Source: an uncultured Nitrospira sp.
Lineage (GTDB): Bacteria; Nitrospirota; Nitrospiria; Nitrospirales; Nitrospiraceae
DNA: 50,872 nt
NCBI GenBank assembly: GCA_902500785.1
Contig: CABVRW010000011.1
Location: 27,886-78,757 of the forward strand
Direction of reading: 5' to 3'
Notes under the pieces: model-generated
Database searches by the model: none
Told to the model about the DNA's origin: nothing
The model's input: the letters and a program-made list of their open reading frames with translations, nothing else
Made by a program: the position numbers and the translations under genes
In this document: in pieces, positions 1-50,872 of the stretch
Numbering within the stretch: position 1 is the stretch's first letter
Layout of the letters: each line of letters opens with the position of its first letter

Positions 1-308
1 GCCTAACCGACTCCGGAATATCCTCCTGTCGCGTTGTCAGCGTGATCAATGTCATCGGACGGAAGCAGCGTTGGCGCGAGAACCGGTTTGCTGCTGGGTG
101 GGATACCTTTCGTGCCTGTGCACGACCTTTGTTCGGCTTGGACCGTGAGGTGCGGGTTTTTTCTATTCACGCAGAAATTTCATGGGGATGATCGACCCTG
201 AGAGGCAATCGGGGGAGCAGTGAATAGCGCCGTGACCTCTTCTCCAGCACAAAAACCGAAAGCCCGATCACAGATTGAGGTGGGATCTGCATCATGACCG
301 TTGTGCGG
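1..308. other. no gene recognised
   Basis: No convincing coding region is visible. Two forward frames are open from the left edge, to about 148 and about 189, but neither translation is recognisable. One could be the last codons of a gene that starts outside the window. No clear terminator or RNA gene was seen. Confidence 0.5.
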
Positions 309-1925
309 TTATCGCCGTTCGGTCCGATAGAACTGGAACTCGTCGCCCGAACCGACCGGGATAAACGTGAGGGGTACGGGAGGCGTCAGCCGTTGACTGC
401 GCTGGACAACCACATAGTCGTATTGAGTACTGATGAGGTTCCAAGGGATCGGAGCCGCGTGAAGGAGAAATTCCTCCACTGTCAGCAGAGGGCGAACCGC
501 CGGAGTGAGTTGCACGGGTTGTTGGCCGGGGGCGGAAAAGAGGTTGGAGACGAAGACGGCTCGCCGGATAACTCCCCAGCAGGAGAGGTTGACCATGGGC
601 ATGGGGTCGGGTACCCGACTCGCTCGCGGAGACCACTCATAGTAGGAGGCGAGCATGATGGCCGACAAGAGACGGGTTCCCTGCGGCAGCCGGTCGAGCT
701 GTTGCACGAACTGGGTATAATGGCGATCCGTTTCGCGCCAGTGGTCCGTGATCGCGGTCATCCGTACCACAAACAACGTGCTCAATATCAACGCCACCGG
801 CACGAGCCACCGTCGGCGTGTGATGGGCCAATCTGAGCTTGCGATGGTGAGCAACACCAAGGCGATCGGCAGTCGAATATCGACCAGCGCGGTGGTGCCG
901 ATCGTGCTGGGCATCACCGCAGCGGCCAACGCGACCAGGACGAGGGGCGGGTACATCGAAGGCACGACGTACCATTGCCGCAGGACCAGCCCGATCCCGG
1001 CGAGACCAATCAGCGCGAGTGCGGTGACGCGATCCAGCCCTTGGTGCTCCGTTCGGATCGTCCCCTTCAAGGATTCGAGTTTCACCGTTAGAGGCGACAG
1101 CGTGACCGCAGATGGAGGGGGAGATCCTCTAAGCCACAACGGATAGTCGTCCGGATTGCTTTTAAATGTCGGAGCCATGGTTAAGAGGAGCAGTGCCAGC
1201 GCGATGCCCGGCAACGCTTTCCAGCCGGGAGTTTCTAAGGTTCGAGCGGTTTCGCGACGATGGTTCCACCACTGAGCGAGCTCGTAGGTGAGGATCACCA
1301 TGGCGAAGATGCCGAATGCAAACAGGTGGGAGAAGAACAAGATGGTGGTCGCCAGCGAAAAGACGGGAATCACCAGGGCCGCGGAACGCTCGCGGAGGAT
1401 CATCCACAGTGCGCAGGCGAACAAGGCGAGCCCAAGGCCAAATAGATAATTGAGAAATCCCCAGAGGAAGACACTGTTATAGAGAAAGAAGACGGCCAAC
1501 AGAGGCCAGGGCGACCAGCGCCGATGTAACGCCGCATGTAAGGTCATCACACCGCCTACCAGTAAGGCGAATGTCAGACCAATGAAGACCTTGCCGGCGG
1601 TTTCGACGGACACGAATCGAGTGAGCGGCGGCACCACCATATCCATGGCGAGGTTCGGCAGTATGTCCCAATGGATTTCATAATTTTGGCTCAGCCATGG
1701 CGACTTGCCGGCATCGGCCAAGATGTGCATCCGAGCCATGTGATTCGGGTAGTCCACAAGCGGAGGAATGCGTACCAGCATCACGGGGATCAACGCGATA
1801 CCGAGCAACATGGCAGCTGCCGAGAGAATCCAAAACGGCGGCCGTTTCTTGTAGAAGTCGATGGCGGTCCTGCTTCCGGTGGTAAGCCTGTCCCTTTTGT
1901 AACGAAGAAGGCGTGGTGAACGCAA
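309..1925 (-). CDS. polytopic inner-membrane protein, possibly GT-C glycosyltransferase-like
   Basis: The product is a long hydrophobic protein of up to 538 residues with roughly ten or more membrane segments. The first segment (about residues 31-52) is followed by a loop with LVDYPNHMAR near residues 56-65. A first loop rich in Asp, His and Arg after transmembrane helix 1 recalls GT-C type polyprenyl-phosphate-sugar glycosyltransferases. No substrate can be assigned, so this is a resemblance and not an identification. The longest reading starts at a TTG at 1925. The first in-frame ATG is at 1811, inside the first hydrophobic segment, which favours the TTG. It lies just downstream of the lytic transglycosylase gene on the same strand, about 33 bases away, so the two may be co-transcribed. 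Confidence 0.6.
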   Translation of the reverse strand: MRSPRLLRYKRDRLTTGSRTAIDFYKKRPPFWILSAAAMLLGIALIPVMLVRIPPLVDYPNHMARMHILADAGKSPWLSQNYEIHWDILPNLAMDMVVPPLTRFVSVETAGKVFIGLTFALLVGGVMTLHAALHRRWSPWPLLAVFFLYNSVFLWGFLNYLFGLGLALFACALWMILRERSAALVIPVFSLATTILFFSHLFAFGIFAMVILTYELAQWWNHRRETARTLETPGWKALPGIALALLLLTMAPTFKSNPDDYPLWLRGSPPPSAVTLSPLTVKLESLKGTIRTEHQGLDRVTALALIGLAGIGLVLRQWYVVPSMYPPLVLVALAAAVMPSTIGTTALVDIRLPIALVLLTIASSDWPITRRRWLVPVALILSTLFVVRMTAITDHWRETDRHYTQFVQQLDRLPQGTRLLSAIMLASYYEWSPRASRVPDPMPMVNLSCWGVIRRAVFVSNLFSAPGQQPVQLTPAVRPLLTVEEFLLHAAPIPWNLISTQYDYVVVQRSQRLTPPVPLTFIPVGSGDEFQFYRTERR

Positions 1926-1958
1926 GAAGTGGGACGCCGACAGAAGTGGCGGCGTCGG

Positions 1959-3212
1959 CTATTTGGCGGCGGTATCTCCGAGGCTGACAAACTGCTTGCG
2001 GAATCCGACGACTTTGGCGAGATAGTCTCGGGTTTCTTGATAGGGGAGCGCGGTGCGGAGACGGTCGTAGAGGGCGGCCGGTTGGAGGCCATTGATCTGC
2101 TGCAGGGCGGTGCGCTGGTCTTTGGCGAAGGTCTTGAACACATTGCCTGCGCCGGTGTTATAGGCCGAGATCACGCAGTATTCACGGGAGACCAGATCGG
2201 TGACATTCTCCAATTGAGAGTAGGTCAACACGTTGAGATAGGCCGTACCCAACTCAATGTTGTTGTCGGGATCGAAAAGGTAGTCTCGCGAAGGCGCCTT
2301 GTCCTCGCCTTTTGCCTTGCGGTACGCGTCTCGACCGCCGCTGGTGGGGACCAACTGCATCAACCCGTAGGCCGGCGCTGAGCTGACGGCAAAGGGATTA
2401 AAGTTGCTCTCCGTGCGGATGATGGCAAATACGAGGCTCGGGCTGATTTGGTAACGTTCCGCAAACTGGCCCACGACGCCGCGATATTTCTCGGCCTGCT
2501 TGTGCGAGAAATTGGTGACCATGGAAACGTTGACTGCGTGGGCGGTTTTCTGTTGTCCCTCTTCTTGATCGACCTTGCGGGTCGTTGTGCTTTTCGAGAG
2601 GAGTGACTCGGCAAACTGTTCCGCCTCCGCGGGCGTGCGCACCGGCTTGCCGGCGTGATCCAACACCAGACCCAGAAGGTACGGCTCTTTGTCGCTGGTT
2701 AAGGTGACTTCTTTATCTGTAAACAGATCGACGCTGCGTGGATCGTTGGGGGTGAGGAGGGTGGTGACGACGGCGTTTTTCAGGCTCGCTCGCGGGTCCT
2801 TCTCGTCAAGCGTCTCAATTAGAATGTTGCCCGCATCGAAATCCACGATAGCTCGGCTGCGGTAATTCTGTGTGTATTTCACATACTTCTTCTGCTCGGG
2901 CAGTTTGACCTCCTTGGTGCCCCACTTTTTCCCGACCTCACCGGTCAAGGCCGCCATCAGGACTTGGAAGTCGCGCTGAATCGAACGCAAGTCCCGCAGC
3001 AGAGCCTGCGGGTCTCGCCCATAGTTCTCTACGCGGCGCCGGGCGATATCAGCCGGATCTTTGCCGCCGACGATGTCCAGAACGGTTCGTCCGGTACTGC
3101 TGCCGACGGCCCGCTCGGCGGCACCGAGCATCTTGTCGGTGGTTTCGCAGCCTGAAAAGAGGGGTGAGATGATGAGGCTTAGCAGGAGTGCGGACAATCG
3201 TCGATCAGGCAT
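1959..3212 (-). CDS. MltC-like lipoprotein lytic murein transglycosylase
   Basis: This is a 417-residue peptidoglycan lytic transglycosylase that would cleave the MurNAc-GlcNAc bond to form 1,6-anhydro ends. Residues 1-22 form a lipoprotein signal ending in FSGC, a slightly atypical lipobox with Cys22. Residues of about 45-200 resemble the N-terminal domain of MltC. The SLT catalytic domain occupies about 245-400. IRTESNFNP places the catalytic glutamate at E268, followed by the SLT motif AYGLMQLVP. The ATG at 3212 has no Shine-Dalgarno sequence. A TATACT hexamer ends six bases before it, which suggests a leaderless transcript. The family call is firm; MltC as opposed to another SLT subfamily is likely. 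Confidence 0.87.
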   Translation of the reverse strand: MPDRRLSALLLSLIISPLFSGCETTDKMLGAAERAVGSSTGRTVLDIVGGKDPADIARRRVENYGRDPQALLRDLRSIQRDFQVLMAALTGEVGKKWGTKEVKLPEQKKYVKYTQNYRSRAIVDFDAGNILIETLDEKDPRASLKNAVVTTLLTPNDPRSVDLFTDKEVTLTSDKEPYLLGLVLDHAGKPVRTPAEAEQFAESLLSKSTTTRKVDQEEGQQKTAHAVNVSMVTNFSHKQAEKYRGVVGQFAERYQISPSLVFAIIRTESNFNPFAVSSAPAYGLMQLVPTSGGRDAYRKAKGEDKAPSRDYLFDPDNNIELGTAYLNVLTYSQLENVTDLVSREYCVISAYNTGAGNVFKTFAKDQRTALQQINGLQPAALYDRLRTALPYQETRDYLAKVVGFRKQFVSLGDTAAK

Positions 3213-3218
3213 GACGCG

Positions 3219-3224
3219 AGTATA
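3219..3224 (-). promoter_or_regulatory. putative -10 element of the lytic transglycosylase gene
   Basis: Read on the minus strand this is TATACT, one mismatch from the sigma-70 consensus. It ends six bases before the ATG at 3212, so transcription would start at or next to the start codon. No good -35 is visible at 17-18 bp; the best is TTTCCT. Confidence 0.35.
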
Positions 3225-3412
3225 CCGAAGGTTTCTCGCCTAGGAAAAGAAATTTTCTCAATATGCATTGATGTGTTCGGCTGTGGGGCCGGGTGGGCCG
3301 AATCTCCGGACGATCGGTGACCACGGCCCAGGTATATCCACGTGCTTGACGCCTGGTTTCGGCGCCAGTACCATTGATGATTATAGGCATCGGCCATTAG
3401 AAGGCAGAACAT

Positions 3413-4084
3413 ATGAACGACAGATTTGTCGGGGCGACACGCAAAGGGCCCTCAACCTCGAGGTGGGTGTTTGGCTCGATGTTGTGGTTGCTGGTCGTCG
3501 CGCTGGCGGGGGCTCCCGGCCATGCGCTCTCTTCGGGGGCGGGACAGACGCCCACGGAGGCGGTCGAGCGGACGTTGAAAGACGTATTGTATATCCTGAC
3601 GGAATTGAAAGATGCGAGCCGGTTGGCTCAACGTCAGTGGGAAATCGAGCAGGTGGTACGACGGGCGTTCAACTATGAAGTAATGGCTGAACGGTCGCTG
3701 GGCGAGACCGGGATCGAGTCGAATGCCGCAGAGCGACGGCAGTTTGTACGACTGTTTGTGCAGGTGTTACGCGATGATCTGTCCGACAATCTTCGGGAGT
3801 ATTCTGTTGGGCAGGTCGCTTATCTTGCTGAGCGGAACGAGGCGGAAGGAACTCAGGTGATGATCGCGCCCGCTGGTCCAGAGATCGATACAAGGATCGA
3901 ATTTCACGTCGTCCGACGATCCGGGGCGTGGTTAGTCAATGACGTAAGCATCGACGGTGCCAGTATCGTGGCGAAGTATCAAGCACAGTTTACCCGTATC
4001 CTTCGCGAGGGCTCTTTCTCTGATCTTGTGGAATATCTCAAGCAGAAGGCCGTCGTTGCAAGAGTGGAGACCTCCAATTCCTGA
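3413..4084 (+). CDS. mlaC: MlaC/Ttg2D-family periplasmic phospholipid-binding protein
   Basis: A 223-residue exported protein. Residues of about 18-38 form a hydrophobic signal segment (MLWLLVVALAGAPGHA). The remainder matches the MlaC/toluene-tolerance Ttg2D fold, with a conserved core around FNYEVMAERSLG, a middle segment RRQFVRLFVQVLRDDL and a C-terminal AWLVNDVSIDGASIVAKY. In known Mla systems MlaC ferries phospholipids through the periplasm between the outer-membrane lipoprotein MlaA and the inner-membrane MlaFEDB complex. Here the gene stands alone, about 5.5 kb from the mlaE-mlaF-mlaD operon on the same strand. That both act in one pathway is inference. Confidence 0.85.
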   Translation: MNDRFVGATRKGPSTSRWVFGSMLWLLVVALAGAPGHALSSGAGQTPTEAVERTLKDVLYILTELKDASRLAQRQWEIEQVVRRAFNYEVMAERSLGETGIESNAAERRQFVRLFVQVLRDDLSDNLREYSVGQVAYLAERNEAEGTQVMIAPAGPEIDTRIEFHVVRRSGAWLVNDVSIDGASIVAKYQAQFTRILREGSFSDLVEYLKQKAVVARVETSNS

Positions 4085-4144
4085 GCCGTGTACAGTCATC
4101 CCGCCGACAGCAGGCCTGTGGTGTGTCGAGGCACGTCTGTCTCC

Positions 4145-4561
4145 ATGGTAGTGATCACGCCCCACGTGACTATCCCGGATGAAGAGATCGAATTGACGGC
4201 CGTACGGGCGCAAGGCGCCGGCGGGCAGCATGTCAACAAGGTCTCCTCCGCCATCCACCTCCGTTTCGATATCGTTGCCTCGTCCCTTCCGCCCTTCTAC
4301 AAAGAGCAACTGCTGGCCTTGCGCGACCATCGGGTGTCGCGGGAGGGCGTGATCATTATCAAAGCTCAGGATTCACGGAGTCAGGAGCGGAACCGCGCGT
4401 TGGCATTGGATCGTCTGCGGGAGTTGATTCAAGCCGCAGCCAAGCCCCGGACGCCGCGGCGTCCGACGAAGCCTACCAAGGGATCAACGAAGAGAAGGTT
4501 GGACAGTAAGACCAAGCGGGCGAGACTGAAAGTGTTGCGAGGGAAGCCGGACGAGCAGTGA
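4145..4561 (+). CDS. arfB: ArfB (YaeJ) alternative ribosome-rescue peptidyl-tRNA hydrolase
   Basis: A 138-residue class I release-factor-like protein. The catalytic GGQ loop is at G26-G27-Q28 (QGAGGQHVNKVSS). There is no codon-recognition domain, and the C-terminal tail after about residue 100 is strongly basic (TKPTKGSTKRRLDSKTKRAR). This is the ArfB architecture: the tail enters the empty mRNA channel of a stalled ribosome and GGQ hydrolyses the peptidyl-tRNA. The ATG at 4145 is chosen because it gives the family length of about 140 residues; a GTG at 4088 would add 19 residues of unconserved sequence. It follows mlaC closely, and cotranscription is possible. Confidence 0.93.
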   Translation: MVVITPHVTIPDEEIELTAVRAQGAGGQHVNKVSSAIHLRFDIVASSLPPFYKEQLLALRDHRVSREGVIIIKAQDSRSQERNRALALDRLRELIQAAAKPRTPRRPTKPTKGSTKRRLDSKTKRARLKVLRGKPDEQ

Positions 4562-4577
4562 CGGCACCGGCGCAGGA

Positions 4578-4613
4578 CAAAAAGAAGGGGCGCTTCAGAT
4601 GAAGCGCCCCTTC
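4578..4613 (-). terminator. rho-independent terminator of the RRM gene
   Basis: A perfect 13-bp stem (arms 4584-4596 and 4601-4613) encloses the loop AGAT. On the minus strand the hairpin is followed by a T-rich tract (CTTTTTG). It sits 27 bases past the stop of the RRM gene. Confidence 0.88.
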
Positions 4614-4639
4614 GGAGACGAGACGAATCTCGTAACCTT

Positions 4640-4963
4640 TTAGAAGCGGTTGCGTCCGCCGCGGTTTTCACCGCCGCCGAACCGTCCACCCCCGCCGCCG
4701 CCACCGGAGCGAGCTTCTTGCGGCTTCGCTTCATTGACGGTAAGCTGACGGCCGTCCATGTCCGAGCCGTTCAAGGCCGTGATAGCTGCCTTCGCTTCTT
4801 CTGCCGTGGACATTTCCACGAAGCCGAAGCCGCGCGATTGTCCGGTGAACTTGTCCGTGATCACGCGCGCCGATTCAACGGTGCCGTGAGCGGAAAACAA
4901 GTTGCTCAGTTGCGATTCAGTTGCAGCATACGGCAGTCCGCCGACATACAATTTAGTACCCAT
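4640..4963 (-). CDS. glycine-rich RRM RNA-binding protein
   Basis: A 107-residue protein with one RNA-recognition motif. RNP2 is KLYVGGLP (residues 4-11) and RNP1 is RGFGFVEM (44-51). A Gly/Arg-rich tail (GGGGGGGRFGGGENRGGRN) follows from about residue 88. This is the architecture of the small bacterial and cyanobacterial Rbp proteins, which bind single-stranded RNA and are often induced by cold. Cold regulation here is inferred from the family only. The start has a strong ribosome site (AGGAGAG, 10 bases upstream). It has its own terminator and a long upstream region, so it is probably monocistronic. Confidence 0.92.
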   Translation of the reverse strand: MGTKLYVGGLPYAATESQLSNLFSAHGTVESARVITDKFTGQSRGFGFVEMSTAEEAKAAITALNGSDMDGRQLTVNEAKPQEARSGGGGGGGRFGGGENRGGRNRF

Positions 4964-5331
4964 AGGGGTCTCTCCTTTTGAATAGTGACATTGTCGGCGA
5001 CGCGAGAACAGACATATGAGGGGAATGAGCGGGCCGAAGACGCGATGATTGAGGCGACTTGGGTCTGACTTCCGATCAACTTCTCGGTAACAAACAACAT
5101 CGGTGATGAGCCATCCGGAACTATGATTCCCATGCGGCCCGTCATGAGATCACGCTGCATCCTAACAGATGCCTGATACGAATGCTAGACGATTAAGCGC
5201 CAGGAGAAAAATAGTTTGTGGTGATCGTACGACGTCAATGCTCTGAGGTATGACCCCCCACCCGATTCTGCACAGACCATTGAAGGTATCGTCGGTCGTT
5301 CTTCTCCGGCGAGGCAGCCGCGAGGCGCGGT
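4964..5331. other. intergenic, probable promoter and leader of the RRM gene
   Basis: About 370 bases without a believable gene lie between the desaturase stop and the RRM start, both on the minus strand. It presumably carries the RRM promoter and a 5' leader. I could not pick a convincing -35/-10 pair or an RNA motif. Confidence 0.4.
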
Positions 5332-6201
5332 TCAGTTACCGGAGGAGGCAGTCCTGAGTGAAGAGGCCAGTCCCAATTTCGACAAGGTGAAGATCAACCA
5401 CTTCGACGGATCGAAGTTGTACCAGAGCGGTCCGTTGCGATAATCGCTCGGATAGGTATGGTGGTAGTTGTGGTAGCCCTCGCCGAAGGTCAGCAAGGAG
5501 ACAAACCAGGAGTTGCGGCTCGAATCGGTCGTGCCGTACGGCTGCTCGCCCCACAGGTGACAGACCGAATTGATGCAGAAGGTCGAGTTCAGCACGGCGA
5601 ACGTGCGGCCGACTCCGGCCAGCATGAAGCCACCGACTCCGCCCTTCCAGCCATTATGGAGGAAGCCTATGACAAAAGGGAGGGCTAGGCCGATCAGGAC
5701 AATCACCGCATAGTGGCGGTGTTGCCACATGGCCACACGGTCTTGCAGGACACGGGAGCCGAATCGTTCATCGGTGCACGGCACCGGATCGAGCAGCCAG
5801 CCGCAGTGGCTGTACCAGAACCCCCGTTTGGCGTTATAGGGATCGGCCGGATCGTCACAGTGCGCATGGTGGCGCAGATGGTCCGCCGTCCATTTCGCTC
5901 CTGAGTTCTGCAGAGCCCAGCCTCCGGCGATCAACAGACAGCCCTTGACCCAGTCGGGACATTCGAAACTGCGATGGGTCAAGAGTCGGTGGTATCCCAC
6001 GGTAATCCCCAGCCCGGTGACTACATAGAGGATCGCGAACATGGTCCAATCCAGCCAGGAGTATCCATAGATCAGCCCATAGCCTGGAACGGCGATCACC
6101 GAACCCGCGACAATCGACCAGAACAGAAGGTAGGTCCAGAATTTGTGGTGAATGCGATGGACCACGTCAGTGGGAACAGAACTCGGGGCGATTTGTTGCA
6201 T
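5332..6201 (-). CDS. membrane fatty-acid (acyl-CoA/acyl-lipid) desaturase
   Basis: A 289-residue di-iron membrane desaturase of the delta-9 type, which introduces a cis double bond into acyl chains. All three histidine boxes are present: HRLLTH (71-76), HLRHH (108-112) and HNYHH (244-248). Pairs of hydrophobic segments lie at about 21-65 and 170-220. The ATG at 6201 (MQQIAPSS) is preferred because the region upstream to 6309 does not look like desaturase. It is divergently arranged with the small Cys-rich protein gene across about 235 bases. It probably tunes membrane fluidity; whether the substrate is acyl-CoA, ACP or lipid cannot be read from sequence. Confidence 0.92.
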   Translation of the reverse strand: MQQIAPSSVPTDVVHRIHHKFWTYLLFWSIVAGSVIAVPGYGLIYGYSWLDWTMFAILYVVTGLGITVGYHRLLTHRSFECPDWVKGCLLIAGGWALQNSGAKWTADHLRHHAHCDDPADPYNAKRGFWYSHCGWLLDPVPCTDERFGSRVLQDRVAMWQHRHYAVIVLIGLALPFVIGFLHNGWKGGVGGFMLAGVGRTFAVLNSTFCINSVCHLWGEQPYGTTDSSRNSWFVSLLTFGEGYHNYHHTYPSDYRNGPLWYNFDPSKWLIFTLSKLGLASSLRTASSGN

Positions 6202-6436
6202 CCCGTTACAATAGTCAAGCGTGCAGCTTTTCGCAAGTGCCTGTCCAGCGCGGTTCAGATGCTGCGGCAGCGCATTTGGCCCAGTCGGCCGGGCTCGGAC
6301 GAGGGACATGGCCGAGGGGGCGCGTCAACCATTCGCCTCCGGATGCGTTGAGCCACTCTGTCGGGTAGAAGCCGTGCCCAATCTATCCCGGCTGTGCGGA
6401 TGGAGTGTGGTCCACAATCAACCGAAGGAAAATGTC

Positions 6437-6796
6437 ATGCATGTTTACCGTGGGTCTCTGGGAAATGCCATGCGGATTATGCTCTGGAGCGGGATGGCGA
6501 TCGGACTGTGGGGGATGAATAACCCCCTCTGGTCGGCAACAGATTCGTCGGATCCAACTAGTCAGAATCAGCCGGCCAGTGCGCCCGAGTCGGCCACTCA
6601 CCCTGGAAACGGGCCTGACGCAAAAGGTTCGGGGGGCCATCCTATGCGGAAGGCCTGCGCCGAGGATGTCAAAAAACTCTGTCCGGGCGTACAAGCGGGA
6701 GGAGGGCGGATCGTGCAGTGCCTGAAGGAGCATCAACAGGAACTCTCGCAAAGCTGTTCCGAGATGATGCAGCAACGCGGCCGGCGGCGGCAATAG
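6437..6796 (+). CDS. small secreted protein with a cysteine-rich repeat
   Basis: A 119-residue protein with an N-terminal hydrophobic segment (about residues 10-32), a Pro/Ser/Gly-rich linker and one C-terminal Cys-rich unit. The unit begins CAEDVKKLCPGV, continues GGGRIVQCLKEHQ and ends ELSQSC, with four cysteines. This spacing matches the GLG1-type cysteine-rich repeat found in many small secreted bacterial proteins of unknown role. The ATG at 6437 has AAGGAA eight bases upstream. A second protein with the same unit is at 33287-33892. Export and disulfide bonding are inferred. Confidence 0.75.
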   Translation: MHVYRGSLGNAMRIMLWSGMAIGLWGMNNPLWSATDSSDPTSQNQPASAPESATHPGNGPDAKGSGGHPMRKACAEDVKKLCPGVQAGGGRIVQCLKEHQQELSQSCSEMMQQRGRRRQ

Positions 6797-6967
6797 CGCT
6801 CCGACATCCGGTCGGGCGGCGGAGAGACGACGATGGTATACCTTCCGTCGGGCCCTTGGTGATGCGGCTTGTTCCGTTCCGTTCCGCTCGGTTGGTTTCT
6901 GCAATTTGGTTTTCGAACGGAAGCGGGTGCGATACAGTGACCATATTACACATACGGGAGGGTACGT

Positions 6968-7348
6968 ATGGATGGCACTGTGGGACAGGAACATTTCTCC
7001 GTCGATTTGCGACAGCATCCGCGCTTGCGCGTTTTGGCGCCGTTCGTCTGTTCATTGTCCCGTCTGGGCTTGGCAAAATGGCTGGGGCGCGGAGGGGACG
7101 GAATCGGGGTCGTGTTCGATGTGTCGATGCGAGGGGCTAAAGTGATGAGCGAGGCCAGTATTCAGCGCGGGGATAGGGTCTCGGTTAGCCTTTCCCTGCC
7201 CAACCAGGTGTCGCCGATGACAGTGGAGGCAGCCACTGTGCGCTGGGAGAGAGAGCAGGTGTACGGACTGGAGTTTGTCGATCTGTCACCGGTGGCTGAA
7301 ATGCGCCTACGAAAATTCATCACGATTGCGATGAAACCGGCAGCATAA
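6968..7348 (+). CDS. single-domain PilZ protein (first of three)
   Basis: A 126-residue protein consisting essentially of one PilZ domain, the c-di-GMP-binding fold. Both ligand motifs are intact: RxxxR as RQHPR (about 15-19) and D/NxSxxG as DVSMRG (about 51-56). The C-terminal barrel strand (VRWEREQVYGLEFVDLS) is typical. The ribosome site GGGAGG precedes the ATG. It is followed by an acyltransferase gene and two more PilZ genes on the same strand, with gaps of 150-210 bases between the units. It probably acts as a c-di-GMP-responsive adaptor; its target is unknown. Confidence 0.85.
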   Translation: MDGTVGQEHFSVDLRQHPRLRVLAPFVCSLSRLGLAKWLGRGGDGIGVVFDVSMRGAKVMSEASIQRGDRVSVSLSLPNQVSPMTVEAATVRWEREQVYGLEFVDLSPVAEMRLRKFITIAMKPAA

Positions 7349-7559
7349 CCCCTGCTCGTCGTTTCCTGCCTGGCGCCAACCGGTCGGAGTAGGCCTGAGA
7401 GAGAGTCTGCGTCCGTTCGGCTCCCGATATCAGGGGCGAGGCGCATGGGTTCCTCTCGGGTCTCATCGCGCGCCCTGTGCCCCCGTCGTGGAGAGCCCCG
7501 CACCGCTTCGAGATTGCGCTCGCCGCTCCGTTTCCCTACAATGGCTTCCCCATTCGGCC

Positions 7560-8498
7560 ATGTCCAGTACGAACACACGAAATAAGCGGCACCAGCCGCG
7601 CAGTTCCTCCCACCCGCTTTATTGGCCCACATGGGTCGGTCTCGGGTTGTTCCGCCTCCTGGCATTGCTTCCCTATCGCTGGCAACTCGCATTCGGGCGG
7701 CAGTGCGGACGCTTGCTGCATGGTCTGCTCACCAAGCGGCGCGATATCGTGCGGGTGAATTTGGAACTGTGTTTTCCGGAGCAAGCTCCGGCAGAACGTA
7801 ACGAGATCGCGCTGCATTGCTTCGAGTCCATGGGGATGGGCGTGCTGGAGATCGCCATGGCGTGGTGGGCGAAGGATCCCCGCGCGCACTGTGAATGCAC
7901 GATCAAAGGGTTGGAGCACATCCAGGAGGCACTCCAGGAGGGGCGAGGCGTGTTGCTCTGCGGTGCACATTTGCATGCGGCGGAACTCGCCGGTCGTTTC
8001 ATGGCGCTTGAGCAGCCGGTCGCGATTGTCTACCGGCCTCAGAACGATGTCGTGGCGGAAACCGTCGCGAATCGATGCCGGAGCCGATACTATTCCGAAT
8101 TGATCCAGCACCGGGATATGCGAGGGATTCTGCGGGCATTGGCCAGCAACCAGGTGGTGTGGTATGCCCCCGATATCGACGCGGGATCGAAGCGGAGTGT
8201 CTTCGCGCCGTTTTTTGGTGTGCCGGCTGCGTCTCTGACCGCCACTTCTCGATTGGCCAAGGTCAGTGGAGCAGCGGTGGTGCCCTGTTTTTATTACCGC
8301 AGAGCCGACAGATCCGGCTATGACATTGAAGTCGGGCCGGCGCTGGATCACTTCCCGTCCGGCGAAATGGTGCAGGATGCCACCCGGATCAACCGGTTGA
8401 TTGAGGGGGCCGTCCGCCGCGTTCCGGAACAATACTTTTGGCAGCACCGCCGCTTCAAGAGCCGCCCTCCCGGCGAGCCGCCGATCTATCGGCGCTGA
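7560..8498 (+). CDS. LpxL/HtrB-family lysophospholipid acyltransferase
   Basis: A 312-residue member of the lipid A late acyltransferase family, which adds a secondary acyl chain to Kdo-lipid A or a related acceptor at the inner membrane. It has a hydrophobic N-terminal anchor (about 22-38), the HX4E catalytic motif at H137-E142 in CGAHLHAAE, the following VAIVYRP (about 154-160), and a DIDAG segment typical of the family near 208. The ATG at 7560 gives the usual family length; an in-frame start at 7488 would add unconserved residues. It lies between PilZ genes and upstream of the Mla operon. The acceptor could be lipid A or another glycolipid. Confidence 0.88.
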   Translation: MSSTNTRNKRHQPRSSSHPLYWPTWVGLGLFRLLALLPYRWQLAFGRQCGRLLHGLLTKRRDIVRVNLELCFPEQAPAERNEIALHCFESMGMGVLEIAMAWWAKDPRAHCECTIKGLEHIQEALQEGRGVLLCGAHLHAAELAGRFMALEQPVAIVYRPQNDVVAETVANRCRSRYYSELIQHRDMRGILRALASNQVVWYAPDIDAGSKRSVFAPFFGVPAASLTATSRLAKVSGAAVVPCFYYRRADRSGYDIEVGPALDHFPSGEMVQDATRINRLIEGAVRRVPEQYFWQHRRFKSRPPGEPPIYRR

Positions 8499-8643
8499 CG
8501 CGTCTTCCCTCGAGAGGGAGGCGCGGATATTGATGTCGGACTGGGGGGACGGCGAAATGATGAGAAGTATTCGGCGTCTCCTGCTTCTTGCGCTATACTG
8601 ATCCTGGCTGAATCTAGAGTACGGTCGCATCATCCGCTCCGCC

Positions 8644-9021
8644 ATGGATCAATCCAATAAGCTTTCCCCCGCGCGCATCGAACTACGGCAGCACCAGCGG
8701 TGCGTCGTTCCGCCGGCGTGCCTGCTTTCGTTTGCGCCCTTTGCTCCGACCATCAGTTTTAACGGTGATGCAGAGGGCGAAGGCGTCGTCATCAACCTGT
8801 CGTCCGGTGGGTGCCAAATCAGCAGCGACATAGGGGTGAATGTAGGCGATGCGATGTCTCTGATCATCATGCTGCCTGGTGAAATCGCCCCGACAGCCAT
8901 TGATCTGGCCTTGGTACGATGGGGCAGGGAAAGGCATTTTGGCGTCGAGTTTGTGTCCATGGGGACGGTTGAACTCGATCGGCTCCGCCAATTTCTCGCT
9001 TCCATCCCTGTCTTTGAATAG
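8644..9021 (+). CDS. single-domain PilZ protein (second of three)
   Basis: A 125-residue PilZ-domain protein. The c-di-GMP motifs RQHQR (about 14-18) and NLSSGG (about 51-56) are intact. The C-terminal WGRERHFGVEFVSM strand closes the barrel. It is clearly paralogous to the 6968-7348 product in length and layout, but the sequences have diverged. It sits 145 bases after the acyltransferase and 57 bases before the third PilZ gene, so the two adjacent PilZ genes may share a transcript. No effector domain is attached. Confidence 0.85.
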   Translation: MDQSNKLSPARIELRQHQRCVVPPACLLSFAPFAPTISFNGDAEGEGVVINLSSGGCQISSDIGVNVGDAMSLIIMLPGEIAPTAIDLALVRWGRERHFGVEFVSMGTVELDRLRQFLASIPVFE

Positions 9022-9078
9022 GGCGGGGGCCGGGGCGAATGATACGTGCGTCGTGGGTGCGATGAGAAAGGAGCTCCA

Positions 9079-9411
9079 GTGGAAAACACGAAAACGTTGC
9101 GCAAGTCTCGTCGGGTCGCGATCGATTGCCGGTTGGAGTTCATCGGAGAAGATGATGTGGATGGGGCGGCGGAGGTGCTGGATCTCTCCTGTACCGGTTG
9201 TATGGCCAAGTCGGACAGCACGATGCAACCGGGACTTCGCATGAAGGTGTCCCTGTTTCTGTCGGACGGGCATGAGTGGCCGGTTCGCGTGGAAGAGGCC
9301 GTTGTTCGATGGGCGCGGGGCGGAGAGTTCGGCATGGAGTTTCTGGTCATGCGCCCCCCGCAACTCCAGCGCATCCAACAGTTCGTCATCAAGACCAGAC
9401 CGTTGGGATAA
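9079..9411 (+). CDS. single-domain PilZ protein (third of three)
   Basis: A 110-residue PilZ-domain protein with RKSRR near residue 9 and DLSCTG near 39-44, so both c-di-GMP motifs are present. The last strand reads WARGGEFGMEFLVM. The GTG at 9079 is chosen because AAAGGAG lies just upstream and the domain starts directly after it; an ATG upstream would place the ribosome site inside the gene. The next gene is mlaE, 225 bases downstream. Confidence 0.83.
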   Translation: MENTKTLRKSRRVAIDCRLEFIGEDDVDGAAEVLDLSCTGCMAKSDSTMQPGLRMKVSLFLSDGHEWPVRVEEAVVRWARGGEFGMEFLVMRPPQLQRIQQFVIKTRPLG

Positions 9412-9636
9412 GCCTCGCGTGAGGTCTCACTCTCGCCCCGTTGTTCCCTCGCCGCTCGTCGTCGTCGACCTGTCCTCATGGCATTCCTTCCGAGTGGTTC
9501 TGCGCTCGGTGGATCCTGAAGGGGCTCGTCATTGCTTTGTTTCTGATGCTTCCCCTACAATTTCCTCTGATACTGCGGCTTCCAAGCGCTAGGGCAGGCC
9601 GACGGTTCTGTTTCGGAGGGAGGCGGCTCACAGCAC

Positions 9637-10416
9637 ATGATCGAGTGGGTGGGACGCAAGACGATCGCCGGCGCGACCTACCTGGCGGCGCTGGCCACGC
9701 TCTTCTCACAAGCCGTACTGGATCTGGTACTCCCGACTCAACAGGGACGCCGGGAAACGCTGCGGGTGCTCGTCAGGCAAATTCTTTTCACAGGGGTCGA
9801 TGCCTTACCTGTGACGACCGTCATCGCGCTTTTGCTCGGCATCATCATCGTGACTCAGGCGGGGACGCAGCTTCCACGGCTTGGGGCCGGCGGCCTCGTG
9901 GGGAGCATCATCGTGGTGACCGTCATTCGCGAACTCGGCCCGTTGATCACGGCCTTCATCGTGGTCGGTCGGTCGGGAACGGCCATCGCGACGGAGTTGG
10001 GCACCATGTCGGTGACGGGCGAGGTGGTGGCGCTCCGGCTCATGGGGATTTCAATCAGTCGATTTGTCATCATGCCCCGTATGGTCGGCATGGTCCTCTC
10101 GATGCTCTGCCTGACGCTGTATTTTGATGTGGTGGCTGTGTTGGGAGGCTACCTGATCGCTGATGCGCAACTGACTATTCCGTTTTATGCGTTTGTGGAA
10201 AGTGTCACCAAGGCGCTGTCGACGACGGATGTGCTGATGACCGCCGTCAAAGGCCTGTGTTTTGGATCGGCCGTGGCAGCCGTCTGTTGTCACCACGGTC
10301 TGGCCGTTCGATCATCGTTTACGGAAGTGCCGCAGCAAACGACCCGCGCCATGATCAATTCGTTTATCCTGTGTTTACTGATCGATGTGGTCGTGACGGT
10401 ACCGCTCTACCTATGA
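9637..10416 (+). CDS. mlaE: MlaE-family ABC permease
   Basis: A 259-residue permease of the MlaE/YrbE family, the membrane subunit of the MCE phospholipid transporter. An amphipathic N-terminal helix is followed by about five membrane segments. The family hallmark region runs through RELGPLITAFIVVGRSGTAI (about 93-112) and ATELGTMSVTGE (about 113-124). Its last codons overlap the start of the ATPase gene by four bases (ATGA), so translation is coupled. It would form a dimer bound by two ATPase and six MCE subunits. Confidence 0.92.
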   Translation: MIEWVGRKTIAGATYLAALATLFSQAVLDLVLPTQQGRRETLRVLVRQILFTGVDALPVTTVIALLLGIIIVTQAGTQLPRLGAGGLVGSIIVVTVIRELGPLITAFIVVGRSGTAIATELGTMSVTGEVVALRLMGISISRFVIMPRMVGMVLSMLCLTLYFDVVAVLGGYLIADAQLTIPFYAFVESVTKALSTTDVLMTAVKGLCFGSAVAAVCCHHGLAVRSSFTEVPQQTTRAMINSFILCLLIDVVVTVPLYL

Positions 10417-11144
10417 GTGAGGCAGCCCTTGTTCTGGAGCAGGTCCGGACGCCGATGTTCGGCAGCCCTCATCACCTGGAGGTGGATCTGCGCATCGCCG
10501 CAGGCGAGTTCGTCGCGCTTGTCGGCCCGAGCCGTTCAGGGAAAAGCCTGATCATCGAGCTCGCAGCGGGGTTGGTGTCACCGGAAGCGGGCCGGGTGGT
10601 TCTGTTGGGTCATGAGTGGTCTGGAGGTTCAGAAAGTGAATACAATCCGGTGCGGATCCGAGTGGGGACTGTGCTGGAGCAACCCGGGTTGTTGAACAAT
10701 ATGACGCTGTTCAATAACGTGCTCTTGCCGCTTCGGTATCATCGTGGGGCGCTGTCCGATCGCAGTCGGGAACATGCTGTGATGGCGCAGTTGGAACGAT
10801 TGGGTTTGACACCGATGCGGGATCGGTTTCCTGCCGAACTCAGCCACGGTGAAGTGCGAAGAGGTGCCATTGCGCGGGCCTGCATGTTGGATCCTGAGGT
10901 GCTGCTGCTGGACGATCCCGTGGCCGGGGTGGATGCTGAGATGCAGTTGGTGCTCAAGGCCTATGTCGAAGAACGCAGGGCAGACCATTCGTTGACGGTG
11001 GTCGTGGCGTTGCGCGCGTGGTCGCCGTTCATCGAGGGGGCGGATCGACTGGTGGCGCTCCATGACGGCCGCGTCAAGGCCGACGGGCCTCGTGATGCGG
11101 TGGCCGAGGTCGTTCCCGAGGCGCTCAGACGATATGTGGAATAG
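10413..11144 (+). CDS. mlaF: MlaF-type ABC ATPase with degenerate catalytic motifs
   Basis: A 243-residue nucleotide-binding subunit, placed by its position between the permease and MCE genes. Walker A is normal (GPSRSGKS, 38-45) and the Q-loop glutamine is Q90. The signature reads LSHGE (143-147) and not LSGGQ. The Walker B end is LLLDDP, putting Asp168 where the catalytic Glu is expected. The H-switch position reads VVVALRAW, with Leu200 in place of His. ATP binding therefore looks possible but hydrolysis is likely weak or altered. The ATG at 10413 overlaps the mlaE stop. The frame and length are intact, so this is not a simple pseudogene. Confidence 0.87.
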   Translation: MSEAALVLEQVRTPMFGSPHHLEVDLRIAAGEFVALVGPSRSGKSLIIELAAGLVSPEAGRVVLLGHEWSGGSESEYNPVRIRVGTVLEQPGLLNNMTLFNNVLLPLRYHRGALSDRSREHAVMAQLERLGLTPMRDRFPAELSHGEVRRGAIARACMLDPEVLLLDDPVAGVDAEMQLVLKAYVEERRADHSLTVVVALRAWSPFIEGADRLVALHDGRVKADGPRDAVAEVVPEALRRYVE

Positions 11145-11190
11145 ACCGCGTCCTGCCGAGGCGGTCCAGCGAGACTGAGAGGTGATGGAC

Positions 11191-12180
11191 ATGCATTATT
11201 CACATCGGCTATCCAGCGGGCGATTGGCTCAAATCGTCGGCACATTCGTGCTGATTCCCGTTCTGATTCTGGCGGTGGCCGGTTTTTGGATGTCGAAGAC
11301 CGAGCATCTCTTCGAGCCGAAGTACCACCTCATGTCCAGCCTCAGTAAGTCTTATGGTCTGGAGCCGGGAGCGCCGGTCGTGGTCTCCGGGATTCGGATC
11401 GGGAGGGTGAAACAAGTGGATCTTAACGCTCGCGGGACGGTTGACCTGACCCTGCAATTGTCGACTCGGTACCAGGAGATGGTAAAGAGCAACTCGGAGC
11501 TTCGGATCACCAAGAGCGGGGTGGTGGTGGGCCAAACTCAAGTCGATATCGGAGCGGGGACCGCCAGCAGTCCGGTATTGACCGACGGCGGCACGATTCG
11601 CGCCGTTGAACCGAGAGACATCGGGGATCTCCTCAACGAGGTTGAACCGGTGCTGATGGCCGTGAAGCAGACACTGTTGCGGGTGGAAACCATTACTCAG
11701 GATCTGCAGGGTGGGCTGAAAGCCGGCGGCAAGGCGTTGGAGCAGGTGGCGTTGGCGACGCAGGATCTGCCGGCGGTCGTGGCGTCGGTTCAGCGCACGA
11801 TCGCATCGGTAGAGCAGACAGCGACCACCCTGCCCGCCATGACCGGCTCGATTCAGCGCACGTTGGGCGTCGTGGATCGTGTTACGGCAGACATGCAGCG
11901 CACTACCAGTCGATTGCCCACTATTTTAGACACGGCGCAATCCACACTCACCAGCGTGAAGCGTCTCTCCGATTCGGTGGGTGAGGTGAGTCAGGAACTG
12001 CTTCCCGTCATTCAGACGGCTGAGACCATGCTGGCAGACGTGTCGACCCTGGTGCGCGGCGCAAAGCAGACATTTCCCTTTAACCGATTTGCTCAGAACG
12101 CCGGGCCTGCGCCGAAACCGGAAGGTGCCATGTCCGCGACTGGGCCTCCGAGCTTGCGTGGGGATCACGTGCGCCGATGA
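11191..12180 (+). CDS. mlaD: MlaD-like MCE-domain protein
   Basis: A 329-residue membrane-anchored MCE protein. One N-terminal membrane segment (about residues 12-32) is followed by an MCE domain (about 38-120) with the conserved GLEPGAPVVVSGIRIGRV and SGVVVGQTQVDI. A long helical region with repeated spacing (QRTIASVEQTATTLP, QRTLGVVDRVTADM) runs to about residue 300. In MlaD a hexameric ring forms the lipid channel. This protein has a longer C-terminal coiled region than E. coli MlaD, resembling the tube-forming MCE proteins. The ATG at 11191 suits the GAGAGG eight bases upstream. It overlaps the next gene by four bases. Confidence 0.9.
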   Translation: MHYSHRLSSGRLAQIVGTFVLIPVLILAVAGFWMSKTEHLFEPKYHLMSSLSKSYGLEPGAPVVVSGIRIGRVKQVDLNARGTVDLTLQLSTRYQEMVKSNSELRITKSGVVVGQTQVDIGAGTASSPVLTDGGTIRAVEPRDIGDLLNEVEPVLMAVKQTLLRVETITQDLQGGLKAGGKALEQVALATQDLPAVVASVQRTIASVEQTATTLPAMTGSIQRTLGVVDRVTADMQRTTSRLPTILDTAQSTLTSVKRLSDSVGEVSQELLPVIQTAETMLADVSTLVRGAKQTFPFNRFAQNAGPAPKPEGAMSATGPPSLRGDHVRR

Positions 12181-13136
12181 TCGCAACGAGACATGGGTGT
12201 GCCGCAGGCGTCTGCGGCGTTGCGTTGTGCCTGCTGCTTGGATGCGCGAATCCGCCTCCGCCACAGCCTCTCGCACCCTCGCCTCGGCCGCTGGCCACCC
12301 GGGTTCATGCGTTCCGTCTGCAGGGAGATCGTTGGTTGGCGCGGGGAGACCTGGCACGTGCGGAGGAAGCCTATGAAGAGGCCCGCAAGATGGCCGAGAG
12401 TCTCGATGACGTGACGGGGCGTATCAGTGTGCTCAATGATCTGGGGCACGTGGCGTTCGACCGAGGTGCCATGCACGAGGCGATCGCGTTTCACCAGCGG
12501 GCCGTCGCCCTGGCACAACAGTTTGGCGAGACAGAGCTCTGGATCGTCGCTCTCACCGCCTTGGGGGCCGCAGAATATCATGAGGGACACATCGATGTGT
12601 CCGGACAACGGTATCAACAGGCGCTGGATCTGCTCCAGCAGTGGCCGGACCAGCGAACTGAAGCTATTCTCAGAAATAATCTCGGATTGGTGCGGCAGGC
12701 GAAGGGGGAAATGGAGCAGGCCGGACAATTGTTTCGTCAGGCGATGACCTTGAACCAAGCCGCGGGACATCTTGAGGCCGAGGCCAGCAATCACGTGAAT
12801 CTCGGGATTCTGGCGGAGGAACGCCACGAGTATGAGACCGCGGAGCAAGCGTTCGAGCGAGCCCTGGAGTTGGATAAGACCGCGAAGCGGCGAACGGAGA
12901 TCGCCGCCGATCTGCTGCGGCTGAGCCGGATCGCGGAACGCCGGGGGTTCTCCGATCGGGCGATGGGTTATGCTGAGCGGGCCTACCGTAGCTTCCTGGC
13001 GCAGGGAGATCAGTCTCAGGCGGTCGAGGCGCTCGCGCTTGCCGTGGGTTACGCCAGGAAATTGGGACACGGAGGGGAGGTGGCGCGGCTGGAGAAGGAA
13101 CTGAGTGGCCTGACCCCATCCCGATCCGGGCGGTAG
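12177..13136 (+). CDS. TPR-repeat lipoprotein of the Mla operon
   Basis: A 319-residue protein with a lipoprotein signal ending in LLLGC (Cys23), a Pro-rich linker, then six to seven tetratricopeptide repeats over about 45-300. Repeats are visible as successive pairs such as GDLARAEEAYEEARKMAE, GAMHEAIAFHQRAVALA and HEYETAEQAFERALELD. The start codon overlaps the mlaD stop (ATGA), so it belongs to the mlaE-mlaF-mlaD operon. It occupies the place of other accessory lipoproteins in MCE operons. A role as an outer-membrane tether or assembly factor is inference. Confidence 0.87.
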   Translation: MIATRHGCAAGVCGVALCLLLGCANPPPPQPLAPSPRPLATRVHAFRLQGDRWLARGDLARAEEAYEEARKMAESLDDVTGRISVLNDLGHVAFDRGAMHEAIAFHQRAVALAQQFGETELWIVALTALGAAEYHEGHIDVSGQRYQQALDLLQQWPDQRTEAILRNNLGLVRQAKGEMEQAGQLFRQAMTLNQAAGHLEAEASNHVNLGILAEERHEYETAEQAFERALELDKTAKRRTEIAADLLRLSRIAERRGFSDRAMGYAERAYRSFLAQGDQSQAVEALALAVGYARKLGHGGEVARLEKELSGLTPSRSGR

Positions 13137-13165
13137 GATGTTCGCCCGATTGTCGGTCTGAGTGG

Positions 13166-15493
13166 CTACTTGATCGCGACGGCTTTGACCTCTTTGTAGG
13201 TCGTGTGGCCTTGCAACACTTTTTGGATACCGTCTTGGACCAGAGTGGTCATGCCTTCCGCCATGCCGGCTTTCAGCATTTCGTCGGTTTTCGCTTTGTT
13301 CTGAATCAATTTTTTCATTTGATCCGTGCCTAGGAGCAGCTCGTGCAGCGCCACGCGGCCTTTCAGGCCTGTGCGATTGCACGTGTCGCACCCCTTGCCT
13401 CGGTAGAGCCGGAAGTTGGCATCGAATTTGATGTCCAGCGGGTCCCAGTATTCGAGACCATATCCCAACCGCAGTTCGTCATATTCCTCTTTTGACGGCT
13501 GATACGCTTCTCGGCAGTCCTTGCAAATCCGTCGCGCGAGACGCTGGGCGAGGACTCCCAGCATGGCGTCGGCAAAACTGAACGAGTCGCAACCCATGTC
13601 CAGCAGTCGGGTGATGGTTTCCACCGCGCTGTTGGTGTGCAAGGTGCTGAGCACCAAGTGACCGGTCAGCGAGGCCTCGATTCCTGTGTCCGCAGTTTCT
13701 TTGTCCCGCATTTCGCCGACCATGATGACATCCGGATCGGCCCGGAGAAATGCGCGCATGGCCGCGGCGAAAGTGAAGCCGATTTTGGCATGCACCTGTA
13801 CCTGGCGCAGGCCATATTGCGTGATTTCGACGGGGTCTTCCGCTGTCCAGATCTTGATGTCCGGCGTGTTGATGTAGCCGAGAACGGAGTGCAGCGTGGT
13901 GGTTTTTCCGGATCCGGTCGGTCCGACGCAGAGAATAATGCCGTAAGGCTTTTCCGCGATACTCTTGATCTCGCGCAGGTTTCGCTCCGAGAAGCCCATT
14001 TTGTCGACCGGCAACGGTTCGCTCGCGGCCAGAATACGCATGACCACGTCTTCGTTATAGCCGGCGGTCGGAATGGTGGCGACACGCAACTCGATTTCCT
14101 TGTTTTCGCCGATCTTGAATTTGATCTTCCCGTCCTGGGGTTTTCGCCGTTCGGCAATATCGAGACTCGCCATGATTTTGAGGCGGGAGACGATGGCACG
14201 GCGATAACTCGGTGGAATTTTCATGTATTCGAAGCAGTCGCCGTCGACTCGAAACCGTACGAGGGTATCGCGCTTTTCCCCGTACGGTTCGATGTGGATG
14301 TCGGAGGTGCCTTGTCGGAAGGCGTCGGCGATGATTTGGTTCGCCAGACGTACGATGGCGTTGTCGTTTTCGTCGAGCCCTGCGCTTGACGCATCTTCTT
14401 GCGCTTCAAGTTGGGATTCGTTGACCAGTTCGCCGAGAATGTCGGAGACATTCTCGTTCATCTTGCTGGTGATGTCTGGGCTTCCCGTGGTGCTTGCCAG
14501 GAACAGGGAGATATCGCGACGCAGACTGACGGCGAAGCGGATATTCAGGCCCGGGAAAGTGCGTTTGATGTCTTGCACACGATCCAGATCACCGGGGTCG
14601 TCGGTCAAGATTTCAATCGCCGCACGGTCCCGCTTGAGGGGCATCCAGTGATTTTTCTTCAGATAGTCGACATTGAGGTTTTTGAGCAGCTCAATATCGA
14701 CGATCGTCCGCTCGTTGTACTCGATGTAGGGGCACTTGTGAAAATTAGCGAGCGACTTGCCGAGTTCGGCCTTCGGAACTTTATACTTCTCAATGAGCAG
14801 GGATTCGATGTCGGTGGTCCCTTTTTTGGCCTCTGCGAGCGCATTGTCCAGATCGTTCTGTACGATCTTTCCATTGGTCAGCAGATAGTCGAATTTTGAA
14901 GGAGGCTTTTTTGACGTTTTTCGAAGCGCGTAAAAAGCGGTCCCCAGAGCCTTGGCTATCTCTGCGACACATTCTTCATCTTTGCGCGTGAACCGTCCGC
15001 CGCTCTTTTTGTTGAGCAGCTGGATCACACCCATGAGATATTTATTTTCGGCGACGACGGGATACGTGAGCACCTGCTTGGTCTTGAAGCCGGTGTTCTT
15101 GTCGTACGTGGCGTCGTGAGAAAGCGACGGGTGGATCGCGCTGAGCTCGATCAGGCTGTACGCGTCGCCGACATTGACCGGGCGCAGGTACTTGGCGCAG
15201 AACCCGGCGAGACTCTGTTCCGTGATCGGGATGCGGACTTCCTGAACGGTGTCGAGGTGGGGAATTTTAGAGAAGATCTCCTTCTTTTCCGAATCCACCA
15301 CGAACAGTGTGAGATCTTCCGCGTCGAAACAGCTCAGGAATTCATGGCGCAGATCCAGGAGGATGTGGTCGACGTCGGACGCCGCGAGGATTTGTGCGCT
15401 GATCCGTTTGACGTTTTCGGCGAAGCCGGATTTGAGTGCGGCATCGCCTACACCAGGCAGCGGGGCTTTGGGCTGCATCGAGTGGTCTCCCAA
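13166..15493 (-). CDS. GspE/PilB-type secretion ATPase with an N-terminal GAF domain
   Basis: A 775-residue hexameric motor ATPase of the type II secretion/type IV pilus family. It has a GAF-like sensor domain at about 20-190, a GspE N-terminal domain at about 200-340 and the ATPase core at about 370-770. The core contains Walker A GPTGSGKTTTL near 525, Walker B-region DVIMVGEMRDKET near 585 and the His box STLHTNS. Two CxxC pairs (CKDC, CDTC) form the tetracysteine zinc element typical of GspE/PilB. No pilus or secretion genes flank it here. The GAF fusion suggests the motor is regulated by a small ligand. It converges on the TPR lipoprotein gene. Confidence 0.9.
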   Translation of the reverse strand: MGDHSMQPKAPLPGVGDAALKSGFAENVKRISAQILAASDVDHILLDLRHEFLSCFDAEDLTLFVVDSEKKEIFSKIPHLDTVQEVRIPITEQSLAGFCAKYLRPVNVGDAYSLIELSAIHPSLSHDATYDKNTGFKTKQVLTYPVVAENKYLMGVIQLLNKKSGGRFTRKDEECVAEIAKALGTAFYALRKTSKKPPSKFDYLLTNGKIVQNDLDNALAEAKKGTTDIESLLIEKYKVPKAELGKSLANFHKCPYIEYNERTIVDIELLKNLNVDYLKKNHWMPLKRDRAAIEILTDDPGDLDRVQDIKRTFPGLNIRFAVSLRRDISLFLASTTGSPDITSKMNENVSDILGELVNESQLEAQEDASSAGLDENDNAIVRLANQIIADAFRQGTSDIHIEPYGEKRDTLVRFRVDGDCFEYMKIPPSYRRAIVSRLKIMASLDIAERRKPQDGKIKFKIGENKEIELRVATIPTAGYNEDVVMRILAASEPLPVDKMGFSERNLREIKSIAEKPYGIILCVGPTGSGKTTTLHSVLGYINTPDIKIWTAEDPVEITQYGLRQVQVHAKIGFTFAAAMRAFLRADPDVIMVGEMRDKETADTGIEASLTGHLVLSTLHTNSAVETITRLLDMGCDSFSFADAMLGVLAQRLARRICKDCREAYQPSKEEYDELRLGYGLEYWDPLDIKFDANFRLYRGKGCDTCNRTGLKGRVALHELLLGTDQMKKLIQNKAKTDEMLKAGMAEGMTTLVQDGIQKVLQGHTTYKEVKAVAIK

Positions 15494-15692
15494 ACGGTTG
15501 GCACGAAGAGCGATTGCGGTGTCGGCCGGGAACTGAATGCCGGGCGTCTTCCGTCTGAGTCAGTGTAGCGCAATGCACAGTCAAGGCAAGCAAAAGCCAC
15601 TTTCCCAAACCGGTTGTGCCGGGTACGGTCACATGTGTCGGGAGGCGAGAGCACGCGTCGCTAGCTGACAATGATCGACGCTGGGAATTGAT

Positions 15693-17399
15693 TTAGGAGT
15701 CGGCTTGGAGTAATGAACCCAATAGTGAAAGAACCTGGTCGGGAGCGATTTTTTGGGTCACGCCTGTGTGACGAAATTTGAGTTCCACCTGGCCTTGCGC
15801 CAGTCCCTTTTCTCCGATGACCAGGTGATAGGGAGCGCCGATCAGGTCGGCGTCGTTGAATTTGACCCCGGCTCGCTCGTCGCGGTCGTCCCACAGTACT
15901 TCAATGCCGGACTTTTGCATGGCGTGATAGAGGGTGTCGGCTAGTTGAGTGACTGGTTGAGACTGGCTGAGCGGAAGCAGGGTGACATGAAAGGGCGCGA
16001 TGGGAACCGGCCACTTGATGCCCTTCGCGTCATGATTCTGCTCGACTGAGGCGGCCGCGGTTCGACTGACGCCGATTCCGTAACAACCCATGATCGCCAG
16101 TTGTTCCTGTCCCTGCGCGTCCAGGAAGGTGGCCTTCATTGCCTGACTGTACTTTGTCCCCAACATAAAGACATGGCCGACTTCGATGCCTTTGGCGGTC
16201 TTCAGGGTGCCGTCTTTGCGAGGGGAGCAATCGCCGGCCCGCGCATTGCGGAGATCAGCGAACTGATCCACCTTGAAGTCGCGTTCCCAATTGGCGTCTA
16301 CGAAGTGGGTGTCGGCCTGATTGGCACCGACGACGAAGTTGGCCATGGGCTTCACGGCCCAGTCACCCAGGATGCGGACCTGCTTCAGTCCGACCGGTCC
16401 TACAAATCCGATCGGCGCGCCGGTCAGACCGGGAACCAGTTCAGGTTTGAGAAGCTCCAGCTCAGGGACGCCAAGAAGGCGTTTGACCTTGATTTCATTG
16501 ACCTCGTGATCGCCTCGAACCAGGACGGCCACCGTTTCTTTGCCTGCACTGTACAGCAACGTTTTGACCAGGTGTTGTGGCTCGATTTTTAGGAAGGTAG
16601 TGACTTCCTCAACGCTTCGTCGTCCCGGTGTTGAGACCGTCGTGAGCGGGCGGTGAGCGGCCTGGTCGGATGTCTCCGGAGGGAGTACTTCGGCCCGTTC
16701 GACGTTGGCGGCGTAGGTGCCGTCCTCGCTGTAGACGATGGTCTCTTCGCCCGTCTCGGCCAGCACCATGAACTCATGCGAGGAGGTGCCTCCGATGAGC
16801 CCGGTGTCGGCTTCCACGGGGCGAAAGGTGAGCCCGCAGCGCGTGAAAATACGGTTGTACGCGTCGTACATTTTTTGATAGTTCAGCTTGGCTCCGGCTT
16901 CATCTCGATCGAAACTGTAGGCATCTTTCATGATGAATTCGCGCCCGCGCATCAAGCCGAAGCGTGGACGGATCTCGTCCCTGAATTTTGTCTGGATCTG
17001 ATAGAAATTCAACGGCATCTGCCGATATGAGCGGACTTCTCGGCGGAACAGGTCGGTGATCACTTCTTCGTGTGTCGGTCCCAGGCAGAAATCGCGCTCA
17101 TGCCTGTCCTTAAACCGGAGCAGCTCCTTGCCGTAAAAGTCCCAGCGCCCTGTTTCACGCCACAGTTCGGCCGGGGAGGCCACCGGCATGAGCAGTTCCT
17201 GCGCGCCGGCGCGATTCATCTCTTCGCGAACGATGCGCTCAATTTTCCGGAGCACTCGCAGGCCGAGCGGGAGGTAGGTGTAAATCCCGGCCGCCACCTT
17301 TCGAATCAGACCGGCGCGCAGCATGAGGCGATGACTGACCGTTTCAGCCTCGCCCGGATCTTCTCGTAATGTGGGAATGAAAGTTTCGGAGACGCGCAT
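15693..17399 (-). CDS. proS: prolyl-tRNA synthetase
   Basis: A 568-residue bacterial-type class II prolyl-tRNA synthetase, which charges tRNA-Pro in the cytoplasm. Motif 1 lies in the LRVLRKIERIVREEMNRAGAQ area (about 47-67). Motif 2 is around FRDEIRPRFGLMRGREF (about 138-154). The insertion (editing) domain follows at about 230-390, motif 3 near GIGVSRTAAAS, and the anticodon-binding domain after about 470. Length matches the prokaryotic form with the editing insert. It is last in the uppS-cdsA-dxr-rseP-proS operon, six bases after rseP. Confidence 0.97.
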   Translation of the reverse strand: MRVSETFIPTLREDPGEAETVSHRLMLRAGLIRKVAAGIYTYLPLGLRVLRKIERIVREEMNRAGAQELLMPVASPAELWRETGRWDFYGKELLRFKDRHERDFCLGPTHEEVITDLFRREVRSYRQMPLNFYQIQTKFRDEIRPRFGLMRGREFIMKDAYSFDRDEAGAKLNYQKMYDAYNRIFTRCGLTFRPVEADTGLIGGTSSHEFMVLAETGEETIVYSEDGTYAANVERAEVLPPETSDQAAHRPLTTVSTPGRRSVEEVTTFLKIEPQHLVKTLLYSAGKETVAVLVRGDHEVNEIKVKRLLGVPELELLKPELVPGLTGAPIGFVGPVGLKQVRILGDWAVKPMANFVVGANQADTHFVDANWERDFKVDQFADLRNARAGDCSPRKDGTLKTAKGIEVGHVFMLGTKYSQAMKATFLDAQGQEQLAIMGCYGIGVSRTAAASVEQNHDAKGIKWPVPIAPFHVTLLPLSQSQPVTQLADTLYHAMQKSGIEVLWDDRDERAGVKFNDADLIGAPYHLVIGEKGLAQGQVELKFRHTGVTQKIAPDQVLSLLGSLLQADS

Positions 17400-17405
17400 G
17401 TGGGC

Positions 17406-18797
17406 TTACGGGGAAATTAATCGCTCGATATCGTTCCAGAAAGCAAAAATCATGATGCCGACGAGCAGGACCAGCCCGACCTGTTGTGCCAGTTCCCGTT
17501 GCCGATCTTCAAGTGGCTTTCTACGGACGGCTTCGATAAAAAAGAACAAGAGGTGACCGCCGTCGAGAATGGGTATGGGGAGAAGATTCAGCACGCCCAG
17601 GTTGATACTGAGCATGGCCATCAAGAACACCAAGCTGGAGGTGCCCTGTTCAGCGGCATCCCCTGCGGTTTTGGCGATCGTCAGTGGGCCGCCGATGTTC
17701 TTGCGGGAGATGTCCCCTGTGATGATTTTGTAGATCCCTACGACCGTGAGCTCGGTCCATCCCCAGGTCGCCTGAGCTCCCAGCCACGGCGCTTTGAGCG
17801 GATCGTTCGTTTGCAGAATGGTCTGGTTCTGAGCAGAGATACCGATTTTTCCGACTTCGGCCGGCTGCCCGTTTACGGTGGTCTTTTCGCCCATCGGAGT
17901 GACGGAGAGCGTCTGTGTGCTGCCGCCTCGTTGAACGTCAAACTGAAGCGCGCGATTCGGATTTTCCCGCACCAGGGAGGTCATTTGGGACCAGGTGAAG
18001 ATGTCGTGCCCCTCGATGCGGACGACGCGGTCGCCCGCATTGAGGCCTGCATCCTGCGCCCGCGACCCGGGGATTACGGCCGTGATCACCGGCGCCCGTT
18101 CTTCAATGCCGAGTTGGAAGATGGTCGCGTCTTTTCCATTGTCCTGCACGGTCATTTTGGTCGGGGTGACGAGCACCGTCTTGATCTGCTCCCCGCGCGT
18201 CAGGTCCAGCGTCAGTTGTTTCCCGTTGCTTTGGGCGATGTACTTGAGGAGTTCGGCGTTGGTCGAGATTTCCTTTTCATTCACCCGGATGACACGGTCG
18301 CCCGGCTTCAAGCCCGCTTGGTCGGCTGGTGAGCCAGGCAAGACGGCTTCGATTTCAGGAATGATGTCCTTGAAGCTTGGAACCGGCAGGGTGTACCCGA
18401 GCCCGATATAAGCGGTATAAATCAGATAGGCGAGGATGAAGTTGAAAATTGGTCCGGCGGCCACGATGAGCGTTTTGCCCCAAAGCGATTGATGCACAAA
18501 CGCGCGTCTCTTGTCTTCCGGCGTAAGGGTTTCATGTTCGTCTTCGCCGAAGAGCTTGACGTATCCGCCGAGGGGCACGACCGACAAGAGATATTCCGTT
18601 TCTCCGATTTGGCGACCGAAAATCTTCGGTCCGAAGCCGAGGGAGAACTTCAGGACCTTGACCCCGACCCAGCGCGCGGCGAGAAAATGCCCCATTTCGT
18701 GAAAGGCGACGAGGACCCCCAGCACGACCAGGAACGGAAGTGCCCAATGGGTCAGAATAGAGACTACATCGGGCGACCAGGCAAAGGCTGTTCCCAC
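17406..18797 (-). CDS. rseP: RseP-family site-2 zinc metalloprotease
   Basis: A 463-residue intramembrane protease that cleaves membrane-bound substrates such as anti-sigma factors and leftover signal peptides. The zinc motif HEMGHF is in the first membrane segment (about 28-33). Two PDZ domains follow, with RVIRVNEKEI and RVVRIEGHDI marking their cores. The third metal-ligand motif is LLPIPILDGGHLLFF near the C terminus. A GTG at 18797 preceded by AAGGAGT is the start; it gives the proper first membrane helix. It sits between dxr and proS, as in many bacteria. A local anti-sigma substrate is not visible. Confidence 0.96.
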   Translation of the reverse strand: MGTAFAWSPDVVSILTHWALPFLVVLGVLVAFHEMGHFLAARWVGVKVLKFSLGFGPKIFGRQIGETEYLLSVVPLGGYVKLFGEDEHETLTPEDKRRAFVHQSLWGKTLIVAAGPIFNFILAYLIYTAYIGLGYTLPVPSFKDIIPEIEAVLPGSPADQAGLKPGDRVIRVNEKEISTNAELLKYIAQSNGKQLTLDLTRGEQIKTVLVTPTKMTVQDNGKDATIFQLGIEERAPVITAVIPGSRAQDAGLNAGDRVVRIEGHDIFTWSQMTSLVRENPNRALQFDVQRGGSTQTLSVTPMGEKTTVNGQPAEVGKIGISAQNQTILQTNDPLKAPWLGAQATWGWTELTVVGIYKIITGDISRKNIGGPLTIAKTAGDAAEQGTSSLVFLMAMLSINLGVLNLLPIPILDGGHLLFFFIEAVRRKPLEDRQRELAQQVGLVLLVGIMIFAFWNDIERLISP

Positions 18798-18822
18798 AAC
18801 AACACTCCTTGGGTTCAGGGTA

Positions 18823-19983
18823 TTACCGCGTCAAGGCATGCACGAGGGACTCGGCTTTTTCACGAGCCCAGCGATCGGCTTCCAGCGCATCATCCAGCGC
18901 GTCGATCGGATGCGGTGTATGAGACTCCATTGTACTCCGAATGATGTCCGGAATATCGAGAAAACGAATTCCGCTCTGGAGAAACGCTTCCACGGCCACT
19001 TCGTTGGCGGCGTTCATCGTCGCCGGCATGGTTCCGCCGATCCGCAGGGCCTCATAACCAAGCTGCAGGCAGGGAAACCGATCATGATCGGGCTTGAAAA
19101 ACGTTAACGTGCTGATTTCCGTCAGATCAAGAGAAGGGAGATCTAACGGCATCCGTTCAGGATACCGCATGGCGTAGGAAATAGGTGTGCGCATGTCCGG
19201 AAGGCCCAACTGTGCGATCACCGACCGGTCTGTGTATTCTACCAGGGAATGGATGATGCTCTCGCGGTGCACCAGTACCTCGATTTGGGTTTCCGAAATA
19301 TCGAAGAGCCAGCGTGCCTCGATGACTTCGAGCCCTTTGTTCATGAGCGTGGCAGAGTCGATCGTAATTTTGGAACCCATTTTCCAGTTCGGGTGCTGCA
19401 AGGCCCGCTCCGGGGTGACGTCTTGGAGTTGCTCGCTGGAGAATCCCCAGAGGGGCCCTCCTGAAGCGGTCAGGATGAGGCGTTTGACGTCCGCCCGGCG
19501 GTGCCCTTCAAGGGACTGAAAAATGGCGCTGTGTTCACTGTCGATTGGAAAAATGCGGACCTGATGTTTCTTGGCTTCCGCTTGCATCAGTGCGCCGGCC
19601 ATGACCATCGGCTCTTTATTGGCGAGCGCGATCTGTTTGCCGGCACGAATCGAGGCCAGTGTCGGGACGAGTCCCGCGCCGCCGACGATGGCTGAAATGA
19701 CCAATTCAGCCTCCTGCGACTGCGCGACTTGTGCCACACCCTCGTTGCCCGCGAAAATCTTCACCGGGAGGTCGGCGCAACGTTGGCGCAGTCTTGCCGC
19801 GGCGGACTCGTTGGCGAGTGCCGCAAAGGCCGGACGAAACCGGCGGATCTGCGCTTCGAGCTTGTCATCGTTCGAACCGGCGGTCAGGCCGATCACGCGA
19901 AATTCTTGCGGAAACCGGTCCACGATATCGAGGGTGTTCGTTCCGATCGAGCCGGTCGAACCAAGAATGACGATGTTTTTCAT
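18823..19983 (-). CDS. dxr: 1-deoxy-D-xylulose 5-phosphate reductoisomerase
   Basis: A 386-residue enzyme that converts DXP to 2-C-methyl-D-erythritol 4-phosphate with NADPH, the committed step of the non-mevalonate isoprenoid pathway. The dinucleotide-binding motif GSTGSIGTNTLDIV is at residues 7-20. The metal and substrate segments PIDSEHSAIFQ and NWKMGSKITIDSATLMNKG are present. The ATG at 19983 is chosen because the Rossmann motif starts immediately after it; the longer reading adds 77 unrelated residues. Its product feeds the UppS lipid carrier and the hopanoid genes in this window. Confidence 0.97.
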   Translation of the reverse strand: MKNIVILGSTGSIGTNTLDIVDRFPQEFRVIGLTAGSNDDKLEAQIRRFRPAFAALANESAAARLRQRCADLPVKIFAGNEGVAQVAQSQEAELVISAIVGGAGLVPTLASIRAGKQIALANKEPMVMAGALMQAEAKKHQVRIFPIDSEHSAIFQSLEGHRRADVKRLILTASGGPLWGFSSEQLQDVTPERALQHPNWKMGSKITIDSATLMNKGLEVIEARWLFDISETQIEVLVHRESIIHSLVEYTDRSVIAQLGLPDMRTPISYAMRYPERMPLDLPSLDLTEISTLTFFKPDHDRFPCLQLGYEALRIGGTMPATMNAANEVAVEAFLQSGIRFLDIPDIIRSTMESHTPHPIDALDDALEADRWAREKAESLVHALTR

Positions 19984-20015
19984 GGCATGCTCCAGAACGG
20001 GCAGACAATCATCTG

Positions 20016-20864
20016 TCACCCATTGTTGACGATCGTGACATAGTAGTAAAAGGCCGGACCTGTGAACAAGAGGCTGTCCAGGCGATCCAGCATGCCTCCA
20101 TGGCCGGGGATCAAGGCGCCTGAGTCTTTGAATCCCGCACTTCGCTTCATCGCCGATTCCGCCAGGTCGCCAATGAGGCCGGTGAGGGTGAGGATCACAC
20201 CGAGCGCCAGGCAATCGATCAGCGAGAGGCCGGGAAGGAACCAGGCGCGCGCGACCACGGCGAGAAGACAGGCGAGGCCGAGGCCGCCCGCCAATCCCTC
20301 GTAGGTTTTTTTCGGACTGACGATCGGCGCGAGGGCATGCCGTCCCATGGATTTCCCGACGAGATAGGCACCCGTATCACCGGCCCAGGTGACGATGACG
20401 ACGAAAAAAATGAGCAAGGCGCCGTCGGGTAACCCTCTCGTGAGTATGAGATAGCTGAGGGCGAGCCCGATATAGAGCACGCCCATGACCAGTACCATGC
20501 CGTCCGTGAGGGCCTCGCGCAGCGACTTGCTCGACACCAGAGGCAGGCACAGGGCAATCGCGACGACCCCAAGCAACACCGTACGATCGGTGATGAGGGT
20601 CGGCCACTGTGCGCTGCTGATGACCAATCCGGTCGCTGCCACGCCCAGCCAACTCCACCATGGCCAGGAAGCCTCTCCCAAATGGAGTCGATAAAACTCT
20701 CCCACCGCCAGCATGCCGGCGATTGCGACGAGACCGAAGAACGCGACCGACCCGAGGTCGTGAACGAGGTAGTAGAATATCGGAAGAAACACCACCGCAG
20801 CCAGCACGCGACGAACCGCTTCGGATGAAGAGCGTGGTCGAGCGGTGTCCATGGGGGGCGGCAT
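20016..20864 (-). CDS. cdsA: phosphatidate cytidylyltransferase
   Basis: A 282-residue integral membrane enzyme that makes CDP-diacylglycerol from phosphatidate and CTP, the branch point of phospholipid synthesis. It has about seven to eight membrane segments and the C-terminal CDS signature, visible as SAMKRSAGFKDSGALIPGHG (about 237-256) followed by GMLDRLDSL. The ATG at 20864 has GAGGAG just upstream; a start at 20966 would overlap uppS. It lies between uppS and dxr in the envelope operon. Confidence 0.95.
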   Translation of the reverse strand: MPPPMDTARPRSSSEAVRRVLAAVVFLPIFYYLVHDLGSVAFFGLVAIAGMLAVGEFYRLHLGEASWPWWSWLGVAATGLVISSAQWPTLITDRTVLLGVVAIALCLPLVSSKSLREALTDGMVLVMGVLYIGLALSYLILTRGLPDGALLIFFVVIVTWAGDTGAYLVGKSMGRHALAPIVSPKKTYEGLAGGLGLACLLAVVARAWFLPGLSLIDCLALGVILTLTGLIGDLAESAMKRSAGFKDSGALIPGHGGMLDRLDSLLFTGPAFYYYVTIVNNG

Positions 20865-20907
20865 CGTCTCCTCGCACTGGAAAGCTCCTGGTTTCACCAC
20901 ACAGAGG

Positions 20908-21693
20908 CTAGGAGGAGACGCTGCTGAATACTCGGCCGAAACGGCGCTCGCGTCGCTGGTATTCAATCAACGCGACCAATGTTTCGCGCCGACGAAAATC
21001 CGGCCAGAGTGTGGGGGTGAAGTAGAGTTCCGTATAGGCCAATTGCCACAACAAGAAATTGCTGATGCGAGTCTCTCCGCTGGTGCGGATCAGGAGATCA
21101 GGATCGGGGAGATCGTGAGTGTATAGGGCCCGTTGCATGGCCTGCTCATCGATCTGATCCAGTGAGAGTCGTCCGTCCTGCACGGCGCGGGCGAGATCTT
21201 TGGCGGCATCGACCAGTTCCGCGCGCCCACCGTAGCTCAGGGCGACATTGAGGATCAATTTATCCAGATGCGCAGTCTCCTGCTCCGTCGTGCGGACCCA
21301 TTGCAAGGCAGAAGGAGGAAGAGACGTCACCCGGCCGATGGTCTGGAAGCGGACGCCCTTTTCGACCAGGCTCGATCGCTCCGTTGAAAGATAATGTTCC
21401 AACAGCCCCATCAACGCCGTGATCTCTTGCGCCGGCCGGTTCCAATTCTCCTGTGAAAACGCATAGATCGTGAGGACCTTGATGCCGAGTTCGAGAGAGA
21501 GGGAGATCAGTTCCCGTACAGGCTTGATGCCTTCCTGGTGCCCGGCAATGCGCGGCAGGCCGCGCAACTCAGCCCATCGGCCGTTGCCATCCATGATCAC
21601 GGCAAGATGTTTCGGCAGCAGGTCCGGTTCGAGTTGCGAGAGCAGATCGTAGTCAGGGGCAGGCTCGATAGCGCGTGATCGAGAATCGTTCAT
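20908..21693 (-). CDS. uppS: undecaprenyl diphosphate synthase (isoprenyl transferase)
   Basis: A 261-residue cis-prenyltransferase that extends farnesyl diphosphate to the C55 lipid carrier for peptidoglycan and O-antigen. The catalytic Asp is D35 in VIMDGNGRWA. The conserved NVALSYGGRAELVDA and the C-terminal RTSGETRISNFLLWQ segment are present. It is the first gene of the operon uppS-cdsA-dxr-rseP-proS and is divergent from tldD across about 200 bases. Confidence 0.97.
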   Translation of the reverse strand: MNDSRSRAIEPAPDYDLLSQLEPDLLPKHLAVIMDGNGRWAELRGLPRIAGHQEGIKPVRELISLSLELGIKVLTIYAFSQENWNRPAQEITALMGLLEHYLSTERSSLVEKGVRFQTIGRVTSLPPSALQWVRTTEQETAHLDKLILNVALSYGGRAELVDAAKDLARAVQDGRLSLDQIDEQAMQRALYTHDLPDPDLLIRTSGETRISNFLLWQLAYTELYFTPTLWPDFRRRETLVALIEYQRRERRFGRVFSSVSS

Positions 21694-21839
21694 GGAACGG
21701 CGTGAGCACCTTTCTTCTACTGTTGCTTTTAACGTGCCAATTCTCGAACAAGTAAGGCGAGTCTAGCGGTGGGGTCTCCGAATGTCAAACAGTATTTCCC
21801 AATTTCGCTGTATTTGCAGATGGTTCGAGCGTGTTTGGA

Positions 21840-21869
21840 TTGCGCCTCCGGAAAAGAGTGCGTTATACT
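21840..21869 (+). promoter_or_regulatory. putative sigma-70 promoter of tldD
   Basis: TTGCGC and TATACT are separated by 18 bases. The -10 ends 27 bases before the tldD ATG. The -10 is strong and the -35 only half matched. The site lies in the divergent uppS/tldD intergenic region. Confidence 0.5.
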
Positions 21870-21896
21870 CACGCACTGCATGAGAGGAGCACATTC

Positions 21897-23333
21897 ATGG
21901 CCAATGAGGAGTCCGGCGCGCTGGCGCGTTTCGGGGTAACCGATCGAGAAATCGAGCAGGCGCTGGGACGGGTCAAGGTCTCGACCGTCGACTATGCGGA
22001 CCTCTATTTTGAGTATTGCCAGTCGGAGTCGGTCTCCATGGAAGAGGGGATCGTCAAGCGGGCAACGAAGAGTATCGGGCAAGGAGTGGGAGTCAGGGCG
22101 ACCGCCGGTGAGAAAACCGGTTTTGCTTACTCCGATGAACTCACCTCCAAAGATTTGAACATCGCCGCCGATACCGCGCGGTATATCGCCGAGTCCGCAC
22201 AGGGTACGGCGCCGGTTCCGGTCACCCACCGGCCCGCTCTGGCGCGCAATCTCTATCCGCATGATCGTGCCGATATTGAAGTGGCCACGCGTGATCGGGT
22301 CACGCTGCTGAATGCCATCGATGCCGAAGCCAGGCGGTACGATCCACGGATCAAGAACGTCATGGCGGCCTACAACACCGAATACAAGGTCATGTTGGTC
22401 GCGACGTCCGATGGTCTGATGGTCGGGGACATCCAGCCGTTGTCGCGGCTTCAGGTGACCTGTATTGCAGAAGAGAACGGCAACCGGCAGGTGGGGACCT
22501 TCGGCGGAGGCGGAAGAATCGGACTGGAGTATTTTCAGGACGACCAGCGGTATCTGCAGTTCGCGAGGGACGCGGCCAGGGAAGCCATCTTGAATTTGAG
22601 CGCCGTTGATGCGCCGGCGGGTGTCATGCCGGTGGTGCTGGGCGGCGGATGGCCGGGGATATTGTTGCACGAAGCGATCGGGCATGGGCTGGAGGCCGAT
22701 TTCAATCGGAAGAAGACCTCGGCGTTTTCTAATCTGCTGGGGAAAAAAGTGGCCTCGGAAGCGTGCACGATCGTGGACGATGGGACCCTTCCCTTTCGGC
22801 GCGGCTCGCTGAATGTGGATGACGAGGGCACACCCACCAGCCGTACGGTCTTGATCGAACGAGGCATTTTACGCGGGTATATTACCGACAAGCTGAATGC
22901 CCGATTGATGGGCATTCCGGTCACCGGCAACGGACGCCGTGAGAGTTACCAAAGTGTGGTGTTGCCTCGAATGACGAACACCTTCATGCTCGCCGGCGAG
23001 TCCGATCCGCAGGACATCATCAAATCGGTCAAAACTGGTCTGTACGCCGTGTCGTTCGGTGGGGGGCAAGTCGATATCACCAACGGCAAGTTCGTGTTCT
23101 CTGCCAGCGAGGCCTATCTCATCGAGGATGGGCAGATTACCAAGCCGGTGAAGGGCGCGACCTTGATCGGGAACGGACCGGAGATCCTGACGAAGGTTTC
23201 GATGGTGGGGCATGATCTGAAGCTCGACGAAGGGATCGGTACCTGCGGAAAGGAAGGGCAGTCGGTGCCGGTCGGCGTCGGCTTGCCGACCATTCGCATC
23301 GACGAAATCACCGTCGGCGGGACGAAAGCATAA
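21897..23333 (+). CDS. tldD: TldD metalloprotease subunit
   Basis: A 478-residue U62/TldD family protease. The zinc motif HEAIGH begins at H258 and is followed by GLEADFNRKKTSAFSNLLGK. With PmbA (TldE) it forms a heterodimeric protease that cleaves unfolded peptides, processes microcin and degrades CcdA antitoxin in E. coli. The ATG at 21897 is preceded by GAGAGGAGC at the proper distance. pmbA follows two bases after the stop, so the pair is co-transcribed. Confidence 0.96.
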   Translation: MANEESGALARFGVTDREIEQALGRVKVSTVDYADLYFEYCQSESVSMEEGIVKRATKSIGQGVGVRATAGEKTGFAYSDELTSKDLNIAADTARYIAESAQGTAPVPVTHRPALARNLYPHDRADIEVATRDRVTLLNAIDAEARRYDPRIKNVMAAYNTEYKVMLVATSDGLMVGDIQPLSRLQVTCIAEENGNRQVGTFGGGGRIGLEYFQDDQRYLQFARDAAREAILNLSAVDAPAGVMPVVLGGGWPGILLHEAIGHGLEADFNRKKTSAFSNLLGKKVASEACTIVDDGTLPFRRGSLNVDDEGTPTSRTVLIERGILRGYITDKLNARLMGIPVTGNGRRESYQSVVLPRMTNTFMLAGESDPQDIIKSVKTGLYAVSFGGGQVDITNGKFVFSASEAYLIEDGQITKPVKGATLIGNGPEILTKVSMVGHDLKLDEGIGTCGKEGQSVPVGVGLPTIRIDEITVGGTKA

Positions 23334-23335
23334 CC

Positions 23336-24694
23336 ATGACACGTATGATCGGTGAGCAAGACTATACAAATATCGCGCAGGATCTGCTGTCACGCGCGAA
23401 GAAACATGGCGCGACCGCGTCGGATGTGTTGGTGGCCGACGGGGAAACGCTTTCAGTCCAGGTCCGGATGGGAGCCGTCGATCGATTGACGAAGGCGCGT
23501 GAAAAGCGGCTGGGTTTGCGCGTGTTTTTCGACCAGCGATCCGCCAGCGCATCGACCTCCGATTTTTCTCGCGATTCCCTGGAGCGGTTTGTCGGTGAAA
23601 CCTGTGCGTTGGCGCAGGCCGTCGTCGAGGATCCGGTGTCCGGCCTGCCTGAAAATGGCCAATACGCCACCGAGTTTCCTGAGTTGCATATTCACGATGC
23701 TACGAAACTTCAGACCGATCAGCAGATCGACCTCGCCCTGCGTGCCGAGCGGGCCGCATTTGCCGCCGATTCCCGCATTACGAACTCGGAAGGGGGTGAA
23801 TGCGACTCCTCGTCCGGTCGGATCATTCTGGCGAACAGCCACGGATTCATGGGGCAGTACGCCAACAGTAGCTTCTCCCTGTCCGTCTCGCCGATCGCGT
23901 CGGACGCGGTCGGGATGCAGCGAGACTACTGGTACGGAGTGAATCGGGCATTTGCGAAGTTGGAGAGTCCGGAAGCCATCGGGCAGGAAGCGACGAGACG
24001 GACGGTTCGGAAGCTGGGCGCCCGTAAAGTGTCCACCTGCCGAGTGCCGGTGATCTTCGATCCGGAAGTGGCGGGCAGTTTGCTCGGTCATCTCTGCAGT
24101 GCTCTCTCGGGTTATGCTCTCTACAAGGGTGCCTCCTTCCTGATCGGTCAGCTTGGCCAACAGATTGCCCCGGACTTCGTTACCATTTATGACGATGGCC
24201 GCATGCCCGGCGGATTGGGCACGCGGCCGTTCGACGGCGAGGGGTTGCCGACGAGAAAGCAGGCGATGGTCGAACGTGGTCGATTGACCAGTTATCTGTT
24301 GGATACCTATTCGGGTAAAAAATTGGGATTGCCTTCCACCGGGAATGCGGCACGGAGCATCGGCGAAAGTCCCTCTGCCGGGCCGACGAATTTTTATATG
24401 GTGCCGGGCACTACGAGACCGGAAGACATCTTGGCCTCTGTGAAGCAGGGCTTGTACGTGACGGATCTGATCGGGTTCGGAATCAACATGGTCACCGGTG
24501 ACTACTCGCGCGGGGCGAGCGGCTTCTGGATCGAAAACGGGGAGTTGGCCTACCCGGTCGAAGAGATTACCATCGCCGGCAATCTGAAGCAGATGTATAC
24601 CAATATCGAGACGATCGGGACAGACCTCGTCTTTCGTGGACGGATCGCTTGCCCGACTGTCAAACTCGCAGAAATGATGCTGGCAGGGAACTAG
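23336..24694 (+). CDS. pmbA: PmbA/TldE metalloprotease partner
   Basis: A 452-residue U62-family partner of TldD. It shares the fold but lacks the HExxxH zinc motif, as is normal for TldE. Family segments such as RPFDGEGLPTRKQAMVERG and GNAARSIGESPSAGPTNFY are present. It begins two bases after tldD and is followed after a short gap by a PEBP-family gene, so translational coupling across the trio is likely. Confidence 0.95.
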   Translation: MTRMIGEQDYTNIAQDLLSRAKKHGATASDVLVADGETLSVQVRMGAVDRLTKAREKRLGLRVFFDQRSASASTSDFSRDSLERFVGETCALAQAVVEDPVSGLPENGQYATEFPELHIHDATKLQTDQQIDLALRAERAAFAADSRITNSEGGECDSSSGRIILANSHGFMGQYANSSFSLSVSPIASDAVGMQRDYWYGVNRAFAKLESPEAIGQEATRRTVRKLGARKVSTCRVPVIFDPEVAGSLLGHLCSALSGYALYKGASFLIGQLGQQIAPDFVTIYDDGRMPGGLGTRPFDGEGLPTRKQAMVERGRLTSYLLDTYSGKKLGLPSTGNAARSIGESPSAGPTNFYMVPGTTRPEDILASVKQGLYVTDLIGFGINMVTGDYSRGASGFWIENGELAYPVEEITIAGNLKQMYTNIETIGTDLVFRGRIACPTVKLAEMMLAGN

Positions 24695-24715
24695 GGGATG
24701 AAGGGGGGAAGGGCG

Positions 24716-25270
24716 ATGCGACGACTGATGGCCACGATGATCTATGCCCTGCTAATGCTGCCCGCGGTCGGCATGGGGGCGGATTTTCGAGTGACGAGCC
24801 CGACGATCAAGGATCAGGGCGCGATCGGCAACGAACATGTCTTTAACGGTTTCGGCTGCACGGGCGGCAATGTGTCTCCGGAGCTGCGATGGGAACATGC
24901 GCCGAAGGAGACGAAGAGTTTTGCCGTGACGGTCTATGATCCTGACGCGCCCACGGGAAGCGGCTGGTGGCACTGGCTCATTTTCAACATTCCTCCGAGT
25001 GTTACGCAGTTGCCTGCCGGTGCGGGACAATCGGACAGTGTGGGCGCGCCCCAAGGGAGCGTCCAGAGCATGACGGATTTTGGACAACCTGGCTTCGGCG
25101 GGCCCTGTCCACCGCCGGGCGATAAACCGCATCGGTATATCTTTACGGTGTTTGCGCTGAAGACGGAGCAGTTGCCCCTGAAGAAAGAGGCCTCCGGTGC
25201 AATGGTCGGTTATTATCTCAATCAGAATGCCATCGGAAAAGCGTCCTTCACCGGCACCTACGGCCGGTAA
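24716..25270 (+). CDS. YbhB/YbcL-family PEBP (Raf kinase inhibitor-like) protein
   Basis: A 184-residue exported protein with a signal peptide (about residues 1-23, ending near GMGA) and a phosphatidylethanolamine-binding-protein fold. The ligand-pocket motifs are visible as AVTVYDPDAPTGSGWWHWL and GPCPPPGDKPHRYIFTVFAL. The ATG at 24716 is preferred over 24698 because GGGGGAAGG lies in front of it and the signal peptide starts there. Bacterial members have no settled function. It follows pmbA by about 21 bases and is probably in the same operon. Confidence 0.92.
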   Translation: MRRLMATMIYALLMLPAVGMGADFRVTSPTIKDQGAIGNEHVFNGFGCTGGNVSPELRWEHAPKETKSFAVTVYDPDAPTGSGWWHWLIFNIPPSVTQLPAGAGQSDSVGAPQGSVQSMTDFGQPGFGGPCPPPGDKPHRYIFTVFALKTEQLPLKKEASGAMVGYYLNQNAIGKASFTGTYGR

Positions 25271-25306
25271 ACGGGAATTTTTCAGAACAGAGTAAAGGAA
25301 CATACC

Positions 25307-25762
25307 ATGCCTCTTGATGCCGACCTGGGAAAGACCATGCTTCAGCTGATCACGTCGCGATATGATGATCGGCACTGGAGAAAAAAAATCGAGAAGACGC
25401 TCAGCCTGTCCCAGAGCGGGGTAGGTGACGAGCATCAGCAGCAGATCTTCATGTACCTGAAGCTGAATCTGAAAGCCTACAAGTCCAGACGGGCGGATCC
25501 GGATTCCTGGATTTTGGGTGGATATGCCACGAAGGAAGTGATCGATCGCGCGAAGTTTCAGCCGCATTTGGTCGGAGAAGGGGTGTCAGCCGACGCGGTG
25601 GCGTTTCTCGGTGTCGATCCCGGGCCGGAAATCGACGAGGCCTGGTGGGAGGAAATGTTGGTTGCCTGGTTCGGCGCTCCTGAAGAAGAGGCATTGTCGG
25701 AAGAGGCCACGGCTGAAGAGGCTCCGTCCGCCGACCCTGTGAAGGATCCTGCCCGCACCTGA
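25307..25762 (+). CDS. hypothetical protein with an acidic C-terminal tail
   Basis: A 151-residue protein that I do not recognise. The first 110 residues look like a compact helical domain (LGKTMLQLITSRYDDRHWRK, YLKLNLKAYKSRRADPDSW). The last 40 residues are a low-complexity Glu/Ala tail (EEEALSEEATAEEAPS). There is no signal peptide or membrane segment. AAAGGAAC precedes the ATG. It is the last gene of the tldD run and converges on the uracil-DNA glycosylase gene. Confidence 0.7.
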   Translation: MPLDADLGKTMLQLITSRYDDRHWRKKIEKTLSLSQSGVGDEHQQQIFMYLKLNLKAYKSRRADPDSWILGGYATKEVIDRAKFQPHLVGEGVSADAVAFLGVDPGPEIDEAWWEEMLVAWFGAPEEEALSEEATAEEAPSADPVKDPART

Positions 25763-25820
25763 ACGGGACCTAGTCGCGACGCCTGTTCCTCCCGCACGCT
25801 CCGCGCTCGAAGTCAGGCTG

Positions 25821-26492
25821 TTACGATCCGAACAGATCCATTTGTTGCGCAGTCGAAGCCGGGGGTGTGTTCGGTCGCGTCCCGGTCGTCGTGGAAGTCG
25901 CGCTCTCTTGCGTAGCGGGAGCCTGACTGTGTCGGTCGAGAAACTCCTTGAGCTTCTGGAAGTCTTCCCGCAAGGGTTGCAACATGCTCCCTTGATGCAA
26001 TGCGGCGGCGGGATGGAGGAGAGGAAACAGGACGAACTCCTTCAAATAAAACGCCTGCCCGCGCACCCGTGTAATCCCGACCTTGCGTTCCAAGAGGGTC
26101 TGTGTCGCCCAGTTGCCCAGGGAACAGACCAGCTTCGGCCGTATCAGCGCGATCTGCTGCAAGAGAAACGGTTTGCAGGTTTCGACCTCTTGAGGTTCAG
26201 GGTCGCGGTTATTGGGCGGACGGCATTTGATCACGTTGGCAATGTAAATATCCGCGCGCGACAGTCCCGCTGATTGCAGTAAGTCGTTCAGCAATTGTCC
26301 GGCGGCGCCGACGAATGGTTCGCCCTTCTGATCCTCGTGAAATCCCGGTGCTTCTCCCACAAACATGACCGATGCGTGCGGATTCCCGACGCCGAAGACG
26401 ACCTGGCGTCGACCGAGCTTGGCGAGCGGGCAGCGTTGGCAATCGTAAAGCGACGCGGCCAGTGCCTGCAGGGTGGTCAGGGAGGAAGACAT
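25821..26492 (-). CDS. family 4 uracil-DNA glycosylase
   Basis: A 223-residue Fe-S uracil-DNA glycosylase that removes uracil from DNA at the start of base-excision repair. Motif A is GEAPG (46-50). The four cluster cysteines are C18, C21, C90 and C106 ([25 protein letters not shown]), and the C-terminal catalytic loop contains HPAAAL. The last 35 residues form a Thr/Pro-rich tail ending QQMDLFGS, which resembles a sliding-clamp-binding motif. The ATG at 26492 is chosen by alignment to the family N terminus. Confidence 0.95.
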
Positions 26493-26582
26493 GTGCGTTC
26501 CATTTGAGTGGAGCACCAAATATTAGTCGTGGCACTATGGGAAGTCAACGTTGTGTCGTGAGCGGTGTGGGCATCCGAACAG

Positions 26583-27893
26583 TCAAGACGCGCCGGCTGA
26601 AACGAGGGCGGCGCAACGTTGGCCGCTGAGAATCGCAGACTCCAGATTGGCCGGCCAGCCGGTGTCCGTCCAGGCGCCGGAGATGAGAAAATTGGCAAAC
26701 GGACTCTGTGAAAGCGGTCGGTATTGTTGTACGCCCGGTTTGGTGGTGAGTATGGCGGACGGAAAGCGAACGACCTCCGCATCGATGAGCCGAGGAGCCG
26801 GGGTGGCAGGGAATGCCGCCGCCATGTCGTCAAAAGTCAGACGAATCAGGTCTTCCTTCGACTGGGGCAACAGGTTCGGCTCACCTACCGAGAGGGCCCA
26901 CAATACAGCCGCCTGCTCGTGGAGTTCCTCGTCCGAATGCCGGATCATCCAATGGAACGTATTGCGCTCCAGCAGGACGAGTTGGGTCTGTTCGACCGGC
27001 TGTGCAAGGTGCAGGCGCATCATGACCATGGGAGATTCGCTCAACCGGCTGAGTTGTTGGAAATAGGCATAGTGGGTGACGACCCGTTCCGGCAGCAGCG
27101 GTGTGAGCCGGTGGTACGGAAGCGCAGCAATATACCAATCGGCGGTGAGCCTGGTACGATCCGCCAGTTCGACGTGAGTGACACGATCCTGGGAAAACTG
27201 CAGTTGAGCGGCCGTCGTGTTCAGTCGAACCCGGACTCCCAGCCGGTCGAGTTGCGCTTTGAGCGGCGCGAGCAGAAATGAATCGAGTCCGTGAGGCGGG
27301 ACGATCAACTTCGTGGCGCGGGCGCCGGTCAAAAAGCAGCGTCGCAGCGTGCGCATGAAGAGCCCCGCGGAGACCTGCGTCAGCGCCGCCCCCAACAACA
27401 ATCGGGCCAGGCAGTTCCATACACCATGTCGGGCATGTTCAGACTGGCCGATGCTCGCGAGCCATTCGTCGGCCACGCGTGCATCAAGGTCGTTCGGGAG
27501 GGGAGGGTCTTGCTCCCAGGTTCGTTCGAGAAACGAGAGAAGATGCCAACGGTCCCGCATCGACAGCCCCTGAAACAAGGTGGTGCCGAGGAGGGTGTTG
27601 AGCGGAGAAGGCAAGGGAAGGTGCAGGAATTGGATACGAGCCCCGGTCGATTGCAGGAATTCCAGCGGAGTATGTCGGAGTCGCCTGGCGGCGGCGTCTT
27701 TGCCGAGGGTCTTGAGCAGAGACCAGGTGGCCGTGTGGGCGTCGAGGAGCAGCGGCGGGGGGGCGTGATCGAGGCGACCTCCCAGATGGTCGGCCTGCTC
27801 GATCACCGTGACGGAATGGCCATCGGCGGCAAGTTGTAACGCTGCCGTCAGACCGGCGATCCCGCCGCCGAGAATGAGCACCGTTCGACTCAT
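26583..27893 (-). CDS. hpnE: hydroxysqualene dehydroxylase-like FAD protein (HpnE)
   Basis: A 436-residue amine-oxidase/phytoene-desaturase-like flavoprotein. The FAD motif GGGIAGLTAALQLA lies at residues 7-20, followed by the acidic VTVIEQADHLGGR. In known hopanoid pathways HpnE reduces hydroxysqualene to squalene after HpnD and HpnC. The start overlaps the hpnD stop by four bases (ATGA), which supports HpnE over a general oxidase. hpnC is not seen in the window and may be elsewhere. The C-terminal GAWTDTGWPANLESAI closes the FAD domain. Confidence 0.88.
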   Translation of the reverse strand: MSRTVLILGGGIAGLTAALQLAADGHSVTVIEQADHLGGRLDHAPPPLLLDAHTATWSLLKTLGKDAAARRLRHTPLEFLQSTGARIQFLHLPLPSPLNTLLGTTLFQGLSMRDRWHLLSFLERTWEQDPPLPNDLDARVADEWLASIGQSEHARHGVWNCLARLLLGAALTQVSAGLFMRTLRRCFLTGARATKLIVPPHGLDSFLLAPLKAQLDRLGVRVRLNTTAAQLQFSQDRVTHVELADRTRLTADWYIAALPYHRLTPLLPERVVTHYAYFQQLSRLSESPMVMMRLHLAQPVEQTQLVLLERNTFHWMIRHSDEELHEQAAVLWALSVGEPNLLPQSKEDLIRLTFDDMAAAFPATPAPRLIDAEVVRFPSAILTTKPGVQQYRPLSQSPFANFLISGAWTDTGWPANLESAILSGQRCAALVSAGAS

Positions 27894-28765
27894 GGAGTCG
27901 AAGAAGGAAGGTGGGAGCGCAGCCACACGCCCGCTGCCACGGCCAACCGGTGGCCGGGAGACAGCGTGACTCGATCTCCCAATACGCGATACCCCGACTG
28001 CTCGATGCGTTGCAGGATCCGGCTGTACACGCCGCGCATGATCTCCGCCACCGTCAAGGCCCGGCGTTCGGCGCGTGACAGCGAATCGAGCGCCCGCGCA
28101 GCCTTGGCATAAAACTCCTGCGCACGACCGACTTCAAACCGCATGAGTTCTGTGAATTCCGGCTTATATCGCCGGTGCAGGAGATCCTCTTCCCGGTAGG
28201 CGAAGCGCGCGAGGTCTTCTTGCGGCACATAGACACGACCGCATTCGGCGTCGTTGCCGAGATCGCGAAGAATATTGGTCAGTTGAAAGGCCATGCCGAG
28301 ATTGACCGCGTAGTCCTGGGCGCGCGGAGAGGTGGTGCCGAACACGTGCAGGCAGATCAATCCGACCACCGACGCGACCCGATAACAATATGACGACAAT
28401 TGGTCGAAGGTGGCGTAACGCGTGGTCGTGAGGTCCATCTCGACGCCCTTGATGAGTTCATCGAAGTAGGCTTGCGGGATGGACAACTCTCGTACATGCC
28501 GCGCGAGGCTGATGGTGACCGGGAACGTCGGGGTGCCGTCATAGGCGGCGGTCAGTTCCCGCCGCCAGCGCGCCAGCTCCTCTTGCGGATGACTCCCGGG
28601 AGGAGGCTCGTCCACGGCGTTGTCCACTTCCTTACAGAAGGCGTAGACCGTGTACATCGCGTCGCGACGGACTTTCGGCAGAAACAGGAAGGAGTAGTAA
28701 AAATTGCTCCCACTGTGTTTGGTGAGGGTCGTGCAGTAGGTTTGAGCTTCCGCTGGTGTCATCAT
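27890..28765 (-). CDS. hpnD: presqualene diphosphate synthase (HpnD)
   Basis: A 291-residue squalene/phytoene-synthase family enzyme that would join two farnesyl diphosphates to presqualene diphosphate. The two Asp-rich motifs are visible as AFCKEVDNAVDE (about 44-55) and LTNILRDLGND (about 169-179), together with RVASVVGLICLHVFG. Two adjacent ATG codons at 28765 and 28762 are both possible starts. It is coupled to hpnE downstream and starts eight bases after the BtuF-like stop. The specific HpnD call rests on this pairing. Confidence 0.88.
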   Translation of the reverse strand: MMTPAEAQTYCTTLTKHSGSNFYYSFLFLPKVRRDAMYTVYAFCKEVDNAVDEPPPGSHPQEELARWRRELTAAYDGTPTFPVTISLARHVRELSIPQAYFDELIKGVEMDLTTTRYATFDQLSSYCYRVASVVGLICLHVFGTTSPRAQDYAVNLGMAFQLTNILRDLGNDAECGRVYVPQEDLARFAYREEDLLHRRYKPEFTELMRFEVGRAQEFYAKAARALDSLSRAERRALTVAEIMRGVYSRILQRIEQSGYRVLGDRVTLSPGHRLAVAAGVWLRSHLPSSTP

Positions 28766-28772
28766 CGTGTCA

Positions 28773-29705
28773 TCAATCTGGTCGCGTCGTCTGCACCTCA
28801 AGCCGCTCGACGGAGGCGGGAAGGTGGCCGCCATAGCAGGCTGGGTGCAGGATCGCGGCTAATTGCTCCACGCCGTCGATCAGCCGTGGACCCGGGCGGC
28901 TGAAGTATGAGAGCGCATCGACCAGATACACCGCTCCTTTCTGGACGGCGGGAAGACTGTTCCATGAAGGATGGTTCGTCACCGTGGCGAGTTCCGCTCT
29001 CGTGCGCGGGATGGTAAAGCCGCAAGGCATGAGGACGATCACGTCCGGTTCGGATGCGGCGAGCTGGTTCCAGTCGACCGTTCGAGACGCCGTGCCGGCT
29101 TGTGCCAAGACATCGATGCCTCCCGCCGCGGCGACCATGTCAGGTACCCAATGGCCTGCAGTATATAGGGGAGAAAGCCATTCGAGGCAGGCGACTCTGG
29201 GACGCGTCGATTGGGTGTGCACGAGGGTTTGTACAACGTCGAGCCTCCTGCGCAGCGTCGCGGATAACTGTGTCCCGGCTTCTGCTCGCTCCAAGGCGAC
29301 TCCGAGCGTTTCAATATCCCGCAGAATATCGCCGAGTCTGCGAGGACTGAGGGTGACCATGCGGGGTCGCGGCGAGAGGGTGTGAAGGACCTGCTCCAAC
29401 TGTGAGGAGGTAACGGCGCAAACATCGCACAGGGCCTGGACGATCAGCAGCTCAGGCGTTGCCGCCAGGAGCCGGGGTTCGTCCAATTCATAGAGGCCGG
29501 TTCCCGCTGACAGCATCGCGCCGACCTGTTTGTCGATCTCGGCGCTGGAGAGTCGATGGCTCTCGATGCGCGGGCGTACCATCACCGGGACCTGCGCGAG
29601 GCTCGGCGGAAAATCGCATTCATGGCTGATCCCGATCAGATTGTCTTGGAGACCCAATGCCGCGACGACCTCCGTCGCACCAGGGACCAGCGAGCAAATT
29701 CTCAT
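28773..29705 (-). CDS. BtuF-like (PF01497-type) substrate-binding protein without a signal peptide
   Basis: A 310-residue protein with the fold of periplasmic B12/iron-siderophore binding proteins. The N-terminal lobe begins MRICSLVPGATEVVAALGL and contains IGISHECDFP. The C-terminal lobe has SEPDVIVLMPCGF and VDALSYFSRPGPRLIDGVEQ. There is no signal peptide from the ATG at 29705, and this start overlaps the HAD stop by four bases. Cytoplasmic members of this family are common and are usually annotated as cobalamin-binding. It is linked to hpnD and hpnE by tight spacing. Its ligand and its link to hopanoids are unknown. Confidence 0.82.
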   Translation of the reverse strand: MRICSLVPGATEVVAALGLQDNLIGISHECDFPPSLAQVPVMVRPRIESHRLSSAEIDKQVGAMLSAGTGLYELDEPRLLAATPELLIVQALCDVCAVTSSQLEQVLHTLSPRPRMVTLSPRRLGDILRDIETLGVALERAEAGTQLSATLRRRLDVVQTLVHTQSTRPRVACLEWLSPLYTAGHWVPDMVAAAGGIDVLAQAGTASRTVDWNQLAASEPDVIVLMPCGFTIPRTRAELATVTNHPSWNSLPAVQKGAVYLVDALSYFSRPGPRLIDGVEQLAAILHPACYGGHLPASVERLEVQTTRPD

Positions 29706-30409
29706 GTGCGGCCTTGAGCCGTTCCCCACAGGCGTGATTGCAGGTCAGAAAGCCTGGTGTCCGCCAGTGAATGAGTAATGGCATCGGCTTCCCCGAGGTC
29801 CTGCGCCGTGTGCGTATTGGCCACCGCCAGCACTTTCATGCCGGCTGCGCGCGCGGCTCGGATCCCAGGCAAGGAATCTTCAATGACCAGGCAGTCGTTC
29901 GGGGAGAGTGTCAGTTGATTCGGTTGCGCATTCAAGCCGGCCATCGCATGCAGAAAAGGATCCGGAGCCGGCTTGCCACGGGTGACGTCTTCGGCGCTGG
30001 TAATGTGAAGAAACGCCTTGCGGAGACCTGCTTCCTCCAGAATCAATTCGATTTCGTTGCGCAGGGCCCCGGAGGCAATGGCGAGCGGCAATCGAGCGGC
30101 GGCGTCCTGCACCAATTCGCGTACACCGGGGAAGATCGCCAGTTGTTGTCGGACGGCGGCCAGGTAGGCGTGAGCCTTGTGCTCCATCAGTTCACTGAGG
30201 AGTGCGGGCGACGTCCGGCGTTGATGGGACTGCAAGGCGGCCATGAAGCAGCCGCGATCGTCGAAGCCGAGGTAGTCGGTATAGTATTCCGCTTCGGTGA
30301 GGGAGATGTCGATGCCGGCCAAGACCTGTCGAAGGGCGGCAAAATGCAGGGGCTCGGTGTCGGCAATGACGCCGTCGAAATCAAAAATAATGGCACGTAG
30401 TTCGCTCAT
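29702..30409 (-). CDS. HAD-superfamily phosphatase/phosphoglucomutase-like
   Basis: A 235-residue subfamily IA HAD hydrolase. The motif I nucleophile is in FDFDGVIADTEPLH (about 9-22), with Asp in both catalytic positions. The motif III/IV region reads VIEDSLPGIRAARAAGM. A four-helix cap lies between motifs I and II, as in beta-phosphoglucomutase and phosphoglycolate phosphatase. The substrate cannot be read from sequence. It is the first gene of the overlapping run HAD, BtuF-like, hpnD, hpnE. Confidence 0.88.
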   Translation of the reverse strand: MSELRAIIFDFDGVIADTEPLHFAALRQVLAGIDISLTEAEYYTDYLGFDDRGCFMAALQSHQRRTSPALLSELMEHKAHAYLAAVRQQLAIFPGVRELVQDAAARLPLAIASGALRNEIELILEEAGLRKAFLHITSAEDVTRGKPAPDPFLHAMAGLNAQPNQLTLSPNDCLVIEDSLPGIRAARAAGMKVLAVANTHTAQDLGEADAITHSLADTRLSDLQSRLWGTAQGRT

Positions 30410-30497
30410 CGTCGTCGTTCGAACATCCCTGTGCGAAGTTCGGTGGAGGTCAGGCTGTCAGTCGTGTCGGCGCGGCATTATAACAAGGGAGTCCCGA

Positions 30498-30541
30498 CAA
30501 AAAAAGACGACGGCCCGTTCTTTCGAGGAACGGGCCGTCGT
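30498..30541 (-). terminator. rho-independent terminator of the SH3-domain gene
   Basis: A perfect 14-bp GC-rich stem (30507-30520 with 30528-30541) has a seven-base loop. On the minus strand it is followed by a run of seven T (CTTTTTTTG). It lies about 28 bases past the stop of the SH3 gene. Confidence 0.92.
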
Positions 30542-30568
30542 GCGCGGCAAGGGACGATCGCGTAGAGC

Positions 30569-31285
30569 TTAACGTTTCAGTTTCAGATTACGTTCGGGGA
30601 TCCATCCTTTACGACCGTCCTGAGTTCGCACGGCATAAACCCATCCGTTCTTCTGGTAATCCCCGTCCCGAATGGTGAGCGTGGTGCCGGCCAAGACCGT
30701 GGTGCTGGTTTTGGTGCCCACCGAATCGACGAAGAGCGGCATCGGGGATTTGGGCCGGTTGGGATCGGGGATGACCGTCACCCGTTGACCCTCGGAAAAG
30801 CGCGGGTCCGCGACGCTCACGATCGGAGGTGCAGGCGCGACTTCCGGTGTGGTGGCTGCGGGCGAAGCGGATGAGGGGGTAGGCACATCAGCGGGAGCCG
30901 GGGAGCCACTGTCAGGCAGTGCTGGTGGAATGGGTGGGGCCACGGTCGGCGGTTGCGTCGGTGTCTGAGCGGTGACCGGTGGCTTCTGGGCTGCGGGTGG
31001 GGCGGTGTCAGTACGGCCTTCCAGATAGGGCTCGACAAGTTGCATCACCCCGTCGGGGTCCATGGCCACATAGCCGATCGCTCCCACCAGCAGGAGTAGC
31101 AAGATCCAGAGCAGCGGCCGTTTCCCAGATCGTTTCGGTGAGTTCATTGGTGGCGTCGGGGGCGGCATGGGTTCATCCAGGTCTTCCTCGGTGAATTCCA
31201 GATCCGGCTCGGGTTGACTTGCGAACAGGAGATGCCAGTTCGTCCACTCGCTGCGTATCGCAGGAATGCCCGTCGATGAAAACAT
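30569..31285 (-). CDS. membrane-anchored bacterial SH3-domain protein
   Basis: A 238-residue protein. A cytoplasmic N-terminal part rich in acidic and Pro residues (about 1-55) is followed by one membrane segment (LLWILLLLLVGAIGYVAM, about 58-75). A Pro/Ala/Thr-rich linker (90-160) and a C-terminal SH3b domain (about 165-236, ending DGRKGWIPERNLKLKR) complete it. SH3b domains usually bind peptidoglycan or envelope partners. GGAGG precedes the ATG. It has its own promoter-like site and terminator, so it is probably monocistronic. Confidence 0.85.
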   Translation of the reverse strand: MFSSTGIPAIRSEWTNWHLLFASQPEPDLEFTEEDLDEPMPPPTPPMNSPKRSGKRPLLWILLLLLVGAIGYVAMDPDGVMQLVEPYLEGRTDTAPPAAQKPPVTAQTPTQPPTVAPPIPPALPDSGSPAPADVPTPSSASPAATTPEVAPAPPIVSVADPRFSEGQRVTVIPDPNRPKSPMPLFVDSVGTKTSTTVLAGTTLTIRDGDYQKNGWVYAVRTQDGRKGWIPERNLKLKR

Positions 31286-31335
31286 CAGAGGACCTCCTCA
31301 TTCGAAACAATAGCGCGGGTCTGTCTATTCGTAGG

Positions 31336-31364
31336 TATGTATCACCGGTCCCACAGCCTGTCAA
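31336..31364 (-). promoter_or_regulatory. putative promoter of the SH3-domain gene
   Basis: On the minus strand a perfect -35 TTGACA (31364-31359) is followed after 17 bases by TACATA (31341-31336), a partial -10. It lies 50 bases upstream of the start codon. Confidence 0.5.
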
Positions 31365-31573
31365 TTTTGTTCAAGAAAGCGACAGGCTGCACGCGTGCCC
31401 TCCGAGAAGCCCTGCCACTCGGGGACGTCGACGTGCGGGCAAGCGGGATGAGAACCTGTGAGTCGGTCGCAGGTCGGACCGTGAGGAAACGGCAGACCTC
31501 ACTTCCTGCCCAGGGCTTGCAAGTTCCAACATCCTCGTTGCAGAATCGCGAACCACCGTGAGTGCGAAAGCCG

Positions 31574-31987
31574 ATGACGTCGTATCGAGAGGAACTCTGG
31601 TTCGAAACGAAGACCAGGCGCGCGTATATGAATATTACGGAGCAGGTCGACGCCGTCGTGCGAAAAAGCGGAGTGCGGGAAGGGATGGTGTTGGTGAATG
31701 CCATGCATATCACCGCGAGCGTCTATATCAACGATGACGAAGCGGGGTTGCTCCACGATTATGACAGCTTTCTCGAACGACTCGCGCCGCATGAGGCGAC
31801 CTATCGGCACAACGACACCGGTGAAGACAACGGTGATGCGCATATCAAGCGACAGATCATGGGACGGGAAGTCGTCGTTGCGATTACGGAGGGGAAGCTG
31901 GATTTCGGGCCATGGGAGCAAATATTTTACGCAGAGTTTGATGGGCGGCGGCGCAAGCGTGTGTTGGTCAAGGTGATCGGGGAATGA
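31574..31987 (+). CDS. yjbQ: YjbQ/UPF0047 family protein
   Basis: A 137-residue single-domain protein. Family motifs are visible as [13 protein letters not shown] (about 43-55), [19 protein letters not shown] (about 77-95) and [18 protein letters not shown], with the conserved histidines in place. Members are annotated as secondary thiamine-phosphate synthases because they can complement thiE mutants; the true reaction is not settled. The ATG at 31574 suits the family length. No TPP riboswitch was recognised upstream. Confidence 0.93.
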
Positions 31988-32149
31988 TCCCTCGGACGCC
32001 GTGCGGCGAGGCTGCCTCGAAGAGCCTGCCCGAGGGGTGGACGAAGAACCGCATTCGCGCTTGCCACGTTCTGGAAAGTTTGGCAACATGGACAACAGGA
32101 TGAATACATACCATTCAGCAAGACTTCGTATCGATGCGGGAGGCCGGCC

Positions 32150-33163
32150 ATGTTGAGTTGGTCGCGACCGGATCCGTTGACGAGGGATTTGATCCACTTG
32201 ATCAACGCTCGTCGTCATGACCATGGGGACACGGATGCCGCGATCGATACCCTGCAAGCCTTTATCGAGCAGGGGCGGGAGCAGGATCTGTTGACGGTTC
32301 TGGCGGCCCTCGACGAGGAGATGGCGGAGTGGATGTTCGATTTGGTGGCGGAGGCCTCGTGCGCCGTCATCATGGACGGACCGGATGACGACAAGGGGGC
32401 GTATGCCTTGATGGCGGCTCTCGAGTTGCCGCTCCAAGCCAATTTGGGACAGCCGCTTGGGTTAAAGATCGATCCCGTGGCGACAGCGGATCTGCTGCAT
32501 CGCCATTTGCAGATTCCAGCCGGCGTCGTCGTGCGGGTCGAGCCCCGTCTCCTGACCGATGCGACCCTTGAGGGACTGACGCTCCAGACCCTCAATGAAC
32601 ATCTCGTGAGCATCGCGGATTCTCAGCGCACCCAGGCGATTGCGTCGCGTCTCTATCCTCCGGTCGAAAACACCGCGTTCCTCTTTTTTCAATTGATCGG
32701 CATGCCCGATCCGGGATTGCCCGATTCATTAGAGGAGCCGGAACGTCGGGCGCTGCTCGAAGGCCTCGTCGCACAATGCGCCGAATTGGCCCTGGCTCCG
32801 GACACCTTGGAGGTGCCCGTCTACGCGTCGTATGCGCTGTTCGACGCGCAGAATGCCGTGCGACTACATCGATTGGCCGACGAGACCGCCGCAGTGTGGC
32901 GGGATCTCGATCCCATGGTGCGGGCCCGCACGATCGCCCACTTGCACACGCAATGCGGGAATGGGGTGTATATGCCGGTCTGGACCGATCTCTTCGATCC
33001 GGAACTGCCGGAGGACCACGGTCCAGTGTGGACCTCTCCCGACGTCTGGGTGTTCACGGCCGATCTTCCGATCGAGTGGCCGGGGGAAATGCTCACCAAC
33101 CGACTGTTGGCGGAAGGCTGTACCAGGTTCGAGAACCACATCGTCGAAGCGCCTGAGAACTGA
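32150..33163 (+). CDS. hypothetical protein, 337 residues
   Basis: I do not recognise a family. The protein looks soluble, acidic and largely helical, with no signal peptide or membrane segment. The N-terminal 70 residues (DTDAAIDTLQAFIEQGREQD) could be a helical repeat. The C-terminal 130 residues contain many Trp and Asp (VWTDLFDPELPEDHGPVW). A good ribosome site, GGGAGG, lies seven bases before the ATG, and codon use matches the neighbours, so it is a real gene. It stands alone between yjbQ and the Cys-rich gene on the same strand. Confidence 0.7.
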   Translation: MLSWSRPDPLTRDLIHLINARRHDHGDTDAAIDTLQAFIEQGREQDLLTVLAALDEEMAEWMFDLVAEASCAVIMDGPDDDKGAYALMAALELPLQANLGQPLGLKIDPVATADLLHRHLQIPAGVVVRVEPRLLTDATLEGLTLQTLNEHLVSIADSQRTQAIASRLYPPVENTAFLFFQLIGMPDPGLPDSLEEPERRALLEGLVAQCAELALAPDTLEVPVYASYALFDAQNAVRLHRLADETAAVWRDLDPMVRARTIAHLHTQCGNGVYMPVWTDLFDPELPEDHGPVWTSPDVWVFTADLPIEWPGEMLTNRLLAEGCTRFENHIVEAPEN

Positions 33164-33286
33164 ACTCGCGGTTGCTGCGTTATGTTCGAGGGTGTAGAGG
33201 CGTAACAAGAGTCGAACGGCTCGTGGGAAGCCGTTTCCCACATCCGGCTGATCGAACGATTGATCTTACATCCGCCTAGGAGCTCC

Positions 33287-33892
33287 TTGGCTGGTCCATC
33301 GCGACTCGGCGCCATCATTATCGTGACGGTACTTAGTTGCGCGGTCCTGGGCGCAGTCTGGGGACTGGTGCTCTACACCTTGCCGCAGAGCGACATGCTG
33401 CCCGAGCCGGTGCCGGTGTCCTCTCCGTCCCCGCTTCCGCCACGCCCTCCTTCAATCGTCAGCGTTCCACCTCATTTGTCCGATCCGCCTGCTCAAACAG
33501 TGATGGGGCAGGAGGACGCGTCGGTGGTTCATTCCGAGACGGCGGGGCCTCCTGCGGCTGAGCTCGTGCGCGTGCCGCTTGGGAGAGACGTGAAATGCGA
33601 TCTAGAAATAGAGTCGCTGTGCCCCGAGGAAGAAGGAGACCGGCAAGCGTGCCTGGAACGTAAGGCTGCTCACCTCTCCCTTCCCTGTCGGCCGATGTTG
33701 CGGGAGCGGCTCGTGCGGATGAAAGCGAACATGCAGCACATGCGCGCAGCCTGCGAGGCGGACCGAAGGCAGTTTTGTCGCGATGTGCCGGTCGGAGGTG
33801 GGGCGTTGCTGCAGTGCCTGGAATCCCACGCCCAGGAAGTCTCGGACCAGTGTTTTCAACTCTTGCCGAAGCGGGGTCGGTTGTTGAACTAG
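33287..33892 (+). CDS. membrane-anchored protein with two cysteine-rich repeats
   Basis: About 201 residues. An N-terminal membrane segment (LGAIIIVTVLSCAVLGAVWG) is followed by a Pro-rich linker (about 40-75) and two Cys-rich units. The first runs from CDLEIESLCPEE through QACLERKAAHLSLPC. The second runs from CEADRRQFCRDV through ALLQCLESHAQEVSDQC. The second unit is close to that of the 6437-6796 product. A TTG at 33287 is chosen as start because AGGAG lies just before it; a TTG at 33260 has no such site. Its stop shares the palindrome CTAG with the convergent FHA gene. Confidence 0.75.
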   Translation: MAGPSRLGAIIIVTVLSCAVLGAVWGLVLYTLPQSDMLPEPVPVSSPSPLPPRPPSIVSVPPHLSDPPAQTVMGQEDASVVHSETAGPPAAELVRVPLGRDVKCDLEIESLCPEEEGDRQACLERKAAHLSLPCRPMLRERLVRMKANMQHMRAACEADRRQFCRDVPVGGGALLQCLESHAQEVSDQCFQLLPKRGRLLN

Positions 33893-34620
33893 CATGCAGC
33901 GATGCTGCTCTTGGGGACACGCAGCAGAAACCGCATCGTGAGGCCGGCCACTTCCACTACATCTCCATTGCGGAGCAGGTGTTCTCCCTGAACCGGGCGG
34001 CCGTTGACGAGGATCCGTTTTCCGCTCTCGGTCTGGCTCACGACGTATCCCTCCCTTCGCCGGCTGATGATCGCGGCGGTCTTCGGTGCAAACCAACCGG
34101 TCAATGTGATCACGGCGTCGTCCTGAGCTCCGATCAGCGACACGTGTTTCGTCAGGCGATATTGCGATTGCCCGCTCTTTCCTGAGAGGATTTCCACCAC
34201 GCCGATCGCTTCTTCCCGCACCGGTCGATCACTGCCGATCGAGCGTGAGACGACCATCGTTTTGTCGGTGACCAGGTTCTCCTCAGTGAGAGCCTGGTCC
34301 GCAGTGGCCGGTTGTTCTCCCCGAAAAATCAGCCGGTGGGTGCCGACACGGATGCTGTCGGCATCCTGAAGTTGCCGCCGGTCGATTTTCTGCTCATTGA
34401 TGAAGGTGCCGTTGGTGCTGGAGAGATCTTCGAGAAACAGCACTTCCTGCACCTTGACGATACGCGCATGGTGGGCGGAGACCGCAGGGTCTTCCAGGCA
34501 GAGGTCGTTGTCGTGCTTCCGTCCGATTGTGAAGGGCGTGCAAACGATCTGGAGCTCCCTTGTGCCGCCGTGCGGCGCTTTCACGATAAGCGTGGGGGAT
34601 GCTGGGCGGTGCTGAGACAT
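33889..34620 (-). CDS. protein with two FHA domains
   Basis: A 243-residue protein with an N-terminal FHA domain (about 10-98) and a second, weaker FHA-like domain (about 140-238). The first has the phosphothreonine-binding layout FTIGRKHDNDLCL, VSAHHARI and SSTNGTFIN. The second reads VSLIGAQDDAVITL, KTAAIISRR and RILVNGRPV and lacks the usual Arg/Ser pair, so it may not bind phosphopeptide. It is the third gene of the kinase-phosphatase-FHA operon, nine bases after the phosphatase. It probably reads out phosphorylation by the kinase. Confidence 0.92.
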   Translation of the reverse strand: MSQHRPASPTLIVKAPHGGTRELQIVCTPFTIGRKHDNDLCLEDPAVSAHHARIVKVQEVLFLEDLSSTNGTFINEQKIDRRQLQDADSIRVGTHRLIFRGEQPATADQALTEENLVTDKTMVVSRSIGSDRPVREEAIGVVEILSGKSGQSQYRLTKHVSLIGAQDDAVITLTGWFAPKTAAIISRRREGYVVSQTESGKRILVNGRPVQGEHLLRNGDVVEVAGLTMRFLLRVPKSSIAAC

Positions 34621-34629
34621 GGTCGCTCC

Positions 34630-35466
34630 TTACGATAATTCGGTTGTCGATCCGGCGAACCACTGCGTGCACATGCGAGTCCACATGCCTGGTTTATGCT
34701 GCGTGAGTTTCACAACGATGACGGTCGTATTGTCGGTGCCGCCGGCCGCATTCGACAGGGCGATCAGACGGTCGGCGATCGGCTGCGGATCGGATGACTC
34801 TTGACCGACGCGCAGGATGGCATCGGAGGATACTCCGGTGGTCAGGCCATCGGAGCAGAGGAGCAGGGTATCGCCGTTCAGGACAGGGAGTTCTCCCAAC
34901 TCGACTTCCACCAGGGGATGGACTCCGACGGCGCGGGTCAACACATGCTTGTGGGGCACGTGCGTCGCGTCATCGGCGGCCAGGAGTCCGGACTGCACCT
35001 GCTCCTGCACGAGGGAATGGTCCGCGGTCAGGAGTTGCAACATGTCGCCGCGAATCAAGTAGAGGCGGCTGTCGCCTACGTGGGCGATCGAGAGAATCGG
35101 TCCGACGAGCCAGGCCGCCACCACGGTGGTTCCCATGCCGGCGTATTCGGCGTGGCGCACCGCGTCCTGATGCACCCTATGATTCGCGAGTCGGACGGCG
35201 CTCGCCAGTCGGTTGGTCGCGGACGAGAACTCCTGTCGCACGGCACCGATCATTGGGAGCGATGGATCGGCGTCGGCCTCCGTCAGGTGATGAGGAATAA
35301 TTTCGATGGCGCGGCTGCTGGCGACTTCGCCGGCGCGGTGTCCGCCCATTCCGTCGCACACGATGAACAGGCCTGTAGAGGGATCGGCGTGGAAGCGATC
35401 TTCGTTGTGTGAGCGGGTCAGCCCGACATCCGAGGTCGCTCCATGTGTGACGTGCAAGGAGTGCAT
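34630..35466 (-). CDS. PP2C-type (Stp/PppA-like) protein phosphatase
   Basis: A 278-residue metal-dependent Ser/Thr phosphatase. PP2C motifs are visible: GLTRSHNEDRF (about 17-27), IVCDGMGGHRAGEVAS (about 35-50), IAHVGDSRLYLI and LLLCSDGLT, with the metal-binding aspartates in place. It lies seven bases after the kinase gene and nine before the FHA gene, on the same strand. It would reverse the phosphorylation made by the neighbouring kinase. Confidence 0.95.
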   Translation of the reverse strand: MHSLHVTHGATSDVGLTRSHNEDRFHADPSTGLFIVCDGMGGHRAGEVASSRAIEIIPHHLTEADADPSLPMIGAVRQEFSSATNRLASAVRLANHRVHQDAVRHAEYAGMGTTVVAAWLVGPILSIAHVGDSRLYLIRGDMLQLLTADHSLVQEQVQSGLLAADDATHVPHKHVLTRAVGVHPLVEVELGELPVLNGDTLLLCSDGLTTGVSSDAILRVGQESSDPQPIADRLIALSNAAGGTDNTTVIVVKLTQHKPGMWTRMCTQWFAGSTTELS

Positions 35467-35473
35467 GGGCGGC

Positions 35474-36880
35474 CTATCTCGGCATCACCTGGAAGACGTC
35501 ACGGAGGTCCTGCGCCATGTCGCTGGCGTGACGGTAGCGATTCGGGATGTCTTTCTGGAGCGCGCGATCCAGAATGGCCTGCACCCGAGTCGGCAAATCG
35601 CGACGGTATTTGAGCAGCGGTGCGTGCGGGGCCTTGGCGATGCGGATGACGAGGGCGGCCATGTTTTCGGCGTCGAAGGGGCGTTCGCCGCTCAACAATT
35701 CGAACAGCACGATGCCCAATGAGAACACATCCGACCGACCGTCCACATCCTTTCCGGTGGCCTGTTCCGGTGACATGTAGCGCGGGGTGCCCAAGATCAT
35801 GCTGGTTTGGGTTTTCGAGGCGCTGGCCATCTTAGCGATCCCGAAATCCATCACCTTCACGAGGCGCTGTTTCAGAATCATGATGTTCGCGGGTTTGACG
35901 TCGCGATGAACCACGCCTTGGCTGTGGGCATAATCCAGGGCGTCGGCAACGGTCGCGACGATCTGTAAGGCTTGTTTGGCGGGGAGGAGGGTCGATTTCT
36001 GGCAGTAACAACTGAGCAGCGTGCCCTCAAGATACTCCATGGCGATATAGGCCAGGCCCTCCTGCTCGCCGGCGTCGTATACAGTAACGATATTGGGGTG
36101 CGAGAGGCGTCCGGTCGATTCGGCTTCACGAAAGAACCGGTTCCTGAATTCTTTGAGCTCTTCTTCGTTGTCGATATCATCCAGTCGCATGGTCTTGATG
36201 GCCACATGGCGTTGGATCGTCGGGTCTTTCCCCAGGTAGACGACCCCCATCGCGCCGCGACCGAGTTCTTTCACCACGTGATATCGTCCCAGCGAGGTCG
36301 GTACGGCTACGCCGTTGCGGACGATCACGGTGCCGGGCGCGCGCGCCGGGGTGGGGGCGACATCGGCGGCGGCGCGCGCCTCGTCGGCCGTCTCGTCTGA
36401 CGCCGCTTCCGCCTCTACCGGACGACGACGCGGACGTCCGGCGAAGGCTTGGGTCAATGCCTCGGCATGACGGACCCAGGCGAAGGTCAGCCACGTCGCC
36501 GAGCCGAGGAGGCCGCCCGTGAGCAGCCAGTTATAGAGCGGTTGTGTAGGGGGACCGAGCACAGGTATTCCGTGCGCATCGTAGGCGCGGGAGGCCACGA
36601 GGATGATCAGCAGGAAGGCCGAAGGAAACAGCACGGCGCGGATAAACGTTTGGCCCTTGCCGTTGTCGCGCAGGTCGCGCCGTGATCGGGCAGCGGCGAG
36701 CCAGATCATGAGCAGGCAGAGACCATCGGCGATCAACCGCACGGCTTGTGCGGCGTTCATTCTCAACGGCTGGATGAAGGTATGCGTGAACAGCGGAAGG
36801 GTGGCCAGTAACGGGCCTACCATCATCGCAAGAATAATGACGATCAAATATGGGCCGATCCAGCCCCAGGATGTGGTCAT
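35474..36880 (-). CDS. Hanks-type Ser/Thr protein kinase with N-terminal membrane segments
   Basis: A 468-residue kinase. About four membrane segments occupy residues 9-135, an acidic/Ala-rich linker about 150-195 and the kinase domain 200-465. The P-loop is LGRGAMGVVYLG, with Lys229 in VAIK, H325-R326-D327 in VHRDVKPAN, DFG at 345-347 and MSPE at 369-372. All catalytic residues are present. The order, membrane part first and kinase last with no sensor domain outside, is opposite to PknB. It heads the kinase-PP2C-FHA operon. Confidence 0.95.
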   Translation of the reverse strand: MTTSWGWIGPYLIVIILAMMVGPLLATLPLFTHTFIQPLRMNAAQAVRLIADGLCLLMIWLAAARSRRDLRDNGKGQTFIRAVLFPSAFLLIILVASRAYDAHGIPVLGPPTQPLYNWLLTGGLLGSATWLTFAWVRHAEALTQAFAGRPRRRPVEAEAASDETADEARAAADVAPTPARAPGTVIVRNGVAVPTSLGRYHVVKELGRGAMGVVYLGKDPTIQRHVAIKTMRLDDIDNEEELKEFRNRFFREAESTGRLSHPNIVTVYDAGEQEGLAYIAMEYLEGTLLSCYCQKSTLLPAKQALQIVATVADALDYAHSQGVVHRDVKPANIMILKQRLVKVMDFGIAKMASASKTQTSMILGTPRYMSPEQATGKDVDGRSDVFSLGIVLFELLSGERPFDAENMAALVIRIAKAPHAPLLKYRRDLPTRVQAILDRALQKDIPNRYRHASDMAQDLRDVFQVMPR

Positions 36881-37024
36881 GTGTTGGATTCGAGCGTGGT
36901 TGTGTCTCAGTGTAGCGGAAGGATCCGGAGTGTCAATGAAACGAAGGATTGGTGCATCCAGCGGGCGGGACGAGTCCTGCCCGTTGAACAGCGTCGGTCT
37001 GGTCTGCGCGGAAGGATCGAGCGG

Positions 37025-37873
37025 TCAGGCGACGGTGGCGGCTTTTCTGAGCGGATCAAGCAGTTTCTCGGAGATCTTCAGCTGGCCTCGTCCGATGCCT
37101 ACCTCGATATCCGGCTTGGTCACGCCGTGGAAGTCGCTTCCCCCGGTGACGAGCAGGCCGCATTGTTTGGCCAGCTCAAGGTACTCGGTGGTTTGGCTCG
37201 GAGTGTGCGTGCTGTAGTGAACCTCGATGCCTCCCAGCCCGGCGGCTTTCAGTTCACGGACCAGGGTGCGCAAGCCGTCCGCTGACGTTCTGACCCAGGT
37301 GGGGTGGGCCAACACCGGGACGCCGCCGGCTTCACGGATCCATTGCACCGCTTCGGCCGGTTTCGGTAGCTCACGATCGACAAAGGCGGGACGGCCATTG
37401 GCCAGGTAACGGTCGAAGGCCTCTTTGGCCGAGGTGACGACTTTTTTCTCCATTAAGAGCCGGGCGATGTGGGGCCGCCCCACGGACTCCGTGCCGGCGA
37501 GTGCCCGCACTTCGTCATAGGTCATGGAGATGCCCAGCTCGTTGAGGCGTTGGACGATCTTTGGATTGCGCTGGTGGCGGCTGTCTCGCAAGGTGCTCAG
37601 GCGTTGGGCGAACAGCGGATCGGTCCAGTTCATAAAGTAGCCGAGAATATGGAGTTCGCTCTCGCCGAGACGCGAACTGATTTCGACGCCGGGGACCACT
37701 TCGATGCCGAGTTCCGCACCGATGGCCGTGGCTTCGGGGATCCCCTCGACAATGTCGTGGTCGGTAATCGCGAGCGCGGTGAGGCCGGCCTGCTTGGCGA
37801 AGGCCATCACCTCACGGGTGGAAAAGCTGCCGTCCGAATGGGTGGTATGGAGATGAAGATCAATGCGACTCAT
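37025..37873 (-). CDS. PHP-domain phosphoesterase (YciV/RNase AM-like)
   Basis: A 282-residue PHP-family metal-dependent phosphoesterase. Metal motifs are DLHLHTTHSDGSF (about 4-16), ALAITDHDIVEG (about 34-45), VPVLAHPTWVRT and TGGSDFHG near the C terminus. Proteins of this layout act on 3',5'-nucleoside bisphosphate or 5' RNA ends; the choice here is inference. It overlaps the FolB-methyltransferase stop by four bases, so the two are coupled. The kinase operon follows 144 bases downstream. Confidence 0.92.
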   Translation of the reverse strand: MSRIDLHLHTTHSDGSFSTREVMAFAKQAGLTALAITDHDIVEGIPEATAIGAELGIEVVPGVEISSRLGESELHILGYFMNWTDPLFAQRLSTLRDSRHQRNPKIVQRLNELGISMTYDEVRALAGTESVGRPHIARLLMEKKVVTSAKEAFDRYLANGRPAFVDRELPKPAEAVQWIREAGGVPVLAHPTWVRTSADGLRTLVRELKAAGLGGIEVHYSTHTPSQTTEYLELAKQCGLLVTGGSDFHGVTKPDIEVGIGRGQLKISEKLLDPLRKAATVA

Positions 37874-38808
37874 CGTGGTGTCTCAGGCCCCGCTTTCTGC
37901 GCGACTAAGCGCGCGGTATAGCATGGTCCGCTGCCATGGCCTCCGTCATGTTCGCCCTCATCGTAATGAAGCACCTGCAGCGGGGCGGTCAAACGGAGTA
38001 ATTCGTTCCGCGCCAGACAGAATTCCCATCGGCGCGGATGCTGATGGCGGAAGTAGTTCTCGATGGTAAAGGTTTCGTAGAGCAAGAGGCCGTTTGGTTT
38101 CAACGCGTCCATGAGGACGGGGAACAAGGGGCGATGCAGGTAAAAAAAGACCACGACGGCATCATAACATTCCTGGCCCAGGCTGGGAGGCCGGTCCGGG
38201 TGTTCTTCCATATCGAGCACCCGCGTGGTGAGGCCGGAGAGGTGCCGCGTTGCTGCAGCCGTTTCCAGCGCCGTCAACGCGTCCGAGTCCCGATCGATTG
38301 CCTCGACCTGCATGCCATGAGACAGGAGATGCAGCGCATGGCGCCCACGGCCTGCAGCGACATCCAGGACGCGGCCCTTGGGCAGTCGTCCAAGTTGTTG
38401 CACCAAAAAGGGCGCCGGGCCGGGGCCTGAGGGCTGTGTCGGTTGGGCGGCGCGGGTCCGCTCGAATCGGATGCCGACGGATCCGGCGACCATGGCGAGC
38501 GGCGCGTGGAGCTTGCGAATCCAGATGCGCACCCGATCGACCGGAAATTCGCTGAACAGCATTCCGACCAGCTGTTCCGCCAGTGATTCCAACAGCCGAC
38601 AGGTCAGCGAGCGGCTGAGTGTCACGAGCCGCTCCGCTACCCGGGCATAGTCGATCGTGTCGTCCAGTCGATCCGAGAGTCCGGCGGAGTCGACCGCCGC
38701 CTCCAGCTCAAGATCAATTGCGATGAGTTGCGGCGTGCGACGTTCTTCTTCCGTCACGCCGCAGTGGGCGTACAGTTCCAGGCGTTCGATGATGATGCGC
38801 TGCGCCAT
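37870..38808 (-). CDS. dihydroneopterin aldolase fused to a SAM methyltransferase
   Basis: A 312-residue two-domain protein. Residues 1-118 match FolB: HCGVTEEER (about 15-23), DTIDYARV with the conserved Tyr54, and IRKLHAPL with the catalytic-type Lys99. A Pro-rich linker (about 120-132) leads to a class I methyltransferase domain with motif I VLDVAAGRGRHAL (147-159), the acidic end of strand 2 VEAIDRD and a TehB-like continuation. The frame is continuous, so this is a fusion and not two overlapping genes. The methyltransferase substrate is unknown. The ATG at 38808 fits the FolB N terminus. Confidence 0.88.
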   Translation of the reverse strand: MAQRIIIERLELYAHCGVTEEERRTPQLIAIDLELEAAVDSAGLSDRLDDTIDYARVAERLVTLSRSLTCRLLESLAEQLVGMLFSEFPVDRVRIWIRKLHAPLAMVAGSVGIRFERTRAAQPTQPSGPGPAPFLVQQLGRLPKGRVLDVAAGRGRHALHLLSHGMQVEAIDRDSDALTALETAAATRHLSGLTTRVLDMEEHPDRPPSLGQECYDAVVVFFYLHRPLFPVLMDALKPNGLLLYETFTIENYFRHQHPRRWEFCLARNELLRLTAPLQVLHYDEGEHDGGHGSGPCYTARLVAQKAGPETPR

Positions 38809-38868
38809 GGCGGCATTGTCGTGGATGGACTTTCGGACTGTCAAGCAAGGCGAGGGCGAGGCCTTCGC

Positions 38869-39339
38869 CTACCAGCGCGCGGCGAGCCGTTTCACGAGCC
38901 CATTGGCCGGCGACAGGGCCCGGCGGACGGGGGAGAGCAGTGTCGAAGGGACAGGGATGTTTCTGATCAGGTGTCGCAGGCCTGTGCCGGCCAGACCTAA
39001 CAGTTCAACCAGGTGTTTCATCATCGGCTCGTTGCTTCGCCCGGGGCGAAGCAACTTCAATTCCGCCTTATAGACTGTGCGGCGGCGCCAGGTGGCATGA
39101 ACGGCCACAGCGGCCATGACGGTGAGGAGCAAGGGATTCGAGGGAATGGAGAACAACCAGCGCCACCATTCATACAGCGCGAGGGTCACCAGACACAGGG
39201 GCAGCGAGAGGACATCGCCCCAGGCGGACTGGAGCCGTCGGATCTGTTCCTCCAGGGATTGGCCGGTGAGTCGGCGCGGGGTCATCTGCAGGGACGTACG
39301 ACGGTTTTTCGAACCGAACACTCGCGCGGACAGCCACAT
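38869..39339 (-). CDS. hypothetical membrane protein, possibly a truncated NERD-type protein
   Basis: A 156-residue protein with a membrane region of one or two segments (about 47-85) and a basic, Leu-rich C-terminal part. The stretch AELKLLRPGRSNEPMMKHL loosely recalls the segment that precedes the nuclease core in membrane-anchored NERD proteins, but no catalytic core follows. Either it is a small membrane protein of its own family or a shortened relic. The ATG at 39339 is assumed; one three codons earlier is possible. Confidence 0.5.
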   Translation of the reverse strand: MWLSARVFGSKNRRTSLQMTPRRLTGQSLEEQIRRLQSAWGDVLSLPLCLVTLALYEWWRWLFSIPSNPLLLTVMAAVAVHATWRRRTVYKAELKLLRPGRSNEPMMKHLVELLGLAGTGLRHLIRNIPVPSTLLSPVRRALSPANGLVKRLAARW

Positions 39340-39463
39340 TCCCAACACCTCCTGTCGTGCCTCATCTCACGTCCAGCGGGCATTTTAGAGCAGGTTGGTG
39401 GTTCGGAATAGAAAAGACGAAATTTCTGCAGGCTCTCGCCGTGCGACCCGTGAGTGGCCTCCG

Positions 39464-39703
39464 CTACTGTGATGCCTGTCCGCCCAGTTTGAGTACCAGA
39501 TAGGGTGTGAGGTAATAACAGACGACCGAAATGATCACCCCCGACACCGCCCCGATCAAACCCTGCAGGAAGACGCCGACGAAGGGGAGGAGGAAGACGA
39601 TGAGGATCATCACGATGGCGATCCGCTTGTGTCCTTCATAGAAGGCGAGGCGCCGGGCCGACGTGAGCGACTCGGTGAAGGAAAGTGGAGACTGGAGTGT
39701 CAT
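39464..39703 (-). CDS. small hypothetical membrane protein
   Basis: A 79-residue protein with two membrane segments (about 28-44 and 47-67: IAIVMILIVFLLPFVGVFLQ, VSGVIISVVCYYLTPYLVL) and a short charged N terminus. No family is recognised. The ribosome site is weak. Hydropathy and codon use support it as real. Confidence 0.55.
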   Translation of the reverse strand: MTLQSPLSFTESLTSARRLAFYEGHKRIAIVMILIVFLLPFVGVFLQGLIGAVSGVIISVVCYYLTPYLVLKLGGQASQ

Positions 39704-39805
39704 GGAAACGTGCGCCCTATTCCATTTCGTCCGGATTGCGTGTATGAACGTGGGTCACCGATGCCGATAGGGCAAGACGCATTCATCTACCATGGGAGGC
39801 TGGTT

Positions 39806-39904
39806 ATGGCGAAGGGCATGCAACAGAAAAAGACGACCAAAAAGAAACCTACCAAGACCCTGATGGAAAAGCGCGCCGAAAAAAGCGCGAAAAAGGGTCG
39901 CTGA
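39806..39904 (+). CDS. 32-residue Lys-rich small protein
   Basis: A very short gene with a strong ribosome site (GGGAGG, seven bases before the ATG). The product begins MAKGMQQKKTTKKKPTKTLM and continues EKRAEKSAKKGR. Small basic proteins of this pattern recur as hypothetical proteins in many bacteria, which supports it as real. Its function is unknown; nucleic-acid binding is a guess from charge. Confidence 0.68.
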   Translation: MAKGMQQKKTTKKKPTKTLMEKRAEKSAKKGR

Positions 39905-40062
39905 TTCGATCCCGTTTCGGTACGTGCGCCACCTACGTCCGATGACAGCCGTCCTCACATCGTGTGAGCGGCGAGCCGATGAGGAGCGAGCCGTTTCGGG
40001 AGCGCGGGTCGCCCGCCCGCCCGACCGGCTGCCCATCTGCGCCCTCTACAGTAGGCGTCGCC

Positions 40063-40581
40063 TCAATGCAGTTTTTGCAAGAGTCCCTCCGCGACGGTGG
40101 CGTTGGGATCGCCTCCCACAATCAGATCCTTGTCGCCGAAATGGGACCTTGATCGGGTCGTCACCCGCATCTTCAGTCCGCCTGGCTCGAGGCTGTACTC
40201 GAACAGGGCGGCTTCCTGCTGTTGATCCAGATACCCCTGACTCGCTCGCTCAAACGAGCCGACGATACTCACCGACAGTCGCCCCGGTGCCTTCTCGAAG
40301 CTCTTCACGACCATGCGTTGCACGCCGCCTCCCGGAGGCACGTATTCCACCGTTTGTCCGACGTGTGACAATTCAATCTGTCGCGACAGTCCCTGGTTGT
40401 TCGTGTAGGAGTAGAGGGGAAAGCCCTGCGGGCTGAAATCGATTTGCACTTCCGCCCGACTGCCGTCGGCGCTGGTGAGCAATCCTTTCCATGCGCCGCT
40501 GAGCTCCGCCGCCTCCAGGGTGCCGGAGACGGCCAGCACGGCGGCCACCAACGCGATGATGACCCGATGCGGTATTCTCAT
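40063..40581 (-). CDS. secreted hypothetical protein downstream of the caspase-like gene
   Basis: A 172-residue protein with a signal peptide (about 1-24, IIALVAAVLAVSGTLEA) and a mature part rich in beta strands that begins ELSGAWKGLLTSADGSRA. The layout recalls small lipocalin-like or hydrolase-associated N-terminal domains, but no family can be named. GGAGG lies nine bases before the ATG. It follows the caspase-like gene by about 41 bases on the same strand and is probably co-transcribed. Confidence 0.7.
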   Translation of the reverse strand: MRIPHRVIIALVAAVLAVSGTLEAAELSGAWKGLLTSADGSRAEVQIDFSPQGFPLYSYTNNQGLSRQIELSHVGQTVEYVPPGGGVQRMVVKSFEKAPGRLSVSIVGSFERASQGYLDQQQEAALFEYSLEPGGLKMRVTTRSRSHFGDKDLIVGGDPNATVAEGLLQKLH

Positions 40582-40622
40582 GACCCTGCCCTCCTGGGTG
40601 ATAGGACCATCGCGTCAGGACG

Positions 40623-41534
40623 TCAGACGCTGAACGGCTGCTGGCGCACAAACCGCGCCGCTGCTCCGAGCGTGAACAGGTTGGGCGTCTGACTGGCCGG
40701 CAGTCCCGCCTTGATCGCCGCATGGAACGCGGCATAGTTCCCGCGGTAGGTTCCATGATTCCAGACCTTGAGGACTTGCTCGGTGAAGGCGCCGTTGTGG
40801 TCGCCGTCCATGGAGGTCTGGTTATCCTGGCAGCCCGAGATGAGGAGGACGGAGGGTTTGAATTTTTTCGCGATGGCGGTCAGGCGCGGGCTCACGGCCA
40901 GTTGGGCGAGCACGCTATCCGGATCTACCACCGAGGCCTTGCCGGCGGCCTTGGCCACGTCCTGCTGCAATTTGTTGTAGAACGCCTGGTGCTCGCGATA
41001 GGTGCGGAGGCCGACGGAGATGGGCATCATCTTCGAGCGCCCGGCTGATTTGAGCGCATCGAACTGGGGTGGCATGTTGCGGGTGACCGTGCCGCTATGG
41101 CAACTGTCGGAGAACACGAGAATCCGTACCCCGGCTGCGAAACGGCTCAATTCGAAATACAACTCGTCGTCGATGAGCTGGCCGTCGTAGAGGCACCAGG
41201 TCTCATCCTGCTTGTCCGCCTCTTCGCCCGTGATGTCGGGGACCTGGCCGCCGTGTCCCGAATAGGTCAGGAAAAAGAAATCGCCTTTCCGCAACTGCTT
41301 GGCGGCCTTGCGCATGGCCGCCAGTGCCTGCGAGCGAGTTCCCTTCTTTGTCAGCAGCACGGTGGATTTCATGCCGCGCGACTTGGCGATCGCCGCCATA
41401 TCTTTCGCATCGAATTCACAGGCCGCGAGTTCGCCGCTCCAGCCACCGTAGGCGGCGGGGCTCACGGCGTTCAGTCCGATGTGTAGGGACATACCCTTCG
41501 CTGTGCTGCGTGATGACGAGGTGGTCTTGGCCAT
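40623..41534 (-). CDS. caspase-fold peptidase (C14, metacaspase-like)
   Basis: A 303-residue single-domain caspase-like cysteine peptidase. The catalytic dyad is His94 in TYSGHGGQV and Cys145 in FSDSCHSGT, the caspase-fold signatures. The N-terminal strand [10 protein letters not shown] and the D44 region match metacaspases of bacteria. There is no prodomain, signal peptide or attached effector domain. The ATG at 41534 has a perfect GGAGG; the longer reading to 41672 is rejected. The neighbouring gene encodes a secreted protein. Roles in regulated proteolysis or defence are possible but not shown. Confidence 0.9.
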
Positions 41535-41714
41535 ACGTACCTCCTTGGTCGAGAGACAGTTGTCAGGATGAAACGATCGACGATCAAAAGATGGCGGTAC
41601 GGTAGTCTTTAAGGCGAAATCTGTCAACGGAGAAGGAGGGACGAATGCCGGTATTCTACTCGCTCGGAGCAAGGGAGCCGGCGCTCGGGCCTCCCCGGAA
41701 TGTTCAATGCTCAG

Positions 41715-41742
41715 TGCTCAATGTTCAATCGAACATTGAGCA
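41715..41742. repeat. perfect palindromic repeat within a GAACATT-rich cluster
   Basis: A 12-bp perfect inverted repeat (arms 41715-41726 and 41731-41742, loop AATC). Partial copies of the same word flank it: TGTTCAATGC at 41701 and CGAACATT at 41751. The cluster resembles REP-type elements. It has no T tail, so it is unlikely to be a classical terminator. Confidence 0.75.
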
Positions 41743-41842
41743 TGGAAAATCGAACATTTTTTCGCAAACCGAGCTACGTTGCACAAGAGAGTTCTCCCGG
41801 AGCTATCGGGCCCTTGGTCTGCGCCGCAAGCCAGCATGATGT

Positions 41843-42050
41843 CTAGCAGGCTGCGGAACAACTCGATTGTTGCGCGATACACCGCGATCAGCTCACGTGG
41901 CGTGTTGGTAGCAGAATCGGCCGCAGGATGCGCAAAAAGGCCGTCCAGCAAGGCCGCAGCGAGCGAAGTGGCGAATCGTACTCTTGCCGTACGGTGAGCC
42001 GCTGAGCGATGCGAGAACGCCGCTGGCGGACTTTTTCCGCATCCTGCTAG
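41843..42050. mobile_element. MITE-like element with nested inverted repeats
   Basis: The left end CTAGCAGGCTGCGGAACAAC (41843) and the reverse complement of the right end, CTAGCAGGATGCGGAAAAAG (ending at 42050), match at 17 of 20 bases. Inside, 41923-41949 is an imperfect inverted copy of the right end (42022-42047), so the right 125 bases alone can fold into a long hairpin. No transposase frame is present. It lies between the caspase-like gene and the toxin-antitoxin operon. Confidence 0.6.
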
Positions 42051-42065
42051 GAGAATGCCTAACAG

Positions 42066-42094
42066 TTGTGTCGGGAGGGTCTTCAGACCATAAT
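42066..42094 (+). promoter_or_regulatory. putative promoter of the toxin-antitoxin operon
   Basis: TTGTGT is followed after exactly 17 bases by CATAAT, a five-of-six match to the -10. GACCA and TGGTC flank the downstream 20 bases as a weak inverted repeat that could serve as an autoregulatory operator. The antitoxin ATG is 45 bases downstream. Confidence 0.5.
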
Positions 42095-42138
42095 ACATCT
42101 GTTGTCTGTGGTCCCGGTGGCCTGAGAGGGAGGTGTCG

Positions 42139-42339
42139 ATGTCGACGGCGGAGAGAATTTTTAAGGAAGCACAAAAACTCCCGGATCCCCTCGCACAAGA
42201 GGTGCTGGATTTCATCGAATACATTGAGCTGAAGCACGGCCTTAGGGATCGTCAGACTGAAGAGTTGAAACAGGCACAGGCGCCGGCCATGCGCCATGTG
42301 TGGGACAACCAAGACGATGAGGTATGGAATGGCATGTAA
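42139..42339 (+). CDS. DUF2281-type antitoxin
   Basis: A 66-residue protein matching the DUF2281 layout: MSTAERIFKEAQKLPDPLAQ followed by EVLDFIEYIELKH, then a short charged tail. Such small proteins are usual antitoxins for PIN or MazF/PemK toxins. GAGGGAGG lies six bases before the ATG; a GTG two codons earlier is possible. The end overlaps the toxin start by 11 bases, which supports coupling. Confidence 0.82.
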   Translation: MSTAERIFKEAQKLPDPLAQEVLDFIEYIELKHGLRDRQTEELKQAQAPAMRHVWDNQDDEVWNGM

Positions 42340-42667
42340 GCCAGGTGATCTCGTCTTGATCCCGTTTCCATTTTCGGACCTGCAGTCAACGAAAAAACGT
42401 CCCGTGATGGTATTGACCCCGCCCGATCGCCACGCCGATTTTATCGGGCTCGCGATCACCACTGTCGAGCAACAACAGCAGGCTCTGCCGGTGGGTGAGG
42501 CACAATTGATCCAAGGGACTCTCCCCAGACCTTCATGGATCAGGCTGGACAAGATCTTTACCTTTTCCGAGAGCAGTATCATCAAGACATTCGGCACCCT
42601 CTCTCCACAAACGGTGCAAAGTGTGTTGAAGGGACTGTGTGCGGTCGTCGGCTACGCTCGCGAATAA
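42329..42667 (+). CDS. PemK/MazF-like toxin (mRNA interferase type)
   Basis: A 112-residue protein whose N terminus reads CKPGDLVLIPFPFSDLQSTK then KRPVMVLTP, the PemK/MazF core. The middle segment RPSWIRLDKIFTFSESSI matches the second conserved block. Known members cut mRNA at short sequences. It overlaps the antitoxin gene, so the pair is a type II toxin-antitoxin module. The frame is intact. Confidence 0.88.
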   Translation: MACKPGDLVLIPFPFSDLQSTKKRPVMVLTPPDRHADFIGLAITTVEQQQQALPVGEAQLIQGTLPRPSWIRLDKIFTFSESSIIKTFGTLSPQTVQSVLKGLCAVVGYARE

Positions 42668-43099
42668 GCGAAGCCCAATGCCGTCCTAGTCAACGCCGCT
42701 TTCTATCAGCGGCTACGTTCGCTGCCCCCCTGTCTCATCGTGTCTCTTTTAGCCCACCCGGCCAACGTCACCAGTGTCCGAGTGGCAGGAGTTGTACAAG
42801 GCCCTCCGAACTGGCCGCTTTTCTTCCCCCCACGAGATACGCTTCACGTTCAGCGAGAGACGATTATTTTTTCTGCTGTGACCCCGGATGTCACACCGCA
42901 GTGCTAGGGTCGAGGCCTGACGAGCTGGTGGCGTATAGCCGATGGCCCGATGCGCCGGTGAACATGTCGCGAAATGCGGTGCCCGTTCGTATTCCACAGA
43001 AGAGAAGGCCCTAGGCATAAACCTAGCTCATTTTGTCGAGATTCACCGATGACGCTCGTCCCATTCCTTGCTACAGTGCGGCGGCGTTGGGAGCACAGC
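42668..43099. other. gene-poor stretch between toxin and Cys-rich protein
   Basis: About 430 bases with no believable gene. They contain small palindromes, for example TGTGAC/GTCACA around 42877-42895 and CTAGG/CCTAG around 43011-43026, and repeat-like sequence near 42835-42865. It may be repeat debris. No CRISPR repeat was found. Confidence 0.5.
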
Positions 43100-43393
43100 A
43101 TGAGTTGGAATGAAGAGGCTCGCATCAGTTGCCGTTTCTTGTTCAAATGTCCGCAGCGATGGGACCACCGCCTGGAGCCCACCGCTGTCGAGGAAGTTCG
43201 CCACTGCCCGGAATGTGATCGAGATGTGCACCTGGCTTTGACTGAAGAAGACGTTCGACGATACAGCGGGGAAGGCCGGTGCATCGCCGTGCCGGTGATG
43301 CGGCCAGAAAGGGAGGTCGATCCTGATGGTCCGAACTATGTGGTCGGCAAGGCAGCTCCGCTATATGGGCAAGAGTCGGAGTCACGGCAGTAA
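43100..43393 (+). CDS. small Cys-rich (zinc-ribbon-like) hypothetical protein
   Basis: A 97-residue protein. Cysteines occur as SCRFLFKCPQRW (about 11-22) and HCPECDRDVH (about 36-45), which could form a Cys4-type zinc site. The rest is charged and carries no known domain. A GGGAG site precedes the ATG at 43100. It lies 75 bases upstream of cas3 on the same strand. It may be co-transcribed with the cas operon, but it is not a known Cas protein. Confidence 0.62.
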   Translation: MSWNEEARISCRFLFKCPQRWDHRLEPTAVEEVRHCPECDRDVHLALTEEDVRRYSGEGRCIAVPVMRPEREVDPDGPNYVVGKAAPLYGQESESRQ

Positions 43394-43468
43394 CGAGGAG
43401 AAACGGTATGTTTCCAGTTGTCTAGAGAGGCAGTGAGGGCGAGTGACAAGCCTGAAAGGGAGAGCCGA

Positions 43469-45925
43469 ATGAGCGAAGTCCATCAGTTTGCAAACTGGTT
43501 CGCACGTGCCATGGGAAATGAACCCTATCCATTTCAAATCCGGTTTGCCTGTGAGCCAAAACTATCAGAGCTCGTGGATGTGCCGACCGGTATGGGGAAG
43601 ACTGCGATGGCGGTGTTGGGGTGGCTTTGGAGGAGGCGCTTCGCTGGAGAGAGAGTCAGGAAGGCAACCCCGCGTCGCTTGGTTTACTGCTTGCCGATGA
43701 GAGTACTGGTGGAACAAACGGTTGAGAATGCTCAAGCTTGGCTCAAGAACCTAGAGCGCCTTGGAGATCTTGAGAAAGGTAAAGTCTGCGTGCACGTCCT
43801 CATGGGCGGCGACATAGACAACGACTGGGATGCACACCCAGAGGCAGATGCAATTTTGATTGGAACCCAAGATCAACTACTTTCGCGCGCCTTGAACAGA
43901 GGCTATGCCATGAGTCGTTATCGCTGGCCCATGCACTATGCCTTACTGAACAACGACTGCTTGTGGCTTATGGACGAGGTTCAGTTGATGGGAGTGGGGT
44001 TGACCACAACGGCTCAATTACAAGCCTTTCGGGAAAAGTTCTGCACCTTTGGCCCCGCACAATCCGTATGGATGTCGGCCACCTTAAAGACTGAAACTTT
44101 GGCCACCGTTGATTTTGCAGAAAGGGCAGAAATTCTTCCTCGGCTCTCCTTAAGTGCCGATGATACCAAGCATTCATGCGTCGCCGTTCGTGTGAGCGCT
44201 GTGAAGCTATTGCACAAGGCCGAAACGATTTGGAAACAGGAGACAAGAGATGACTATGCAGAACAGCTAACGAGGGAAGTGTGCCGCCATCATCAGTCGG
44301 GTACTCTGACCGTTGTGATGGTCAATCGAGTAGGCCGCGCGCAAGATATCTTTGTTGCGTTACATCGACAGTTGAAGAGTGCATCTAGCAAACCAGATCT
44401 CTGTTTGATTCATTCTAGGTTCCGCCAGGCGGAGCGAGTGCGCCTCCAACAACGGCTGAAAGAAAGGCCGGAACAGGGTCGAATTGTGGTGACGACTCAG
44501 GCAATTGAAGCCGGGGTAGATATCTCTGCGCGGACGTTGTTTGCGGAATTGGCCCCTTGGTCATCGTTGGTGCAACGGTTTGGACGCTGCAATCGGTATG
44601 GGGAGTGGGAACAGAAAAATCCTGCTCACGTATTCTGGATCGACTTGGAAACCTCAATGGCAGATAAGAAGGGGGAACAGCAGCTAGTTCCGGAAGCGGC
44701 TCTGCCTTATGAGATTGACGATCTGGCTTGGTCAAGATGCCAGTTGCACCACCTCAAAGAAGTGGGGCCAAACAAGGTGTCGAAGATTGCGGGTCCCGAA
44801 AAAGACGAGTTCGGGCATGTGCTCCGCCGCCGTGATGTGATGGATCTGTTCGACACGACGCCAGACTTGGCTGGAAACGACATTGATGTCTCTCGCTATA
44901 TTCGCGACGGAGAGAATAACGATGTGCAGGTGTATTGGCGGCAGTGGGACGGGGAAAAGCCGTCGGCTGATATGCCTGCGCCAAGACCGGAAGAGTTTTG
45001 CGCAGTCGCAATTGGGCGAATCAAGGAGTTTCTAAAAAAAGATGTCGTGGCTTTTCGATGGGATGGGTTGGAGCGTCACTGGCTTCCAGTGAGAAAAGAT
45101 AGTGTCTGGCCGGGCCTTAGCCTACTGCTCCATGTCTCCGAAGGTGGTTATGCGGAAGACCTTGGCTGGACAGGAAAGAATGACGGTGCGGTGCTAGCTA
45201 TTCCGTTGCTGGATGGTCTGACCTCAAATGACGCATTCGATGAAGACCGGTTCACTTTCGCCCCGATTATCAAACGATTCGTTTCATTGAAAGCCCATGC
45301 CACGGATGTAGCTCAAGAGATGAACGCGTTGAAAACAGCCCTCGACGACCCCACTTTCAAAGTTCCGTGGAGCGAATTGCTCACGGCAGCTCGATGGCAC
45401 GACGTAGGGAAGGCCCATGAGGTGTTTCAGAGGATGTTGACAGACCCATTACTGCCTAACAACCCTCATAAGTCCGGTGGCCCTTGGGCTAAGTCCGATC
45501 ATCAGAAAGGCCGCCCAGAACGCAAGTATTTTCGCCATGAACTAGCTTCATCATTGGCCCTCTTGATGCACAAGGAATCCGACCTTGCGGCCTACCTAGC
45601 TGCGGCACATCACGGGAAGGTCCGACTCTCAATTCGGTCCTTGCCCGATGAGGAGGTACCGCCGGAAGTGCGACGATTTGCGCGTGGCGTCTGGGAAGGA
45701 GATGAGCTTCCTGGAATTGACCTTGGAGATGGAATTACAACTCAGGCAGTGTCTCTCACTTTGAGTTTCATGGAGATGGGCGAAGGACCGTGTGGTGCAA
45801 GTTGGTTGGAGAGGATGGTCCGTCTGCGGGATCACTATGGCCCGTTCAAATTGGCATGGATGGAGACCTTGGTGCGTGTGGCGGACTGTCGTGGGACAGC
45901 GAAAGAAGGAGAAGCAAATGCCTGA
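43469..45925 (+). CDS. cas3: Cas3, type I-G (helicase with C-terminal HD nuclease)
   Basis: An 818-residue Cas3 in the domain order peculiar to type I-G/I-U: helicase first, HD nuclease last. Helicase motifs include DVPTGMGKT (Walker A Lys44), DEVQ (169-172), SATL, QAIEAGVDI and QRFGRCNR. The HD part has WHDVGKAHE (His644, Asp645) and AAHHGK (His714, His715). It would unwind and degrade DNA recruited by the Cascade complex. The ATG at 43469 follows AAAGGGAGAG; an in-frame TTG at 43418 is less likely. It overlaps csx17 by eight bases. Confidence 0.95.
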   Translation: MSEVHQFANWFARAMGNEPYPFQIRFACEPKLSELVDVPTGMGKTAMAVLGWLWRRRFAGERVRKATPRRLVYCLPMRVLVEQTVENAQAWLKNLERLGDLEKGKVCVHVLMGGDIDNDWDAHPEADAILIGTQDQLLSRALNRGYAMSRYRWPMHYALLNNDCLWLMDEVQLMGVGLTTTAQLQAFREKFCTFGPAQSVWMSATLKTETLATVDFAERAEILPRLSLSADDTKHSCVAVRVSAVKLLHKAETIWKQETRDDYAEQLTREVCRHHQSGTLTVVMVNRVGRAQDIFVALHRQLKSASSKPDLCLIHSRFRQAERVRLQQRLKERPEQGRIVVTTQAIEAGVDISARTLFAELAPWSSLVQRFGRCNRYGEWEQKNPAHVFWIDLETSMADKKGEQQLVPEAALPYEIDDLAWSRCQLHHLKEVGPNKVSKIAGPEKDEFGHVLRRRDVMDLFDTTPDLAGNDIDVSRYIRDGENNDVQVYWRQWDGEKPSADMPAPRPEEFCAVAIGRIKEFLKKDVVAFRWDGLERHWLPVRKDSVWPGLSLLLHVSEGGYAEDLGWTGKNDGAVLAIPLLDGLTSNDAFDEDRFTFAPIIKRFVSLKAHATDVAQEMNALKTALDDPTFKVPWSELLTAARWHDVGKAHEVFQRMLTDPLLPNNPHKSGGPWAKSDHQKGRPERKYFRHELASSLALLMHKESDLAAYLAAAHHGKVRLSIRSLPDEEVPPEVRRFARGVWEGDELPGIDLGDGITTQAVSLTLSFMEMGEGPCGASWLERMVRLRDHYGPFKLAWMETLVRVADCRGTAKEGEANA

Positions 45926-48035
45926 TCTTCAGCTTGCCGGATGTCGGCCAGAACCTTTGGCGCATTATCTAAAAGCCCTAGGCATTCTTCGTCTCGTAAG
46001 CGAACAAGCTGATCCTGAGGCCCGAGGATGGTGGGCCGATGATGTGTTCTGGCTCCGGACGAAACTGATCCGTGAAGAATTGGCAACGTTCTTCCTAGAA
46101 AAATACGAACCCACTCCGATTGTCGGTCCATGGGGTGCGCGATCAGGATTCTTTCCTGGCTCATCAGAAAGTGCAGCGCGTCAAGCCTTAGCTGAAATTC
46201 AAAAGAGTAAGAAGGATCGCCTGCGGTCATTTCGGGAAGTGATCGAAGCAGTTCAGAACCTGCTGGACCGATTGAGAGTCAAGGAAAAGCCTGAGACGGA
46301 TCAGGAGAAGCTCAGATTGATGCGGGCGTGTCGTGCATATCTTCCAGATAATGTAATTCTCTTTCTAGATGCGGCTTTTGTTTTGACAGAAGAAGGGAAA
46401 AGCTACCCACCAATTCTTGGCACAGGGGGCAACGAGGGTAGCGGTAGTTACATGTCTGGTTACTCCCAGCAAGTCGTCACGATAATTATCAAAGGTGAAG
46501 GGGAAAATGCTCTTCAGACTGCGCTATGGGGAATGCCACTGCCTGAGGCAACATCCCGGCAAACCCCAGGCCATTTCGCCCCATCGGCTGTTGGCGGAGC
46601 GAATGCGTCAACGGGATTTGCAGGACCTGTTGTGACCAATCCATGGGATTATCTTCTTCTCATGGAAGGAGTGATGGTGTGGTCAACAGCCGCCGCCAGA
46701 CGTTTGGGCACCCAAACGTCAAGCAGGCTTGCGTCACCATTTACCGTACTTCCATCTGGGGCTGGATATGCTTCGGCCACACTGTCTGATTCAGTGAAAC
46801 CGGCTCAGGCAAAACGAGAGCCGTTTGAAGTGTGGTTGCCTCTATGGAAGTCTCCATCCAAGTTCGAGGAAATTAAAGCGCTCTTCTCCGAGGGACGAGT
46901 CGAAATTGGGAAACGTCAAGCAAGAAACGGGGTGGATTTTGCTAGGGCTGTAGCGAGTCTTGGAGTCGCGCGAGGAATTGTTCAGTTTTCGAGGCACAGC
47001 TTCCTTATGCGGAACGGCCAGAATTTTTTCGCCGCTCCACTTGGCCGATGGAACGTTACGCAGCAACCCGAAATAGACTTGTTAAAGGAAATAGACGTCT
47101 GGTTTGACTGTTTTCGTCGGGTTGCCCTAGGAGACAGGGTGCCTGCTCGCATGGGGCAAGCGCTTCGTGGCATAGAGCGAGCCATCATGGAGTATTGCCA
47201 AACAGGCGATGCCCCAAGAACGGGGAACATCTTGATCGCTCTCGGTGAGGCCGAAGCAACTCTCGCGCAATCTCCTCTTCAGTTTCGTAAAAAGCATTTT
47301 CTCAAGCCCATCCCACTTCTCTCGCCAAAGTGGCTGGAAGCCGCTAACGACGGCAGTGTCGAGTTTCGGTTGGCTGCATCCCTGGCTTCTGTGGGCCTTC
47401 GCGAGAATATGGAGCCTGTACAAGTTGGAGCGGCGTGGGCTGGGTGGCTGGATGCCGATACCCATCCCCGTGTGGTGTGGGGGCATGGATCACTGACGGA
47501 CAACCTGACCGCTGTGTTGTCTCGAAGGTGTATGGATGCCCAGCGTGAACAGCGAAAGGGATTGCCCCTAGCAGGGAGATATCCGACATCCCTCAATGAC
47601 ATCCATGAGTTTGTGGTCGGCAATGTGGATGAGCGGCGGTTAGAGGGACTCTTGCGTGGACTCACGTTAATCAATTGGCATCTGGTTCAAGAGTCAGCAC
47701 AGAGAATGGACGATCATGAGAGCCCGTTCCCCGCACTCTATGCGCTGCTCAAGTTGACCCATCTGTCCAATCCCTTCAGAGGCATCTCAATCTCCTATAT
47801 GCCGGCGATCCTTGCGCGGGCTGCTGCGGGAGAAGCATCAGAGGCCTCGCGGCAGGCTATCCGGCGTCTGCGCGGGTGTGGATTCATACCGGCGGTGAAG
47901 GTAATCTCAGAGCCCGCCAATGTCACCCGCCGCATTGCAGGCGCTGTTCTTTTCCATATTTCAAAACAGCAGGAAGTGAGTCTGGCCGAGGGAATTCTCA
48001 GTCCGAAGAAACTCGAACATCAAGTAACAGTGTGA
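45918..48035 (+). CDS. csx17: Csx17 / Cas8 of type I-G
   Basis: A 705-residue protein that starts inside the last codons of cas3. The family N terminus is visible as LAGCRPEPLAHYLKALGILR (about 5-24), together with WWADDVFWLR and GGNEGSGSYMSGYSQQ (about 171-186). Csx17 is the large subunit (Cas8) of type I-G Cascade and is thought to recognise the PAM and hold the target strand. The start at 45918 is fixed by this N terminus. The gene is complete and unbroken. Confidence 0.93.
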   Translation: MPDLQLAGCRPEPLAHYLKALGILRLVSEQADPEARGWWADDVFWLRTKLIREELATFFLEKYEPTPIVGPWGARSGFFPGSSESAARQALAEIQKSKKDRLRSFREVIEAVQNLLDRLRVKEKPETDQEKLRLMRACRAYLPDNVILFLDAAFVLTEEGKSYPPILGTGGNEGSGSYMSGYSQQVVTIIIKGEGENALQTALWGMPLPEATSRQTPGHFAPSAVGGANASTGFAGPVVTNPWDYLLLMEGVMVWSTAAARRLGTQTSSRLASPFTVLPSGAGYASATLSDSVKPAQAKREPFEVWLPLWKSPSKFEEIKALFSEGRVEIGKRQARNGVDFARAVASLGVARGIVQFSRHSFLMRNGQNFFAAPLGRWNVTQQPEIDLLKEIDVWFDCFRRVALGDRVPARMGQALRGIERAIMEYCQTGDAPRTGNILIALGEAEATLAQSPLQFRKKHFLKPIPLLSPKWLEAANDGSVEFRLAASLASVGLRENMEPVQVGAAWAGWLDADTHPRVVWGHGSLTDNLTAVLSRRCMDAQREQRKGLPLAGRYPTSLNDIHEFVVGNVDERRLEGLLRGLTLINWHLVQESAQRMDDHESPFPALYALLKLTHLSNPFRGISISYMPAILARAAAGEASEASRQAIRRLRGCGFIPAVKVISEPANVTRRIAGAVLFHISKQQEVSLAEGILSPKKLEHQVTV

Positions 48036-48064
48036 TTTCTGTTTAGCGTGAAAGGAGACCGTGC

Positions 48065-49303
48065 ATGGCATCAGGAGTGGATTTCGACAAACTTCAGAAT
48101 GTTCCTCGGTTATTAATCGAGGCTGACCTGCAGCCTATTCAAGGCACGCGCTTTCAACCGACGGGATTCCCGGATTTGGGGGCGGCGACGTACACGCTGC
48201 ATGACGGCACAGAAATGTTGTTGGTGGAGTCTCCTCAAAGCATGGCGAATCGGCTGGAGGAAGTGTGTTGGGATAGAGGAGCAAGCACGCCAGTAAAGGA
48301 GCTTCACGAGTTGTCATATGTTCAAGTCAAAATCGGAAACAAATTTTTGACTTCGAGTTGGCTTGAATCGCACCGCTTAGCGTCCGCCTTCATCAAAGAT
48401 TCCACTCATGCGAACGGAAAAGGCATGGTGGAATTCTTTTGTGAGGAATTTAGCTTGAGAAAGAACAAGCCCCTTGATTGGGCGCTGATTTACAGAAAAA
48501 TATTCTCGTTGGATCCCATGTGTCTTCTTCACGGTGTGTTCTTCGCGGATAAAAAGTGGCCGGGACAACCCAAAGTACCCAGAGCACTATCGGCATTCAT
48601 TGAAGCCGCTGATGTGATGAGAGCACAATCCGGTGGGGCAAAGAAGGATGATGTGTCGCATAAGACAGAGGAAGGCCAGAAAGCAACCGAAGGCTATGGC
48701 CATGTCCCTTTTCCTCGAACCGAATTTACGGCTAAACGAATTACGGCATATTTTCACATTGATTTGCGGCAAATACGCTCCTATGGGCTATCTCCTGAAG
48801 CCACAAATCTTCTTATAGCGTTGGCTCTCTTTAAGATCCGCACGTGGTTGGATAGCGACATGGTTCTGCGGACCAATTGCAAGTTTTCGCTTGAGGATGG
48901 CATCCGGTTCAAAGAGCCAAAGGACTATCAGTTGCCAGAACTTGGTGCGCTTATTGAAGCGCTAAAGAATTCTATTAAGCAATGCAAGTCTCTTTTTTCC
49001 TCTGTTCCTACAACGGTAACGTGGAGTCCCAAGCCTGTGACTGTAGAACTGCCTCCTGACTTGCCCGCCTCATTGGCCATTCCTGAGAGTCTAGCTGATC
49101 ATTGCCGCGTTGAGACGAAGAAAGCGAAAACTGGAGAGAAAAAGGTGATCGTTTTTGAAGGTCCCATGGACAATGAGGACTTGGAAGTCCTAAAGGCTGC
49201 AAATCCTGATCAGGAAACGTTACACAAAGCTTTCGGCAAACTATTAGAAGCGTCACGAAAGGTCTACGGGGAAGAATCTGACAGTGAAGAGGAGCCTACA
49301 TGA
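48065..49303 (+). CDS. csb1: Csb1 / Cas7 of type I-G (GSU0053 family)
   Basis: A 412-residue Cas7-family backbone subunit that would polymerise along the crRNA. The family signature runs through GTRFQPTGFPDLGAATY (about 27-43) and LLVESPQSMANRLEEVCWD (about 52-70). Downstream segments SSWLESHRLASAFI and VPFPRTEFTAKRITAYF also fit. A Glu/Asp-rich tail ends the protein. AAAGGAG precedes the ATG. It overlaps csb2 by four bases. Confidence 0.94.
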   Translation: MASGVDFDKLQNVPRLLIEADLQPIQGTRFQPTGFPDLGAATYTLHDGTEMLLVESPQSMANRLEEVCWDRGASTPVKELHELSYVQVKIGNKFLTSSWLESHRLASAFIKDSTHANGKGMVEFFCEEFSLRKNKPLDWALIYRKIFSLDPMCLLHGVFFADKKWPGQPKVPRALSAFIEAADVMRAQSGGAKKDDVSHKTEEGQKATEGYGHVPFPRTEFTAKRITAYFHIDLRQIRSYGLSPEATNLLIALALFKIRTWLDSDMVLRTNCKFSLEDGIRFKEPKDYQLPELGALIEALKNSIKQCKSLFSSVPTTVTWSPKPVTVELPPDLPASLAIPESLADHCRVETKKAKTGEKKVIVFEGPMDNEDLEVLKAANPDQETLHKAFGKLLEASRKVYGEESDSEEEPT

Positions 49304-50853
49304 TTGCCCTGCGCATCCGGTTCATAACTGGCCGGTATCATGCGACGCCCTGGGGGCGGCATGTAAACGAAGGTGCTGTGGAATGGCCACCGTCGCCTTG
49401 GCGGATTTTGCGGGCGCTGATTGCCGTGTGGCACCGAAAGTTTTCAGGGGATATCCCTGAGGCCTCTGTCAGAAACGTGCTCGAACGGCTGACTGATCTT
49501 CCCGTCTTTCATTTGCCAAAGGCCGCATTGGGGCATACGCGGCACTTCATGCCGCAAAAAAATCATCTGGGCGCAGACAAGACCAAAATCTTTGACGCCT
49601 TTGTATCCATTCATCCTGATGGTGGCCTCATTGTGGCTTGGCCCCATATAACCGTATCTCCAAAAGAGCGAGAGGTGCTGACGAGCCTGGCTTCTGGACT
49701 GAGTTACCTAGGCCGTGCAGAAAGTTGGGCAATGGCCGAAGTGTTGGATCAATGGGATGGTGACATCAATTGTCGTCCGATTGAGGTGGGAGTGTCAGTT
49801 GAAGGAGAGCGAGTGCGTATGCTTGCCTCGATGACACCAGACAGCTTTGTCACATGGAAGATGGGTTATGAGACTAAAGTTGTTGGGGAAACCACCATAG
49901 TGACCAAAGCGGGGAGAAAGAAGAAGGCTTCTCAGAGTCCGGTTCCCCCTAATCTGTGGAGCGCGCTGCATGCGGAGACCAGCGATCTTCAGAAGCAGGG
50001 CTGGTCCGCTGCACCTGGAAGTCGGTGGGTAGATTATGAGAGGGCGGACGATGCTTTGCGTGTGACGTATCAACGAAAACCAAAGACCGAGCAAATTCGG
50101 CCAACGGTGGCCCGCTTTGCTCTGTCGAGTGCCGTGTTGCCTCGCTTGATTGATGCCGTGTTTCTTGGGGAGCGGATGCGTCAAGCTTTGATGGCCAAGT
50201 CTCGTGGACTCAACGGAAGCGAGCATGCTCTTCCCGTGTTCTCAGGTAAGGGAGCCGATGGTCTTCGATTAGATGACGATCATTCACACGCATTCTATTT
50301 GCCCAGCGATGAGGATGGCGACGGACGGATTGACCATATCACCGTGTATGCTGCTCAGCGGTTCGACAAGTATGCGCAGCAAGCTATTGGGACGCTTAAG
50401 AAGCTCTGGGGGGTCGGCGGACATGACATTCACACGGTTCTCATTGGAATTGGTGAGCCGCACGATTATGGCGGATTCTTGATGCGTGATGGACAGGCTT
50501 CTACACTGGCTCAATCTCGAATCTGGCGTTCAGTAACGCCCTATGTCCTAACCCGCTATCCTAAAAAGAACGGCAAGGATTCTCCGGTTTCACAGGTTGA
50601 GAGAGAGTTGGTGCGTCGGGGATTTCCTCAGCCTGAACGAATAGATCATCTGGACCACGCAATGATTAATGAAAGAAAAGTGCGGTGGTTGGAGTTCCGG
50701 CGTTTCCGGAACGGAGGTGGAGGACAGCTTGCCGATTCTCGTGGATTCGGCTTTGAGGTTGTATTCTCGGAGCCAGTTCGCGGCCCCATTGCCCTCGGCT
50801 ACGCTTGCCACTTCGGCCTCGGCCAATTCGTGCCGGTGGTGGAGATGGAATGA
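49300..50853 (+). CDS. csb2: Csb2 / Cas5-Cas6 fusion of type I-G (GSU0054 family)
   Basis: A 517-residue protein whose start overlaps the csb1 stop (ATGA). The N-terminal Cas5-like part has RYHATPWGRHVNEGAVEWPP (about 12-31) followed by SPWRILRALIAV. The C-terminal Cas6-like half includes DDHSHAFYLPSDEDGDGRID (about 326-345), then HITVYA. In type I-G this protein both caps the crRNA 5' end and processes the pre-crRNA. The fusion is the normal form for the subtype. Its stop overlaps a further start. Confidence 0.94.
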   Translation: MIALRIRFITGRYHATPWGRHVNEGAVEWPPSPWRILRALIAVWHRKFSGDIPEASVRNVLERLTDLPVFHLPKAALGHTRHFMPQKNHLGADKTKIFDAFVSIHPDGGLIVAWPHITVSPKEREVLTSLASGLSYLGRAESWAMAEVLDQWDGDINCRPIEVGVSVEGERVRMLASMTPDSFVTWKMGYETKVVGETTIVTKAGRKKKASQSPVPPNLWSALHAETSDLQKQGWSAAPGSRWVDYERADDALRVTYQRKPKTEQIRPTVARFALSSAVLPRLIDAVFLGERMRQALMAKSRGLNGSEHALPVFSGKGADGLRLDDDHSHAFYLPSDEDGDGRIDHITVYAAQRFDKYAQQAIGTLKKLWGVGGHDIHTVLIGIGEPHDYGGFLMRDGQASTLAQSRIWRSVTPYVLTRYPKKNGKDSPVSQVERELVRRGFPQPERIDHLDHAMINERKVRWLEFRRFRNGGGGQLADSRGFGFEVVFSEPVRGPIALGYACHFGLGQFVPVVEME

Positions 50854-50872
50854 AATACACGATCGAATTCAA
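50850..50872 (+). CDS. start of the next gene of the cas operon (partial)
   Basis: An ATG overlaps the csb2 stop by four bases (ATGA), giving M-K-Y-T-I-E-F before the window ends. This is the same coupling seen between csb1 and csb2. In related type I-G loci the next genes are often a cas4-cas1 fusion and cas2, but seven residues cannot identify it. Confidence 0.5.

Follow-up and report, generated by a model that had tools for sequence, protein, structure and literature searches.

Mla lipid transporters are assumed to depend on ATP hydrolysis; which way the lipid travels and what powers it are debated. ABC transporters with degenerate sites are already known, and so are MCE systems that lack an ABC ATPase. 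CFTR, TAP, MRP1 and TM287/288 have lost the H-switch His as well as the catalytic Glu and carry a degenerate signature (that of CFTR NBD2 reads LSHGH), yet these proteins keep one live composite site. In PqiABC and LetAB, which use PqiA- or LetA-type membrane proteins, the MCE lipid tunnel apparently works with no ABC ATPase to drive it. Mycobacterial Mce systems have a YrbE/MlaE-type permease with an EExDA motif in its coupling helix, and a catalytic ATPase that is encoded apart, MceG/Mkl, does the work.

The locus described here lies in a stretch of 50,872 nucleotides from an uncultured Nitrospira sp., referred to below as the window. It encodes an operon-like run of four genes in the order mlaE, pseudo-mlaF, mlaD and TPR lipoprotein gene (Table 1). 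Like MlaFEDB of the E. coli type, this module combines an ABC nucleotide-binding domain (NBD) fold with the company of mlaE and mlaD and a stretch for docking on the coupling helix. It differs in its gene order, in lacking a STAS/MlaB or MlaC gene, and in having an NBD protein, pseudo-MlaF, without the catalytic motifs or the C-terminal 'handshake' extension. Unlike CFTR and its counterparts, the module has a sole encoded NBD that is altered in all hydrolysis elements, such that a homodimer would contain two dead sites. In contrast to PqiABC and LetAB, it keeps the MlaE permease and the NBD scaffold, and in contrast to the MceG/Mkl systems its degenerate NBD is encoded inside the operon. Pseudo-MlaF is probably a dedicated pseudo-ATPase. 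It would serve an Mla-like lipid conduit as a structural or gating NBD, and the conduit would not be powered by ATP hydrolysis of its own.

Table 1. Features of the Mla-like module, in window coordinates
Feature	Position	Strand	Remark
mlaE-like permease of the same module	9637..10416	+	Pfam MlaE PF02405, E=3.7e-63
pseudo-MlaF, ABC-type NBD with degenerate catalytic motifs	10413..11144	+	243 aa, without C-terminal 'handshake' extension
Walker A region GPSRSGKS, residues 38-45	10524..10547	+	GxxG Gly replaced by Arg41; K44 and S45 kept
Glu49, aligned with E. coli MlaF Arg52	10557..10559	+	charge-swapped in Nitrospira
Glu89 at the Q-loop Gln position	10677..10679	+	Gln in 25/27 genus members
Docking stretch, residues 93-110 (LLNNMTLFNNVLLPLRYH), after the Q-loop	10689..10742	+	Tyr109 replaces a canonical-invariant Glu
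Signature region LSHGE, residues 143-147	10839..10853	+	LSGGM in canonical MlaF
Walker B region LLLDDP	10902..10919	+	Asp168 replaces the catalytic Glu
Arg201 at the H-switch His position	11013..11015	+	aligned to E. coli MlaF H203
mlaD-like MCE protein: TM helix, MCE domain, long helical C-terminus	11182..12180	+	Pfam MlaD, E=4e-13
TPR lipoprotein, fourth gene of the module, lipobox LLLGC	12177..13136	+	4-nt overlap with mlaD

Pseudo-MlaF is encoded in a single unbroken 243-codon frame, as originally predicted, and terminates at residue 243, before any handshake extension. The gene had been placed between mlaE and mlaD with overlap coupling. Its position and its overlap with mlaE hold (a 4-nt ATGA at 10413-10416), whereas its stop codon is separated from the mlaD start by 37-46 nt; mlaD probably begins with the ATG at 11191, a conserved start. 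The second ATGA overlap of the module, also of 4 nt, joins mlaD to the lipoprotein gene (12177-12180). Pfam assigns pseudo-MlaF to ABC_tran (PF00005, E=4.6e-25), while its score against the NCBIfam MlaF equivalog NF008809, 97.4 bits, falls well below the curated cut-off of 441. The partner MlaE scores 213 bits against PF02405 (cut-off 22.5) and 157 bits against TIGR00056 (cut-off 212). The fold of pseudo-MlaF is intact in the predicted structure (pLDDT 93.8), which matches ABC NBDs with Z scores of 27-31, including 30.2 for MlaF (6xgz_C). No STAS (MlaB) partner occurs among the neighbouring proteins scanned, and the module operon contains no second, catalytic NBD.

Three hydrolysis elements had been singled out in the original prediction, along with a normal Walker A. 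Two of these assignments, the LSHGE signature and the replacement of the Walker B Glu by Asp168, are correct, and Asp168 (codon 10914-10916) aligns with E. coli MlaF E170. The H-switch has to be moved by one residue: E. coli H203 aligns with Arg201, and Leu200, the residue named originally, occupies the preceding Ser/Thr position. Walker A is not normal either, because Arg41 stands at the GxxG glycine, which is G in 79 of 79 canonical MlaF proteins examined. Pseudo-MlaF thus lacks an LSGGQ-type signature, the Glu that follows Walker B and the H-switch His, all of which characterize catalytic ABC proteins. A pair of such subunits should be unable to build a working ATP sandwich, since the signature serine/glycine is lost along with the catalytic Glu and the His of the H-switch. 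A homodimer is unlikely to hydrolyse ATP, because these three elements and a P-loop Gly have all changed and neither the handshake nor MlaB is present.

Orthologues are found in 27 of 29 Nitrospira genomes, with 58-100% identity, and the E-F-D adjacency holds at the genus loci checked. All 27 copies have R41, E147, D168 and R201. None has an LSGG signature (most have LNQGE or LNHGE). A normal Glu and His in close homologues would have counted against the prediction, and none of the 27 has either residue. Only about 30% of columns are invariant across the 27 members and yet R41, D168 and R201 are all among them, which is more than chance would be expected to produce. Pseudo-MlaF and its cognate MlaE are both absent from the two remaining genomes (G018 and G101). 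In G018 the module is lost, and a remnant of its MlaE that contains a stop codon (L105, 3328-3669) lies next to the LpxL and PilZ genes that usually accompany the module. Two additional substitutions are common to the window and its nearest relative, G080: Arg to Gly in the MlaE coupling helix (window 10018-10020), and Gln to Glu in the Q-loop, the latter limited to these two. It is as if the site were drifting further in this pair.

The partner MlaE is better conserved than the NBD and was used to trace the wider clade. Clade MlaE proteins occur in 49 of 235 genomes of the order, in 5 of 77 Nitrospinota genomes and in 36 of 297 genomes from the phylum of a deltaproteobacterial record. A maximum-likelihood MlaE tree separates 48 clade rows from 24 canonical ones with a support of 100/100 for the split. 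After alignment of the NBDs with canonical MlaF, five elements were scored (Walker A, LSGG, D, E and H). None of 74 full-length clade NBDs contains [LIVM]SGG or all five elements, compared with 79 of 79 canonical controls that have all five; both sets include close relatives and reduce to 43 and 39 sequences at 75% identity. The original suggestion of a lineage-specific variant is thereby supported, for a lineage far wider than Nitrospira that takes in Nitrospirota, Nitrospinota and the deltaproteobacterial phylum.

The pattern of degeneration varies by branch. Most Nitrospinota members retain the DE of Walker B and have lost the signature and the His, and DE is also retained in some deltaproteobacterial members. 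The H-switch His survives in only a few cases (L191 and three sister-genus members). Walker A is erased in L204, L212, L216-L221 and L261-L263, and completely so in L204, L212, L216, L219, L220 and L261-L263. These genes are still in frame, still adjoin mlaD and still carry the docking stretch, and Pfam ABC_tran is still detected in all five of them that were scanned. Six loci at first appeared to have MlaE alone (L205, L206, L210, L214, L215 and L190). Wider stretches and whole-genome searches led to this idea of orphan permeases being dropped, as all six genomes turned out to encode a degenerate NBD beside mlaD, at another site of the contig or genome. A further locus, L213, ends at a contig edge and is outside the six.

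What has been retained, with some altered residues, is the stretch that faces the permease. In the E. coli structure, coupling-helix residues E127, Q128, S131, M135 and R142 of MlaE lie against R52, L96, R157, Y108 and E112 of MlaF (PMC7784689). Mean identity over residues 93-110 is 0.68 in the clade and 0.72 in canonical MlaF, compared with 0.37 versus 0.93 for the signature and 0.21 versus 0.63 for the H-switch. Tyr109 aligns with E. coli E112, which contacts MlaE Arg142, and with one exception this position is Tyr throughout the clade. It does not form a strictly covarying pair with MlaE 142, where canonical MlaE may also have Tyr, Phe or Leu. The pair formed in E. coli by MlaE E127 and MlaF R52 has become R-E in 24 of 26 Nitrospira, and in the remaining two, the window among them, the MlaE residue is Gly. 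The coupling helices read TREVVA in most of the genus and TGEVVA in the window, where the canonical motif is TE(Q/E)xDA. Sister genera with Gln on the MlaE side carry Lys or Arg on the NBD side. The charge swap is confined to Nitrospira and a few sister genera, and deltaproteobacterial pairs are not complementary. As judged from these residues, the interface speaks for a dedicated, physically docked subunit and disfavours easy exchange with canonical MlaF, with few independent events behind it.

Pseudo-MlaF is under purifying selection and is less constrained than canonical MlaF. Across twelve members of the genus, pseudo-MlaF has a median dN/dS of 0.19, compared with 0.043 for canonical MlaF from the same genomes; the corresponding values are 0.053 for the cognate MlaE and 0.016 for canonical MlaE. 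Close pairs within the group that lacks Walker A give 0.22-0.39. The idea that pseudo-MlaF alone is relaxed had to be discarded, as canonical MlaF also outpaces its MlaE (dN ratio about 2.8, versus 3.8 here). Evolutionary rate alone is weak evidence for this reason.

These features suggest a mechanism in which pseudo-MlaF, an ABC NBD in its fold, would still grip the coupling helix of its own MlaE. Most likely its dimer would sit on the MlaE dimer as a cap with a structural or gating role. Lipid could then travel between the inner membrane and an outer partner, which may be the TPR lipoprotein, by way of the MlaD tunnel and with no ATP hydrolysed by pseudo-MlaF. Gradients or other forces would drive this flow, as in MCE systems lacking an ABC ATPase. 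In Nitrospira, nucleotide may still be held by K44, S45 and D167, in a static or regulatory role. ATP binding cannot be the shared function of the clade, in several members of which Walker A is erased.

Three roles had been proposed for the protein originally, and that of a non-hydrolysing transporter agrees best with the loss of motifs across the genus and the clade. The second, a slow but real ATPase, would have Asp168 act as a weak base in Nitrospira, with Arg201 and Arg41 replacing the His and Gly. K44, S45, D167, D168, D174, R41 and R201 are each invariant in 26-27 genus members, as expected for a kept site. The retention of K44, S45, D167 and D174 also argues against a pseudo-ATPase, as does the survival of DE or of the His in some branches of the clade, and a Glu to Asp change need not abolish activity. 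E. coli MlaFEDB hydrolyses ATP at about 126 per min. The E170Q mutant of E. coli MlaF loses about 80% of its ATPase and retains about 20% in vitro (PMC7784689). However, neither this mutant nor K47A supports growth of E. coli on SDS/EDTA (PMC7784689, PMC7367683), and with LSGG absent in 74 of 74 clade members and Walker A erased in several, hydrolysis cannot be what the clade has in common. Slow hydrolysis is therefore possible for Nitrospira, if unlikely, and fails as a clade-wide function. Decay of a non-functional gene in a system that is being lost would fit the elevated dN/dS relative to canonical MlaF, the MlaE remnant in G018 and the failure to find the system in G101. This explanation has already been largely refuted and is highly improbable: frames are intact in all full-length copies seen, dN/dS is well below 1, the gene is retained beside mlaD across phyla and its docking residues are conserved. 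A sequencing or assembly error in the window has practically no chance of being the cause of the odd residues and is ruled out because 27 genomes share them, among them Ca. Nitrospira defluvii with its complete chromosome (L107, FP929003.1).

The third proposed role, that of a partner for a second ATPase, would place pseudo-MlaF and a canonical MlaF supplied in trans on one MlaE dimer, with one degenerate and one live site as in CFTR, TAP or TM287/288. The search for a second MlaF that had been recommended found two canonical paralogues with complete catalytic motifs in the same genome, and a separately encoded ATPase, MceG/Mkl, does serve the mycobacterial Mce systems. Canonical MlaF was found in 17 of 20 clade genomes and not in G487, G562 and G713, whose assemblies may be incomplete. 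Each of the two paralogues sits in an Mla operon of its own, with neighbours assigned by reading the sequence rather than by profile. One operon (L077, G000:C20) appears to encode a squalene-hopene cyclase, an HpnG-like protein, MlaE, MlaF, MlaD and MlaC, and is possibly a hopanoid-transport system. The other (L078, G000:C47) encodes an apparent STAS-MlaE fusion, MlaF, MlaD and a PqiC-like lipoprotein, and appears to be an Mla-Pqi-like mixture. A mixed pair is quite unlikely, given that the pseudo-MlaF signature, which the live site would need, is itself lost. In addition, docking residues have diverged (MlaE R127 with pseudo-MlaF E49, and MlaF E112 to Tyr), and a canonical Lys or Arg would face Arg in most Nitrospira MlaE proteins. 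The existence of canonical MlaF in the genome thus speaks for such a partnership, while the separate operons, the diverged docking and the three genomes lacking a detected canonical MlaF speak against it.

Whether the pseudo-ATPase reading extends to the whole clade is evenly balanced. It would mean that ABC-derived MCE transporters of several phyla gave up ATP hydrolysis for an ATP-independent trans-envelope lipid conduit, with the pseudo-NBD dimer as a structural or gating cap only. A literature search of partial coverage, which is not proof that the case is unreported, returned no multi-phylum Mla-type clade whose NBD is degenerate in every member. A lineage in which the motor has been dismantled and the rest kept and selected would separate the structural role of the NBD from its ATPase role, and would connect Mla-type systems with MCE systems that have no ABC ATPase. 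There is also a warning for annotation, as these proteins are labelled ABC ATPases and yet probably do not hydrolyse ATP.

The TPR lipoprotein is the conserved fourth gene in Nitrospirota and is detectable at one Nitrospinota locus. It is a possible outer-membrane or periplasmic partner, and a bridge across the envelope would fit this lipoprotein together with the TM helix, MCE domain and long, poorly predicted helical tail of MlaD. Modelled with AlphaFold, MlaD has a mean pLDDT of 60, and the model is good for the TM helix and MCE domain only. Directly upstream of the module (window 7488-9411) are genes for an LpxL/HtrB-type lipid A acyltransferase and two PilZ-domain proteins. This gene order is kept in the wider genus loci checked (L074-L076 and L096-L098), which hints at a tie to envelope lipid homeostasis or c-di-GMP.

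Follow-up and report, generated by a model that had tools for sequence, protein, structure and literature searches.

Does the dihydroneopterin aldolase (FolB) of Nitrospira carry a methyltransferase at its C terminus and, if so, what does the second enzyme do? The question is raised by a gene in a 50,872-nucleotide stretch of DNA from an uncultured Nitrospira sp. (the window), in which an earlier note had reported the two domains in a single reading frame. The current analysis confirmed this frame, which runs uninterrupted from ATG to TGA and yields matches to both domains (Table 1). FolB residues Tyr54 and Lys99 occupy the positions claimed for them, Glu22 and Glu74 are present as well, and methyltransferase motif I, described as intact, reads VLDVAAGRGR. 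A TTG codon at position 38844 offers an alternative start and a longer frame. The codon matching position 38808 is ATG in all 80 named loci (the best 80 of 165 relatives), so that translation likely begins at this ATG and not at the TTG. A search of the window against Rfam for riboswitch control gave zero matches at the gathering threshold.

Table 1. Coordinates of the FolB-methyltransferase fusion, its parts, and the adjacent PHP gene in the window
Feature	Position	Strand	Comment
FolB-methyltransferase fusion gene	37870..38808	minus	312 aa; ATG start 38808; TGA stop 37872-37870
FolB (dihydroneopterin aldolase) domain	38464..38796	minus	residues 5-115; PF02152 and TIGR00525
FolB catalytic codons	Glu22 38743-38745; Tyr54 38647-38649; Glu74 38587-38589; Lys99 38512-38514	minus	
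Linker	38416..38454	minus	residues 119-131, variable; dN/dS and pLDDT
TehB/Slr1183-type class I SAM methyltransferase domain	37891..38415	minus	residues 132-306 (about 130-306)
Methyltransferase motif I	38341-38373	minus	
HPRRxEFCLxxNEL-type motif of the methyltransferase domain	37999-38040	minus	
PHP-domain phosphoesterase	37025..37873	minus	282 aa; PF02811, 48.1 bits; 4-nt overlap with the fusion stop (37873-37870)

A stop codon lost in the assembly, the refuting case named in the earlier note, could in principle have joined two separate genes, and the two domains do occur as separate genes outside the order that carries the fusion. We take this order to be Nitrospirales, as the named genomes closest to that of the window are Nitrospira. 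However, the full-length fusion was detected in 40 of 41 relatives (its own genome counted) and in all 56 sampled Nitrospirales genomes, versus none of 142 genomes sampled from elsewhere in the phylum. A class-level sample gave the same picture, with the fusion in 24 of 24 members of the order and in 0 of 34 others; the phylum and class genomes from outside the order are overlapping samples. Both domains are matched in all 80 named loci (the best 80 of 165 relatives), among which is the complete chromosome of “Candidatus Nitrospira defluvii” (FP929003.1), and the fusion is also found in the single-contig genomes G001, G003, G006, G008, and G023. These recurrences, along with the FolB survey described below, refute the assembly artifact, leaving it a practically negligible chance; the same fusion, which the earlier note had proposed to look for in other genomes, is a regular feature of the order.

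In the survey of 146 genomes of the order, FolB was found in 142, and 140 of its 143 occurrences lie within open frames of at least 304 aa, which were scored as fusions by length alone; direct matching of the methyltransferase half was confined to the searches of the 41 relatives, of the phylum, class, and named-locus samples, and of the exceptions. Two of the three shorter frames (in G247 and G268) are fusions cut by contig ends, and the third, in G237, is an extra folB. The four genomes lacking FolB comprise two that are 64 to 73% complete, G037 (92%), and G287 (99%), and nothing was found when they were searched again with the whole fusion protein. Thus, the fusion gene is not strictly universal in the order. 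G287, which belongs to the same family as the window genome, yielded neither FolB nor the fusion in either search; this may reflect a gap or a true loss. A candidate divergent fusion in G303 (a 312-aa frame with 34 residues matching FolB) turned out to be a folB gene interrupted by Ns and preceded by ORFs that by eye resemble queC and folE. A plasmid search gave 24 records; the 12 matches listed involve the methyltransferase half only, and none covers 80% of the query.

Outside the order, all 15 unfused FolB loci that were read are stand-alone frames of 119 to 186 aa, and the folB and methyltransferase genes of G313, a single-contig genome, are about 211 kb apart. On a 33-row tree, the fused methyltransferases require one change (support, 74/61). 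With the parts unlinked in the sister lineages and a single change on the tree, the fusion most simply would have arisen a single time, no later than in the Nitrospirales ancestor, although the support for this is modest.

The N-terminal half is an ordinary FolB domain, scoring 96.6 bits against PF02152 (cut-off, 31.8) and 82.7 bits against TIGR00525 (cut-off, 72.15). Residues Glu22, Tyr54, Glu74, and Lys99, placed by alignment to 1dhn, show no variation among the 15 diverse sequences of alignment A1, taken from the fetched fusions, or among the 37 sequences of alignment A2, which consists of the window protein and 36 named loci (from the best 80 of 165 relatives). Locus L168 was left out of A2 because a stop close to the C terminus (codon 304) fell inside its match range. 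We take these four residues to be the dihydroneopterin aldolase (DHNA) active site, with the roles assigned in the Staphylococcus aureus enzyme. The predicted structure of this half matches DHNA structures with Z about 17 (17.2 for 7su7). Monofunctional FolB proteins (PF02152, TIGR00525; 3o1k, 7su7, 1dhn) thus have the same domain, fold, and catalytic residues; the solved single-domain chains are only ~120 to 146 aa long, whereas the Nitrospirales FolB bears a C-terminal methyltransferase.

The window genome (3.9 Mb, 99.6% complete) was also checked for further folB copies, as the earlier note had advised, and none was found beyond the fusion. Homologs of folE, folK, and folP are all present, with folK as a separate gene; the two Pterin_bind matches fall in a 327-aa frame of dihydropteroate synthase (DHPS) size and in a 1229-aa frame that is probably MetH. 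With the rest of the pathway in place and no other FolB in the genome, the FolB half is very probably the housekeeping dihydroneopterin aldolase, as judged from its family and the pathway.

The class I methyltransferase match in Pfam and NCBIfam starts at about residue 141, with 31.5 bits for Methyltransf_25 (cut-off, 27) and 31.7 bits for the Pfam TehB family (cut-off, 20.4). The TehB equivalog models score 29.1 to 35.7 bits, far under their cut-offs of 218 to 303, so this half is not TehB itself. The SAM-binding residues of motif I and of the acidic end of strand 2 (D149, A151, G155, R156, and D172) are invariant in both alignments, and G153 is found in 15 of 15 sequences of A1 and 36 of 37 of A2. 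The predicted structure has the Rossmann methyltransferase fold, matching Slr1183 (3mer) with Z 23.6 at 1.9 Å over 167 residues and TehB with Z about 22 (22.2 for 2xva). The proteins Slr1183 (3mer, 2kw5) and TehB (2xva, 3m70) share with the Nitrospirales domain a common fold over 161 to 174 residues (Z 22 to 24), 19 to 25% identity, and the SAM motif I; unlike them, it is fused to FolB and falls short of the TehB equivalog cut-offs.

Selection acts on both halves alike. Within a set made up of the window gene and 17 close relatives, the median pairwise dN/dS is 0.117 for the FolB domain and 0.123 for the methyltransferase, versus 0.588 for the linker; purifying selection is equal on the two domains and relaxed in the linker. 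An AlphaFold model of the fusion (37 sequences; mean pLDDT, 83.5) contains two well-formed domains separated by linker residues 122 to 127 with pLDDT under 50; its pTM of 0.62 makes the mutual placement of the domains unreliable. The earlier suggestion of a bifunctional protein is well supported: the fusion is genuine, of old origin, and conserved.

Relatives of the methyltransferase half from other classes of the phylum (e.g., L052, L055, and L056) are up to 52% identical to the fused domain and are encoded as separate genes, with no folB in the fetched flanks. The fetched flanks of 20 such loci contained no match to the FolB or PHP proteins of the window. Their neighbors, explored as a clue to the substrate, varied among loci and gave no answer: the examples include prmA, ChaN-like and crcB genes, and a thiol-peroxidase-like fragment, mostly unrelated to folate, along with a nearby GcvT-like gene, whose product would use folate, in L061. 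The substrate-side motif HPRRxEFCLxxNEL is kept in the fusions and, with small changes, in these unfused relatives. The shared motif and the mostly non-folate neighbors suggest, as the simplest view, that the fused domain keeps an older, general substrate.

The earlier note had further described the fusion as coupled by overlap to a PHP phosphoesterase gene. In the window, the coupling stands: the PHP ATG lies inside the TGA of the fusion (ATGA). Across families, it holds in part, being strong in f1 and f3, where PHP is found beside the fusion in the example loci, and absent from f2 and f4, the deepest families. A PHP start directly follows the fusion in all 80 named loci (the best 80 of 165 relatives); among these, a 4-nt overlap was called in 62, four of them (L163-L166) at TTG, and in six more the PHP start was called further upstream with an internal ATG at the overlap position. 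Flanking genes were called by a simple script that missed some genes. The closest NCBIfam model to the PHP protein, 3',5'-nucleoside bisphosphate phosphatase (NF041577), gives 225.2 bits against a cut-off of 400, and the next nearest, RNase Rnm, is likewise below its cut-off. In the window, the PHP gene is followed downstream (33889-36880) by genes for an FHA-domain protein, an Stp1-type PP2C phosphatase, and a Ser/Thr kinase in a row, and this arrangement is retained next to the fusion at several loci within its family. Upstream of the fusion, the window encodes a caspase-domain (Peptidase_C14) protein (40623-41672), also found in L047, L049, L050, and L051. CRISPR-type genes occupy positions 43418-50853, with a Cas3-like helicase (43418-45925), a Cas_GSU0053 (Csb1-like) gene (48065-49303), and two ORFs without Pfam matches between and after them; by its looks, this is presumably a type I-U/I-G system.

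Elsewhere in the order, the neighbors of the fusion, named from Pfam or NCBIfam matches at example loci, include pterin and one-carbon genes in three of the four families seen. The fusion is oriented divergently to folD and metF in L038 of family f4 (with a similar layout in L039 and L040), to moaD-moaE and moaA in f2 (L034 and L037), and to moaC in f3 (L044-L046), where in L046 moaE, moaA, an accD-like gene, and folC lie past moaC; L032 and L091 (f3) and L041 (f4) have a different layout. In L034 (1827-2672) and L037 (3082-3978), the MoaD-like (ThiS) and MoaE domains are in one protein. Such neighbors might point to a pterin as the substrate of the methyltransferase as well, but FolB alone would account for them. 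Genome G237 encodes a fusion with all four FolB residues intact and a second, ordinary folB, which was probably acquired. This second gene (about 2739-3077, minus strand, within the region 2221-3850 of L187, G237:C39) sits between a folM-like SDR gene and a folK-like ORF, both named by eye. That the genome keeps an intact fusion as well is a hint that the fused protein does more than the aldolase reaction; otherwise, the second copy may be recent.

Taken together, the data are best explained by a protein that likely combines the housekeeping FolB aldolase with a conserved TehB/Slr1183-type small-molecule methyltransferase whose old substrate was probably kept. The FolB half would act between FolE and FolK in folate synthesis, converting 7,8-dihydroneopterin to 6-hydroxymethyl-7,8-dihydropterin and glycolaldehyde, and the C-terminal half is predicted to be an active SAM-dependent enzyme. 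Once a separate gene, the methyltransferase would have been joined to folB a single time, in or before the Nitrospirales ancestor, probably retaining its original substrate. Known FolB enzymes are octamers or tetramers, so that the FolB oligomer would display several methyltransferases on flexible linkers. The aldolase activity, the methyltransferase activity, and the oligomer are all inferred. The gain from the fusion may lie in the shared expression of two one-carbon-metabolism activities or in channeling.

A narrower form of this explanation, compatible with a bifunctional housekeeping protein, would have the methyltransferase act on a metalloid, a thiol, or another toxic small molecule, as in TehB-like detoxification, with the fusion to FolB serving stable expression only. 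The closest folds, Slr1183 and TehB, point in this direction, as do the thiol-peroxidase-like fragment and the ChaN-like and crcB genes next to some of the unfused relatives; however, the low TehB equivalog scores and the lack of a constant neighborhood of the unfused genes make it somewhat unlikely. Alternatively, the C-terminal half could methylate the substrate or the product of FolB, a dihydropterin, yielding a Nitrospirales-specific modified pterin or folate. Fixation of the fusion in almost every genome sampled from the order, the moa, folD, metF, and folC neighbors in some families, and the retention of the four FolB residues in the G237 fusion despite an ordinary folB are consistent with such a role. 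However, the substrate-side motifs are common to the unfused methyltransferases, whose neighbors are mostly non-folate; FolE, FolK, and FolP belong to ordinary families; and no paper about methylated pterins in bacteria turned up in a narrow literature search. Pterin methylation by the fusion is therefore possible but unsupported, and we consider it unlikely.

As an addition to any of these readings, the PHP protein could supply FolB with its substrate as the missing dihydroneopterin-phosphate phosphatase, which would make the locus a folate operon. This idea fits the regular position and frequent overlap of the PHP gene in the named loci, and a non-specific enzyme is believed to be responsible for the monophosphatase step (PMC1971073). 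However, PHP does not adjoin the fusion in f2 and f4, the flanks fetched for 15 unfused FolB loci (L072-L086) contain no match to PHP, and the nearest models, albeit below their cut-offs, are a nucleoside bisphosphate phosphatase and RNase Rnm, so such a function is doubtful. Combining the two proposals, with PHP supplying dihydroneopterin and the methyltransferase acting on dihydroneopterin or on 6-hydroxymethyl-dihydropterin as it leaves FolB, would yield a self-contained, undescribed cofactor module producing a Nitrospirales methylated pterin, which we consider improbable.

As far as the searches reach, FolB-methyltransferase is a new domain architecture assembled from known families, with each half ordinary in itself. 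No paper on such a fusion was found in a literature search that covered few subscription journals, and it goes unmentioned in the accessible parts of PMC1971073, PMC3223725, PMC5041015, and PMC4921024. FolB is likewise joined to a second enzyme in the bifunctional FolB-FolK protein of Streptococcus pneumoniae (2cg8), and a FolB-FolK fusion is described in Bifidobacterium longum (PMC1971073). In those proteins FolB is joined to the enzyme that follows it in folate synthesis, in contrast to the Nitrospirales fusion, whose partner is a methyltransferase without a known role in this path. Whether the fusion amounts to more than two ordinary halves depends on the methyl acceptor, which is beyond the reach of sequence. 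Fusions kept so widely usually signal a functional tie, and here a folate enzyme is paired with a SAM user, both belonging to one-carbon metabolism. The fusion is the sole FolB of its host, in a lineage of environmentally important nitrite oxidizers, and it offers a route to the substrate of an orphan methyltransferase family that is found unfused in other classes of the phylum.
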